In this document: piece after piece, positions 1-64,000 of the stretch | Layout of the letters: each line of letters starts with the position of its first letter | How positions within the stretch are numbered: the first letter of the stretch is position 1 | NCBI RefSeq assembly: GCF_021155765.1 | Contig: NC_060114.1 | Span: 10,445,001 to 10,509,000 of the forward strand | DNA: 64,000 nt | Direction: 5' to 3' | Origin: Diprion similis | Lineage: Eukaryota; Arthropoda; Insecta; Hymenoptera; Diprionidae | Program-made: the position numbers and the translations under genes | The notes under the pieces: generated by a model | Database searches by the model: none | What the model saw: the letters and a program-made list of their open reading frames with translations, nothing else | Told to the model about the DNA's origin: nothing

Positions 1-3000
1 CGATGGTTCCTCTTTCCAGCAACGTGACATTATGTCGTATCTTGAAAAGAAAACGAATTAGAAAGAACATAAAAAATTTAACAGAATTGAGAAACAAACA
101 TCCGGCGGAACGAAATAATCGCTGGACACTCACAAACTCTGAGGCGCGTATTTCGGTCGCTCCATACGATAACCGTCGGCCAGAGTTTGGCACATGTCAT
201 GCGGTCGTATGCCGTAATAGGGAGTATTGCCAAGTGAGAAAAGTTCCCACAAAACGATTCCGTACGACCAAACATCCGATTTCGTTGAAAACACCCGATC
301 TCTGAGTGACTCGATCGCCATCCACTTCACCGGAAGGGGACCCCCTTCGTTGTTCGTCAAGTTCTCTTCGTCACGGAGGGACTTCGACAGCCCGAAGTCG
401 CAGATTTTCACAACGTTATTGTCCGAGAGGAGAATGTTTCTCGCCGCCAAGTCTCCGTGCAATACCTGATACAAAATTCGTGAGTGACTCACATCGTGGG
501 GAGAAGTTGCACGAATCGTGACTCTTGATGCACATTGTGACAAATCCAAATTCTAGACTCTCACCGACCTTTTTCGCACTGAGATACTGCATGCCGCGTG
601 AAACTTGCCAAGCCCAACACACCAAGTCTTGCGTACGTATCGGATCTGTATGTATCCCTGCGTAATCGCCCGGGTATTTCGATCGCAGCTTTGGTTCGTC
701 CGATTTCGGTTCAGTGCTCACGCTGTCCACTGTCACGCCTGGAAAGCTGAGATCGCTGTCGTCACTGGAAGCTTCTATTTGCTGTCTGAAATTTGATAGT
801 AATGGTCAATCGTGCACAGTAATATTTGGGAGTTGGAGAGTGCCGCTTCGTGTTCCTCCTCCGTCCCCAGCCACTTCCCAACTGCCGAATATTACTTTTC
901 TAGATTCTTTGACCTCCGGATTTTCATTACACTGTGGCCCTTATCCTTCACTGTTGGGAAGGGGGAAAAATAATACAACGATTGGAATCTACGACCTCAT
1001 CATTTACTATCGCTTTGTACGAACACACACTGATGTTGTGTTATACGAGTAACTCAACCAGTTGGGTCCGACGACCACAGTAGAAGTGAGGAAATCCTCA
1101 CGGAATAAAATATTCCGTTGGACTAGTAGATTGTTGGGTCAACGTAGGAACCGCAAGAATTTCAGCTGAAATAGCAAAGGTATTGCATACGAAGCAAAAT
1201 TGGCTTCCAAACGTGGCAAACTTGTTAGTTCAACTCGCATGATTCTAAGTGTCGAAACAAATTTTTTAGCTGTTTCTACATCATACTCAAATTGGCGGCT
1301 CGAGTGAATTATTTTTTTCCATGCCGCATTCTGATGAATATTCTTCTCTCTTTTCTTCCATCAGGCAAAGCAACTTACCCCTCATCGTTGGCTTCGATCT
1401 CAACTTCATCCCGGTTTTGATCACGGATCTCTCCGGTATCCGCATCCAATTGATTCACAAAATGACGTCGGTGACGCAACAAGTAGTCGTGTAGATTCCC
1501 GAATCGGCAGAATTCTACGATGACGAACAGTTGGCCTGTCCGCACATTCATGGAAACATGGTTTACATCATTACTGTCACATTAGCTCAGCAGTAGAATC
1601 TGAGGATATTTTCTGTATCACTTCAGACGACCCACCGTACTCTAGATTTTTCGTGCAAGCACCGAGAAGACAGACGAGGTTCAAATGTTCTTCGAGGTAG
1701 CAGAGGATCCTGAGTTCGCGAAGAAGGGACATCATGCAGTCCAGACTGGCTGTGGCTCGGACCGTCTTGACAGCGACTGTCGTCTCTACTTCCCGACTGC
1801 GGATGGTTTGCGCCTGTCCTTTTCTCACCACTCCGAATGCCCCACTTCCCAGTATGTCGCCTGAAGAATAAACTCAACGCACAATCACTCGCCGCTGGAT
1901 GTCAGAGTATCAAAGGGCAAACACGTGTCGATTTCAATATTTTATACTATCTTCAGTTACGATATACTTGAGGGACGTTCGGTTTGGCAAATTCAATCGA
2001 ACGTCGTACAGTTTCCGATCACCTCAAACCCTATGATCTGCAAATGGTTTTTCATCATTTCTAGTTGGTAATTCGGACTTCATGGAACACTTTCAAGTGT
2101 CGACACCTAAAACTCCGATGTTTTCATGCAGAACAATAATTTGAATGTATAGGGGAAAAGCATAAATACCGAGTGTGAGCAGACTTCGAGGAAACTCGTA
2201 TTTCTTCACGTACGGCAGTAACTCAGCCTGATCGCTCACAGACACATCTGGATTCAAAGTCACTGAATTTCCGTTATTGAAGTACTCGAGTCTCGCTTTT
2301 ATCAATTTCCGTCTCAATCTCTGGAAATAAGGATTTCACACGTCAGTTGATGACACCGTTGACGTTGAGGTCAGGGTTTCTTTTTTCCGGTACCTGTTTG
2401 CGAAGTGTCCAAGCAGCCAATATGCTCATGACGATGATGAGTATCAGTGCCGAAGCAATCAGCCATATTCCAACCACGATCATATACTCGTTTTGAGGAT
2501 TTTGGGATAACCTCGGACCACCTACGGTTATTTGAGATTTGCATCAATTATTCATCAATTTCTTGCAGCAACGTCAGAGCGGAAGAAAGGCGAATGACGA
2601 CGTCCAACAAATAGGCGATATGTTTTTGTGGGTAAAATTATTCCGTGTTTCTGAGTGGCGAACTATTTCACAAACTTCGAAATTCTCGTTTGACTAACGG
2701 AAGACAAGGATAAGTATTCAAAACTTCCTGCTTTCTTGTTTTCAAAGAAAAAAGAAAGTTATTCGAGTTACCCCGAAAATTGATAGTTGAGTTCTCGCTC
2801 ATGGATCGCGACGTTTCAAGATCAAGAAAATCACCTTCAATCATTTTCAAATTGACATCTGTGTACATGCACGCACGTGAGTGCTCAATATTTTTGTCCG
2901 ACGATATTTCGAAAACTAGTCACCTGATTTTAATGATTCAGGTCTCAATCGATGCTGCTTTGCGAAACTTAGAACTAATGGTATTTTGGCTTCGGTCGGT

Positions 3001-6000
3001 TTAGTACTTTTCGATTTATTCAAAGAAGATATTATCAGAATCTGCATTCGAATTTCTGGAGTTTGAAAATGGCGTATTCAATATGCCGAACTGAAAGAAT
3101 GAATTTGGGATTCTCAAGAAAATTGGTACCATACGGTTTTCTGGGTCGCTAATCACGAGTCTGACGTTGAGTCTTCGAAGCTTTAATGAGACCATGAAAC
3201 TAATATTATTATTATTTCCACTATTATTGTTATAATTATTATTGTTGTTGTTATTGTTATTAATCACGCTCATAACAAGGTGAAAGACCCAATCTTACAG
3301 GCTGGGTCACGGTTAGTCCAAACACGCTTGCGTACAGTTCAGTTTCAAGTTTCATTCAAGCATCGCGGATTACTGCCTTAAGATATGTCAGCACTGTGAA
3401 CTTAAAATGGTATCCTAGGAATATTCAAAGCGGGCATTCAAGGTCGAACTTTATGGATCACAGGTGTCACTCAGCGTTCTAATTTTTCTGCACGCATCAA
3501 GAATGTGGAATGATATGTGAATGACGAAATGTATCTGCAAGAGATTCGGATACTCGTACCTAGTGTGTAAGCTTCGATGGGAATACTCGAATTACCACAA
3601 TTCTTCCTGTACTTCCCACAGGCTTCCACGTGAAACTGATACCCGACGCTCTGCTGCAAATTCAAAAATGTGTAAGAGTCCGTGGTTCCATTCAAAAATA
3701 CCGATTCATTCGTGTAGTGTGGAGCAGACAATACTGGATGGTAGTAATGAACGGCTGGACCCTCGTACGAATCTTCGGGCGCAGTCCACCTGATAGTTAT
3801 CGAATGGTTCGTCGATCCATTTGTAGAGACGGTCGGGATGAATGTTGGATTTATTTCACCTTGAGGAATAATCGAACGGAATATCAGTTTTGTCTCAAAT
3901 GGGCGCGAAGTCATTTGGGGGATTCGTATAAAATGGAAAGGTAGATCTGGTCTGAGTGATTGCTGTCAGGGCCGGCTGTAGAATGTCTTCAGAAGTAAAT
4001 TCATTAAACGAAGTGTCGAACTAAGAACCAGAGAGTAATTTTTAGTTGGAGGGTCTACTGGTGGGGTAAATGGTCATAAGAGAGGAGAAATGAGGCCGTA
4101 AACGACAAGCCTGTAGATATTCGGAACAGTGGGACTGATACTGAGAGAAACAAGAGGCTGGCTGAAACGATTGAAAGTTGACTTAGACGGTGTGATGAGC
4201 TTCTGCCACGTGATAGATGGCTGAAGTGGAATTGTAATAACAACATTGAATGGGAGATTACGAATACAAGTGGTTAGATGATAAGCATCTCAGATGGATA
4301 GGATAAGTAGCCTAACCGGTAGGCAGGGAGCTTCTCGTTGAAGTAACCGAACGTGGAGCAATAAATGGGTCATAAGGAGATTACGAAAATGTTAATTGGG
4401 GGCTACAAAGATTCGTCGTTATCTCAACATTCTCGATAATGTGCAAAAGGGATATGGATGCATGGGATGGGTCGGGCGAGTAGAGAGGTTTGTCTAAAGG
4501 AGAATCGTTCTGACTTTTTTAAGGTTGTTCTTACAGTACACCGTAAGTCATAATAAAATCCGGATTTTTGTTGGACTAGAATAAAATATTTGAACATTTA
4601 AATTAATAACTTCAATCAAAATGTTTCCTGAGATCACCTCTAATCGGATTGATTGAATCATTCATTGACTGACGATAATAAATGATTGTCTTCAGACTCA
4701 AGTATTTTTCCTAATGAAATAATCTGGCAACAGCGCATGTAATAGCTGTATGTTTTGTTGCCAGTGTTCGAATGGTTGAATTTCAGAATCGGCACGATTT
4801 TCATTCAATGTAGCCGTACTTGACGCGTCAGATTCGTCATTTAAGTATGGCTGACTTATTTTTTCGGCGATTTTCGATCATTTGGATTAGAATATTTTCA
4901 AAGCTACGCGTCAGAATACAATTGTAATAATTTTTGCGTAGTCCATAATTCTTTATAGATACGAATTCTGTTATAAATATTGATTGATATACAATCATTC
5001 GTATTTTCATCTTCAGCAGTTTTCGTTGAATTATAATCGAAATGTGGGCCTCCACAAGATTCCCCATTGATTACACGTTAAATATCTGATTTCAAACAAT
5101 AATTACAAAAAAGTACGTGTCACATCTTTCTCAGAAAATTATTTTTTATGTGTTCATTAGCGAATGATAAAATATCAACAATTCAGCTTCTTATCTTTAC
5201 ATTGCTCTAACGTTCAAACAACTCTAGACAGAATCTCTATGAGCAGTTTATAGATATTTATTTCTAAAGACAACGGGACATTTCTGCACAATCCGGGTTC
5301 AAAGATTGCGCATGATTTCCACAATTTTCTATGAATAGGTTTGATGGAATTGTCTAAAGAAACATGACGTAAAAGTCTCAATTTCATCAATAGAAGCTGA
5401 TTGTAATGGTGTACATACCTTCCTCGTCTGGAATCTTGACTAATAAATTATTGCTCAGGTAATGATTTTGACAATGGTCAATTGAACAAGCTTCCACTCT
5501 GATAACGTATGTTCTCCCATAAAGTCCATGAAATACGTGACTTAGTGCTGATGTTTCTACTAGCAATTCTCCGACGACGTGCGCATGTGCAATTAAAGCT
5601 CTGTACTTGTTGATATAACCTTCCAGGTCCCGCGGAGGTGCAGTCCATTCAACCTCTACTGAAGTTGTAGTAACCTTGATAATTGTAATGACTGGAACGT
5701 ATTCGATATCTGCACAGAATATAAAGTCTGTCACGCAAGGTCTGACCGTTGGATATTATCTGTAATAAATAGGGTCTGTGAATGGCAATGGTTCAAAACT
5801 CTACGAATATCCCACAATCAGAGTGAATTGGATGTACCTCGTTCGAACGTCGTGGCCCATATGAATTGATCCACGTCGATGCTTCCTAAATCGCGTATAT
5901 TGGTATGTATTCGATAGGTAGTCCCCTGTCGTAATCCATGAATAACGTGATAACCAGGTAGCTCATCAGACGAAAACGATGTTGTCTTCTGCCATTGGCT

Positions 6001-8162
6001 CGTACCATTCACTGAATACTCAATCGAGCAGTAATATTTAGATGGGTTGATAAATGTATTATACCCTGCCATTAGTGCTATGAAATCGGATTGACCAAGC
6101 TGTATGTAAATGCGATCCGTTCCAACAGCTCGGAAATTATGGTCGCTTTCCCCTCTCCGAAAGGTGGATAATGCATGTAATTCACTCAGAATACGTCGTT
6201 TGTCATCACCTGCATCCGCACTACATTTGTAGATCGCTCTGTCGTGTTCGGATGTCACGTTTGCGATTTCAAGCGTCACCACGACATCTGTTTCGGTGAC
6301 GCGTGAAATATTCGAAATATTTGTCTCCTCATATTCGATGGACTCGTCGTCCCAAGATCTCCATAGCCACTTGAAATTCTTCATTGAACGCCCTTCTATT
6401 TCGCAGTAAAGTGTGGCCGGTTTGCCCTCTTCCACATGAATATCACGGAAATAGGAGTGCGTTGCACCTAAATATCAGACTCGTTTCACTTTGAGCACAT
6501 AGTATCTTAATGTTTTTTCACATAATTCTTTACTCTCGAATCATCAAACCCTTCGTGTGCTTTAGTAAGCAAATTGATTTCGTGAAACTAAGTGATTTCT
6601 ATTCCGTCCCTTCAATCTTATTCATCGTTAAACGGGTATGGTTGAATGAAGTCAACGTGCCTTTTGTCAGGAACATTTGATCATTGAAAAAAACAAATTG
6701 AGTTCCTCGGACTAGACCAACCTACGTTCGGTAGGTACCGCTGGTTTCGTTGATTCGAGTGAGGGAACATAATTCGAATAATTGCAAATACCTTTTTCGA
6801 TTTGAATTCACATGTGGGTAGAAACAACAACAAAATTGTTCCCATACAAATAGTTTAATGAATCCATCCACGATCACGAACAGACCAATAAGTTTAGCCA
6901 CTTTGAACATTTTGGTGCTCAAGAAAAACCCACAAAAGTGTGGTCACGTGCAAAGCAGGTGGGTAAATATACAGGTGATGCAATCCATATTTTCACTCTG
7001 TTGGATCATTTATATGAACGAAATATTTATGCCGAATAAATATTTCATTGATTCCGATCATTTTATCCGATAACTGATCAACTTCACGGGTTTCGAATTA
7101 TTGAAATACTCATGAAATCTTTACATTTTTCTACAAAATCTCTTTATGCCATTTGGCAATATCTTCGTATCACGGAGACAAATATATCTCATCGTCTAAG
7201 TAAGTGGGAGTTCATCTGAAGTCTGGCGTAGGGGCTGCAGATGTGCGACTAGGTAGGATGATAGGTCTTTTTGAGAGCGATCCCCGGCTCGATCGGAAAC
7301 TAATCGGAAGCTAAACATGCGTTTTATCCTACTCGCGAAAATCTATAAGCTAATTGCGTTGCTAAGAAATATACCAACTGTCGTGATTAGGATAAAAATT
7401 TCACTTTTGTTTTTCATCAGAACCATTTCAAATGATTACAGAACTTCCTTTTCTCCCATGATTCGGTCTCGTCAACCGAAGTTTATTATAAGTTTCATAA
7501 AATATCGCCTCAATTTTGAACCTGAACATTCGATCATCCCAACTATATAAAACTGCTGTTGAATAATTAATTGTTTCAATTAATGATTTAAAAACTAAAT
7601 CGAATGTTCAGTTGTTAGTACCAGCTGTGAATTTTTCGACTTAATATTCATTTCTGTCAACTGAGATTTTTCTAAACCAACAGAACATGATCTTGCACTG
7701 ATCGAACATTTGCTGGATCGAAAAGTGGGACATTCGGTTGAAAAAAAGATTCACTATTAACTACATGATACAGGTTGTTCAACTTAATATTTCGTTCACT
7801 GTACAACCTCGTATCAGTGTTAAACAATAATTTATTCAATAGAAGTATTTGTCATTCAGTTCGTGTAGCTTAGAAAATGTTGTATTAATCAAATATCGGT
7901 TTTGCCACCCGTGAACGCCGCATTAAGTTGATCCAATCGATTTTTCTCTGACTTATCGACTTTCAAGCTCGAAAGTCGATTCTTAAATTTTTTCCTCCTT
8001 AGCACCAATAAAGTAAATTCACCCGTTCCACATTCGAGCTACTAAAACCACACTTGATTGCAATTGAATCTTGTCATGTTTCTACTCACCTTCTGTAGTA
8101 ACCAAGCAAGCGAAAAATAATGCAAGTCGCATCGAGATCAGGGCCAAATCGCCGCGTTCCAT
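1..8162 (-). CDS. Receptor tyrosine kinase, Ig + 3 FN3 ectodomain, split kinase (3' end beyond window)
   Basis: Single-pass receptor tyrosine kinase, expected at the plasma membrane to phosphorylate tyrosines after ligand binding; the ligand is unknown. Minus-strand exons: 8162-8090, 6467-5838, 5709-5419, 3859-3560, 2521-2394, 2320-2170, 1860-1636, 1535-1379, 785-569, 465-134 and 40-1. All junctions are GT-AG with matching phases, and the sum is 848 codons. Domains: signal peptide 1-23 (MRLALFFACLVTT core), Ig about 30-115 (paired Cys, WLW, DRAIYKC), FN3 about 125-232, 235-330 and 332-430, transmembrane about 445-468, kinase from about 525. Visible kinase motifs are GSGAFG, VAVK, HGDLAARN, DFG, WMAIES and DVWSYG. 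A kinase insert of about 75 residues lies between the lobes. Ectodomain introns are all phase 1, as expected for modular domains. The final exon reads LYDIMSRCWKEEPS, the normal C-lobe, and stops at the window edge. The HGD loop and split kinase suggest the insect PVR/Torso/Tie-like group. The single Ig plus FN3 modules argue against PVR (seven Ig). Exact orthology is unresolved. Confidence 0.9.
3201..3264. repeat. (ATT)n-type microsatellite in a receptor kinase intron
   Basis: Imperfect ATT/GTT trinucleotide repeat of about 64 bp in the intron between the third FN3 exon and the transmembrane exon. It makes a spurious Asn-rich reading frame on the minus strand. No function is suggested. Confidence 0.9.
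7955..7980. other. Perfect 10-bp stem-loop in receptor kinase intron 1
   Basis: ATCGACTTTC and GAAAGTCGAT form a perfect 10-bp stem with a 6-nt loop (AAGCTC), about 110 bp downstream of the first splice donor in the transcribed direction. It may be chance; it is recorded because the stem has no mismatch. Confidence 0.6.
8090..8162 (-). other. First coding exon and signal peptide of the receptor kinase
   Basis: The ATG at 8162 opens 24 codons ending at a G|GTGAGT donor (phase 1). The peptide begins MERGDLALISMRLALFFACL, a short polar stretch followed by a hydrophobic core, which is a good secretion signal. The phase-1 end joins the acceptor at 6468 to give GATHSYFRDIHVEEGK and then the Ig domain, which is why this start was chosen. 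The internal Met at codon 11 could also serve as start and would leave a tighter signal peptide. Any upstream untranslated exon is not identified. Confidence 0.8.
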
Positions 8163-10956
8163 GGTCCTCGTTTACTCCGTAAACCGGATGCCTGACTTAT
8201 AGATGTACGATTTCTTCTTCAATGTGAAACTTTGTTTTGGATTAATTCCTTTTTTTATTACAGTAATCTGGAGAAATTGTACAATTCTTTCAGATCACAG
8301 CTTGCAGTAAACTTTCCTCCTCGCACAATGCCCGTACTCGGCTACAGAGCCGCGGACACTGACTGGCACCAACGGTGTAAACCATTGCGACTGCAATCTG
8401 CCATTGAACTTAGTCATAAAAAAGATAAAAATATGGTTTTGTTTCCTGAACAAAGAAGTACATACAATCTTATGGTCACAATATTGTGATGTGAATCGGA
8501 CAAATCTCTGCGCTGTTTTCACACGCGTCTCCATCGCAGCATTTACAGATCACTGAGCACCTTAAGCATGTGTTCCTTCATCCACAGGCTCTATGACACC
8601 CCCTCTTTCATTTGCTCGAAATTAACTTCCCGAGTGCTTCAGGATCGTTTGTTGTTTTGACCGGAGTAAGCCCAATCTTGCTTTTTTCTCAACCCCATTG
8701 CTCTGGACTCTACTGTATATCACACCAGACCTGAACTTGGCGGTAGGTCCGAATGAAATGTTGTCGTGCCGCTTCTCTCGTAGGTATAAGGTAGTAACGC
8801 GGCAAGATCAAACTCACTTTCATTTCCTCCTTTGAAGTCTTAAAAATTGTACTCAACACTTGTACAACGTCGTCGTTCACCATTCGATAGAACAATTATA
8901 CCAACGATTCTTCGCGTAATCTAGTTAAAGGATAGAGAAAAAACTCAATGCACCCATTTTTTTATATTCTAAAACCGTAGTGACGGCATCTTGAAATAAA
9001 AGTTCGACACTTTGGATTAAAAAATATGATCTCATAGTTGGCTTCAAAGAGTATAACTATTTGGATTGATGAAAGTGGAGCTTTTTCATACGAGCAAACT
9101 ATAAACCTTGCGTTGTGAAGTGTACAAGTTTTCGAATTATTAGTTTCTTGGGTTGTCCCTGGTAGCATCGCGAACAGATAGGGCGATGCTCTTTGAAAAA
9201 TATGTTAAAGTCAGTAATAAGGAAAAATGTAAATGTGCAACAACGTCAGAGCAGGGTTTTCTAGAGAAATGAGTCTGTCGTGATTCAATGAATAACTAAT
9301 TGTTCGTGCATAGAGGAGGAAAATTAGTTTTTTTATACGCTAAGCGTGAGTTTGCAGCATGAGTCATAGGGAATTGCACAAGAATTAGAATATACATACA
9401 GTGAGTTGAAGAAGAATATGTAATGCGATATATATTCAATGTAATTATAAATGTACCGAGTATCAATCATTGTTATCATTACATGAATAGAGAATACCCC
9501 TCGTACTTGGCTTATTGTTAAATAATAACGATTTCTCTACGTTCAAATAATACTGATAATATAACATAAAATTATGCCCTGAGTTGCTGTATGTTGATTA
9601 TTATGAGTCTGCTCATCACAAATACGTGAAATATGGCAAACCGCGGTAACGGAAGGAAGACCTTTCATTGAAGTCTGCGCTCGCGTAGGAATGACGTCAA
9701 AGTTGTGTCGTTATCGTTTTTGTACCATCGAATGACAATATATGCGCGCTTATTGCGCTCAATGACATTGAAAACTTCCGCTTTGATTTCAACGAATGAA
9801 TTGACATTTCAAACACCAGCATCACGTTACGTATCAATTGGAATACAATGGTCCACAATAAGTTCAGTATTACTGCATAAATATGATGGAGATTATGTGG
9901 AAATTGATGGGAAATTTTTTTTCTCATGTTAATCGCGGATGATTCTTGATCCTTCCGGTGATTACGATACTGTGAACTTCTCATCGGGAAATTTCCAAGC
10001 AAATCCAAAGCACTTAATATTTTTGATTAAAGTTCCACTTTTGCTTCGTCGGTCGAAATACCAACGATGACACAGGCCACGAGAACATCTTGAGAAATAG
10101 GCTTATCTTATTTTATCTCTTGCGGTGGTTTCGCATGGAAAACTGCAATAAAGGCTGCGGTAACGTATCCTGGGTCACCAGCGGAAATAAAACGAGATCA
10201 AGTTTCATTTCCAGCGGAGGAAGAACGCGGCGTTCAGAGTTTGATAACCAAGACTTATTTCCGGAAAGAAGCACGCCGCACGATCCGAAGATGGAGTGAT
10301 TTTCGATCAACACCGATTTCGTGGATCCCAATAGGACCTACTTGATCGCGATTATCATTGTCTCGTCGAATCGGAGGAAATCTCTAATCTACTATAAAGA
10401 TGCGGGTGATACTTTTGTGATTTTTTTGTCGGATCTTGACTTACGCCGAATCAGAATATACGTGTAAGTCAAAAAATGTATATTCGTCGTGTACCTCGGG
10501 GTACGGCTTTGCATACATTTTCCGAATTTTCAGAAAACGTACGACAAACCAATTTCAACTTTCATTGACTGTCGAGTCGTAATCGTGCGCATTGAATTCG
10601 CGCAAAATGCGTCAAATGCGAATCCCAAGAAGAGAAACACCAAAGATAGCGAACAACAATGTTGCTAAACAAAGGAATCAGAAGCCGCGTGACTTCAAGT
10701 TTGCGTAAGTCGCGGTATTACTGCGTAAGGATGTTGGATATTTACGTCGTTCCTTTACAGTTCCCCCGCTCTTTCACAGTCCAATCAACTAGAATCGAAT
10801 TTTACTGGCTTATGAAAATATCGTCACTTCGGCTGGGTCTGCCAATTATTCTCTTTTCTGGGTTCCCCTCAAAGTCCCGAACGAGTATCGTCACGATCAT
10901 TGTTGGGTTCGATTGTATAGTATCAGAAACGGTAGTCGATGTCGTGTCGTCATTTG
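8163..10956. other. Intergenic stretch upstream of the receptor kinase; nothing recognised
   Basis: AT-rich DNA between the receptor kinase start and the 5S genes. Open frames here are short, lack family signatures and overlap each other on both strands. The kinase promoter should lie just above 8162, but no clear TATA box or initiator stands out. Confidence 0.6.
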
Positions 10957-11002
10957 TAGGATCCTTAAAAATGGTGCCAAATGTTGGATCCGTCTCTGGG
11001 AA

Positions 11003-11009
11003 TAAAAAG
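11003..11009 (-). terminator. Pol III T-run after 5S copy 1
   Basis: On the minus strand the 5S gene is followed within a few bases by TCTTTTTATT, a standard RNA polymerase III stop of five T residues. Confidence 0.75.
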
Positions 11010-11011
11010 AT

Positions 11012-11129
11012 GCCAACGGCACGCGGTGTTCCCAAGCGGTCACCCATCCAAGTACTGACCGCGCCCAATGTTGCTTAACTTCGGTGATCGGACGAGAACC
11101 GGTGCTTTCAACGTGGTATGGCCGTTGCC
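11012..11129 (-). rRNA. 5S ribosomal RNA, copy 1
   Basis: Complete 118-nt 5S rRNA gene read on the minus strand, starting GGCAACGGCCATACCACG and ending CGTGCCGTTGGC. The internal Pol III control region is intact: box A-like AAGTTAAGCAACAT, the intermediate element, and box C with TTGGATGGGTGACCG. The 5' and 3' ends pair as helix I with one mismatch at the second position. The RNA is a component of the large ribosomal subunit. A TCTTTTT run follows immediately as terminator. The sequence is identical to copy 2. Intact promoter, fold and terminator suggest it can be functional, although isolated 5S copies are often pseudogenes. Confidence 0.93.
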
Positions 11130-11196
11130 GAAGGTGAGGGATCTCTGCATTCTGATATCCCTAAAAATGGTGCCAAATGTTGGATCCATCTTTGGA

Positions 11197-11204
11197 AAAA
11201 AAAG
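11197..11204 (-). terminator. Pol III T-run after 5S copy 2
   Basis: Minus-strand T8 run directly after the mature 3' end of 5S copy 2, a strong RNA polymerase III terminator. Confidence 0.8.
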
Positions 11205-11206
11205 AT

Positions 11207-11324
11207 GCCAACGGCACGCGGTGTTCCCAAGCGGTCACCCATCCAAGTACTGACCGCGCCCAATGTTGCTTAACTTCGGTGATCGGACGAGAACCGGTGC
11301 TTTCAACGTGGTATGGCCGTTGCC
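11207..11324 (-). rRNA. 5S ribosomal RNA, copy 2
   Basis: Second complete 118-nt 5S rRNA gene, identical base for base to copy 1 and lying 195 bp from it in the same orientation. The internal control region and helix I partners are the same. The upstream flank differs from copy 1 and contains an AT-rich TTTTTTAATACC stretch that might act as a weak TATA-like element. The 3' side has a longer T-run. Confidence 0.93.
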
Positions 11325-14300
11325 GGAAATTTTGGATTGCAGTTTTCTGGTATTAAAAAATCGTATCTCTAAGTATTACTAACGCTGCTCATTTGATAAA
11401 GACTATAGCAATCACCGACCTACTTTCACTTTGAGTCTGGAGATTTTGATCATCTCGACATGGCATAAACTGGAATGCACATGCACAAGATGCACGCTCG
11501 CACCCCGGCGTCGAGGGTCACACAATTCTCAAATTAGGATTGTTCAGTAAAAGCAAATAATTATGAGTATAAGCCTTGCATGCTTATTGAAGTTACATAT
11601 TGTTCTCTGCTCCGTTACGATCAATTTTTAAACTAAAGAAACGTCACTTGTCATCCCTGAAGATTAGAATTTTACAAATCCAAATATCGTCCCAACTCAC
11701 AATTGCCAATTAAAGAGTCGTGTCACCCTCGTCGCCGGGGTGCGACATCTATCGATTTGACATGATATGCTGATGAATATGGAATGTCAAGAAGGAGTTG
11801 GTATAAAATGAAACAGAACTGCAGGTATTTGATTCAATTCATTCGTTCAATCGCCTCTTCGACACAAAGAAGCTCGCAATCCACATGATACATTTATTTT
11901 CTATTTGTCACCTTAGGCATTATGAGGTACCGCGTCGTTCAACTCGTCTTTCATGCCCCTGACTTTTATGCCGTTGACTTTCTGAAAATCAATTTGTGGT
12001 AAAGTTACCTCTGAAATTAGCTAAGCTGTGTTAGGATCGACAGACACCGGATTCAAAAAATGGACAGTCGATTCCTACACAATCTGACCGCAACGAGTGT
12101 TGAAGATAAATTCCATCGTCGCAGTGCATGCAAGTAGTCGATGACACCTGCAATACCTGCTTCAAATACCTCTTGTTGTATTTTTTGAAAATTATTTTGT
12201 TAGGCTGCATATTTCGTTGTATCAATCAATATTCGTTCATCCTCAGCAGTTGTGATTTTCAGTTTTATACACACAGAAGATAACGTAGCGATCTTCACAA
12301 CACAGGGGTGCTTATAGCTGGCAAAATATCAAGAGTCGTTGGCTATGCCACGCAGTGCCACCATCCAGGCAGGGAATTGCTTCCTGGTTGATCATCGGAG
12401 CAACTTACCAGCGACTGGTGTTCGTCGCTAAAAGAGGAAGCCGCAGGAACTCCAACTGCGAAATTTACCGACGTGGCAAATTACTGTAAAGGTAAGAAAA
12501 GTGGATGGGTTATCGGTTCACTTCTAATATTTACTTGCCGATTACTATAAAAATTGCATATTATCTTATCAATACAGGTAAGAGGTGTATTTACGAACTC
12601 GTGGTGCTACAGTTGTTCGTTTGATTCGAAATTTTGGGATAAAATAGCCAAATTCAGTTACACACCGTGCTCAAAAAATGTCAGAAATACGTTGTTGAAA
12701 TGCATAAGTATTTTACAAACTCGAGGTAAAACGCAGGCATAAAATCATTGGGGCAGCTGGTGACGTAGTTTGCGATTTCATTCCGGCTAAGTATTGCAAT
12801 ATTATTGAGTATTCGTTAATTATTTCGAAATCCACTCTTTTTTCACGGAGGAAGTATTACTTGAAAGAAAATTCGAAGTCGGACTCTGGCGATGAGCACA
12901 ATTTATAGACAAAATTATAGTTCGGTGAATGATATTTGCTGCGATTAATGTTTGTGGGTGAAGGAAATTTTTGGAAACAGTTACATACCAACCATTTCAT
13001 CGTCAGAAATAGATAACTACTCATTAATTTAATATTTATATAACAATTTTGGTGTTTTTGGCACTTCTTTGTAACTAAACGTTAATTTCAACGTGCTCTG
13101 ACCATTAGATCCATTTTTTTGAAACGTTTTTGGATGATTTATTTCGTATTCTCGATAACTTGATCAGTTTTAGACTTCACTTGTACCGTTTTAGTGATTC
13201 TAAAATTATATATCGCAGGTGAAAATTTTTTTTATTTTATAGGCAATTGAACTTGAGAGATTCTGAAAGAATGAAAAAAAAAATAATCGAATTTCCTTAA
13301 GGGAATGCCGACAATTTTTTTCGCCAAAATAATTCACAGGTATCTTCGATTCTTTTGATCCCAGAATGTCGTGTTTAGGAATTTTTTTTACCGGTTTTGT
13401 CAACCTCTATTGCTATATCAATACGTATGTACCGACAGTAGCTATTCGGCCGCAGAGATCACGGCAAATAACGGCAGTCAAGTCACGCAAGTTCTCGAAT
13501 GATATCCATCTTCACACGCACCCTTATACAAATGCGTGTTCGTGTCGTTCAGTGTAACACGTCTATAATCATTGTTACTCTTATTCGTTTTTCGCGATAA
13601 GAATTGAAAGATATTTTGTTTACACGTACGGTGTAATTAGCGACGGATCGATTAATTACAATGTTACTATTTTTCGAAATCGTTGTTTCTATTATCATTG
13701 GGAGGAGAATTCTCCTTTATGGTCGACATGGTGACAAGAGCAGCATTACAAATTCACAAAAAGTATGATAATTTGAAATTTGTATAATTCCAAGTAATAA
13801 TTTTTTATCGACATAAACATAATGTTTGAAATCGAAAACATAATGTTTTTTTTTTATGAAATTGTGGATGCATCTTGTGGATAAGTTCGTCGTAGGAATA
13901 TCATATTTTGTTGACAAATTGCCAAAATCAATTACATAACAGTTTCAAGATTTCAAAAAAATTTTACTGTATGAAATATACCTGTAAATAAGAATTCCCG
14001 ATTTTAATTTATTTAATTTAACGAAGTCATACTTTTTCCACGGTACTATTAAAATATCGAAGCACTCTCTGATAGATTGAAGTAAATTGCTTTATAGAGC
14101 TTACTTAAGGATCAATCAAACTTACAAAATCCAGGGAGTTACTAATTAACTATCCGTGGAATCAAATAATATGTTAGATCCTGAATCTGCGAAGTGTTTC
14201 GTTGAAGTGACAAAGTAGTCTTGGTTTCACGTCGAAAATCCTTTCTCGCAAGAGAGAAGTAATTACTAGAAGGGGTTCCATGGTCTTATCTAATCAAATG

Positions 14301-17202
14301 AGTTGAACTAAATCATTTATTTTCTAATACCATCGTATCAGCCTGTCACTTCACAATGGCAAAAAACGCATATTTCTTTGTCGTTGTTTAATGTGGCACC
14401 GAATTCACGCAGTATAATTATTTTTAGTAGCAATAACTAAACATTCATTTTTCAATCTTTACAAAATGATTTTACTGCGTGGAAACCTCCCCTTAGACAG
14501 GACTAAAATATTCTTATTACAGTTGCAAAGTAGTTATTGACATTTTATAAATATGTGAAATTTACAATTTGACTCGGTAAACAATTCTGTCGAAAGTTGA
14601 TAATATCTCTGAGACTAACAGTTTGAAACGTTTCATATACAATAAAAATAATAATACATTTGAAACGCGTGAATTTCATCTTTCAAAAACATAAATTATA
14701 TTCCATTTAACTTTATCAACTTTCACGTAGGTCGTAAATAGAAAAATTCATATTTGATCCCTTTTCGCAGGCAGCTGCGCTACGTTCTCGATCCATTATT
14801 GCAACTTCATTCTACATATACTCGCAATCGCGTTATATTCCATGTCTGCCCATATCATAGTATCCTGCGGTGCAAATCCGTAGGATCGTACGCTGCACAT
14901 AGAATCTCTGTCCGTTACCCAGAGAGCACTTTTTCACTCCAGGGGTCGTACCATTTACTTCCTACGGAGTATTACGTTATGTGTATGTGTACGTAATATA
15001 CGTTATCGACCCTCCCCGTGGCCTCTTCCCCGGCTTCGGCTTCGGCTTCACCTTCCTTGTTTGAGTCCTGCGGTGCTAAGTGCTTCTACGGAGAAACTTG
15101 AGGTCCTTGTTAGGACGCAGCTGCCTATCGAAATCCTCACCATAGATAACAAGCACGTACAAGGATATTCCTATAATAACATGCGATTTTTGATTATTAT
15201 AGAAAAGCACGGGATGCTCGATTATACTGTACTTATATAGTTTGAAGATATTTTTCACATTTTCAAATGTGTTACAAGCACGAGTCTATTCGTCGATACA
15301 AATTTATACTTACTTAATGAAGTCTTTTCATTTCCCTTGGCTTAACGCAAGAGATATGAAAAATTGGTTGATGCTTAAGTAGATTCGTTTCAAATCATTC
15401 AAATTATCTGATAAGCTGGTCCGTCAAAATCATGTGGTAGTTACCAATGCAGTCGCGTAAGCCTTTCATGCGATTCTAAGAGTCCTTGAAGATCTTGAAA
15501 TTCCTGTTTAGTCATAATAGTCAACCTTTTTTGAAGAATAATGTTAGGCTTGTAGCTTCCAAATTTCAGGCCAATTTAATATGGGTTACTATAAATATAT
15601 CAGTATACACTATCACTAACGAGTGAGGCTTCCTTGAAGTCTTGTAACTACATCAGATGTCCAAAGTTTGCTGAAACTTGTGTTACACAAAAAGAGAAAG
15701 AATAACATATTTCAACATGTCACATCAAAAGAGACCAAATTTATTAAAATTTACCAACTTCTGTTCTGTTTATTGTAGTTCGAAACCATTCTAAATCACT
15801 TTCTGGTCAATAACCATACACATACAAGGTATGAAAAGAGATTTTTTATTTCAAAATCCCCTCCCCCTTGATTCATCCTGCCGGTGATGTGGAGGGGGAG
15901 GGCGAGAGGAGAAGGTTATATATATTCCAGACCTTCTCTCCTTTCACGTCCCTATGACCGAATAAATTTGCAGCTCCAGAAGTCGTTTCTTCTGTGACGG
16001 GTTTTTGGGGCTCAGGCAGCGTTGTGTGTATATACGTATATATTTTCTTCTCTGCGGATTTAATTGAATTTTGCTGACTTCAGCTGCTTTAAGGGAAGGG
16101 CAGGAGGTGATGGAAGAGGGGGGAGGGGGAAGACTGAAACGGGACTGAAAAATTATACTGCTTTACGTGGATCCTGCATAGGATCCAAGTTTGAGTGATA
16201 ATATATTTTATTCCACAAGGATTTTACGCGGGAGCGAATCGGTTGTCGGATCGTTACACATCCCTATAAATCCGTCTCGCGAACAAAATTTTTGAACTAA
16301 CTTTGACGGAAATTCACAGCGTATAATGTATGTATGAATGTATTATACGTATATTTGCATAGTGTGGATAAAAAGGAAAAGTAACGTGGAAAAAATCGGT
16401 AAGGCGATGACAATTTTTCAAAATAAATCTACGAATAGTCATCTATTGAAAAATGATAAAATGATTCAAGGAAAAGAGAAAAAATTACATCGGCATAATA
16501 TCAGTATTTCATAGTCACTAAAAATTTCAGAAAATTAACGAAATTCACGATTTGACGATCGTAAGAGTTTGAAAATTTCTTTGCAATCATTATGCGAACT
16601 TCGACTAACTGTATAAACGTTATGACGAGCTTCGAATTAGATCAACTAAAGCAGACCATTAGATTTCAGCTAATTCAGTTATTAACATAAATGTTAATTT
16701 TTCGAATCATCGCGAATTCTTTTCTCGTTTATAATGGAACTTGATCTTCTTTTTAAATGACATGTATTAAACAGCTGTTCCGAAAACACTTCTCGTCCTG
16801 ATGTTGCAGTTGAAAAGAAAATAACAAGCTGATGAATCCTGACAGCGCTTTTACTCCGCGTAAGCGACTAGCTATCGCAGTGTGACACTTCCGTCGGGTT
16901 GTTTTTGCAAAATCGTACAAGATCTTACACTTAGCGCTACAGTAAGTCTTCACTATCGTATACGTATCTCGTAGTTTATCCGGAACACCTTACCTTGCAT
17001 CATGAATGACGAAAAAACTTACAATCCAGCTCAACGCGACGCGAATAAATGCTTTGAATGCTCATATTCCTGCATCGTGACCTCATTCGGTAAAGTCAAA
17101 ACCTGTAAAAACTCGGTGCTACTTACGAAATAAATCATGAAATTACGATATAATATATAGTATAAATATTTGATTTTCAGAGTAAAGTTTCCTGTTATGG
17201 TG
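11325..17202. other. Gene-poor AT-rich stretch
   Basis: No supported gene. Items seen: an exon-like segment near 12409-12483 on the minus strand bounded by acceptor- and donor-like sites but closed in all frames; a GGCTTC triplet repeat near 15034; G/C-rich paired arms at 15858-15902 and 15908-15943; and a GGATCC-TGCATA-GGATCC palindrome near 16170. Confidence 0.5.
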
Positions 17203-17222
17203 TTTTTTTTTTTTTTTTTTTT
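17203..17222. repeat. Poly-T tract
   Basis: Uninterrupted run of 20 T. It may be a degenerate retroelement tail or slippage product; no flanking element is recognised. Confidence 0.9.
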
Positions 17223-19310
17223 ATTCACATCGATTTAATGACGCGATAATGACGTCTGCTAATCGTACGAAGTTTTCTGCGCTTCGATATTCGCACATTA
17301 TTCGACTGAAACGATCAGCTGATAGTTTTTAACAGCGCCATGTTGAATTCTGGTTGGTAGATCACTTTAATTTCCTTTAATTTTTCTGTTGACATTACGC
17401 AGAGGCCAGCGATGCGCTTTTCCGTTATAAACGTTCTTTAATCTGGCTAATACTCTCCGTCGGGGGTCATCAATTTTTAATTAAAAACCAAAATTAGTTA
17501 GTCCAAAGTGCGCCTCCCAGGGTGGTGGCTAACGTAGGTACTGCCGGTTTCCATTTCGCCAAAATTGCTCCGTAATTAGGTGTGCAGTTTGTAAATGCGT
17601 CGATAATTAGATTGTTATGGATATTGAGCGGGAGAAGGAACTTGATTAATCGAATGAATTGATGATAAGAATTACCTTATGTCGCTGTAACTCATTCTTG
17701 TAAAAGTCATTAGTACCTTGACGGTGAAAATTAATTTATTAACAAATAATCAGGATTCTTTTGATTTCGTTCAATTTTCACTTCTAACTCAAATTGATCG
17801 GATATACCTAGTCAGAAGAACGAAAATTGAAAGTTTTTTAGATTTTCAATTGAAAATAAAGTTTCTGTTCAGAATTTGTGAAAAATCCTTCAACATCACC
17901 GAAACGATTCAAAAATTATACAGAGAATTTTTCTATGAACTTTGAGGAAAGATTTTTGGAGAATTCACAAGAAAAAAAAAAAAAACAAAAAAAAAAAACA
18001 ACGACGGAACACAGACGATGACAAGATGAGAGAAGGGTGAGTATGTCGAGCGGAAATTCGGGGTTTGAGTGCATTAAATTAAGCGATGAACTCCCCGGAG
18101 AAAGAGGTTGGCTCGTAGCGAGAGCCGTGGGCAGATCGTCCTGGTGAAAAGTCTGCATCAGCCTCTCCATTAGCAGACGACGACCGCCCGGATCGCCTAA
18201 GGAAATCCTTGTTCATGCGAGGTGCCCGGCACTTTGCCCAGTAAATAGAGACGCTTTAGTGTGTATGTATGTACGTACGTACGTAGGTACTGCAAAGGAG
18301 CTTCGCTTCTTGGCGTGCAGAGGCATCAGGAGATATTTTTATTTCATACGACATAATTTTCTCAGAGGGAAAGGAATTTCCTTGAAAAGGAGATGCGGGT
18401 ACGTTGGAAAAACTGAAAATGCGAACGGGATTTACGGGTGGAAAATTTATTACGATATATGCTTGACCGAATATATTGAAGACTACTCGAGAGATTTGAG
18501 AGAATGTTTGTGACAATTTCTCGAAAGTGTTACAAAACAGTAGAAACGCCTTGGAAATATCGATTTTTCTTTATCGATCTTTCGATGCACGGATTTTTTG
18601 CTTTATAATTAAATTAACGAACTTGATGATATATTATATTCTTATTTTTAATTTTGTTTTGGAGCTTGATTTTATAAAGTTCGTGTTAAAATCTTCAAAT
18701 ACTACGGATTTTCATCACGTCATTTTTCTAATTCTTAATAATTTGTGTCTCAAAATGATTCCGTTTATTGAATTGGCGATTGTTGAACCAGAAATAGTTC
18801 AAGAAAGCCTTAAAACTTGGGAAAATGCGAATCTACGCATTTCATCGTTACCACGGATCTGAACTCTCAGCATCTTCGAAAATGGTCCAGCAGAGCCGGA
18901 AATTTTCCGAGACACTTCCGAATTTCAGGATTCAACTTACGAAGGGTCGGTGGTTACCAGGCAGCTGTATGTGTATATGGTGTATCTGAAATTGCATCAA
19001 ACGTGATCGAATAAATCGAACTCGACAATCTTTCGTCCTTGGGTCCCACCGAGGCTCGACGAAAGGGAAACTCTACCCGATGCTTTTCGCGGAACAGTTA
19101 CATGCCCGACGGAAATGGTGTCGAAGGCTGACGGGATAGGAGGGGCGGCCAACCGGACCGGACGAATCGAATTGACTGATAGAGTCCTTTTCCCTCGGAG
19201 AAACAAAGTTACCCGAGCAACGAGCGACGGGGAGGAAGGGAAGGAAGTCGTACGTTGGTACTAACCTGAATTGTGCGCGAAGCCACGATTGCGAGAAGAG
19301 AGGAGAGGAG
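17223..19310. other. Intergenic stretch; no recognised gene
   Basis: The AT-rich first part turns more GC-rich from about 19020 to 19260. Open frames on both strands overlap and show no family signature. A GTGAGT donor-like site near 18036 follows an A-rich run but has no believable exon in front of it. Confidence 0.5.
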
Positions 19311-19336
19311 AAAAAAAAAAAAAAAAAAAAAAAAAA
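19311..19336. repeat. Poly-A tract
   Basis: Run of 26 A following a purine-rich GAGAGGAGAGGAG stretch. It creates a false Lys/Phe-rich reading frame. Confidence 0.9.
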
Positions 19337-19444
19337 CAACTGGGTGCAGGTTGATTGCGGGGAATGAAAGGAAAATTGGTGTCGTGGACCTTCCTGTTAC
19401 ACACATATCGACTCAACGTATTCCATTCTACTCTCAACGTTGGA

Positions 19445-19586
19445 AATGTTCAGGTAGAGGTGCTTTGCGGAATTGGTGACGTTATTGGTCACAAAAAGTT
19501 ATAATAAACATCGGTAATGTTTAGGTGAAGGTGCTCTGCGTAAATTGGTCACGTGATTGGTCACGTGATGATAAAAATTATGTCAA
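19445..19586. repeat. 71-bp tandem duplication with CCAAT and CACGTG motifs
   Basis: Two diverged units start with AATGTTCAGGTAGAGGTGCT (19445) and AATGTTTAGGTGAAGGTGCT (19516), offset 71 bp. Each carries a pair of ATTGGT motifs (reverse CCAAT boxes), and the second unit has two TCACGTGA E-boxes. The spacing and composition look regulatory, possibly a proximal promoter for the plus-strand exon that follows, but no transcription start is proven. Confidence 0.75.
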
Positions 19587-19595
19587 ATAGATCGA

Positions 19596-19715
19596 GCATG
19601 CGATTTGTATTCAAGATGGCGGCGATGATGCATGTGATTTGTATTTAAGATGGCGCTGATGACGCATGATATTTGTATTCAAGATGGCGCTGATGACGCA
19701 TGAGATTTGTGTCCA
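19596..19715 (+). repeat. 34-bp tandem array (3.5 units) with AAGATGGCG motifs
   Basis: Units start at 19596, 19630, 19664 and 19698 (the last is partial), each beginning GCATG and containing ATTTGTATT followed by AAGATGGCG. AAGATGGCGGC is the known extended binding motif of YY1, whose fly homologue is Pho; the first unit has the full match and the next two have AAGATGGCGCT. Each ATGGCG can also serve as a translation start, so the last unit could supply the ATG of the exon that follows. Confidence 0.85.
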
Positions 19716-19925
19716 TACAAATTACATTTCGAACGGTCCACGGGACTGCGAATTCTGCAAATCATGTAAAAATTTTTATAACAATCTTCCTTCAGCTGTT
19801 TCTCGTGTTTCTGCAGCTACCCAGCTGCGCAGTAAAATCTCTCGAATGTATTACTTTACAAATCGCCTGATTCAGCGGTTTTTTAAAATCCATAATGACA
19901 CCGACAGCTTGAATGAAAAGTTAAG
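19684..19925 (+). CDS. Candidate first coding exon, unknown protein
   Basis: Open frame starting at an ATGGCGCTG inside the 34-bp array and running 80 codons to a strong donor, TTAAG|GTGAGAG at 19926 (phase 2). Its C-terminal part, for example TQLRSKISRMYYFTNRLIQR, looks like real protein, and the inner segment 19817-19925 also has an excellent pyrimidine-rich acceptor (TTTCTGCAG). So either one long first exon or an internal 109-nt exon is possible. Two CxxC-like Cys (CEFCKSC) occur in the N-terminal half. No family is recognised and no second exon was found; the gene would have to run into or through the oppositely oriented sphingomyelinase-like gene. Confidence 0.3.
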
Positions 19926-20187
19926 GTGAGAGAAAATAATTTGTCAAAAATTTCTAGCGAAGTTTTTTTTACGTCGACGATGCTGAAGGAGATCGCAACG
20001 ATATCCGTACTATCGATGGGAAATGAATTTGTACAAATTCAAATCAGACAAGCTAAAATTTGTACAACAATTCAGTAATAATACAAGGTTTCTTGATTAA
20101 AACGTTTGAAATGCTTGAACCCTCGTGTCTTCGGTCCGATCCTAACATATCTCAGAAGTTATGCGAAATCATAAACTATGCGAGGTG

Positions 20188-20193
20188 TTTATT
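20188..20193 (-). promoter_or_regulatory. Polyadenylation signal AATAAA for the sphingomyelinase-like gene
   Basis: AATAAA on the minus strand about 46 bp after the TAA stop at 20239, the usual position for 3' end processing. Confidence 0.6.
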
Positions 20194-20238
20194 TTTTATA
20201 ACTTTAAACCCTTGAAAATTTTACTCTTACTGAATAAA

Positions 20239-23200
20239 TTACAACCGCAGAGACACCACGACGATACCTGCGATTATTATTACCATATAATTAACAGATG
20301 GTGGAGTTGGGGAGGCCGAGATGGGGTTGAAACGGCGAAAGAGGCGATCTCGCAGAGGTTTCGGGAGGGGTTGGACCGACAGTCTAGTGCGAATTTGGTC
20401 GGCCGCGAATTTCCCGGAAACACACTCGGAGAAACGCCCGAATTCAAGGCTCGTTATGACGCACAACGAAATCAATTTGCAGCGATAATCGCAGGTTGCT
20501 TTGTGATTCACACGGCCTTCGGCGTTGCTGTGATATCTAATAACAGACATTTTAATGATACAATTTGAAAAATACAGTCAGCCTAATTTTTAACGCGTGA
20601 ATAATCGGTCAAAGGGCTTTTCAACTCACCGATCAAAAACGACGTTGTTGTCGCTTTGAAAATTTTTAACAAGCTTTTCAAAGCTGGACGTCGTTGCGTC
20701 TGGAAGTCGGTAAAAGTCACGAAACGAATAGCTCACTTCCCAGTATTTTTCAGGACTCGTCATGTCCGCGTCCTGGTTTGCCTTCGTCAAGTTAAAGTAG
20801 TACTGCACGTAGTCGATGAGCTGGAAACACAGAGAAATCGAAATTGGTTCCGGGATTTGGGCATTAAATGAAATTTTGATCAGACGATTTTTCTTAAAAT
20901 ACTTCCAGTCGGCAAAAAATCGGGAATTTTTTTTACAAATTTTAGAACGAAATAGTTATACGTTGATTTTTTATCAAATTATTATATTTGTAAATTACAA
21001 TGTCTTTTTAAAAATTAGAGAATAGATTGGATATTGATACTTCGGTTTAAAGCTCTTGAATAAGCCAAAAATCTAATAGATTCATTTGATTTCACTTTAC
21101 GTTGGGTCATTTTATTCACAAGACTATGTTCTACAAATTCAATGAATTTTTTTTTTGTTTTTGTTTTTTAATATCGCGGAATCGTTAAGTATTTAACTTT
21201 ACAAAATTACGCATGACAAATTGTTAATGATGAACAAATGGCAATACCGAATTACCTAGTGAAAAAAAGAAAATCTGTTTCATCTGTAACACGTAGTAGA
21301 AAATAATTTCCAGAATAAAATTAATTGCAAAGTGAAATCTAACGAATTTACTGATTTTTAAAGATTTTATGTTAGAAGTTGTAGATAATTTCTGTCTTTT
21401 TTAGTTTTGTACTATTAAAAAGGTTTTCATAGCCGAGTATAACAATTTGGTGAAAACTCAACGTACGATTATATCTCGCAATGAAATTGATGGAAAGTAT
21501 CGATTTTTCGTCAAACCAGCCACCTTAGAAAGCTTTTTTAAAATTCAGCCCGAAATTTATGCTAGGCTCTGTCTAACTGCGGGAAGTCGACAATGCGAAG
21601 AAATAAAAACTTGAACATTTTTCTTAATTTTGCTTAAACCTTCCAACGCGATTCGTAATTTAATTTTCGTTGAGAATTAGGAGATACTGAATTTTTAGGG
21701 TGCACCGTAAACTTTCTTGTTTAACCGCAGGATTTCTTTCATTGTTATTTAGTTTTTATCCCGGTAATACAGAGCGTCATACAGTCATAAATAACATCAA
21801 TTCTCGTTATTTTTTTTTTTTTTTACCCATCTCGAAAAACAGAACAATTTTTCTTAATTTTCAACATTAGGTTTTTCTGTTACGAAAAAAGTGTTAACAC
21901 CATACGAATGAGAGACAAAAATTATTAGAGAATATTATTTCACTGTAATGAATGGTGAGATTCTTTTCTTTTTCCAAACAATTAGGTCTGGTTATTCTCT
22001 GAACTAGGGTTTTACACACCTAAGTCACTTTGTGAACAAGATTTTTTCAGCAAACATGCTGCAAGCATTGTGTCTAATCATATTTAATAATTAGAGTTTT
22101 GGTTTTATTTTTCGAACGTGGGCTTCTTTCGAGAAGAAATAATTACTCAATCTGTTGTTTAAATTCATTCCTTTGGCAAAAATCGTCATACATTTAACAA
22201 CGAAGCAGAGCAGACGATAAGAGTTCTCGAAATAATTTCCGAATATATTCTATATGAGATTTGAGAATTGATCTACAAAATGAATGAAAAATACTAATTG
22301 AGACTTTAATGAATCCCAATAACCCAAAGTTGCGTAATTTAGTGAGAAAAAAATAAAAAACGAAAAATTCGCTGTACCATCAATATTCTGCTTACTTTGC
22401 CGCTGTGCTTGTCGTACATATAGATTCTAATCTTCGGATAGTTGCCGAAACGAGGGCTCATCGGCGGAGCAAGAAGCACTGCGGAAACAGCTTTTCCTGT
22501 ACAGAGAATAAGAAAAAGGATGTTTCATTACATTCGCGTAACCCTTTTTTTCTCTCCTTGTGTTGCGAGTGAAACAGAAATGAGTGAGAAAAAAAGGAAA
22601 AATTTTATTCGAAATTAATTCGAAGTTGTACCTATACGAATTAATTTCGAGAAAATTCAATCCATCAAAATTTTCCTTATTCTGTGTAAAATTTGCACGA
22701 CTTTTTTCACTCTTGACTGGAACTTTGTAATTTCTACACAATTGTGACGTGAATTTACAAGTTTATCTCAAATCGCGAAAGTTTTGTGCAATATTTGATG
22801 TACCTTTTCTGTCGTACACCAGACGAAATGTGTCCTCGTGTCTGTGTCCGGCAAATTGTGCAGCAACAACGTCGCGAAACTTACTGATTATTCTTAAATA
22901 GCGTCGATTGTGGCCGTTGCTCCATACCAGCAGGTTTTCTTTTCCTTTGTCAAGGTTTTCTTCGCTGTAGCTTTTTCGATCAAAGCCCGGTGGTACCGAC
23001 ATAACGATGAATGCCTTGTGTTACGGTGGAGAAGAATAAAGTTGCGAAATCGTTCAAAAGGTGTAAAAATATAGAGAGCTTTGAGCGGCTGATTTTAAGA
23101 AACGTGTTGTTTCAAGCAATCTCAGTGAGTTTTAACAACGGAACACCGTTGCCGAGAATTTGAAATTTCGGGACTTTGACGGAACGATGTGAAATTTATT

Positions 23201-25717
23201 CGAACCCTCGAGAATTCACGTTGACGTTGATATTTTTTACTTGTGAGCTTAAAAAGTTGTGAAAAAAAAAAATTAGAAAATGTTTGATTGACGAGCTGAT
23301 TTTTTTTCTTTGGAATTGGTATTGTTTTTTTGATTCAATTTTTCACATAACTTGTACTTGGCAATGTATAAATCATGAGCGGGAAGTGAGATCTTAAAAA
23401 TTTCGAATAATATTCGTCTAAAAAATAGTTGAGCTTCAGAGAGGGGAGAAAAAAAGATGTAAATATTTTTTACGATCTAAAACTTCTGTTGTTTTTCATG
23501 ATCCAGAAAAAATAAGCCAACATCGTGAAGAGTTAAGCGAGATGATGACGCATTTTCTGATCGAGCTATGGATACAACAGAAACCTGATACGATATATTC
23601 TATATTTATTTTTGGGGTCACGACCTTTATTGCTGACCTTTTGACCGGCGATTCGACATGCTCTGAGCTCCTCGATGAGCCATCTCCATTGTCTGGCTGG
23701 ATCAGGTCGACGACTTGCGATATGATTCCTTACGTAAAAATTTGTATTCATCACGATAACCCGGATCCGATTCTCCGGTGGTTGAACGCGCGAAAAGTAC
23801 CCAATTTCCGGTCCGGGTTGACCAAGAATCTGTTTCACCTTGGGATTATGGTCCAAACTCTTTTGACAATAGTTCTTTGAGATATAGAGCAATTGACTTT
23901 ATTCTAGATTCATAAAAGTAACTGCTTTGAAGTTTTGATCCAGTAAAAACGTGTGACAGAATGAAAAATAATATTATCGAGATATTATTTTTGTTAGTTT
24001 GTATAAAATTGCATTCGATTTAACTAGCATCTGATAAATTTCTGTAATGAAATTGTCAAAAGGACGAAAGAAGGAAAATTTGGTTAGATTAGGCTTGATT
24101 TAAATTCGATAAAACTTACTGAAGAATCTCGTTCGTCGCGTAACAGATTTTTCACTCTCTCGTAGTGGGTCGTTAACTTTAGGGGGTGATGACCGTGAGG
24201 TTGATAATCGTACCAGCCGTAGCTTGGATAGATGGTTACGAAACCAGCGTTCCTAATGTCCGTGACGAAAGCGCTGATTGTTTCATAAATATCGTCCTGT
24301 CGATCACCGATATTCGGACAGCGTAGATTCCTATTATCAGTAACTTCCTGATTATACAATAAGGGTGAAGAAACTGAATTCGATCCAAACGCAAGGATAA
24401 CAAAGATAAGTTTTATTATTATCATTTCCGTTACTTTTTCTGAAATTGTTAGTTTAAAACAGGAAAAAAGGCGTTTTAACCATTCTTTGACGAAGCATAA
24501 AAAAAGGCCAAAAAGGTATATCTTGAAAATCGAATTGGATTTTTTATTTTATTCCTACCCTGAAATATAATTCAGTATATTGTTAGAAATAGTCGAAAAA
24601 GTGAAGTAGAAATTACAATAAAAATGATAATAATTGTAACAAGATAAGATCAAGTTTTTCTTGTGATAGGAAAGATTTCTCGCTATCATTTACTATCTGT
24701 TTTCGACGAATTTGAATTTTCTATTTGCCCTTGTATATTGAAATAAGTATGACAAATATTGTTGATATGTTAGAGAAGTAAATGAGCTTTGACAGGCGAT
24801 TAATGAAATTGAGAAAAAAATTATATGTGTTAATTATATTGTAAATTATATTGTATTTAGATACAAAATCAGAGAAACAATCTTCAAATTGTATTTGGAT
24901 ACTTTTTTCTGAAATTTTTATGGTAAAAATAGTATTTTTCATTACAGCATTTATATACGGTGGATAGGATAGTGATTTTTATAGCGTTCGTACCGATAGC
25001 GATTCGACAATAAAAAATATGTACAGGAGTTAAAATGATCGTAAAGAAGAATCCGTACAGACATATAAAAGCGCGACGCATCGTGAAATTATTCCATATT
25101 ATATAGGTAGACTTATTCACTCACCCTGTAAAAATGCAGAAGTCTGGCGCCGTGCTTTTCCATCGCGTAGTTGCGTTCATCGCCCTCGCTATAGTCTCCA
25201 TCAATCCAAAGGCCGAGCATTGACCAAATTCACCAAAAAAACCGCAATTCCTCGTAAAGTTTTCGGAATTTTTTATGTGACAGTCTTTCAGGTACGGGAA
25301 AAAGAGGAAAATTCATTAGAATAAATTAATTTTACCATCAATTTCCGTTTTTGGGAAGTAAATTTAGCCACTCCAAGATTTGGAATTCTTTGAAAACTCA
25401 CCGTCTTCGGGAGCTCCCAAGGGTGAATAATAAGGGTCAAAGAACATGTCAGTCACGTGCCAAAAGTAACCTAAGCAAACACCGTTTTACTTTGTAACAC
25501 AAAGATCGTAAACACGCGATGAATTGATTCTAGTCTACTCGATTCGAATCTGGAATTGATCTGGGATCTCACCCATTTTCCGACCCGTGAAGTTTTTACC
25601 ACTCTCGGTTCGTCCATGATTAAAAACATTTTTTTCTGCCAATCCATGGACGCAATTACTCAGAAACAGAAGCAGCTGTAAGACGCGGAAGACGTCAACC
25701 TTCTTTCGTCCGAACAT
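20239..25717 (-). CDS. Acid sphingomyelinase-like protein, probably inactive pseudoenzyme
   Basis: Nine minus-strand exons (25717-25573, 25470-25402, 25284-25125, 24330-24120, 23874-23638, 23014-22804, 22496-22396, 20820-20630, 20536-20239) join in matching phases to 540 codons plus TAA. A signal peptide (LQLLLFLSNCVHG) is followed by a metallophosphoesterase core of the acid sphingomyelinase/SMPDL3 family without a saposin domain. Family landmarks: FWHVTD (52-56), DFCIFTG, IRVIVMNTNFYV, QWRWLIEELRA, VPPG, AAQFAGHRHED, YYFNLTKAN and a Cys-rich C-terminal domain. Active family members cleave phosphodiester lipids or nucleotides using two zinc ions. Compared with human acid sphingomyelinase, D206 is kept (D56) and H457/H459 are kept (H331/H333), but H208 is F58, D278 is N126, N318-H319 are W164-Y165 and H425 is S280. 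Catalysis is therefore unlikely. A hydrophobic segment near the C-terminus may anchor it. The starts of exons 4 and 5 are the least certain junctions. Confidence 0.87.
25573..25717 (-). other. First coding exon and signal peptide of the sphingomyelinase-like protein
   Basis: The ATG at 25717 begins MFGRKKVDVFRVLQLLLFLS, a basic n-region and Leu-rich core ending near CVHGLA, followed by a polar linker and a G|GTGAGA donor at 25572 (phase 1). The next exon supplies the FWHVTD motif directly, so no saposin B domain lies between. This supports an SMPDL3-like layout over a true acid sphingomyelinase. Confidence 0.75.
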
Positions 25718-26860
25718 GTCGCGTATCTGATATCGTGGGACAGCATTGTATTTTTGAACAGTCGAAAATCGGTTGGTTCCTCATTTTCACGACGTTCGTA
25801 CTGCAGTGTTTCTATATTTGGATGCAAGCAAGGCTTATTTCAACAGACTGCAGAGAAATCTAAATTTTTCAAATGCGTTTGTATCAACTAAGGTGGTGAC
25901 GTATCGCAGAAAAGGGTTTGAGTCTCAGTGAAACGTCGGTAAGTGTCGGTAGTAGGAATCTGTGTCTAGAACCGGTTTTACCATTCTGCTAATTATTTAT
26001 TATTTTTTTTTCTGGTCCTCATTTTTATCTAGTTTTCAGTATTTAGTGGGTATCATGAGAAGACGTCACGAAGCAATCATGATAAATTCTGTATTCAACG
26101 GTTGAAACCATCTCCGCATGCGCCAGTGAATACAAAACCATGAAACTCCGCTTCAGAGGCAAAATTGTTTCTATTCAGTGACTTGGATAATTGATCCTTC
26201 GGTGGAAATTGACGAAACAAATACCATATAATTATCGGAGGAGCTAGATGACGATCTGCAGTTTCAGATAATTCATTACGAAAACACCGTAATTTTGATG
26301 AATCCGAATTTAATTTTTAGGTTTGGCGATCTAGTTAACACTCAAGGTGGAAAAAAACGTACGAAGCATAACGCGTCAGATACATGCTTGCGAGCTTATA
26401 CATCGCGCTGGATTCACGTCGGACAGGTAAACGGTCCCTGCGGCAAACCGTCAGGGGTAGCGTTAGGAAATTTCGTGTATTACGGTTTATTTTTGATGAA
26501 TAATACCGGGCCCCGGGCAGCTGTGCAGGAAAAGTGATTAGGGTTTGGTAAACGAGCGTTGCGGTTCAGGAATGTAATCAACCAAAGCGCGGAATTATAA
26601 TTAATTTGAGGGATGAAATCAAAGCGTCAGTTGGCGGCTGGCATCCAATGGAGATACGGCGATGGATGCGTGCAAGGATCACGCTTGCTTTTTCTCGACG
26701 AACGGGCCGTTCCATTTATATTCAAATTTTCTCGGTCGAGTCTCGTTGACACAAACCCTCGGCCCCGTTCTCTTCTTCCTGATCTTACACAGATACTCCT
26801 CCACCAGCCAAGAGCTTTCCGCAACTCTCTTCGTACCTTTCCAAATCCCTGCGCAAGGTA
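25718..26860. other. Upstream flank of the sphingomyelinase-like gene
   Basis: No supported gene. A fragment at 25934-25962 resembles part of the inverted repeats of the 30032-32115 element. From about 26380 the sequence becomes more GC-rich, with overlapping open frames on both strands and no family match. Confidence 0.5.
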
Positions 26861-28582
26861 ATGGCATCGACCCAGCCTCTCGCCCCGGGCACGACGGACA
26901 ACCATGCTTATTTCTGTCCCCCCATTCCTGGATTCGTACAGCAGTATGAAAGTATCTTCCCTTTTTTTATTTTTCTCGAACTGGCTGAAAAAGACGGCTT
27001 CTTTGTTGCAAAATACGATAGGACGGTACGTATTTCTCTGAATTTACTTCGGTTATTATCCTGCTGAAGAAAGTTCTTCAGGGTCTCGATAATGGTCTGA
27101 AAATTTGTATAAACGAAGGAGGAGATACATTGAAAAATTGTTATAAAAATATCTGAAAGAAAAACTCTTGTTCCGTTTATACGGAAATGTTTTTTTTTTC
27201 CAAATAATATTTAGAAAACTTGTAAGATCGTGAAAAATATTTCTGCATCGGTAACACGCAGTGAGAAGAATTTATCTTTGAAGAATCATCTCACGGAAAT
27301 TTTCTGACAATGTACAGTCTTACGGTACGCCTACAGGTTGAATAGTATTTCTAAAGACGTTCATGTGGGAGTCGGGAATACGTCACGACGAATGGAGACA
27401 GTCAGGCTGCAGAAAACACTTGTCGGGAAGACCTCTAGTCAAGATTCTTATCCATCGCGAATGAATGTGGAATTTTTTTATACGGTGTCTCGAGTATGAT
27501 CTCCATAGAAATGAGAAAGGAGATATGACGTTTACGAATTCCGAGAATTTCAACGAGAAAATTAACAACCGGATTTCCGCTCAGGTCCATGTTTATTCGA
27601 TTGTATGTTTTGTAAAAAAAATCAAGAACAGAATGTTGGGAATAAGTATGAATTACTTACGAGTATTACTTCATGAATGATCGTTTTGCATTTTTGAATT
27701 CTCAAATAATTGAGCTTCAAGAGACTTAAACTTAATGTTGCACAAAAACTACGTTTTCAAAATCATTCGTTGACACACCAACAGTTTTACTCACACGTTT
27801 GCTATCCAGTTTGGTCCAGTTTCTGGTTCGTTGGCTTCTTACAACTAGTCGAGCTTCCCAAAATTGTGGTACATACCGAGTTTTGGAAACTGGAGAGAAA
27901 CTGAGATGTTGGAACAGTAGATCCTCAAGTGTTCGGACTTTCGGAAGTTAAGCGAGAAACTTACGGGGCTAAATCTTGATTCAGTTATTAATCGTAACCG
28001 GTGATTAACCCTAAAATCAAATTCAACTATGTCATACATGAATAATGAATAATGAATAATAAATAATGACACGAAGTTTAAATGTACGTAGAAAAAAAGT
28101 TTACGTAAAAAGTGATGTAAAGTTTCGATGCATCGAATCGAATTAGAAATGTATATGATATCTCACAGCGTTATGTGAGTTAAAAAAATGTCGAACGGAT
28201 TGGAGTTTTTTTTTTTTTTCTTTCTTACTTTCTGTCTTTCTTTTATTGCAATTCTTCTCCAGCAACGGGTCTTTCTCGAATATTCAACCATCATTTCGTT
28301 ACGATCCGTAAAATCCGTCCATCCGATGAAGGCACACAATTTACCACGTATCCGGCGGCATTTCCCTCGAGTGTTTTCCTTGACTTGCTCCTTCCCCGAT
28401 CCTCACCGCAGGCGATGTTTACTACGGAAATTGAACTGCTTCTACTCGTTTTACTTCATGGTTGTACTGTACACGTGACTGAGGTATGCAGCATGCGGTT
28501 CATGTTCTCTTTACATAATCCGGTGACCTTAGCAATGGGATATTTGGTTATTCACACCTTGATGTGGGTTGGGATAAAGCAG
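26861..28582 (+). other. Two exon-like segments, unknown membrane or secreted protein (weak)
   Basis: 26861-27025 opens with ATG, gives 55 codons and ends at an ACG|GTACGT donor in phase 0. 28412-28582 starts after a CACCGCAG acceptor and ends at CAG|GTGAGA, also phase 0 on both sides, so the two would join in frame. The second segment has two hydrophobic stretches (ELLLLVLLHG and VTLAMGYLVIHTLMWVG). No family is recognised and the first segment could be chance, so this is only a candidate. Confidence 0.15.
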
Positions 28583-30031
28583 GTGAGAAATTGGCGCGAA
28601 AGAAAGGGAAAAAAAATATTGAAACCTGCGTAATATTCTTTTAATAGAAAAACTTTCGCAGTACAATATTGAACGATTTAGTTTTGATGTTACGTTCGAT
28701 TGGTTGACAATTTTGGAAGTTCTGTTTGAACTCGAAATTTTTCTTCAGGATCTTAGGTAGAAATAATTAATGTCGCAACGATCGTAATTAATTTGGAACC
28801 TGTGATTCGGTCTTTAGCTAAGGATTATTGATTGGCTGAAAGGCACGGAAAGAGAAACGGTTAATTTAAAATAAGCTTTTTTTTAAATCGGAGAATTGAT
28901 TTAATTAAATACGAGCCTATTAAAATACTTTCACATGTCAAGTGATTTTTTATTCATGAAATAATATACTTGGTGAAAAATTTTTGTAATTATAAAAGAA
29001 CGTCCGTGATTGAAATTGCGAATTTTAGCGTAATACCTTCTTATGTTACTGCTAAAAATCTGCAATTTCGATATTCCAACAATGTTAAAATTGAATTCCT
29101 TTCCGCCAATTACGATGTCAGAAATAATCGGTTACTTGTCTATGATATCGCAGGTATTGAAACAGGTGTACTGTCGTTGCGATAACACGCGTTTACCGTC
29201 ATCGACGAGTCGAGCTCCTAATTCGTATTTGAATGTCCATGGACATCGATTTTTGTCGACAGTCCGTGTTATTATCCCCCCTAAAAATATCCACTGGAAG
29301 ACCATGCTTCAACTTTTTAGGCCACCAGCTGCACCCTGTCAGAAAGAAAAGAGAACCAAATAAAGTTATAAAGTTAAGAATCTTTCATTGTGAAATTCAA
29401 GTGTTGAATTGTAACTCGATAAGCCTGAATTTTTTTAATATTTATTCGTTTACGAATGTTCAACGTCATTGCTATTTTATAATTATTCTTGTATCATATT
29501 TCCGACGTCGTTAATCTTACTTTACCTTGAATTCTCGTTTCCTTTTTTCACGTTTTATTTTGTATTACAAGTACATGTCGCTTTCCAATGGCCTACTTCA
29601 AAGCAGAGTAAACTTGTCTTCCCTCGTTCGCTTATAACGTCGTTTCGATGTCAGATGAATGATCGATGAGCGTCACCTTAATCAATCCGCAATATTGGTT
29701 CTTCGAATTTAGTTTCTAAAATTCTTGAGTAAGAATGTTGTAGCTAACGAGAAAAAATTCTACAAAATTTGGGCGTGAATTCAAATTCAACGAAAATCGG
29801 TGAGTGGGATTGATGGAAAAATTGGAAATTGAAAAACATCACTATAGTCTTGCCTCTGAAGGTTGTTATGGTTAATTGTAAAACCTTCCCTCGCGTATAT
29901 AAAATCTCAAATCCTACAGATAAGAAAGCTTGAAAAATAATTGTAAGAAACAAGATTGAGTACAAAAGGTTGTGTACCAAATTCTATATTAAAACATCGT
30001 ATTGATTGACAATTCTTGCGATTTTTCAATA
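28583..30031. other. Intergenic stretch; nothing recognised
   Basis: AT-rich DNA with short unrelated open frames on both strands; none has a family signature or a credible splice chain. Confidence 0.5.
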
Positions 30032-30144
30032 GTAATTCTCCTAGCAATAATGTCTATAAAAATATGTAGCGATACAAAGCGAATTCTGGATACAGATTCC
30101 CTTACCGACATCTTACCGACACTGCTAAGACACAAACCTTTTAC
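30032..30144 (+). repeat. Left terminal inverted repeat
   Basis: Pairs with 32002-32115 over about 113 bp at roughly 85 percent identity by eye. It contains the internal doublet CTTACCGACATCTTACCGAC and ends in CACAAACCTTTTACT. Confidence 0.85.
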
Positions 30145-32001
30145 TTGAACGTTTCTGCAATTTTTTTTTCATCAAGTCAATGGATTCTTGTGCGAATTCA
30201 CAAATTGCAAAATTTCATAGCCCCAAGGCAATTCACGTGGAACAAATAGTTAATCGTTCGCATCGAACACACGTGCCTGTTGGAATTGCTTGGCCAGTGT
30301 AACTATCCCGAACCCGTCGAGCTCCTCGTCCGCAGATTGCTTATTGAGTCGCCCACTTCACGTTCACGGAGTAAATTTGGCCAATTAAGATAGAGCAAAG
30401 GCTAATATTGGTTTAGCGCGGAGACGTGGTGGGTGAAATATTGTCGATTAAGTTGGGTTAGCGGACGAGGCAGCCCTGGCTGAAGGGTGGGAATGCGGCG
30501 AAAGGGAAGAATTTCTACAAGTTATAAGGGCTGCGTTACCGATGACTGCCAAACACTTTGCAGACAAACATTTACTCGAATATCTTCGCTATTTCGTGTG
30601 TGTACCGATCTAATATGTACAATAATCCTATAATTTTTCAAGTCGTCGCCAGGTTCCAGACGAATGTAGGCCAGGGCCACGTATAGGTAATTCTCGTTGC
30701 GTGATATTCAGTTACGAAAATAAACTGAAATTGAAGTGTGGATTTTTTATTCTACACAGGAGAGGAGGAGAGGGTTTGTTCGATTTACCAAAAACATGTA
30801 TAGAGATTTAAACTTTGTACTGATTTTGAAAGTGATTGGAAAAATCTCTCTTCGTAGCTATTATATTTAAATTAAACAATCAGAATAATGTAGCAATGAC
30901 CAGAAAATACATAGATAGGTATTCAAAACTTCAATCTAACTCAATAGTTACTTTGGACCATATATTCCGCCAAATCCCTTGGATTAATGAAAGACTTACA
31001 AGGTTTTTTGTATTGCGTAACAAGGGTGAGTTTGACCTCGAGTCGACCTTGACTTGTACGGATCAAACTCTTTTCAATAATTCCAAACCGGACGGTCAGC
31101 AGCCCTTAAAGGTACGAGACGCGGGCTCCCCTGGCGAGTAAGGTAGGCATTACTTTGAGGGAGGAAACAGAGATCGGAAGTTTCCAATTGAGTTACGCAA
31201 GTTATATCCACGTATCACGATCTTACTCGGAAATTTGTTGCATAAAATTTTTTTGGCGGTATAAGACTGATTTCCGAGATTCAGCTCGAAATTTTTCTTC
31301 AGTGACAAATGTCACAAATAAACTTTTGCTATTGCTAACATAAGAATAATAATCTAATAGTAAATGCAAGATCATTCGGAATTCTAGACATGTAAACGAG
31401 CTTAGCCAGCTGAAATAGAACACAACAACCGTACGCTTCACATATTTTCAAAGCTACGTAGACCGTAGGCAAAGTAAAATGTCCCCAAGGATCGGAACAA
31501 CAAATGATCAGTGTTGATCAACTCAGGCTTTATGAAAATCAATTAATTATACAAGACAGAAACAAGCTCAGCTTACATCAAAGAGTTCATCCTACAACAA
31601 GAGCGAATTTTAAGCTCTAATGGTGTACTTTGCCTCAATAATTTTATTTGAGATAATTAGTTCAGATAAATTCACTCCGTATTGTGGGTCAAACTCATCT
31701 TTCATCCTCATATAAATAAATCTGTTGTACATTTTCAAATTCTTTCTTAACGATATGTAGATAAGAGAAATGGCTGAAATTATACTGAAAGATAGGTAAT
31801 GTCATTCCAAATGAAGAATTTTATATAATTTTATCAAGATTATAACATTTACCTGAAAGAGAGACTCTGCGTAATCTGTAAGAAAAAAGGATTGTTTGAG
31901 CCAGATAGAATAGTTTTGCGAATGATAGTAGAAAAAAACTTAAAAAACTTTCCTTGTTTGAACTGAATTTTACTCGATCTCAGCAAACATTTGGGAAAAT
32001 G

Positions 32002-32115
32002 AGTAAAAGGTTTGTGTCTTGGCAGTGTCGGTAAGATGTCGGTAAGGGAATCTTTATCCCGAATTCCCCTTGTATTGCTACATAATTTCATAGACATCAT
32101 TGCTAGGGGAATTAC
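32002..32115 (-). repeat. Right terminal inverted repeat
   Basis: Reverse complement of the left arm, starting inside with AGTAAAAGGTTTGTGTCTT and ending outside with GGGGAATTAC followed by TA. Differences from the left arm are scattered substitutions and small indels, consistent with an old insertion. Confidence 0.85.
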
Positions 32116-33929
32116 TACAAAATAAGCCCCCCCTTCACCCACCCTTAGCCTCTGGTATCGTGTAAATTGCCGAAAGCGCCGTAACGTGGTTTCATTTCGA
32201 AAAAATCATGTTGTTTTCTTCTTCATCTTTCAGGTATTTTCACCGTGAGTTCGGGAGCGCACGACACGGCGGCCTTTTCAAATGTCCGCAATTCATGAAC
32301 CTACTAGGTCCTGAACCATGTCGTTAATGCTCGACCATCATGGGCAATATCGGATACTGCGGACTGCTCTCCGGCCCCTGCGGCCCCTGCGGGGTCCGCA
32401 CCTCCTGGCGTTTCATCAGCCATTCTATCTATTATCATCCCCTCCGAGGGGCGGGGCGCTCGGCATCGACGCAAGTCTAATCTGGGTCACAGGCTACTTT
32501 ACGAGGTTGAAAATTAGGATCTGGATTCCACTGTACTGATAATACCGGTCTCTGCCGGTGTGTAGGAAACCGGAACTCGACCAATAGGGCTCTTTCAACA
32601 AAAGTTATGGTCGATTCTCGTGTGAATTTTATACGCGTATGCTTTTTTCCTACCGACACTTTCATGGAAAACTTACCGCAGCGTAAATAATCAGGTTGTA
32701 TTTTTAAAAGGCATATTAGGTAGTTACTTATCTCAATGTAATTGTTACTTTCAGAATGTAATTAATTTCAAATCAGGCTACTCTTTCATTTTTTTACCGA
32801 TTGCAATAGTCTATCTTTGGTACTAAAGTTCCTGTTTACACGTCAGGTGCATGCTTCAATTTAAAATCTAATGAAATCTGGTGCAAAGGCAGTTTCTAGA
32901 ATATCTTATGGTCTCAAGTATATAACAAAGTACTCACGGACGAATGTTAGAGTTACAAGGTTCTGTTAGTACAGGATTTCTTCGGCAAATACAATCTTGT
33001 GATTCTAAGGTAACGACAGCCAATGACGAACACCCCCCCGCACGTGCTTTCCGAACGCATTCTGCAAATGTCTACGATTCCCTCCCCCTCCCCTTTTATG
33101 TGAACCTCATTCTTTTTTTGTTCGTGTCTGAAAGGTGGGCGTGAAGAAACTGGTCGATTCAGAAAAGTCTCCTTCATAGAACCTTGTTTGAGTTACGTGA
33201 ATTTAAAAAAAAGATTCTCAAAATGGTGATGAAGTCATAGTTTTTGAGCGAAATTTGCTGAGATCGTACAGAAGCTGCTGAATGACGTTGGAAATAAGAG
33301 TGATATTCTATATGGTGGAGCAAAATGCATGTTCTCATTAAAAATTAAAATGAATTTGACTTCGCCGATATTTTCGGAATAATATTCAACTTCTCTCACT
33401 TTTCAATCAAATTATGCAAGAAACCATATAATTAGCTGTAAGTTAACGGTAAAATTTGGAAAAAAGTCTTTACCAAAAAATCGTGACGGTATCTTTTTAT
33501 CTTGAAATTCTAATCTATCAGTTTCAGTAAATAAGTTTCAAGTCGTCTAATTTATCATTTCGTAGTTAAATAAGTGAAGAAAGTTTTCATTGACAGAAAA
33601 CCACCTCGACCACTAATTTTTGATTAATTAAAGTATATCCAGATACTCGTATCAGCTTAATTTGTCTTCTTTGACTAAAAAAATGCTTCAAAGTATTCCA
33701 CAAATCAAGGATGAAAATTGCGGGCACGATTGATTACGGAGTCCCGTGAGAGACGAGGCTAACATATTTTCACCATTTCGGGTACTGCTGGCAAGGCTTT
33801 AGCCATAATAAACCTACAGAATTTCCCGCGGTATAATTTGGACCGCAAAGTTCTGCACCGATTCGTATTATATACATTATACACCAACTTGAGTCTGCCG
33901 AGTTTAGCAGAGTTTTGGGGTGAACTCGG
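32116..33929. other. Intergenic stretch with a GC-rich island
   Basis: A pyrimidine-rich acceptor-like site (CATCTTTCAG, ending 32233) precedes a GC-rich island to about 32480. The island contains a small plus-strand frame at 32340-32480 (46 codons, Gly/Cys-rich, GPCGPCG) and strong self-complementary GGCCCCTGC/GCGGGG blocks. No gene can be claimed. The rest is AT-rich with nothing recognised. Confidence 0.45.
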
Positions 33930-35464
33930 TGAGTTGAAAGTTTCGGGTGCTAGGCACTGATATTGACCACTATAGATGCGGGGATGGAAAGTCGGGAGCA
34001 GCAGCCGACGCCCAGCGTCAATCAATCGCTCTGCAGGCTCTCGGGGTTGAACGATTATCAACACACAAAAACTCAGACACTCACAAAAGGCAACAGTTCG
34101 CGAATCTCTCCGTACATTCGCGGATGCTAATCAAGCAAGGAGCTGGACGAACCGGCCTCGATAAACCGTCGAAAAATCGGTCCGTTCAAATCTCGAGATC
34201 AATACACTCACCGAGTGGACTATAGTCGACCCTTGGATATGAATGGGTTCGCTGGCTGGGATCCCATGTTGGGAAAAGTCGGGTCACCTGTACACATTTA
34301 AACTCTACGAGGGTCGAAGCAAGGACCTTGAGAAGGCCTCTCGGAGGCAACAACGTGGAGGTGAAAAACGGGAAAACCTCAACTCGAATAAACTTGACTT
34401 GGAATGTTCGACGGGGGTGGTGAAAATTGGCAACCCTTTTTTTTCACTCTGCTATTCGAAATTTCTGATTGATATTCTCGATGTTTTAATTAGACGGGTT
34501 GAAAGGCTTTTTAGTGTGGTTGGATATTGTTTTGAAGAAAAGTTTGAGTTGTCCGGATCATTATGGTCATCTTCAGGAATAAATGCAGTGTGTGGTAGTG
34601 GAGGAAACAATCAATTTCGATACTTTGAGTCTCAAAACTGGATGATAAAAACAAATTAAATTCCTCAAGATATGATTTTGAAAATTATATATCTAGGAAA
34701 ATTTAACGAAATAATAACACGTTGCGTTTAATGTTCACTTTGGGGTCTTGCGTCTGACATTTCAAATTCCTGGTTCTCATACTTTTTCTTACAACTAGTG
34801 TATCTGGCAATTTGAATTGTGAAAATTAACTTGTTCGGTTGGACTGACTATCATATTAACGTTTACCAAATGGAAATTTCTTTTAAAATTCAGAAAAGAT
34901 GAACAGTGAACAAAGAAACTTGTCAACTTCCTGTGCACATTTTTTGCAAATGTAAGAGATTAGAGGAGATTAATTTAATTACTCTGACAGCGAAAAATTG
35001 AATTTCCACTGAATCTCGACGTTTTGAAATACAGAGAACGACCTCCGACCATTTTCGGACTGAATTTTGAATTTTGTTGTCCGAATCATTTACGAGTTAT
35101 TCATCTAAACGAATAAAATAACTTATAATAGGCGAAAGATTTTATTTTTCAACGTTTTGTGGTCTGCAATATAAAGGCATCCGAGCGGATATTTTTCAGA
35201 CTTGCCTATTAATGAGTCAGTCAAATTGACCTTTTTATTTTTCTCTGTATTGTAAAAGAGAATAAAAAGAAACAAAGAACAAAGTAAAAGTTTTTCTAAA
35301 TCTCTGATGAATTGCTTGACCCCTAGAATTGTTTCAGAGGTGAAAAATTGATGTGAACGAATTCGTGGGGGTCCGATTGGGATATTCAATCTCGATTTCA
35401 GGTATTTGTTGCTTTTTGTTCCCGCAGCTAGACCGAAATGTGTGGAAAAAGACACGGTTGAGGC
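33930..35464. other. Mixed-composition stretch with one exon-like segment
   Basis: 34287-34212 on the minus strand is bounded by GTACAG and CTCG|GTGAGT and stays open in one frame (contains FPTWDPSQRTHSYPRVDY). No partner exon or family was found. Frames on the plus strand across the same island are equally open, so no gene call is made. Confidence 0.4.
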
Positions 35465-35489
35465 AAAAAAAAAAAAAAAAAAAAAAAAA
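35465..35489. repeat. Poly-A tract
   Basis: Run of 25 A; no element boundaries are seen beside it. Confidence 0.9.
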
Positions 35490-38400
35490 CAGTAAAACGA
35501 ATATAAAAATAAAAGAAACAAAGAACGATGGTCCCCCAGGAAATTAACAGGATCGAGATCGTCCTTCTATCCTAGACAGAGGTGCGATAACTCGAACAGA
35601 GACAGGCGTACATGTTCGACGGAACAAAAAACCTGACAAGGATGGAAACCATGGAAGGAATGTTCCAATCGAAAATCCAGGTCATGGATGTGGGCTGATT
35701 TAATTTAAAATATTTCTCACCGCTAAAATTATAAGGCTAAAACTTGTCATTGGTGTTCTAATTTTTATTCTACTTGGTAGATACTAAGCGAAAGAGCAGC
35801 TCGCCATTTTGTTGGGATTAACAATTTGGAAGGTAACGCTCGTGATGTGATGGTACGTAGTTACAACATGAATAGGACGAACGGATGTAGCCATAGAAAT
35901 GGCTTCCATTCATCACACCAAGCAGTAACGACTCGGTAGTAAATACTGGAGGTCTCACTGTAGGATCATTGATTTGCGGTAGACTTACGTTTGTGGATTG
36001 GTAACTGTAGTGACAGTAATATTGTTCAATACTGAACCCAAGAAGTAACGTCTTACTTTCTGACAGAACCATCGTTCATTTTTTACTCTCTTTTACTTCA
36101 ACGATTGGAAAAAATGCGTGGAAAATATTATAACAACATTTGTTGCTGTTTGAAGAGTTGCAAGATTTGCAAACGCAAGGTTTTACGGTCGTGAGGAATG
36201 ATCCATTCATGGTTTTGGGTGAACGGATTGACTTAGTAACTATCAAAGGTTCGGTTGAAATTTGAAAACTTTTCAGCACTTTTTTTTCAAAATCATAGAG
36301 ATTTTACTTGAATTGGGACGCACGAATTCTGCGACAAGCAATCGGTTGATTGAGTCTGAATTTAGTGTGCTTTGGTTAATGGTTTTTAAAAATTGACATT
36401 CGAATCGGTTAGAAATAACGAAGAATTTTTTTGTGGCAACTGGATACTGACGTCAATGGTGAAACGGATGAAGAAAAAGAAGAAAAGAAGATGCGTGAAT
36501 GATTAAATGCCTTTTGAAAACTTTTGGTTTCAGACTCTTACAGACTTTTTTAATACTCCATTTCAAATGGTTTAAACTATCTGGCGATCGACTATCGTTT
36601 CGATCGGACTGATTTAGTCTTCCAAATGTTTTAATTTTACACAACTACGGCAACAAATAGCCAGAGAGTAAAACCATCCAGACTGTGGAAGACATTTGAA
36701 AATGGCACAGAGCTAAGTACTCACTTTTGTTTGCGGACATTCCCTAAAGGAGGGTTCCCGCTTAGGGTGGCTAAAACGAGGGTCAACTTGAGGGAGAGAT
36801 TACAACCCGTAAACGTTTGCTCTGAATCTTTTCGAGTACCTACAAAATGGAAGTTTCATTGCTCTGGGGTGTTAGTGCCATGGCTCTAAATTGAAAAAAT
36901 TACTGCGAATGAAAGAAGAGTGAAATGTCACGACCAATTCATTTCTACTTACGATTTCTTCTTAACCCTTTGAGTCACACATTAATTCTTGTGCTGAGTG
37001 AAATTTTGAAACAAGATAGTATTCGATGGTTTTTGGGGTCAAAAATTCAAGACGGTGGACCGAAATTTTAAATTTGATCGAATCTGGTTTTATTTTCAAT
37101 CAATCTATTTAAATGGATATAAAATAGGTTATAAAAATGAACCTTTTCTTAACGGAGTGCAGAAATTTCATCATACAGTAAGATATTCTCTTCAAAAATA
37201 TTTCAAATTCTCTAGCAAATTACTACTACTGAAATGGATCTGCAACACGAGCGTCTGGATTATCCCGAAGTAAAATCGGGATCCGAATAAATGAAAATGT
37301 GCGTACTGCGGATTCGAATGGATGTACGGAGCCTCGTGCCAAATGGATATCGGAATTTTTTCTCCTATCCAGTTCCTCCTATCGGCTGCATCTACTTCGG
37401 CGTCGTTGTCCGGGGGTGGAAACTTTTACCGGCACTTAGCCCTTCCTTTCTGCAGGGAGATATAGGCGATTGGCGAACCTCCGGAACGCGGCTTTAGCAC
37501 GCGGTTTAATCAGATCGCAGACAGAAGAAAGTGCGGGTAGCTTATAGCCCTTTTCCAGTGTGGAACCGCAGCTGCCGATGCTAAAGTAGCCCCTTTTCTT
37601 TCTCCTTCCAACCACCCTTGCCGCCGACTTTCTCTTTCTTATTTAATTTCCTTGGGAACCCTGCCGCTAAGCTTATGTGGTTACGTCAGACACCTCGTGT
37701 AGGAAAAGCGTGATACCTTTTGGATAAGGAGGAGAAAATGAAATATGCAAAAAAAGAAAACCAAAAAAACACAAAACCAATGGAGGAAAGTGGGTCTTGA
37801 TCTTTTTCTACTTTCACGGATACTGTTTTTGACTCAATTTTATCAACGATTTGTGATCTTAACGTGGAAACTTAAACTATTCCGGCCACTTTTGAAAATT
37901 TCACAACTATCACGTCACACATTCTTCCATGATAACAATAGTGATCAATACGTAATTATGCTCCGTTAATATTCATTATATTCTACACCAGGGAAAAATT
38001 AGAAGGTTGGAAATGCAATTTAGCTCATTAGATCAAATGATGTGTTTAATTTTAAAAAAAGTTTATTTCACTTGATAAATATTATTGAATTTTTGAATTT
38101 CGTTTTGAACTTGCGAGAAAAAGAAATGAAAATAGTCACGTGAGGGATATTTGATTCAATGTTTCTACGAAAATCTGCAAATAAAAAATTTCACCAGATG
38201 AATTGATTGATTTTTTTTCAATCCATCGGAATGATTTTAATCGATAATTATAAAAAGATCTCGTTACAACAAAATACATTTTTTTGGACAATTCAAATGT
38301 TGAAATATGAGGTAGCGTGGGTTTCAATTAAATTATTTAGAATTGCGGCATCCAACGTCATGAAGGTACCTTATATTTGTTAAGGTATACCTGTTCCTTT

Positions 38401-41295
38401 GTCTTTTCACCACCTCACGCATTCATTCATTTCAATTTGAAAAGTCAGCTGTGAGATGCTGTCTTCGGACTGAATTCTTAACTGCGTGCATGGCACGTCA
38501 TTTTAAAATGTTATTAATGGTTAGGAGATTATTAAATCTCATTCTATAGCCGCGTATTAACTATGCAGTTATGTCATGCAAAATTTTTCGTCAATTTTTC
38601 AACCAATCAAAACTGCTTCTATCTCTCGTATACAATATGACGTTCCTCGATTATTTCACTTTTCATTTCTTTTCAATTTGACAAAGAATGCGTTTTTGAA
38701 TTTTCAATAAAACAATATGGTAAGTCGAACGTTAAGAAGGCATAATTCTCAATATGATTCCAATAGAATTGGTCTAATGCACTTTTGAGCCAGTTGGCCG
38801 CTGTTCGAGTTACGACTCGACGTACACCGTCGGACTTGGCTTGAAGCCAAGTCGAAGAACGGCCATAAAAAGATATTATGGGGCTGTTACAGTGTTGAAA
38901 CGAATATAAAGTTGTTGGAAATGAATAGGAATTACGGAACGCCGGAGAGGTGGATGGTTTTCAAATTATCTAAAGTAAAATTCTTCCATATCTTTTCGGT
39001 GTTAAAATTATTGTGAAAAAATTTCATTCCATGAGGTGTAACCGGTAAAAAATAAAGGAAAACAAATACAGCAACAATTTTCTCAAAATTTCTAAAACCT
39101 GCAACTCTGGTTCGGCCTCAGATTCGATTCGGTTCAGTGGTGGCCGGAAGTGTCGGAACAGAAGTAGAACCGGAGTTGTTTGAAAAGTAACTGAATTAAA
39201 CTCCGGTGAAAAGTTTGGGCTACCTACGTATAATCTATATGTATACATGTGATTACTCGCTTCCAATTCCCTGATGATTTTAACTTTGTTAGTACTGCCG
39301 TGTTTCCAACGAATGCGGTGCAAGTAAAGAAAGAATAGACTTTAGCGATAAAAGATACGGAACTTTTTTTTAGATGATCGTAGACTTTTTTTTACTATCG
39401 AATTAAGTAGACATTAATACCTGGACGTATTTTAATTCGATTGCTTGCACTATGTTGGATATTTTATTCCACATTTTTAACTCGGAGAATTTCTTGTTGA
39501 ATAGTTTCTATGATTATGAAAAGAATGATGTGAAAAGCCTCTGAGAAATTACAGGAAATTTATGTGAATCTTGACTTTAGAAATAATTATTCTAGTTTGT
39601 AAGTAACTTGAAAAAAAAGTGAAGTAACATTAAAATAAACAGCTAATGAAAACATAAGCTCATATTTATTGTCAATTTGCAGACAGCTTAGCTTGCACAT
39701 TTTTACGATACTTTGTGTTAAAGATAGGAAATTTAACTAAACTTTTTATAGTAATTGATATTATAAAATTACTTGATTATTCTGGGCTTATAATACTATG
39801 AAATATCGTTAAAAAGTACGAGGCATCCGTAAATTTGAACAGTCACTGTGGCAATTCTTGTTACGAAAAGTTTCCCTGAATAAAAACGGTGAACGTGACG
39901 TGAGAAAAATCGGAATTCCTCCACAAATCGCTTCTGGGTTCGTCTATATCGGTGCTTTAGACGAAACATGTTACACAAAATACAAGAGTAAAAAATGTGA
40001 CACGTCTGTATTTCCGTTGGAAAATTGAGAAGAATTCCTCGAGTCAGAAAGAAAGACAAAACGGGTAACCTCACCCCTTGCAATAATACATAAGTAAATC
40101 ATCAATTCAAAAATGGTAGAAGATGATTCTCTAGATCCCGAAACGTCGAGAATTAGTGATAAACTCAACTTTGCATATTTTTCGGAATGATTACAATCAC
40201 ATTAATTTTTGTATAAAAACCGAGAAACGAGAAGTTGAAAAACACCTTAATTGCATTCAAACAATGTAACCATAATCGAATCACCAAAAAAATATCTAAA
40301 CTCTCAAAGTCGCACAAAATCGTATCCACTTGTCAACCTGCTCAGATGCATGCAACTCGGTAGTAACGGTGGCCAATAAAGTACAGTGATAAGGTATCCG
40401 CTAGTAAGCGTGGAACTCAATTAGGAAGTTGGACAGACGCGTGTGGAATTACATTGTTTCTTTTTATGCACCCCCTATTCTCGAATGTTCTAGTTAGATT
40501 ATACGAATTGACTCGTTGAGCCGTGCTGGCGACCTCCGACCCCGCACATTACCAGGCTTGTAGTCCTCCCAGTACTCGGGTTTATTGTAGGCTGGTGGCC
40601 CCATTTACTTCGCTTCAGTTTATCTCCCTTCCCTTCCGCCGATTTCCAACTTTTCTTTTTATCTCGCCAATTCTCGAAGTCTCTTATAAAATTTTTTCTC
40701 CGCAAAAGGGCTGCTTCGTTTAAAAAGAAAAAAAAAAAAAAAAACGGTAGGGCAGTCGTATTATGTCGCAAAGTTATCGATGACTGATCTTCTTTCGCAC
40801 AAATATGTTAGTTTTTTTATTTTTTAAGTTTCAGAATTTATCGAGGGTACGAAGTTCGGACTTGATGATATTTGATTATGTTCTTTAGTCTAGTTTAGCT
40901 TCTTCGGTTTGAATTATTTCGTAATTCTTTCATTGAATACTGTTTTAATCCTGTCAGCTTGAATTGGAATCGTAAGTATTTGAAAATAAATGAATTAACG
41001 ATATGCTTCGGATTTTACCAGCTTCGTCTTTTGAGCGGATGATATCTGAATTAGTTACTTTGGTAAAAAATTATACTGAATGAAATTAATAAAGCTTTTA
41101 AACAGATTCGGAGAAGACTACGTATTTTAAAGATGATTTAAAAGGTCACTTAGTCTAGACAGAAATGTCTGGGGCTGTGGGAATTGCGAATATAAAAACC
41201 TAAAAGCTTGAAGAATGATGTGCTGGGCAACTGATGCTAATGAATTTCAGTCTTAATACCCTTGTATCAACGAGTCGATAACCGTCTATAAAGAC
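35490..41295. other. Intergenic stretch; no recognised gene
   Basis: Largely AT-rich. Two consecutive in-frame minus-strand open frames (36279-36076 and 36072-35818) are split by a stop and match no family. A more GC-rich patch at 37290-37690 also lacks a recognisable product. A multi-hairpin sequence lies at 38795-38865. Confidence 0.5.
38795..38865. other. Compact multi-stem structure
   Basis: The outer arms TGGCC/GGCCA and GTTC/GAAC enclose CGAGT-TACG-ACTCG and a nearly loopless GACTTGGCTT/AAGCCAAGTC stem. The fold could be a small structured RNA or a cruciform from a mobile element; no RNA family is recognised. Confidence 0.45.
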
Positions 41296-41437
41296 TGTAT
41301 AAATTTGTGAATGATATTCGAGATAGATTGAAAATTTTTCTTCCTTTCAACCCTTTGAAAAATATTATAATTTCAGAGTATCTAGATGCATGGAAAGAAA
41401 TTTTTAAATTATCTCGAATTACTCACAAATTTATACG
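41296..41437. repeat. Long imperfect hairpin (about 142 bp)
   Basis: Left arm 41296-41344 and right arm 41392-41437 are near-complementary: TATAAATTTGTGA on the left pairs with TCACAAATTTATA on the right, and TTCGAGATA pairs with TATCTCGAA. The short inner sequence TTTCAA-CCC-TTTGAAA adds another stem. It may be a microRNA or hairpin-RNA precursor or a small foldback element. Confidence 0.7.
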
Positions 41438-44400
41438 TGGGTATCTACTCGTTGACGTAAAAGTTAAGAGAATTTTGTTCTCGTTCAATATGACGAACCG
41501 AAAAAATTACGAAGATCAGAGAATTTATAATCTTTAAACTTTTTTAAAACGAAATAAATATGTTTGTGATTTGTTTTCTTCTTCTTGTATTATACAAATG
41601 GATTAATGCGTTCAAGATTGTTTACTTATGAGATTTCAAAAAATATAAACTAAGATGTTTATTCAGTCTTCAAATACCGAAACGTGTTCTCAGAAATTTA
41701 TTTTTCATTTAGAGTTGTCACGTTTTCGATAGATAACCCTTCAAATATTGTCTTTACGATTCATATTGAATTTGAAAACAAAGAAAAGCAAACTGCATAG
41801 TTTAACATGCGATAAAGAAAAATGTTTTATAAATTTTGTTTTTGAAAAAGTTAATGGAAGTAAAAAACCTTAGGTATTGATTATTGCCTGTGTTTGTTGA
41901 TTATAAAAAAGAATCAGATTATTCAAAGGAACCAAGCAAGTGTTTAGATAAGTTTTTGCAATGTTGGTTGTTAAATTTTCAACAACGATGTTTTTTTCCG
42001 ATATAAAGTTTATCTAACGTGAATTCCATGGTTCTGAACGTGAAGAAAAAATCTCGGTATATCCATATTAAAAATTTGTAGTTAAATTATGTCTGTTCAT
42101 AATTCTGATTGTCGAATAGTTGAATTTCCGAAATTCAAAAATCCGACTACGTGTCGAATATCGTTAACAACAAATTCCAAGTCGGCGAAACTTCACACTC
42201 GAGGTTCATCTTGAATATTTGAAACTGATATTCGGTGCCAAATATTGTTTACAACATAACATAAAACCATATGCGAATATGAAGAGGTCCCCTATAATTG
42301 AGCAGCGCATACAACGCATATCCGAACTGCTGTCCTAATATGTGCGCAGCTTAATTGAATGCCGCTAAGCTGATTAGCTTATCGCCGTTGGATGTTTCGG
42401 GTATCTAGCGATAAAAATTTCGCTCACTTTATAACGAGTCACCGCATCGGACGAAACTTTTGATAAAATTTGAAGTGGGTTGATGGCTCAAGTACGCTTG
42501 CAATATATTTTTTACATCCATACATTTTGCAGAAAAATAACGGTAGTAATAATTTTTAATGGAAAATTTCATCGAGATTATACTAAAAATTATCCTTTTT
42601 TTATTATCCACGTACTTTTCAGCTCTAATATAAACAATTCCTCCCAACATTTTTTAGAATGTCGAGTAATTTTTTGACCGACAAGTTTTCATCAATATCA
42701 ACAGGGAAACAGCCGTAAAAACACTCTTTACTCTCACAGGGATTAACTTTACTTTCATCCTTGCTTAAATTTCCGTTCCTCACCGTCTTCCTTCTTTTCG
42801 ACTTCCGCTTAGCTTGTTGTAAATATAATGCCTCCAGAATCGTCGAGGCTTAGTTGAGGAAAGTTTGAAAGACCGCGAAATCGAGGGGGTGGGACCGAAG
42901 GCCAACTGCTTGATCGATGTACTTGGATAATAAGCTCGTTGATTTTTGCACACCTTATTCGACGGGTTTCAAACAGACACAAACAAAAAAGGTAATTTTT
43001 CGCGTCATCGACGTGGAACTGAAAATCAGGAAAAATTATTCGGCGGTCCGGAATCAACGATTGTAATGCTAAAATTTATTAAGAAGGGTGAATTTGCCAG
43101 TTTCGAGCCATTAAATTCAATTTCTTATACCTCTTAAGCTTCTTTATGTTGGCAATGCGTACGATTGACAGAAATTTTTTTCAATACAGATGATTGACTT
43201 GGGAAAGTATGGAAAAATCAGGACACGATGTTTGCATGTATTGCAAAATATGTATAATTAAAAATTTATGAGATAACAATATTTTGTTAAAAGTAATTTA
43301 GATGCATTCACTTGGAAAGTTCGTTGTTATAAAAATCTGTCATAATATAAAGGGAAGTTGAGTTTGTAGATGATTTATTGGTTCATGTGCCTGACAAAGT
43401 TCAGAAAACATGTTTTGGTTTGGGATAATTATTGTCTTCTGATAAAAAATTGTTTAAGGTTTTTACTTTATTATTTCACGACTAATTTTTAAAGAGCTTC
43501 AATAATTACAGAGATAAATAGTTTTGCTTCCAGATTTTAGTCGACGCCATGAATTAATTCAAAGAGTCGTTTATTCTATAAATTATTTGCGCGTTTGATA
43601 CTTTCTTCGAATTTAACCAAACGACCGAATCCATTATTCAAGCAGTTAACTAAATTCTCGTTACTTTTCTGGCGAGATTCGGTAACGGATTGCAGGTTGA
43701 GCATGAAATATACACCCGATGCCCAACCGAGGATGTTTACCCGATTCCGAAAGCGGAAGAATTGCCTTGATTGATTATAAATTTCTCTTCACAAGATTCA
43801 TAATTTTCTCGATAACTTGTATTTTTCTTTCGTGAAATAATCTGCGTGAATTTTACTGCCAAGTGTCTATTGATTAGGTCGAATTCTCTTCACGACTTGC
43901 ACAAGTCAATTTGTGTAAAATTCATCAATATATAGCCCTGCCACCCTGCGGCGATAATTACAATGTAATTACCCTAACTTCCACGGCGCTCCGAGGGATA
44001 AAGTCTCATTCACACCTAATCACGTGATTCCTATTAAAGCCGTGAATTCTACACGCTCGTTTAATTCCTCTGCCGCACGGTTATCGCTCCCTTTGTCCCT
44101 GTGCTATGATATTCGCGGTCCGCCACTTCACACTGTGACATTTTTTTTCTGTTATTCTCCAACTTAATAAATATGTACGAGAAATTCGATTTTCCAGAGA
44201 ATGCTGTAAAATAGGGAAAAATTTTTTAAATTTTATTTTAGTCTCGGGATTACGAATTGTCGAATATTTTTTACAATGTAATATTCATTTTAAATTAGGT
44301 AAACGATTGGAAGAAAAGCAGCTCACTTACATTTGAAAAGTTTATAGAAGCTTTGTTTCAGTTAGAGAGTTGAATTCTTTGCTGGAAGAAAGAAATGAAG

Positions 44401-46218
44401 TAGGTATAAGTGAGTTAGTAGAACAGAATTTCCATTTTCAAAACACTTTAAAAATTTAAGCCTCACACCGTGACCTGAGTAAATATTCATTCACGTCCGC
44501 TACAGCCCTCGCATTTTTTGGACACCAAGCTGGTCGGGGAGAAATGAAATGAAAAAAATCTGGAACCTTGTGGCGTTAAAAAGCATGGGTAAATAAATTT
44601 TAGGTGCGAAAAAAGGAGGCGATATACGTCGCCCAAAGTTATTAAATTTTCTCTAATTTTAAATTTCATATGAAACATTTTTTTTTTTTTCAAATTTTTC
44701 CAATTTAGAATGTTTCAAAATTAGGAGTGAAACACTTCGATTTAGCTATCACATTTGAAAATTTAGCCTGATAAACGTTGCTGTTTTAAAAGAACTTTGA
44801 AAAATTTCAGTAGAAATGATTTTCAAGCACATTTGATGAGCGAAAACTCAAAATCTATGTTATTTTTAAGCTAATGAATAGTTTATTTTTCAAGAGAATT
44901 TTTTTTTAATTGCGATGAAAGTTATTCACTCAATTTTATAACGATTTTTTCCATATTGTAACTTATCACCAGAAATACAGCAATCAATAAATCTTAATCG
45001 TTATACTTGCGAAAATATTTGAAATACATTTAGTATGCAATTTAAACAATTTTCAGTCATTTACGTTCAAAGAATCCAAGGTAATTAATAATGATTCACG
45101 ATTATTTTCAATACTGCAAAGAAAGATTTTATTCCGCAGATTCCTATAAATTTCTATGTACAACTATTACTGAGGTAGCAAGGTACGTAAATTCACTTTT
45201 GCGCTAAGTATAAATACTTTATCGAGGGTGAAGATGAGAATAAAAAACATGCGTGATTAACAAAAACTGAATTAATTATCCAACACACATGTTGAGTGAA
45301 AAATTAATCCAGCGGTGTTTGCTTTCATCGTTAGAATCTGTAATGACAGCTCGAGTTTGACCCGGTTGCATCAGACTGCACTTTGCCTATAATTAATATC
45401 AATTATAGTTTAATTGACAGGTCAGACAGTGCACTTTTTCTTTTCATCGAGATTGGATGATTTCATTGTTCGTAAAGTTGGCGATACGTCAAAATCTTGT
45501 ATGTTTTAAACTCCGTTAGTCACATTAACTCATCTCGAGTTTGGATTAGAAATGCGAGCTGCTGAAATCACATTCATAACAGACTCGGACAGTTATTAAC
45601 TGGTGAATTGTATACTGATAATTTATTGGCAATACAGAGATTAGAAAATTGACGGTTGCATGTCTTGGATTTCTTTTTGTTCATCTTTCTGTATTTTGCT
45701 GTTTTTTCCAATTTTTTTTTCGGCATTCTAAGTTTAGAAATTCTTTACAGAACAGATTTAAAAAAATGTGTCTTCAAAAAATTTGCCTAACGTGACTTCT
45801 TCGTTTTCTCATCTTTCGATATTTCCATCCTCACCAGCTGGGGCAATTTTCGCTTCACGATTTCAGACAATCGAGACGAATTTCGTAGATTTTATATTTT
45901 AACATTCCATTTTACTTCTCCACACTTTGACGTTCAAAATTATAAAATTCTGTAAATAAAATTTTTCCTTCTTTAACCCTGGCCATCTATTACGATCCGT
46001 TTCTTGGCCATTTTAACCCCCTTACAAGTATCGAAAAATTCTTTAAAAAATCAAATACTTTGCATTAAAAAATTTTTACTCATAGAAATTTTTTAACATT
46101 GGAAAACTCCCGAGGTATACCGTGAATCCCAAAAGTAGTCAGACGTAACGATATCATTACAGATAATTAATCGGTGCAGATTTAAGAATTCAATGTGAGC
46201 CATTTTTCCATCTATCTT
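41438..46218. other. Intergenic stretch; nothing recognised
   Basis: AT-rich with short ambiguous frames. A TAAGCT-GATT-AGCTTA palindrome lies near 42370. No exon chain or RNA gene is supported. Confidence 0.5.
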
Positions 46219-46244
46219 CACCCCCACCCCCACCCCCACCCCCA
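46219..46244. repeat. (CCCCCA)n short tandem repeat
   Basis: Four units of a C5A hexamer. The complementary strand has four G5 runs, so it can form a G-quadruplex. It lies just upstream of the CpG-rich promoter-like block. Confidence 0.9.
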
Positions 46245-46439
46245 TCCAGCTACCCGAAAACAATCGAGAGTGTGAAAACGTCGTATCTTCCGTCCACCTT
46301 CATCCGAGTTGCAAAGATCGCAATGCCCTGTAATCGGTCTAGGCAGCAGCTGTCCGGCAGGGACAATAAGGACGACGAACCTACGCAGGAAGGACGCAAA
46401 AGGGGGGAGGCAACTCTCCTTCGTAGGTGAGGCCAAATT

Positions 46440-46519
46440 AGATCGATGGCGAGTTGCGCGCGCAGCTCGTAAGCGCGAGAGAGCGAGCTAGCCAGCGAGC
46501 GAGAGAGAGGGAGAGAGAG

Positions 46520-46570
<51 letters not shown>

Positions 46571-46939
46571 CGTCGCGACGATCTCACCTGTTTGCCCGCC
46601 ATCCAGCCAGTCTCGCTGACGCGCGCCGGAGACTCTCGCCGAGCTACAAGTGGTCTTGCTCAACGTTAAGTCAGACGCTCGCCGACGACTATCAGTGTTC
46701 GCTCGCTCCTCGTTAGCGCCATCGTCGTATCGCAATTCTGCACAAACGTACGCACCGCACTTGTGTGATTTTTTTAGCAAAGTTTTTTTTGTTTAAGTTT
46801 TCTTTTTACTTTTGAAACGGTTCGGTATAGCGCTGTTTTGTTTTTTTTTTTTAATTTAGTACGCGGGTTTCAACTGTGTGTGATCAAGATGATCGAGTAC
46901 GGTGAGGAAAATCGTTGAGCAACGAATCGACGGATTTGG
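46440..46939 (+). promoter_or_regulatory. CpG-rich promoter-like block and probable 5' untranslated exon
   Basis: A CpG-dense block in otherwise AT-rich DNA contains a GA repeat (potential GAGA-factor sites) and two arthropod initiator-like sequences, TCAGAC at 46671 and ATCAGTG at 46691. Downstream is a strong splice donor, TTTGG|GTGAGTCGG at 46940. A 9-codon ATG frame (46889-46918, MIEYGEENR then stop) lies before it and would be an upstream ORF. An alternative donor G|GTGAGG at 46902 would make MIEYG a coding start instead. The gene served is not identified; its coding exons would lie further right, possibly outside the window. Confidence 0.5.
46499..46567. repeat. (GA)n microsatellite
   Basis: About 69 bp of GA dinucleotides with a few AAAG interruptions. 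It encodes false Arg/Glu and Ser/Leu frames on the two strands. GA runs in insect promoters bind GAGA-type factors, which fits its position. Confidence 0.95.
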
Positions 46940-49606
46940 GTGAGTCGGTTTTGATGAAAATTGTATGTGAAAGTCTGAATTTTGAATCGTTGGATTTATT
47001 AACTGATGAAATTATTTATGGTTTGATTTAATGGTTGACAGATTTCATTCGGCAATTCGAAATCTTCGCTTTAGAAAGTATTGTTTTATTGGAAGAGTCC
47101 TTTGTTTACATAATTCACAAATTTTCATTAACACGAATGTAAATTGTAAGAAATGTGATTAAATATTGTTGAAAATACCGTATTATTTTTCTGAGTGTGA
47201 GTTTTGCTTTGTGATTCGGAGAACGTTTGTCTTATTGTTAGAGAAATGAATTTTTTGGTGGGAAACGCGAAGGATTTTGTTTTCGGAAAATGAAATGCAA
47301 TTTTTTAGACTCTAATATCGTGGGCCAAAATTTGAAAGAAAAGATAAAAGACCGACAATGATTAGCAGATGTTCTCTCGCTCAGTTGGCTGACTTTCGTC
47401 GCGCGCGTTGAGACCGAGATTAGATCAGGTTCTAGTGATTTATCTTGAAGGGCTGCCACCCTCGGATTCTTCACGCAATTGATTGAAATTGAAGGGTAAT
47501 AAATTCTCAGAGATTTGTTTTTGCTTCTTCATTTCACCCGCGATTCCTTTGATTGCGAAAAGAGTTTTTCGGTATAATGACTGCTAAAATATAGAGCGAA
47601 AAGCAAAAATAAAATACATTTTTATCATGATAACCGAGATTTCGAATTATTTTGGAAAGTGAGAATCGCGCCCGTGGCTGGACTCAAAATATTGCGGATC
47701 ATGAACAAGAAGAACCATTATTTCGGTACTAAGGTTGAAAAGGATTCCCTCGCTTTACCTCGGCCGTAATTCTTTCGATCTCGTCGAACTTGCAAACTTA
47801 CTTTTCCGGCAAAAACTTTGCTTGTAGCAGCTCGCAATTTATTCCTGTTACTTGATCCGGAGCTTTCTCCGAGGTCATCTTGTTCACAAGGTGACTAAAC
47901 TTCAAGGCAGGTTCGGGACATTAAAAAAGTTATCGCAATTTTTTGTGCTTGTTGTATGATTTGTTTTTTTTTTCTATTCACTCTAAACAATACCAGAAAC
48001 ACACATAATAATTTTTTAATGCGAATGTTTGCTGTTGAATTCAGTTTCGGTATTGTTAAAACATTATTTAATTATTAAGAACATTATTATTCAAAGTCAG
48101 TACGACAGGAAGTTTCATTATTTTTATTGCAAAACAATATCGTTATTTTTATAATATCTTTATTCCGCATAGCGGTGGAAAATTTATTTCCGCGACAAAT
48201 TTCACTACAGTTTCGAAAAGTTTTACGTTATTAGGAAGTGGAAATTTATTTGTGATGAACCTTCGTGAGGGTGGAATGCAAGATAGAATTCACTTTTTTT
48301 TTCTGTTTAATGTCAGGGTTTCGTTCGCATATCGTTGATGCTTATACCTTATACCTCTTAACGTCGTTATTGAATTCTTAATGCCTCTTTTCGAGACAAT
48401 TATAATACAGTTTGGACATGTATGGCGTTGTTATCTCTGAATGCGGCAATTATCTGTGAATTATTGTACAAAATTGTTCGGGGTGGAATTCAGAGGTGAG
48501 GATTATTACTCGAGAATGCAGGGCAGTTTTTTTTTTTCTTTTAAGTACTATTACTGAAATACAAACCTGTTATATAAAACTTGGTGGGTAAGGTAAAAAA
48601 TTTATTAGATCTGAATAAACTTCATCGATGTATAAATTGTAAAAATTATCTAATAGACTCGTGTTATTGAATACGAAAAAAATAAAAAAATAAATGAAAA
48701 GAAAAGAAGGTTTTTTTTACGATCTAATTCAGAAAGAAAAAAAAAACAATCACAATTATTATTATTCTACATTATTGTCATTTTACTCTTTGCTTTATTA
48801 TTTTAATTATTGTTGCTATTTGCTATTTTTTGTTTCCTTAAACAGTCCATTAGAGCTCGCTCGTCGTTGTTGATAAGGAATATTTTCGGCACCGGTTAAG
48901 CGAGGACGTAGTTGCTCCGGTATTTTCACCAAAGTTTGATATTTTCACGTAACCGAGTTACCGGCGGGTCGGTTTTCAATTTACATTTCTTAACGCTTCG
49001 GTAAGGATATCATGCTAATTTAAGTTGCGGTAAAGAAAATCATTGAAGAAGAATAAGAAAAAAGAAAGGGAGAGAAAAAAAGCGAAGAAAAAAAAAACAA
49101 ATTTATTGCGTATGAACTTTTCGGATTCTCTTTATTGCTCGGTGCTTTCGTGTTACAGTTTCATTTCACTCTTATCTTAAGTTTTTCTCGTAACCCGTGA
49201 TCAAGTGGGTCATCTGAATTGCATATGTATTACACGAAATTGAATTCAGCGATAAAATGTTGAGTTAATGTCTAGTTTTTGTGAATTGGTCAATTTATCA
49301 TCGAAATTCTATGAACATGGATTTCGGTATAAACGGATGACAATTTGAAAATTCAAGACAATGTATTGTTTTTGTTATTTTATAGTTGAATTTGAGCGAT
49401 AACTGGTGAAATAATATATTAATATACATGTATATAAATATTTGCAGAAGTAATTAAGTGGTCTGTTTAAATTCAAATGTTTTCAAACGCCATTTGAACA
49501 TAAAAGATGAATCTCCATGAAATATAATTTTCTAAATAAGGTGCAAGTCGAATAACTATAAAATAATTGATTGCTTCTTATGTTTTTCTCACTAAAGAAT
49601 GAAAAG
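46940..49606. other. Possible first intron; no coding sequence seen
   Basis: Begins with the GTGAGT donor and continues as AT-rich DNA without recognisable exons on either strand. Interpretation as intron depends on the promoter call to its left. Confidence 0.35.
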
Positions 49607-49640
49607 TTTTTTTTTTCTTTTTTTTTTTCTTTTTTTTTTT
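49607..49640. repeat. T-rich tract
   Basis: Poly-T interrupted by two C residues, 34 bp. Confidence 0.9.
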
Positions 49641-50340
49641 ATAAATCGAGCCAACGAATTGTCCAAAGCTTTTGTTATTTCGCTATGAAATGATAATCCG
49701 TTGATTTCTGGGCGATTGAGATGAGTTTTGGGAAACGCGAGTCGCTTTGTAACCGCTTAATTGATCGCTTCTTTGTTATCGTAAAGTGAATAATTAACCT
49801 TTGGCTAAAATAAATCGCAATATTCCATCCCCTTAAGGCACGTTCCGTCATTCTTGATGTAAATCCAAATTGTTCAAGCAGTGAAGTGAAGGATGGCTAT
49901 TTAAGTATGCAGCCCCACTCGACCGAGGGTTTATAAATTCTAAATATATAATAGAGGCAAACTTCAGCGCTTAGATTCTCACAAGGTAGCTAGGCAGGCA
50001 CGACTTTAAACCAACTTGCGTGACACGTCAGCGTTGCGGTGTTGTTGCAATAAATGGGAAGAAATGCAGCTCCTGCACACACCGAGAATAACTGCAGCGC
50101 CGTTTTCTTATTCTCATTGCTTTGCGTTATTAGATTTTATTCCTCTCCGACGGTTTATCAGAAATCAGAATCTCTCAGCTTTAATCAATTATTATATCTT
50201 ATTGCATGCGGCTTTTCTTTCTTTCTTTATTATTATTCGCTGCAGTTGTGGGCAGGATTGCATATCGAATGTTTAGGATTGGAAAGACGGACTGGTGTTG
50301 GTCGATTGTTGAGTTTTATTCAGGGGATCGTCCCGTGAGA
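49641..50340. other. AT-rich stretch; no supported gene
   Basis: Three overlapping plus-strand frames at 50016-50400 have hydrophobic stretches but no family signature, and they run into the poly-T arm of the next element. Confidence 0.5.
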
Positions 50341-50810
50341 CGGCCATTTTTTGAAGCATTTTCTAGACATTTTTTTTTTTTTTTTTTTTTTGACAACTAA
50401 CGAAAAGATTATTTTTTTTTGAAAATTTTATGATATATTTATCAACGTTTCAATGATTTAAGTACCGCCTTGAAAAAAAAATAGTATCGCTTAAATGATT
50501 CTAGTTCATCTTACGACTAATCATGTGTCGAAACTACCATGAAAATTTCAAAGCAATTCGGTCAAACCGTTTTTGAGATATCGTGGAGATACTCGACAAC
50601 CTTTTTTTTTTAGGATGAGTGACTTCGAGGTGGTACAACTCATTTTCTTATGAAGATTTATGCCTGAAATTTTTTTTAAACACTGCTGAAATGTTGATAA
50701 ACGTATCACAAAAATTTCGAAATTCTATCTTTTTATTGGTCAGCAAAAAGAGAGGAAGAGAAAAAAAAAAAAAGAAAAAAATGTCTAGAAAATGCTACAA
50801 AAACCGGCCG
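50341..50810. mobile_element. Candidate MITE-like inverted-repeat element, about 470 bp
   Basis: Left arm CGGCCATTTTTTGAAGCATT then TTCTAGACATTTTTTT matches the reverse complement of the right arm, where AAAAAAATGTCTAGAA and AATGCTACAAAAACCGGCCG occur. The arms cover about 40 bp. The interior has no transposase and includes CAATTCGGTCAAACCGTTTT, a phrase resembling dispersed non-coding insect repeats (from memory, not checked). No clear target duplication was identified. Confidence 0.6.
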
Positions 50811-53800
50811 CTACGCATTAACTAAAAATTTGCTTGTTCCTGCGCATTTTTATCAAACTCAGAAGGAAAGAAGAGTCGAATATTTCAAACTAACGGAACG
50901 TGAAAGATCATTTTGGATTGAAAGGAGACTTTTAAGTTTGAATTTCACGCGCAGAAGAGTATATTATAAATAATATTAAAAATCTGATGAAGTAAGCCAT
51001 GCAGGTTACATATTACAGTTTCGTAAGAAATTGTTTACTTTTTTTTTAAATTGATTTTAATTTTGAATTTAGTATCAATTGTTTACTCTTTTAAAAATAA
51101 AAACAATTATTTGAGCCACTTTGAATTATTATGAAACCAAGGCTTCGTTTGTTTTACCTTTTGTTTCATGCACTCCAAAAATACTAGCAGTATTCAGCCA
51201 TTAAATCAGTTTGTCCAAGATCATCAGATTAATATTTGACATTTGTATTTAATAAACTTGATTTTCACCTCTTGTTTTGACACTTAATCGTCGTACAGTT
51301 CTAAGCCGATGATTGATACGAATTAGATCGTCATGCGTTATCGTTTGCCACATGCAGTGTAAAAAAAAGAAACCGATCGGCTTATAACAAGTCCGCATTA
51401 CAGCTAGAACTAATAAAATTAATTAATATTTATCGATTTGTGTAATAATTTATCTTCAACTTTTCAATTTATTCCGATATGTCGGAACTCAGTTATCGAT
51501 GATTCGAAACGCTTGCAATGATTCAGTCATGAAATCTCCAACGTATGCAATCACGTTGAAGTTAGTAACATTCATGCCGATAAAAAATCGTTATTTCGCA
51601 ATTTTGTGACTCTTTGAAATTCAGTAAAACGTAACGAAAGAAAACATACTTATAATCCGCGATCCTAGTTACATCGAAATCATTTGAAAAATAAGAAAAC
51701 AGTTGAAACAGAAACAGAAAAATGCAGATTTGATACGTTCATTTTCTTGCATAATCACATTTGAAATACGTGATAGTAAGATATTTTCATTTCGTAAATT
51801 TTATGTTTAAACGGAATATCTGCAATGCAAATCTTGTAATGTGGAAAAATGGAAATTTACCCGCCATCGATTTTCCACTCGTAAATATTGAACATGCGTG
51901 AAGCTCGTCCCGTCAACGTCACGTTTTCTGTCTACCAATCGCAATGCGTTGTTGTCAAGAAAAGGAAAAAAGTTCGATCTGACATTTGTATGAGAAAGTA
52001 TGTGTGGCTTCTCGCTTCTCACTTGCGTCGAAAGGAAAGAGGAAATATTCGTAAGGATTCTAGAGAATTTTTAAGAGAAAATAATACCTTTGTTGTTACA
52101 AAATTCATTAAAAAATTTTACTTAACTTTCTCTGCAGAGATTTGCGAAAGGTGATCAACTTTTTCGGAGTTTTTGTCAAAATTGGAATGATTTACAGATT
52201 TTTTAAGAACCTTAGGATATTGTCAACTAAAACCATTCACACAATTATTATTGGTGAATATTTTTGCTTTCACTATATGTACAATCTCGTATACTCATAA
52301 ATCATCTGTTACATTTGCAAGGAAAAGTAATTCTATACTGTGAATATTACGTGTAATATACAGCGAAATGTGTGGCCAGACAAGCGGTAGAAAATTTATC
52401 GGTATTGCCTGTTGCTTCAATAAAATTCATGTGAAATCAACGACGCGTTTCACGGCTCGGGTGAATTGTTTAATTACTGGATACTCAGATATTGGCATCA
52501 TTAATTTATGCATTGTGTGATTTCTACTCAGGCAGGTTTCCGAAGAAGAATTTTCATTCGAAATTTTTTAAATCAACCGTTGAAATTGTTTAAATCTAGG
52601 TAAGATTTATTTTTCGAAATTTCCTATGAAAATTTGTTATTATTGTACGATAGTCAATTGATAATAATTAACAACCGGTTGAAAAAAATATAAGCAAGGT
52701 TAATCGATATTTTTTTCTCTTTTCAATTCTTTTTTTTTCCTAGTTGACAAAAATTAAGCTCAATTTTCGAACTGGAATCTAGTATTTTTATTGTTGTTTT
52801 GATACTTTTCAAAGTTGTTGATTTATAAACGAAACGAAGGTCTTGAAATGAGAATTCTTGAATTTTGGAAAAGTTTTCTAAGGATTTTGAGTTTTGAAAT
52901 ATTGCTCAAGAGGTTGTTCGTCGATTTTTTGACTTCAATGCGGTTCTCGTTGTACAATTTTTTCGATTCGTCTTATCGATTAAACGAGAGATGGAATTTT
53001 AATAATGCGAGATGAATTCCTGCTTGCATCCATCCGTTTCACTGCGATGGAAATTAAATCAACGTTTTTTCAAATTATTTCATCAAATGTTTTGTGCTTT
53101 ATTCAATAAAATCCCATAATTTTTATGGTTTTCAAGTTCTTTGAGTATAATTTCATTTTCACAATTGAACTTACAATTAGATCTTGGAATTGAGAACAAC
53201 AACAACATCAAAATCCTTGTACAACAATTTTTTCAAAATTAAATATATATTTGACCCGTTGATAACGGTCCGCCATTTTGTACGTAAAAATATTGAATTC
53301 AGGTTCATTATCTTCAAAGCATTTATTTCATTTTGGTACGTTAAATATTTCTTCTTTCGTTCGAGAAGTTCGTTTGAAAGATTTTTCTTCGCTTGTGTTA
53401 ATATTGAATTTTGTCTATATAATATTGACTGTGCGCAAATTGTAATTATGATTGATTCAATTTTGTTTGCCTAAAATATAAGTTGCCGTCATATTTTTTA
53501 TTCACCGATCTAAGAATCGAACCAATTAAATTTTTCGTTCCTGAGATCAAAATGTCACACCGATTTTGTGACAGATATGATCATCCGAAAAATTTTGAAA
53601 AATCGATTTTTCACCGGTAAATTTTCTTAGGATTATTTAATCGAAATTCAGAGTAACGATTAATTTTTCATGTCTACCCTTCGCTTTAAACGAAGCTTCG
53701 AAATTCCTTCGAAATTCCTCAGATTAACGAAAAACGAGAGGCATTTGACTTCCGCGGTTTTGTAATTCCATCTTTGTAGCTTGAATTGAATTCCGTTAAT

Positions 53801-55371
53801 TTTCTTTTTTTTGTCTCTAAACGTATATGTATATATGTATCAAAAGTTGATAAAAATACAAATTTTGTACAATAATTTACGTTAGAAACTTATTTCTTAT
53901 TAAGTTATCGGAAATTTTGGAAAAATGTCGACGTTTCGGTAAAGAAGATAACATGAACTTTGAGATATATTATATTTCTTTCATTTTTCAACCATTATTT
54001 CATAGTGAAATTTTACTTAACTAATTTTTAACCTTTAATAACTTTTGAGCCAGGAGATTTACGAAAAAATCTGAGGACACCTTTTTTGTAGATCGTCCAA
54101 CTTCCTAAAAAAACATAAATTCCTCTTTACGATACTTCAATCCGTTGTTGAGTAATAAAATGACAATAAAAAAAAGAAAAAAGAAAAATTTCCCGTTTTA
54201 TTTAAACAGGAAATGGAAAATCGCAAACAGGCACCTCTTAATATTAATATTGAGAGCTCAAACTTTTACAGAATTTTTTTTTCCGCCATATTGAACGATA
54301 TTTTCATGCTGACTAACGAAAAAAAATAATCTCTTTTTTTGGCCCACCCTAATATATAGATATATTATTATTAATAATAAAAGCCAGAAGATTCGAGTCC
54401 CAATTTCGTTTCGTATACATATAACGTCGATTCTATACGCATCACCCGCATAATAAGATAAGGCTTTTGATTCTTTTGCGACATGTAAACCGATTCAACG
54501 ATAAAACATTCTCTTTATATGCGGTGCAGCGTATATCCAGTTAATTCCTTCGTAGCTTTTGTTTCATGTTTATCAGGTTTTCCTCTCTTTTTACGTATTA
54601 TCATTATTTTCATATTATTTATACATTATTTTGCCTTTGAATGATCAAAGAGATACGGAACGAAATAACAAATAATCTACGTTATACATCGCGTTCAATG
54701 TGCTGTATTTATATCTAGAAGGACGTTAATCAACCCTTGCCAGCCGTATAAAAAGAGGAGAAAAAAAATCTGTTCTCTGGGTTTTTTTTTTTTTTTTCTT
54801 TGATCCTTTTTCTTTTATTGGGCAAGCCTGTGTACTGTGTTCAATTACCGTTCCGACTTCGTTGATTTCGATTCTGCTTCTGGAATTTTTTTTCTCCGAA
54901 TCATTTTCGGATAGGCGATTACTTTAATTTCTAAATTCGAGCTGTTTTATTTTTTTGCAGTATTTTTTTAAGCTTCTTCCATTCAATAATCCTGGGGTTT
55001 GAAAAATCTATCAAATATTGAGATTTTTCACAGATTTTGGTTTTAGAAATCGAAAATAATTATGCGTTCATACACGGATAGTGAATTTTACGGTTAAAAA
55101 ATTTAGCTTCAGAACTTTTAAGCTTTACGTTATTGGTTAAAGGATGCATAATCTATGATCCATGCATGATTTGTGATGCATTTGTTTATACTTGACGAAT
55201 TATTGTTAAACCCAAGACGAAAGTAAAATTGTTTTTAAATAAAAAATTATACGCTTGATTCACAAATAAAACATTCAAGCATTGAAAAATATAAAATTTT
55301 TCCTGCTTTTAATTCTGATAAAAAATGATGAATAAAGTATTGAAAATTTAAACTTCATCAATTAGCGTTAG
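50811..55371. other. AT-rich stretch; no gene; one possible dispersed repeat
   Basis: About 54010-54360 reads like a dispersed repeat: it contains AACTTTTGAGCCAGGAGATT, a palindromic TTAATATTAATATTGA and ends near TTTGGCCCACCCTAATA. Boundaries are not certain. Other open frames (for example 53184-53474, plus) are AT-driven and unrecognised. Confidence 0.4.
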
Positions 55372-55390
55372 TTTTTTTTTTTTTTTTTTT
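55372..55390. repeat. Poly-T tract
   Basis: Run of 19 T followed by CTTCTTG. Confidence 0.9.
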
Positions 55391-58300
55391 CTTCTTGTGC
55401 TCGAGAAAACACGATGGATTTTTACGAATTCGTTGCTTTGCTCTCGGAGTAAATTATAAATGGGTTACATCGAAATTGGGAAAGTTGATTAACGAGCAGT
55501 GGAAGTTATTCATGATCAAAAACGTGGTAAAAATCGGTTTCACCGTACGCACGGCTTGTTTCAGCGATTACTAAGTGATTTTATTCGCAGTTCCGAAATA
55601 TAATTGGTCTACAATACGTATACATGTATGGAGCATTCCATGACAAGTTTGACTAAGACTTATTTGACCATCTCCCCGGATCCAAATCTCGGTTTGTTGC
55701 ACAATTCTTTCAATTTTAAAATGCATTCGTACATTCTTCAAAATCTTTTAATCAAATTTTTATTGTACTTGAGAAAGAATAGAATAAATAAATAAATAAA
55801 TTAATCAAAGAAAAAATATAGCTGTATCTGTTTAAAATTTTCTTTTAAGAATTCTTCGGAATCTTTTGTTCAAACGACAACAATTTTGTGTCAATATTAA
55901 AATTGAGAGGTGTAAATTATTTTTTATACTATTTAGAAAATGGATTTCGAGAGAATTGAATTTCGCTAAACTGAAATCTTTTTTTCTTACCTTTATCAAC
56001 ATCTTTTTTCCGAAATATTATTTACTGATAATTTTGAAAAAAAAATATTCAAAATCGTTGGAATAGTCATTCGTAGGAAAAAAAAAAAAAAAAAAATGAA
56101 CAATCTAATTCAATTATACGAGTATAATTGTTGACAAAAATATCGGAAAATATTTTCTGCTGTTATATCTTACAGCTGAAATAATAATGTGAGAATGGGG
56201 ATCACGTGTGAGAAGGTCAAGGCCAAACTGTTATCGTCAAGTTGGCACAGAATGCCTCATATATGTATATCAATATCCAGAGTTCCACGTACCGTCAATT
56301 CCCGGATAGTATAGCGACAGATGGGGTTTGATACTCATATTACGGTGTTAAAAGCACCGAGAGGGCTGCGATACTTTAATGATGATATTTTTATAATGGC
56401 TCCAAATTTAATTTTTCTTTTCTGTGGAAGGCGAAGGAATGGGAGGAATCCTGACAAACTTACTTGTTTATCATTATTACCGTCATATTTTATATTCAAA
56501 CATTTGATGAACCCATTTTTAATTTATTAGAAAGATCGTTGAGGCTTATTTTTATTCGATCGTTGCAGATTATCATTGATTATTACGAATTGCTTAACAT
56601 TGATTTTTTATTCAACGAATGGATGACGATGATTGAAAATCACTGAAATTAATCTTCAGCGAAAATAAGGGTTTGTTTTTTTTTTTAATTTTTCCACGCT
56701 TTGAGAAGTTTTTTTTAGTGTTTTGTTCATGAATTTGTGAACAGAGAAATCTTGAAACTTCGAAAAGTTGATTAAATTGTAATATTTCTTCCTCACTACG
56801 ATATTGGCAACAAAATTCATCAGATAATATCAATTAATTTTCTAATTAAAAAACTTGCGACAGTCAAACAATCGACAAAAATCTATCCAAACGCTGAACA
56901 ATTTCGAAAACTGATTACAGTGTGACGTAATAATGATTGACTGCATAAATTGTCTTTGAAAAATAATAATGAAAAAAAAAAAAAAAAAAAACATTGTGCG
57001 TAAAAAATATAAATAAGAAACCTGATTCTAGAATTATGAAACTATTTTTTTGATTCGATTATATTTGAAAAGTGCAAAAAGTGTGTCGCATATTTATTTT
57101 TGACCTTCAATTCTAGGAAAATATTTCGGCGTTCAAATTAACTTGAGGCAGATGTTTTATTTTCATATTCGAATACGGTTCCTTGTTCGTGTCTGCGGGT
57201 AATTAGAATCCGCATTTCCTCGAAGGTTTAGGGCGTTGTTGTTTTGTTAAGCTTCGCAAGTAGCGCGAAATTCACCCTGGTGTCAGAAATCAAGAAGCAA
57301 ATTGTACGCGAATCTCACCGCAATTCCCCAGCGTGCGTGAGGAAAATAGTTTAAAGGTCAGGCGAAAGGTTAGTTTGTAGGTTGAAGGGGTTTTAAGAAG
57401 GTGAGGGGTACCGTGTTGTCGGAAATTGATTCATGATACTCAAAAAACAAAAGTCATATTCTTTCAGCCGTTTTCAGCCGTCATGCACGATTCGTATTTA
57501 TTAATTAATGCTCGCGTAAACGAATAAAATAATACTTTGAGCAGCGAAATACGCGATGAAAATTTGTGATTATACAGCCTCTTGATACGTTGCAACTAGA
57601 TTGACTTTGATTTTTTATTTATTCTTTTCGCCAACGTCTTGGTGATTGTTTTTGCTTTTAATCGATCTTCTCTATCTCTACTGATTGTCACATTGTGTTA
57701 AAGTTCATTTTGAAAAAGAAAATTAAGCGATTATGCTAGTTGGAAAAAAGTCGCTACCCAAACGAAATTGCTTGCAACGAAATATCCGATGATAACAATT
57801 TTCACATACTTACCTGTATTGTTGCAAAAAAATGTTCAGTCGTTGCATAGAAAAATGTTCACAAATTGTCACAAAGATGGAAGTATAGAGTTGAATGGCA
57901 AATTCGCTAAATCCTTTTTTTTAAACTGTAACCAAAGAAAATAAAAATGATTTTCAGATGTGAGGAAATAAAAGAAAATTTTGAAAATTTAAAAAAATTC
58001 ACAATAATGCTCAATAATGTTTATAAAAATCATTTTTGCCTATTTAAAAAATGGTTTTGAGGAACAAATTTTTTTTTATCAAATTTTGAGGGTACCACAT
58101 TTTGCCTGCTCCTCCTTTACTGTCATTTTTATCATGACAGCAATAACTGTCACTGTCAATCTTATCCCGTGACGATGAAATCGTTCGCCCTGCAGACCTA
58201 TAATTCGATTTGAATTTGCTGGCAAGTTAATCGAGGTTCATTTGTAAGCCGTTGAATGACAGATCGTTTTATCATACCGGGAAGAAGGAAGGACGTGAAA

Positions 58301-60919
58301 TTTAAGCCGACGGATTTCACATCTCTTGCAATTCTTGCATAATCCTTTCTGAACATACGTACTCTGCGCGATGCTACATGGTCCTCGTTTTAAATAACCC
58401 CTCGCTTTAGCAATCAAGGATTCTAATTACGCACGGTACAGGAAACCTGATCGCTGCCGGATTAATCTCCCCAACTTTAATCAATAGAATCGAGAAACCC
58501 GAGATAAACCTCAATTAAAACCTACACTTGACTCTACAACTGTAAACGCGACGGATTGATGAAAAATTGATGATAAAATATCATCAAAGTTGAATGCGAT
58601 GTTTGGAAAATTAAACATTTTATCCGGGCTTAAATTACTAATGTTACAAAATTCTCGCTAGTTATTTCCTCGAGCGATTTTCATCTTTGAAGCTGTTTCC
58701 TGTCTTCACTTTGGAACCTCTGAGCAACTGATATGTATATATGTATATTATATGTGTCGGCTTAGCAAATTATTAGGGGAGAGTGGGGCAAAGTGGGCAC
58801 CGTAAGGTTTTTTAGATCTCAAAAAATTTTGGGGCAAAGAACATTTTTTTCAAGACACACGCGACTTTAACCTCAATCTTGTAGGAAGGAATTTTTCGTT
58901 AGATCTTTTCCAGTAATTTCAATAATACAAGCACTTGCTTCGTGCAGCGTAAATTAGAATCAAACGATAATTTTTTCAGTTAGGTACAACTGTTGAACAA
59001 TTATTTTTCAATCTTTCAAGCAAAATAATTTTACTGTCCAGATCCGATTAAGAAACAGCAACAGAATCTATGGTATTGTAGTGCTAAACTGTTTCTTAAA
59101 CATTATTTAAACATTTTATTTTCCTCGGATTACACGATAAACTAAACTTTTTAGTTCTGAGAAAATAATTTTTGCTCGGACGTGAGTATATTAATCCTGA
59201 AATTTTGTTACCAGGATCAAAGTTTTGTTATTACGAGCAAAATTTTTTTTTCTGAGTGTACAGTATCAGCTCCATTGCAAATGAGAGGGGGAAAAAATAA
59301 AAATAAAAATAATGAAACTACGACGAACTGAAAGAGAAAAGAACAGGAAAATTAATGGGCGTGTAAATAAATATCAGCGTTTAATTTTTCTTGGTTCTCT
59401 TCGGCGGAATTTGTAATATCTTGCGGGCCGCTAATGACAAGGCTTTGGGGTAAGAAAACACATGTAAATTTGCTGCAGCATCTCAGAGGGTGAAGTTGAG
59501 AGGGAGAGAGAGAGAGAAAGAGAGAGGGAGGGAGTCGAGGCATAATTAGTGGTTAGAAAATTAAGCGGTTAATTCTACACGGCAATTAGGTAGGTTGATG
59601 CTAGTCAAAAGGCCGTTTGCGTTCTATATCGGACCAAAATGGCCAATTTACGTGTCTCACCTAATCCTTCGGTAAAGCCAGAATCGGTTTGTTTATTTTC
59701 CATGCGAACGAGCCCCTGGATTCGAGCCTGTGAGACCGTTAACTTTTCTCAAATAACTGTGTGTAATCCATGCACCTTGCTAATTAGTCGCCATATTTTT
59801 TCTATTTTTTTTTTAACGGATAAATTTCGGCAGCGAATTTGAGCATATTTTTTTGGAATTACGGTGGGTGGAAGAGCCAAGGAAAACGGTCCATGAATTT
59901 TTACGGCATGGTTTTCAAAGGGATTAAAGATTTTTTTACTTCATACTCTCCAATCGCGAACTACGTCTCATTCGTTTCTGTAAAAATCATTATCGGTGAT
60001 CAATATTAAGCGATGACAAGTCGAGTTTTCAATGAAGTAGAATCGGTCTACAGAATCTCGAGTCCTTATATCTGATTTTTTAAATCGAAGATCTAAGTAA
60101 AAATATTGCGAAACGTTTGAAATTTATTTTTATTTCGTTTATATGCTTTATACAAAATATTGTATAATCATTTTTTCTATGAACAATAAAATCGAATGAA
60201 AGCACATCGTAAATAATTTTCACAAACTCATTTTACTTTTACAGAAAAGAGCTAAATCTGTAAAAAAAAAAGTAAATAAAATATTAGCTTGCGATTAGCT
60301 ATATTTCGGATTATACAGTTATAAACGTTTCCAAATTTCATCTACCGAGTTTCTAACGATTATACGCTTTTATAAATGACAAAATATTTATCTATACACA
60401 CGAGTAGTGTAATACCACAGTATTTTTAAAATCATTCATTCAAATTTGATAATGCTCCAGATTTTTCTTTTTCAAAAGGACAAAAAGTGAACGCGCAGAA
60501 AGCAGTAAAAAATTTTTCATTTCAACGTATCATTATCTTCAGTCCATGAAAGCTGAGAAGATTTAAACCCTTCAAAAAGGTGATGAAAAATTACGATATG
60601 TTAAATATAGTACGAAATTTCTCGAGTTATGTCTAGTGGCAGGAGTTTGGTTAGCAAATTTCAAGGTTGATGTTAATGGCGTATTCTGGCTAGACGTTTG
60701 CCGCTTGAAGGTCGATGTCTGATTATAAGCCAGACGTCTGCAATACAGCGTCGAGATAATATTGAAGATAGAAGCGAACCAACCCGTGAATTCTAAATCA
60801 TCGTAATCGGTCTTTCGTCCATTTCCTGAAGGATTCGCTGCTGAGTTGAAAATACATTTAGATTCTGATATATGGATTTCTCTTATGTTTTATGTGTTTT
60901 TTCATGCGTGTCTTCCGTA
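55391..60919. other. AT-rich stretch; no recognised gene
   Basis: No supported coding exon. Two divergent copies of a GGAG-GGGCAAA-type motif occur at 58072-58118 (minus) and 58777-58830 (plus). A short GAGAGA tract lies at about 59500-59530. Poly-A tracts occur near 56079 and 56970. Confidence 0.45.
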
Positions 60920-61080
60920 CGTCGTACACGAGGTACCCGTTTCATTGACGCCTGAGTAAGTCTGCGAATGCGCATGCACGGAATAGTGTAATGCGCGCAT
61001 GCGCTGTCGCGAACGAATCCGACGTTAGGTGACCCTAACCTCAATCTCGGGCTTCGTGAAAAACGCGTGATGTACTTTTA
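60920..61080. promoter_or_regulatory. CpG-rich patch with paired NRF-1-type motifs
   Basis: ATGCGCATGC at 60968-60977 and ATGCGCGCATGCGC at 60991-61004 match the NRF-1/Erect wing palindrome class (YGCGCAYGCGCR). The patch is rich in CpG compared with its surroundings and includes GTTAGG-TGA-CCCTAAC just to the right. Such pairs are typical of promoters, but no flanking gene is recognised. Confidence 0.4.
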
Positions 61081-64000
61081 TTATATTAAGAATCGTGTGC
61101 GACAAGCTTAAGCTCGTCCCGAAAGACCAAGTTTGCCTCCTTGTTGCAGAATATGCTATTTTCGCACTACTTTTCATCACTGTACAACAAACTAGTTCAA
61201 TTACTGGAAGTACTATAAAGTGTGATTGAAATATTTGCTCACTAGAATTCATACGGAAATTCTATGATCTCATATTATTGTAGGAATGGGTATTGCGAAG
61301 TTATATTTCGATTATTTCTAAATTTGTTGACTTTATTGTAATTATGAATAAGCAATAGAGTAATGAATTTAGTAAATGAATTCAAAAAATTTTTCGCTCG
61401 TGTCTTCTGTACAAACTCTTGAAATATTGTAAAAAAAATTTACCATTAATGTATTACAGAATTAACTTACTATTTTAAAAAATTCTGGTATTGAAGTTGA
61501 GAAATTTTACACAAAACATGAGCTTTTCGCAGTGAAAATATTCCGTTCAGGAAACTGCGTGCTCTCGTACTAATTTAATTTATACTATACCTATATACAT
61601 ACACATATAGATACATGTATGCATCATTACATCGCCAGATGTATAATTTACGGCGTGTGGTAGTGGATGAACAGATTTGTGCGGCATTAGGATGGCCACG
61701 GATCGCACCAGTTTATCCGATCTAGCTTGAAATTGGATTCAAATCCCGGTGTGCTCGTGTAATTAGAGTACTTAGGCGCTTAGCATTGCACTTATACATG
61801 GGGTGTTCCAACTCGATTTAACCAGAAAACGGAACTCACGTGTCTGATTTTTTCTCTCTCCAAAAATAGTTTTTCGTATTATAGTGTCATCGAAAAGGAG
61901 ATATTTCTCTATATTTTAGCTCTTAATTGGAAAAACTACTAAAGATGTGATTTTACAAAATATAATATTTTCTTAACCTTCAATTTTCCGAATATTCGTC
62001 ACTAATTCCCGTGAAATTCAATGTGATGAATTTGTTATGCAATTATCCATGATTTAGAGTATTTTGAAGTAAAATTTGAAGGAAAATTTTCAAAATAAAA
62101 TTTTTTTTTCACACAGTTTCCTCGCCTATAGTTCAAAAATCTACATTTTATCCAAAGTGCCGTGATTGATTTTGATGAAAATTTTACACAAGATGTTACA
62201 TCGAAAGAAAATAAATTTTTCTTCACCGTGTACTTTTAATTTGATAGAAATCGTTACAAAATAATGGCAGTATTCGTGGGAATCCCAACGTTTCCTTCCT
62301 TGGATTTCTTTTATATCCCCTCGAGTCAAGGAGGCGTCTCAAGATCGACGGTCGACTGGTTCAGACTATATTGTTTTTCCTGATCCTTCCCTTCGTCCTT
62401 TTTCTCTGATTCTTCGGTCGTCGTCGTATTTTTATTTCTTCTTCATATGAAGAATATGATTCCAGCTCTGCTTTGATGGAGCGCTTGTTTGAACCTTGTA
62501 TTTGGGAATTGTCATAAAGTCGATAAAACCCTGCTGTGCATGTCTTCACAAAATGAAGACTCCATTTTTCGTGATGAATAAACGGCCTGCCTGAGTTCTT
62601 CTGCGGCTATCGATCTGGGCACAGGGAAAATATGGGCATAACGATTCTAATTGATGAAAGATCGAAATCAAATGTATATATAGCAGTTGAAAAAAGTTTT
62701 AAGTTTCAACACAGTGTTCCTCTGTAGGTAATTTTTTAACAGTTGGCAAAATGGATTTGACTATGTCATTGGTTAATTATATTCATGTATTACTTAAAAA
62801 TATGTAGTTAAAATCCTCGAATAAATCACATCAAGTGCATTTGGCTTAACAAAGGTTTTTTGAATTTTTCAAAAAATTATGATAGTCTGAGAATATTTTT
62901 GAACATGAATTCTCCGGAGGATAAAATTTCTCGACAAGTTATTGCGAATCTCTAAATTAATTTGAAATGACCACGATAATTTATTACTGTTGAAACCGAA
63001 GAATTGATTTTTCAAATCAAGATTTGCCATTGTCTATGCCAAAGAGACTAACAGCCTTAGATCTAAAAAACATTTCGACTTCATCAGGAACCTCATATTA
63101 TAACCACAGACGTAAAATTCAACGTCACGACAAATTATTTCGCGCAACTTGATCAACATTTTTTCCCCGAGGAAATTGATTGCATTTGAAATTAGGTGTA
63201 GACATGAAAACGTCGCGCCAAGTTAGTCTAAAATAAAGTAAAAAAATCTACACCCAGTTTCATTATCGGAACGGCTAATTGAGAAATGGGTTGAAAGAAT
63301 AACCGGCTGACCCAGAAAAAGCCAGAGTCCGAGGAACGAAGACAGGTCTAGATTCCAACGGTGTGCCGAGTTATTTGTAGCTTAAATTAAATTCGGAAAT
63401 TCATCACGTCAACTTCCCACGTTCAGCGGGTGAGCCGGATTGCGTGGAATCGCTAAAACGGGGGCGGCTTCAGGGTTCGGTTCAACTTTTCCCAGTCGTC
63501 ACTATCTTAATGGGCATCGTTAAGGCGTGCTTCGAGCTTAGCTTCGTAGATTATCATCGCACCCTCTTTCCTCCCCTCTATTTTCCTCTCTCACTCTTAC
63601 ACGCACCCCGTGAGTCTCCTTAAAGCTGGAGAAGCGAAGTTCTCATCCCGTCAGTCTCGTTAAAACGAGCACTCAACTCTACACTGCATAACGCGATGAG
63701 ATTTAATAAGAATCTTTCAAGATAAACGATGGATTTACTGCAGGAATCTACGGGTTACGATACTCGGAGGTTCGCCTTTTTTAAAATGGCCTATTATTAT
63801 CTTGCGAGGCTGGTTTGTAACTGGCTTATTTTTCTTCCTTATATTTTTTTTTTCGGCTTTGGCCAACTTTGACAAATTGCAGGATACTCGGTTCAGACAT
63901 GTCTTATCATTTTCTTAAGACTTTTATTTTACTTCAAATCAACGGCTCAGTCACATATAAATCAACAGATGAACATTTTCTTTCTTTAGCGTGATCCATT
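61081..64000. other. AT-rich stretch; nothing recognised
   Basis: No exon chain, RNA gene or element boundary is supported. The last 600 bp are somewhat more GC-rich but show no coding signature on either strand. Confidence 0.5.

Follow-up and report, generated by a model that had tools for sequence, protein, structure and literature searches.

A probable, long-maintained SMPDL3-type pseudoenzyme of the acid sphingomyelinase family in the sawfly Diprion similis

The name under which the best database match to this Diprion similis gene is deposited, acid sphingomyelinase-like phosphodiesterase 3b, implies an enzyme, but the catalytic centre of the encoded protein is gone. Is the locus a decaying pseudogene, an enzyme with a rebuilt centre, an artefact of exon choice, or a gene kept for something other than catalysis? 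The window, by which we mean the whole 64,000-nucleotide stretch of DNA that was analysed, spans C10:10445001-10509000 in a 269-Mb assembly of this sawfly of the family Diprionidae and carries the gene on its minus strand. Sequence comparison leads us to think that the gene most probably encodes an ancient pseudoenzyme, kept by selection, on the SMPDL3 side of the acid sphingomyelinase family.

Splice reconstruction on the minus strand joins nine exons into 540 codons plus a stop, with matching phases and with all eight introns of the GT-AG type. Its best database match is P0001 (acid sphingomyelinase-like phosphodiesterase 3b [Diprion similis]), with 100% identity across 97% of the length. 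Exon 1 (25573..25717) carries the start codon and an N-terminal hydrophobic stretch resembling a signal peptide, ends at the donor GTGAGA, and gives the same N-terminus as P0001. The former metal motif 1 is encoded by exon 2 (25402..25470), with D56 retained (codon 25448-25450) and the histidine replaced by F58 (codon 25442-25444). Exon 3 (25125..25284) encodes C73 and C94, both invariant in the enzyme rows of the alignment, an extra cysteine (C85) and the strand leading toward TG(D/N). Former motifs 2 and 3 both lie in exon 4 (24120..24330): motif 2 carries D126N at 24327-24329, R128 in place of the proton-donor histidine, and a further extra cysteine, C129, while in motif 3 GNHD has become GWYD, with W164 at 24213-24215 and Y165 at 24210-24212. 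Exon 5 (23638..23874) encodes the family signatures NTNFYV and QWRWL and the extra cysteine C268. Exon 6 (22804..23014) holds former motif 4, in which GHxPPG has become MSVPPG (S280, 22997-22999), and former motif 5 with the retained H331 (22844-22846) and H333 (22838-22840). The ASMase_C subdomain begins in exon 7 (22396..22496) and occupies exon 8 (20630..20820; PF19272, E 2.1e-18), and the C-terminal cysteines C457, C461, C467 and C480 are found in exon 9 (20239..20536).

The intact nine-exon frame of 540 residues, described in an earlier note on this DNA, is thus borne out by the splice reconstruction, the GT-AG introns and the match to P0001; two details of that model fared less well. One is the C-terminus. 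Reading through exon 9 gives a hydrophobic, GPI-signal-like tail, MVIIIAGIVVVSLRL, and hydrophobic tails are also found in the Neodiprion lecontei protein P0002, where the tail is similar, and in the Cephus protein. The deposited D. similis model instead splices exon 9, shortened at 20284, to an alternative tenth exon (20097..20141, minus strand) encoding the hydrophilic end DRTEDTRVQAFQTF, and the difference between P0001 and the reconstruction is confined to these last 14 residues. The other is a run of 15 residues at the beginning of exon 5, NYCQKSLDHNPKVKQ, which has no counterpart in the Neodiprion or Cephus proteins; an in-frame acceptor that starts exon 5 at 23829 would delete it. A second frame of exon 3 is also open and is the one used in the N. 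lecontei gene model. We rejected it as the coding frame, since the conserved frame matches both Cephus and the enzymes. In the frame of its own model, the N. lecontei exon 3 differs by Y to C, N to Y and K to N; in the conserved frame, the same three changes become I to V, one silent change, and S to T or I. The different starting frame of the N. lecontei gene model and its missing first two motifs might point to a broken N-terminus in that species, although the changes inferred for the conserved frame are the milder ones.

The protein combines a calcineurin-like core with the ASMase C-terminal subdomain, as members of the SMPDL3/acid sphingomyelinase family do. In a Pfam search at E values up to 10, ASMase_C was the sole domain found, and the PF00149 profile gave no match. 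As in the SMPDL3 type, the saposin domain is absent, with fewer than 50 residues, the signal-like stretch included, preceding the fold; in the tree, the protein groups with SMPDL3 and not with the SMPD1 types. Structure prediction gives an SMPDL3 fold with moderate confidence (pLDDT 57, pTM 0.65), and fold-search matches to SMPDL3 structures do not by themselves exclude other families. For the Cephus protein P0003, the corresponding values are pLDDT 56.6 and pTM 0.62. Structural alignments with SMPDL3A and SMPDL3B (PDB 5ebe, 5kar and 9k2e) give 26-29% identity; unlike these proteins, the Diprion protein shows replacements at four of the seven metal ligands and at the two catalytic histidines, and it does not match PF00149.

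Residues of the former catalytic centre were assigned by alignment with mouse SMPDL3B and human SMPDL3A and in an 11-row alignment, with the seven ligands presumed, from general knowledge of the family, to fall on the letters of DxH, GD, GNH, GHxPPG and GHxH. Relative to the enzymes, DLH has become DMF, TGD has become TGN, GNHD has become GWYD and GHxPPG has become MSVPPG, while GHxH is intact. F58 and S280 thereby stand in for ligand histidines, N126 for an aspartate and W164 for an asparagine, so that three of the seven metal ligands (D56, H331 and H333) are retained, short of the full set of an active enzyme. The two catalytic histidines are lost as well (H128R and H165Y), although the placement of R128, which adjoins a two-residue alignment gap, is slightly less certain; ligands and catalytic histidines taken together, 6 of 9 positions are replaced. 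The residue list of the earlier note is therefore confirmed by the SMPDL3A and SMPDL3B alignments. For comparison, a study of mouse ASMase (PMC4961792) describes seven conserved metal-binding residues with His280 and His317 near the phosphate, the H280A mutant being inactive and H317A only slightly lower in activity.

Protein database searches yielded seven distinct proteins, on which the search for orthologues rests. Cephus cinctus P0003, from a stem sawfly of another superfamily, is an orthologue 44-46% identical to the Diprion protein and shares every one of the six catalytic replacements letter for letter, R128 and Y165 among them. It keeps only two of the seven ligands, the last histidine (H333) and the glycine of GHxH being lost too; at the H333 position Cephus has R in the 11-row alignment and a gap in other alignments. 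N. lecontei P0002, representing a cluster of five sequences, has W, Y and S at the three replaced positions that it covers, its shortened model starting in the other exon 3 frame and omitting the first two motifs. Orthologues with the same substitutions, which the earlier note had proposed as a check, thus exist in both genera. Outside Diprionidae, Cephus was the sole orthologue found, and absence elsewhere in Hymenoptera weighs little, since one search missed even Cephus.

In trees that were midpoint-rooted for drawing, and from which, as from the 11-row alignment, the first 32 residues of P0002 were omitted, P0001, P0002 and P0003 form one clade (support 100/100), and the nearest group consists of the insect SMPDL3 enzymes P0006 and P0007 (support 94/96 and 93/96). 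The stem branch of the dead-site clade is long, at 1.84-1.88 changes per column. Diprion and Cephus are separated by ~1.4-1.5 changes per column, against ~1.3 between Drosophila and Cephus for the enzyme relatives, even though Diprion and Cephus are the closer kin; the protein therefore evolves faster than an enzyme, yet under constraint. The Diprion-Cephus split is presumably well over 200 million years old.

Where the constraint falls can be seen by comparing Diprion and Cephus over P0001 residues 47-484 (438 sites). With gaps scored as differences, the two agree at 45 of 53 sites in five motif windows, which we picked from the known enzyme motifs, as opposed to 166 of 385 elsewhere. Cephus has a gap at 24 of the 438 sites, one of which, that of the lost ligand H333, falls within a motif; when gap sites are dropped, agreement is 45/52 in the motifs against 166/362 at other sites. 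When blocks of equal size were placed at random 20,000 times, the motif agreement was never reached under either scoring; the highest values were 43 and 42. Part of the motif agreement consists of glycines, prolines and other residues common to the enzymes. As a control, we set P0001 against the rows of four SMPDL3 enzymes, or of three in motif 1, which P0007 lacks, and left out any site that is gapped in Cephus or represented in fewer than three of the enzymes. At positions where none of these enzymes has the Diprion residue, Cephus has the same residue as P0001 at 14 of 19 motif sites versus 52 of 172 others (Fisher p 0.0005, with sites treated as independent), which indicates that new letters are held and not just old ones. 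Both the frame and the dead-site residues have thus been conserved across the deep split between Diprion and Cephus, as expected of a conserved pseudoenzyme, and the pattern points to the pocket, and not the rest of the fold, as the place to look. The gene offers an example of a dead pocket under stronger constraint than the remainder of its protein.

These results bear on the readings in which the gene has no maintained function or has kept an enzymatic one. A pseudogene, unitary or duplicated, that has begun to decay and whose frame survives by chance would account for the many missing catalytic residues, the shortened N. lecontei model with its different starting frame, and the long stem branch. 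It is strongly disfavoured by Cephus, which shares the frame and 44-46% identity from another superfamily, and also by the persistence of the enzyme-invariant cysteines and of eight GT-AG introns; since an orthologue has the same replacements and conservation peaks in the dead motifs, the locus reads as a pseudoenzyme, not a pseudogene, and we consider decay very unlikely. The claim of the earlier note that catalytic residues had been selectively erased in an intact frame holds up on the same evidence. Even less credible is a gene-model artefact in which alternative exons restore the catalytic residues. The alternative C-terminal exon of the deposited model does make alternative splicing plausible at the locus, but the replaced residues sit within exons 2, 4 and 6, which align with the enzymes on both flanks, and the replacements recur letter for letter in the database proteins of D. 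similis and Cephus. Moreover, when the joined protein was compared with the window by tblastn, no second copy was detected, only its own exons, with other matches at E of at least 1.4, so that this explanation is largely refuted.

An active hydrolase with a rebuilt centre, in which D56, H331 and H333 hold a single metal or R128 supports metal-free chemistry, is improbable. The three ligands are indeed retained in Diprion, and R128 aligns where, according to the same mouse ASMase study, calcineurin has an arginine in place of the proton donor His280 (PMC4961792). However, the loss of H333 in Cephus means that the three-ligand set was not kept across the lineage, and both sawflies have asparagine for the aspartate of TGD, tryptophan for the asparagine of GNH and serine for the histidine of GHxPPG. 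A role as regulatory subunit, with the dead paralogue modulating an active SMPDL3 or ASM partner instead of holding a ligand in its own pocket, deserves more weight, though it too is rather unlikely. Structure entries for SMPDL3A and SMPDL3B bear titles that call them dimers (8w6p and 9k2e), and the same genome has SMPD1-like loci with all ligands; against pairing stands the concentration of conservation in the pocket motifs.

If the gene is a maintained pseudoenzyme, it would have arisen by duplication of an insect SMPDL3 enzyme and would encode a protein without enzymatic activity. The hydrophobic N-terminus, the four N-glycosylation sequons of P0001 and the conserved cysteines suggest entry into the secretory pathway, and the protein might be tethered through its hydrophobic, GPI-like C-terminal tail, as a guess. 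SMPDL3B is itself a GPI-anchored protein. The function would be metal-free, with the remodelled pocket as a putative binding site in which F58, W164 and Y165 replace His, Asn and His, and which the extra cysteines C85 and C129 perhaps clamp. C85, C129 and C268 are common to Diprion and Cephus, C268 being found in Neodiprion too, and C129 adjoins R128 in former motif 2, with C85 upstream of it. A C85-C129 disulfide is our guess, and the region concerned is modelled with low confidence (pLDDT <50 around C85 and just past C129). What fits the pocket might be a phospholipid, a nucleotide or another protein, again as a guess. A conserved non-enzymatic role, which the earlier note had supposed with lipid binding or scaffolding as examples, would fit the shared letters of Cephus and Neodiprion and the motif conservation. 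The data are compatible alike with the binding of a ligand, the regulation of an enzyme and a purely scaffolding role.

More specifically, and tentatively, we suggest that in early-branching Hymenoptera an SMPDL3 protein exchanged its two-metal centre for a metal-free aromatic, possibly disulfide-clamped pocket, with which it would sense or sequester, at the cell surface, a phosphodiester (a lipid, a nucleotide or a cyclic dinucleotide) that was a substrate of its enzyme ancestors. It belongs to this sensor or sink proposal, and is just as tentative, that the SMPDL3 pocket would have stayed nearly unchanged across two superfamilies. Mammalian SMPDL3B has roles that may not need hydrolysis, and the dead-site lineage bears on them. 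Metal-free members of the calcineurin-like phosphoesterase fold include VPS29, DNA polymerase B-subunits and Plasmodium GAP50; these belong to other branches of the superfamily, and to our knowledge none is acid sphingomyelinase-like. Dead-site members are thus known in other branches; searches of open PMC papers turned up no description of a dead-site lineage among SMPDL3/ASM proteins, whether in sawflies, other Hymenoptera or elsewhere.

Enzymes of the family persist alongside the dead-site proteins. Of the 11 matches in a search of the D. similis genome, nine fall at the dead-site gene; the remaining two, on C8 at ~5.6957 Mb and C10 at ~5.6255 Mb, are SMPD1-like and group with P0005. Judged from tblastn pieces, both loci have all seven ligands (DPH/DTH, TGD, GNHE, AHVPPG/GHIPPG and GHSH/GHTH), so D. 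similis still has the acid sphingomyelinase enzyme family. Cephus has both the dead-site P0003 and the enzyme-like P0007, a natural experiment within one species on what the SMPDL3 fold can do without catalysis. P0006 (Drosophila) and P0007 (Cephus) resemble the Diprion protein in length and are nearest to it in the tree, but they keep TGD, GHxPPG and GHxHxD, with DxH kept in P0006 and that part missing from P0007. Both match PF00149, P0007 weakly (24.1 bits) and not in the precomputed listing, and both have GHED in place of the mammalian GNHD.

Exon 9 of the gene for the probable SMPDL3-like pseudoenzyme offers two candidate C-termini by way of an optional splice (window 20097-20536, minus strand). 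Alternative forms of the protein are possible, one with a hydrophobic end that could serve as a membrane tail and one with a hydrophilic end that would suit a secreted product. A 34-base unit, repeated in tandem (3.4 copies, 88% matches; window 19596-19710), lies directly downstream of the 3' end of this gene. Nearer its 5' end, part of exon 3 has two open frames in D. similis (window 25125-25284, minus strand). The deposited Neodiprion lecontei orthologue begins in the non-conserved frame of this exon, and its N-terminus is probably a mis-annotation.

In the nearest group of insect SMPDL3-like proteins, represented by Drosophila (P0006) and Cephus (P0007), alignment places GHED at the site where mammalian SMPDL3 has GNHD, with His replacing the Asn ligand and Glu replacing the following His. 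The remaining motifs present in the two proteins are retained, although motif 1 is absent from P0007. By this alignment, GHED is an active-site variant of insect type, and it may be worth separate study.

Elsewhere on the contig that holds the window (C10), at ~5.634-5.640 Mb, a peptide stretch resembling AVPMGCDQRIKSYSQ occurs in three copies, each weakly matching the window protein (E values of 0.003, 0.003 and 0.026). These copies look like a local repeat rather than relatives. Within the window, minus-strand open frames at 130-6474 carry domains of the tyrosine kinase and immunoglobulin types along with two fibronectin III domains, and are read as fragments of a receptor tyrosine kinase gene.
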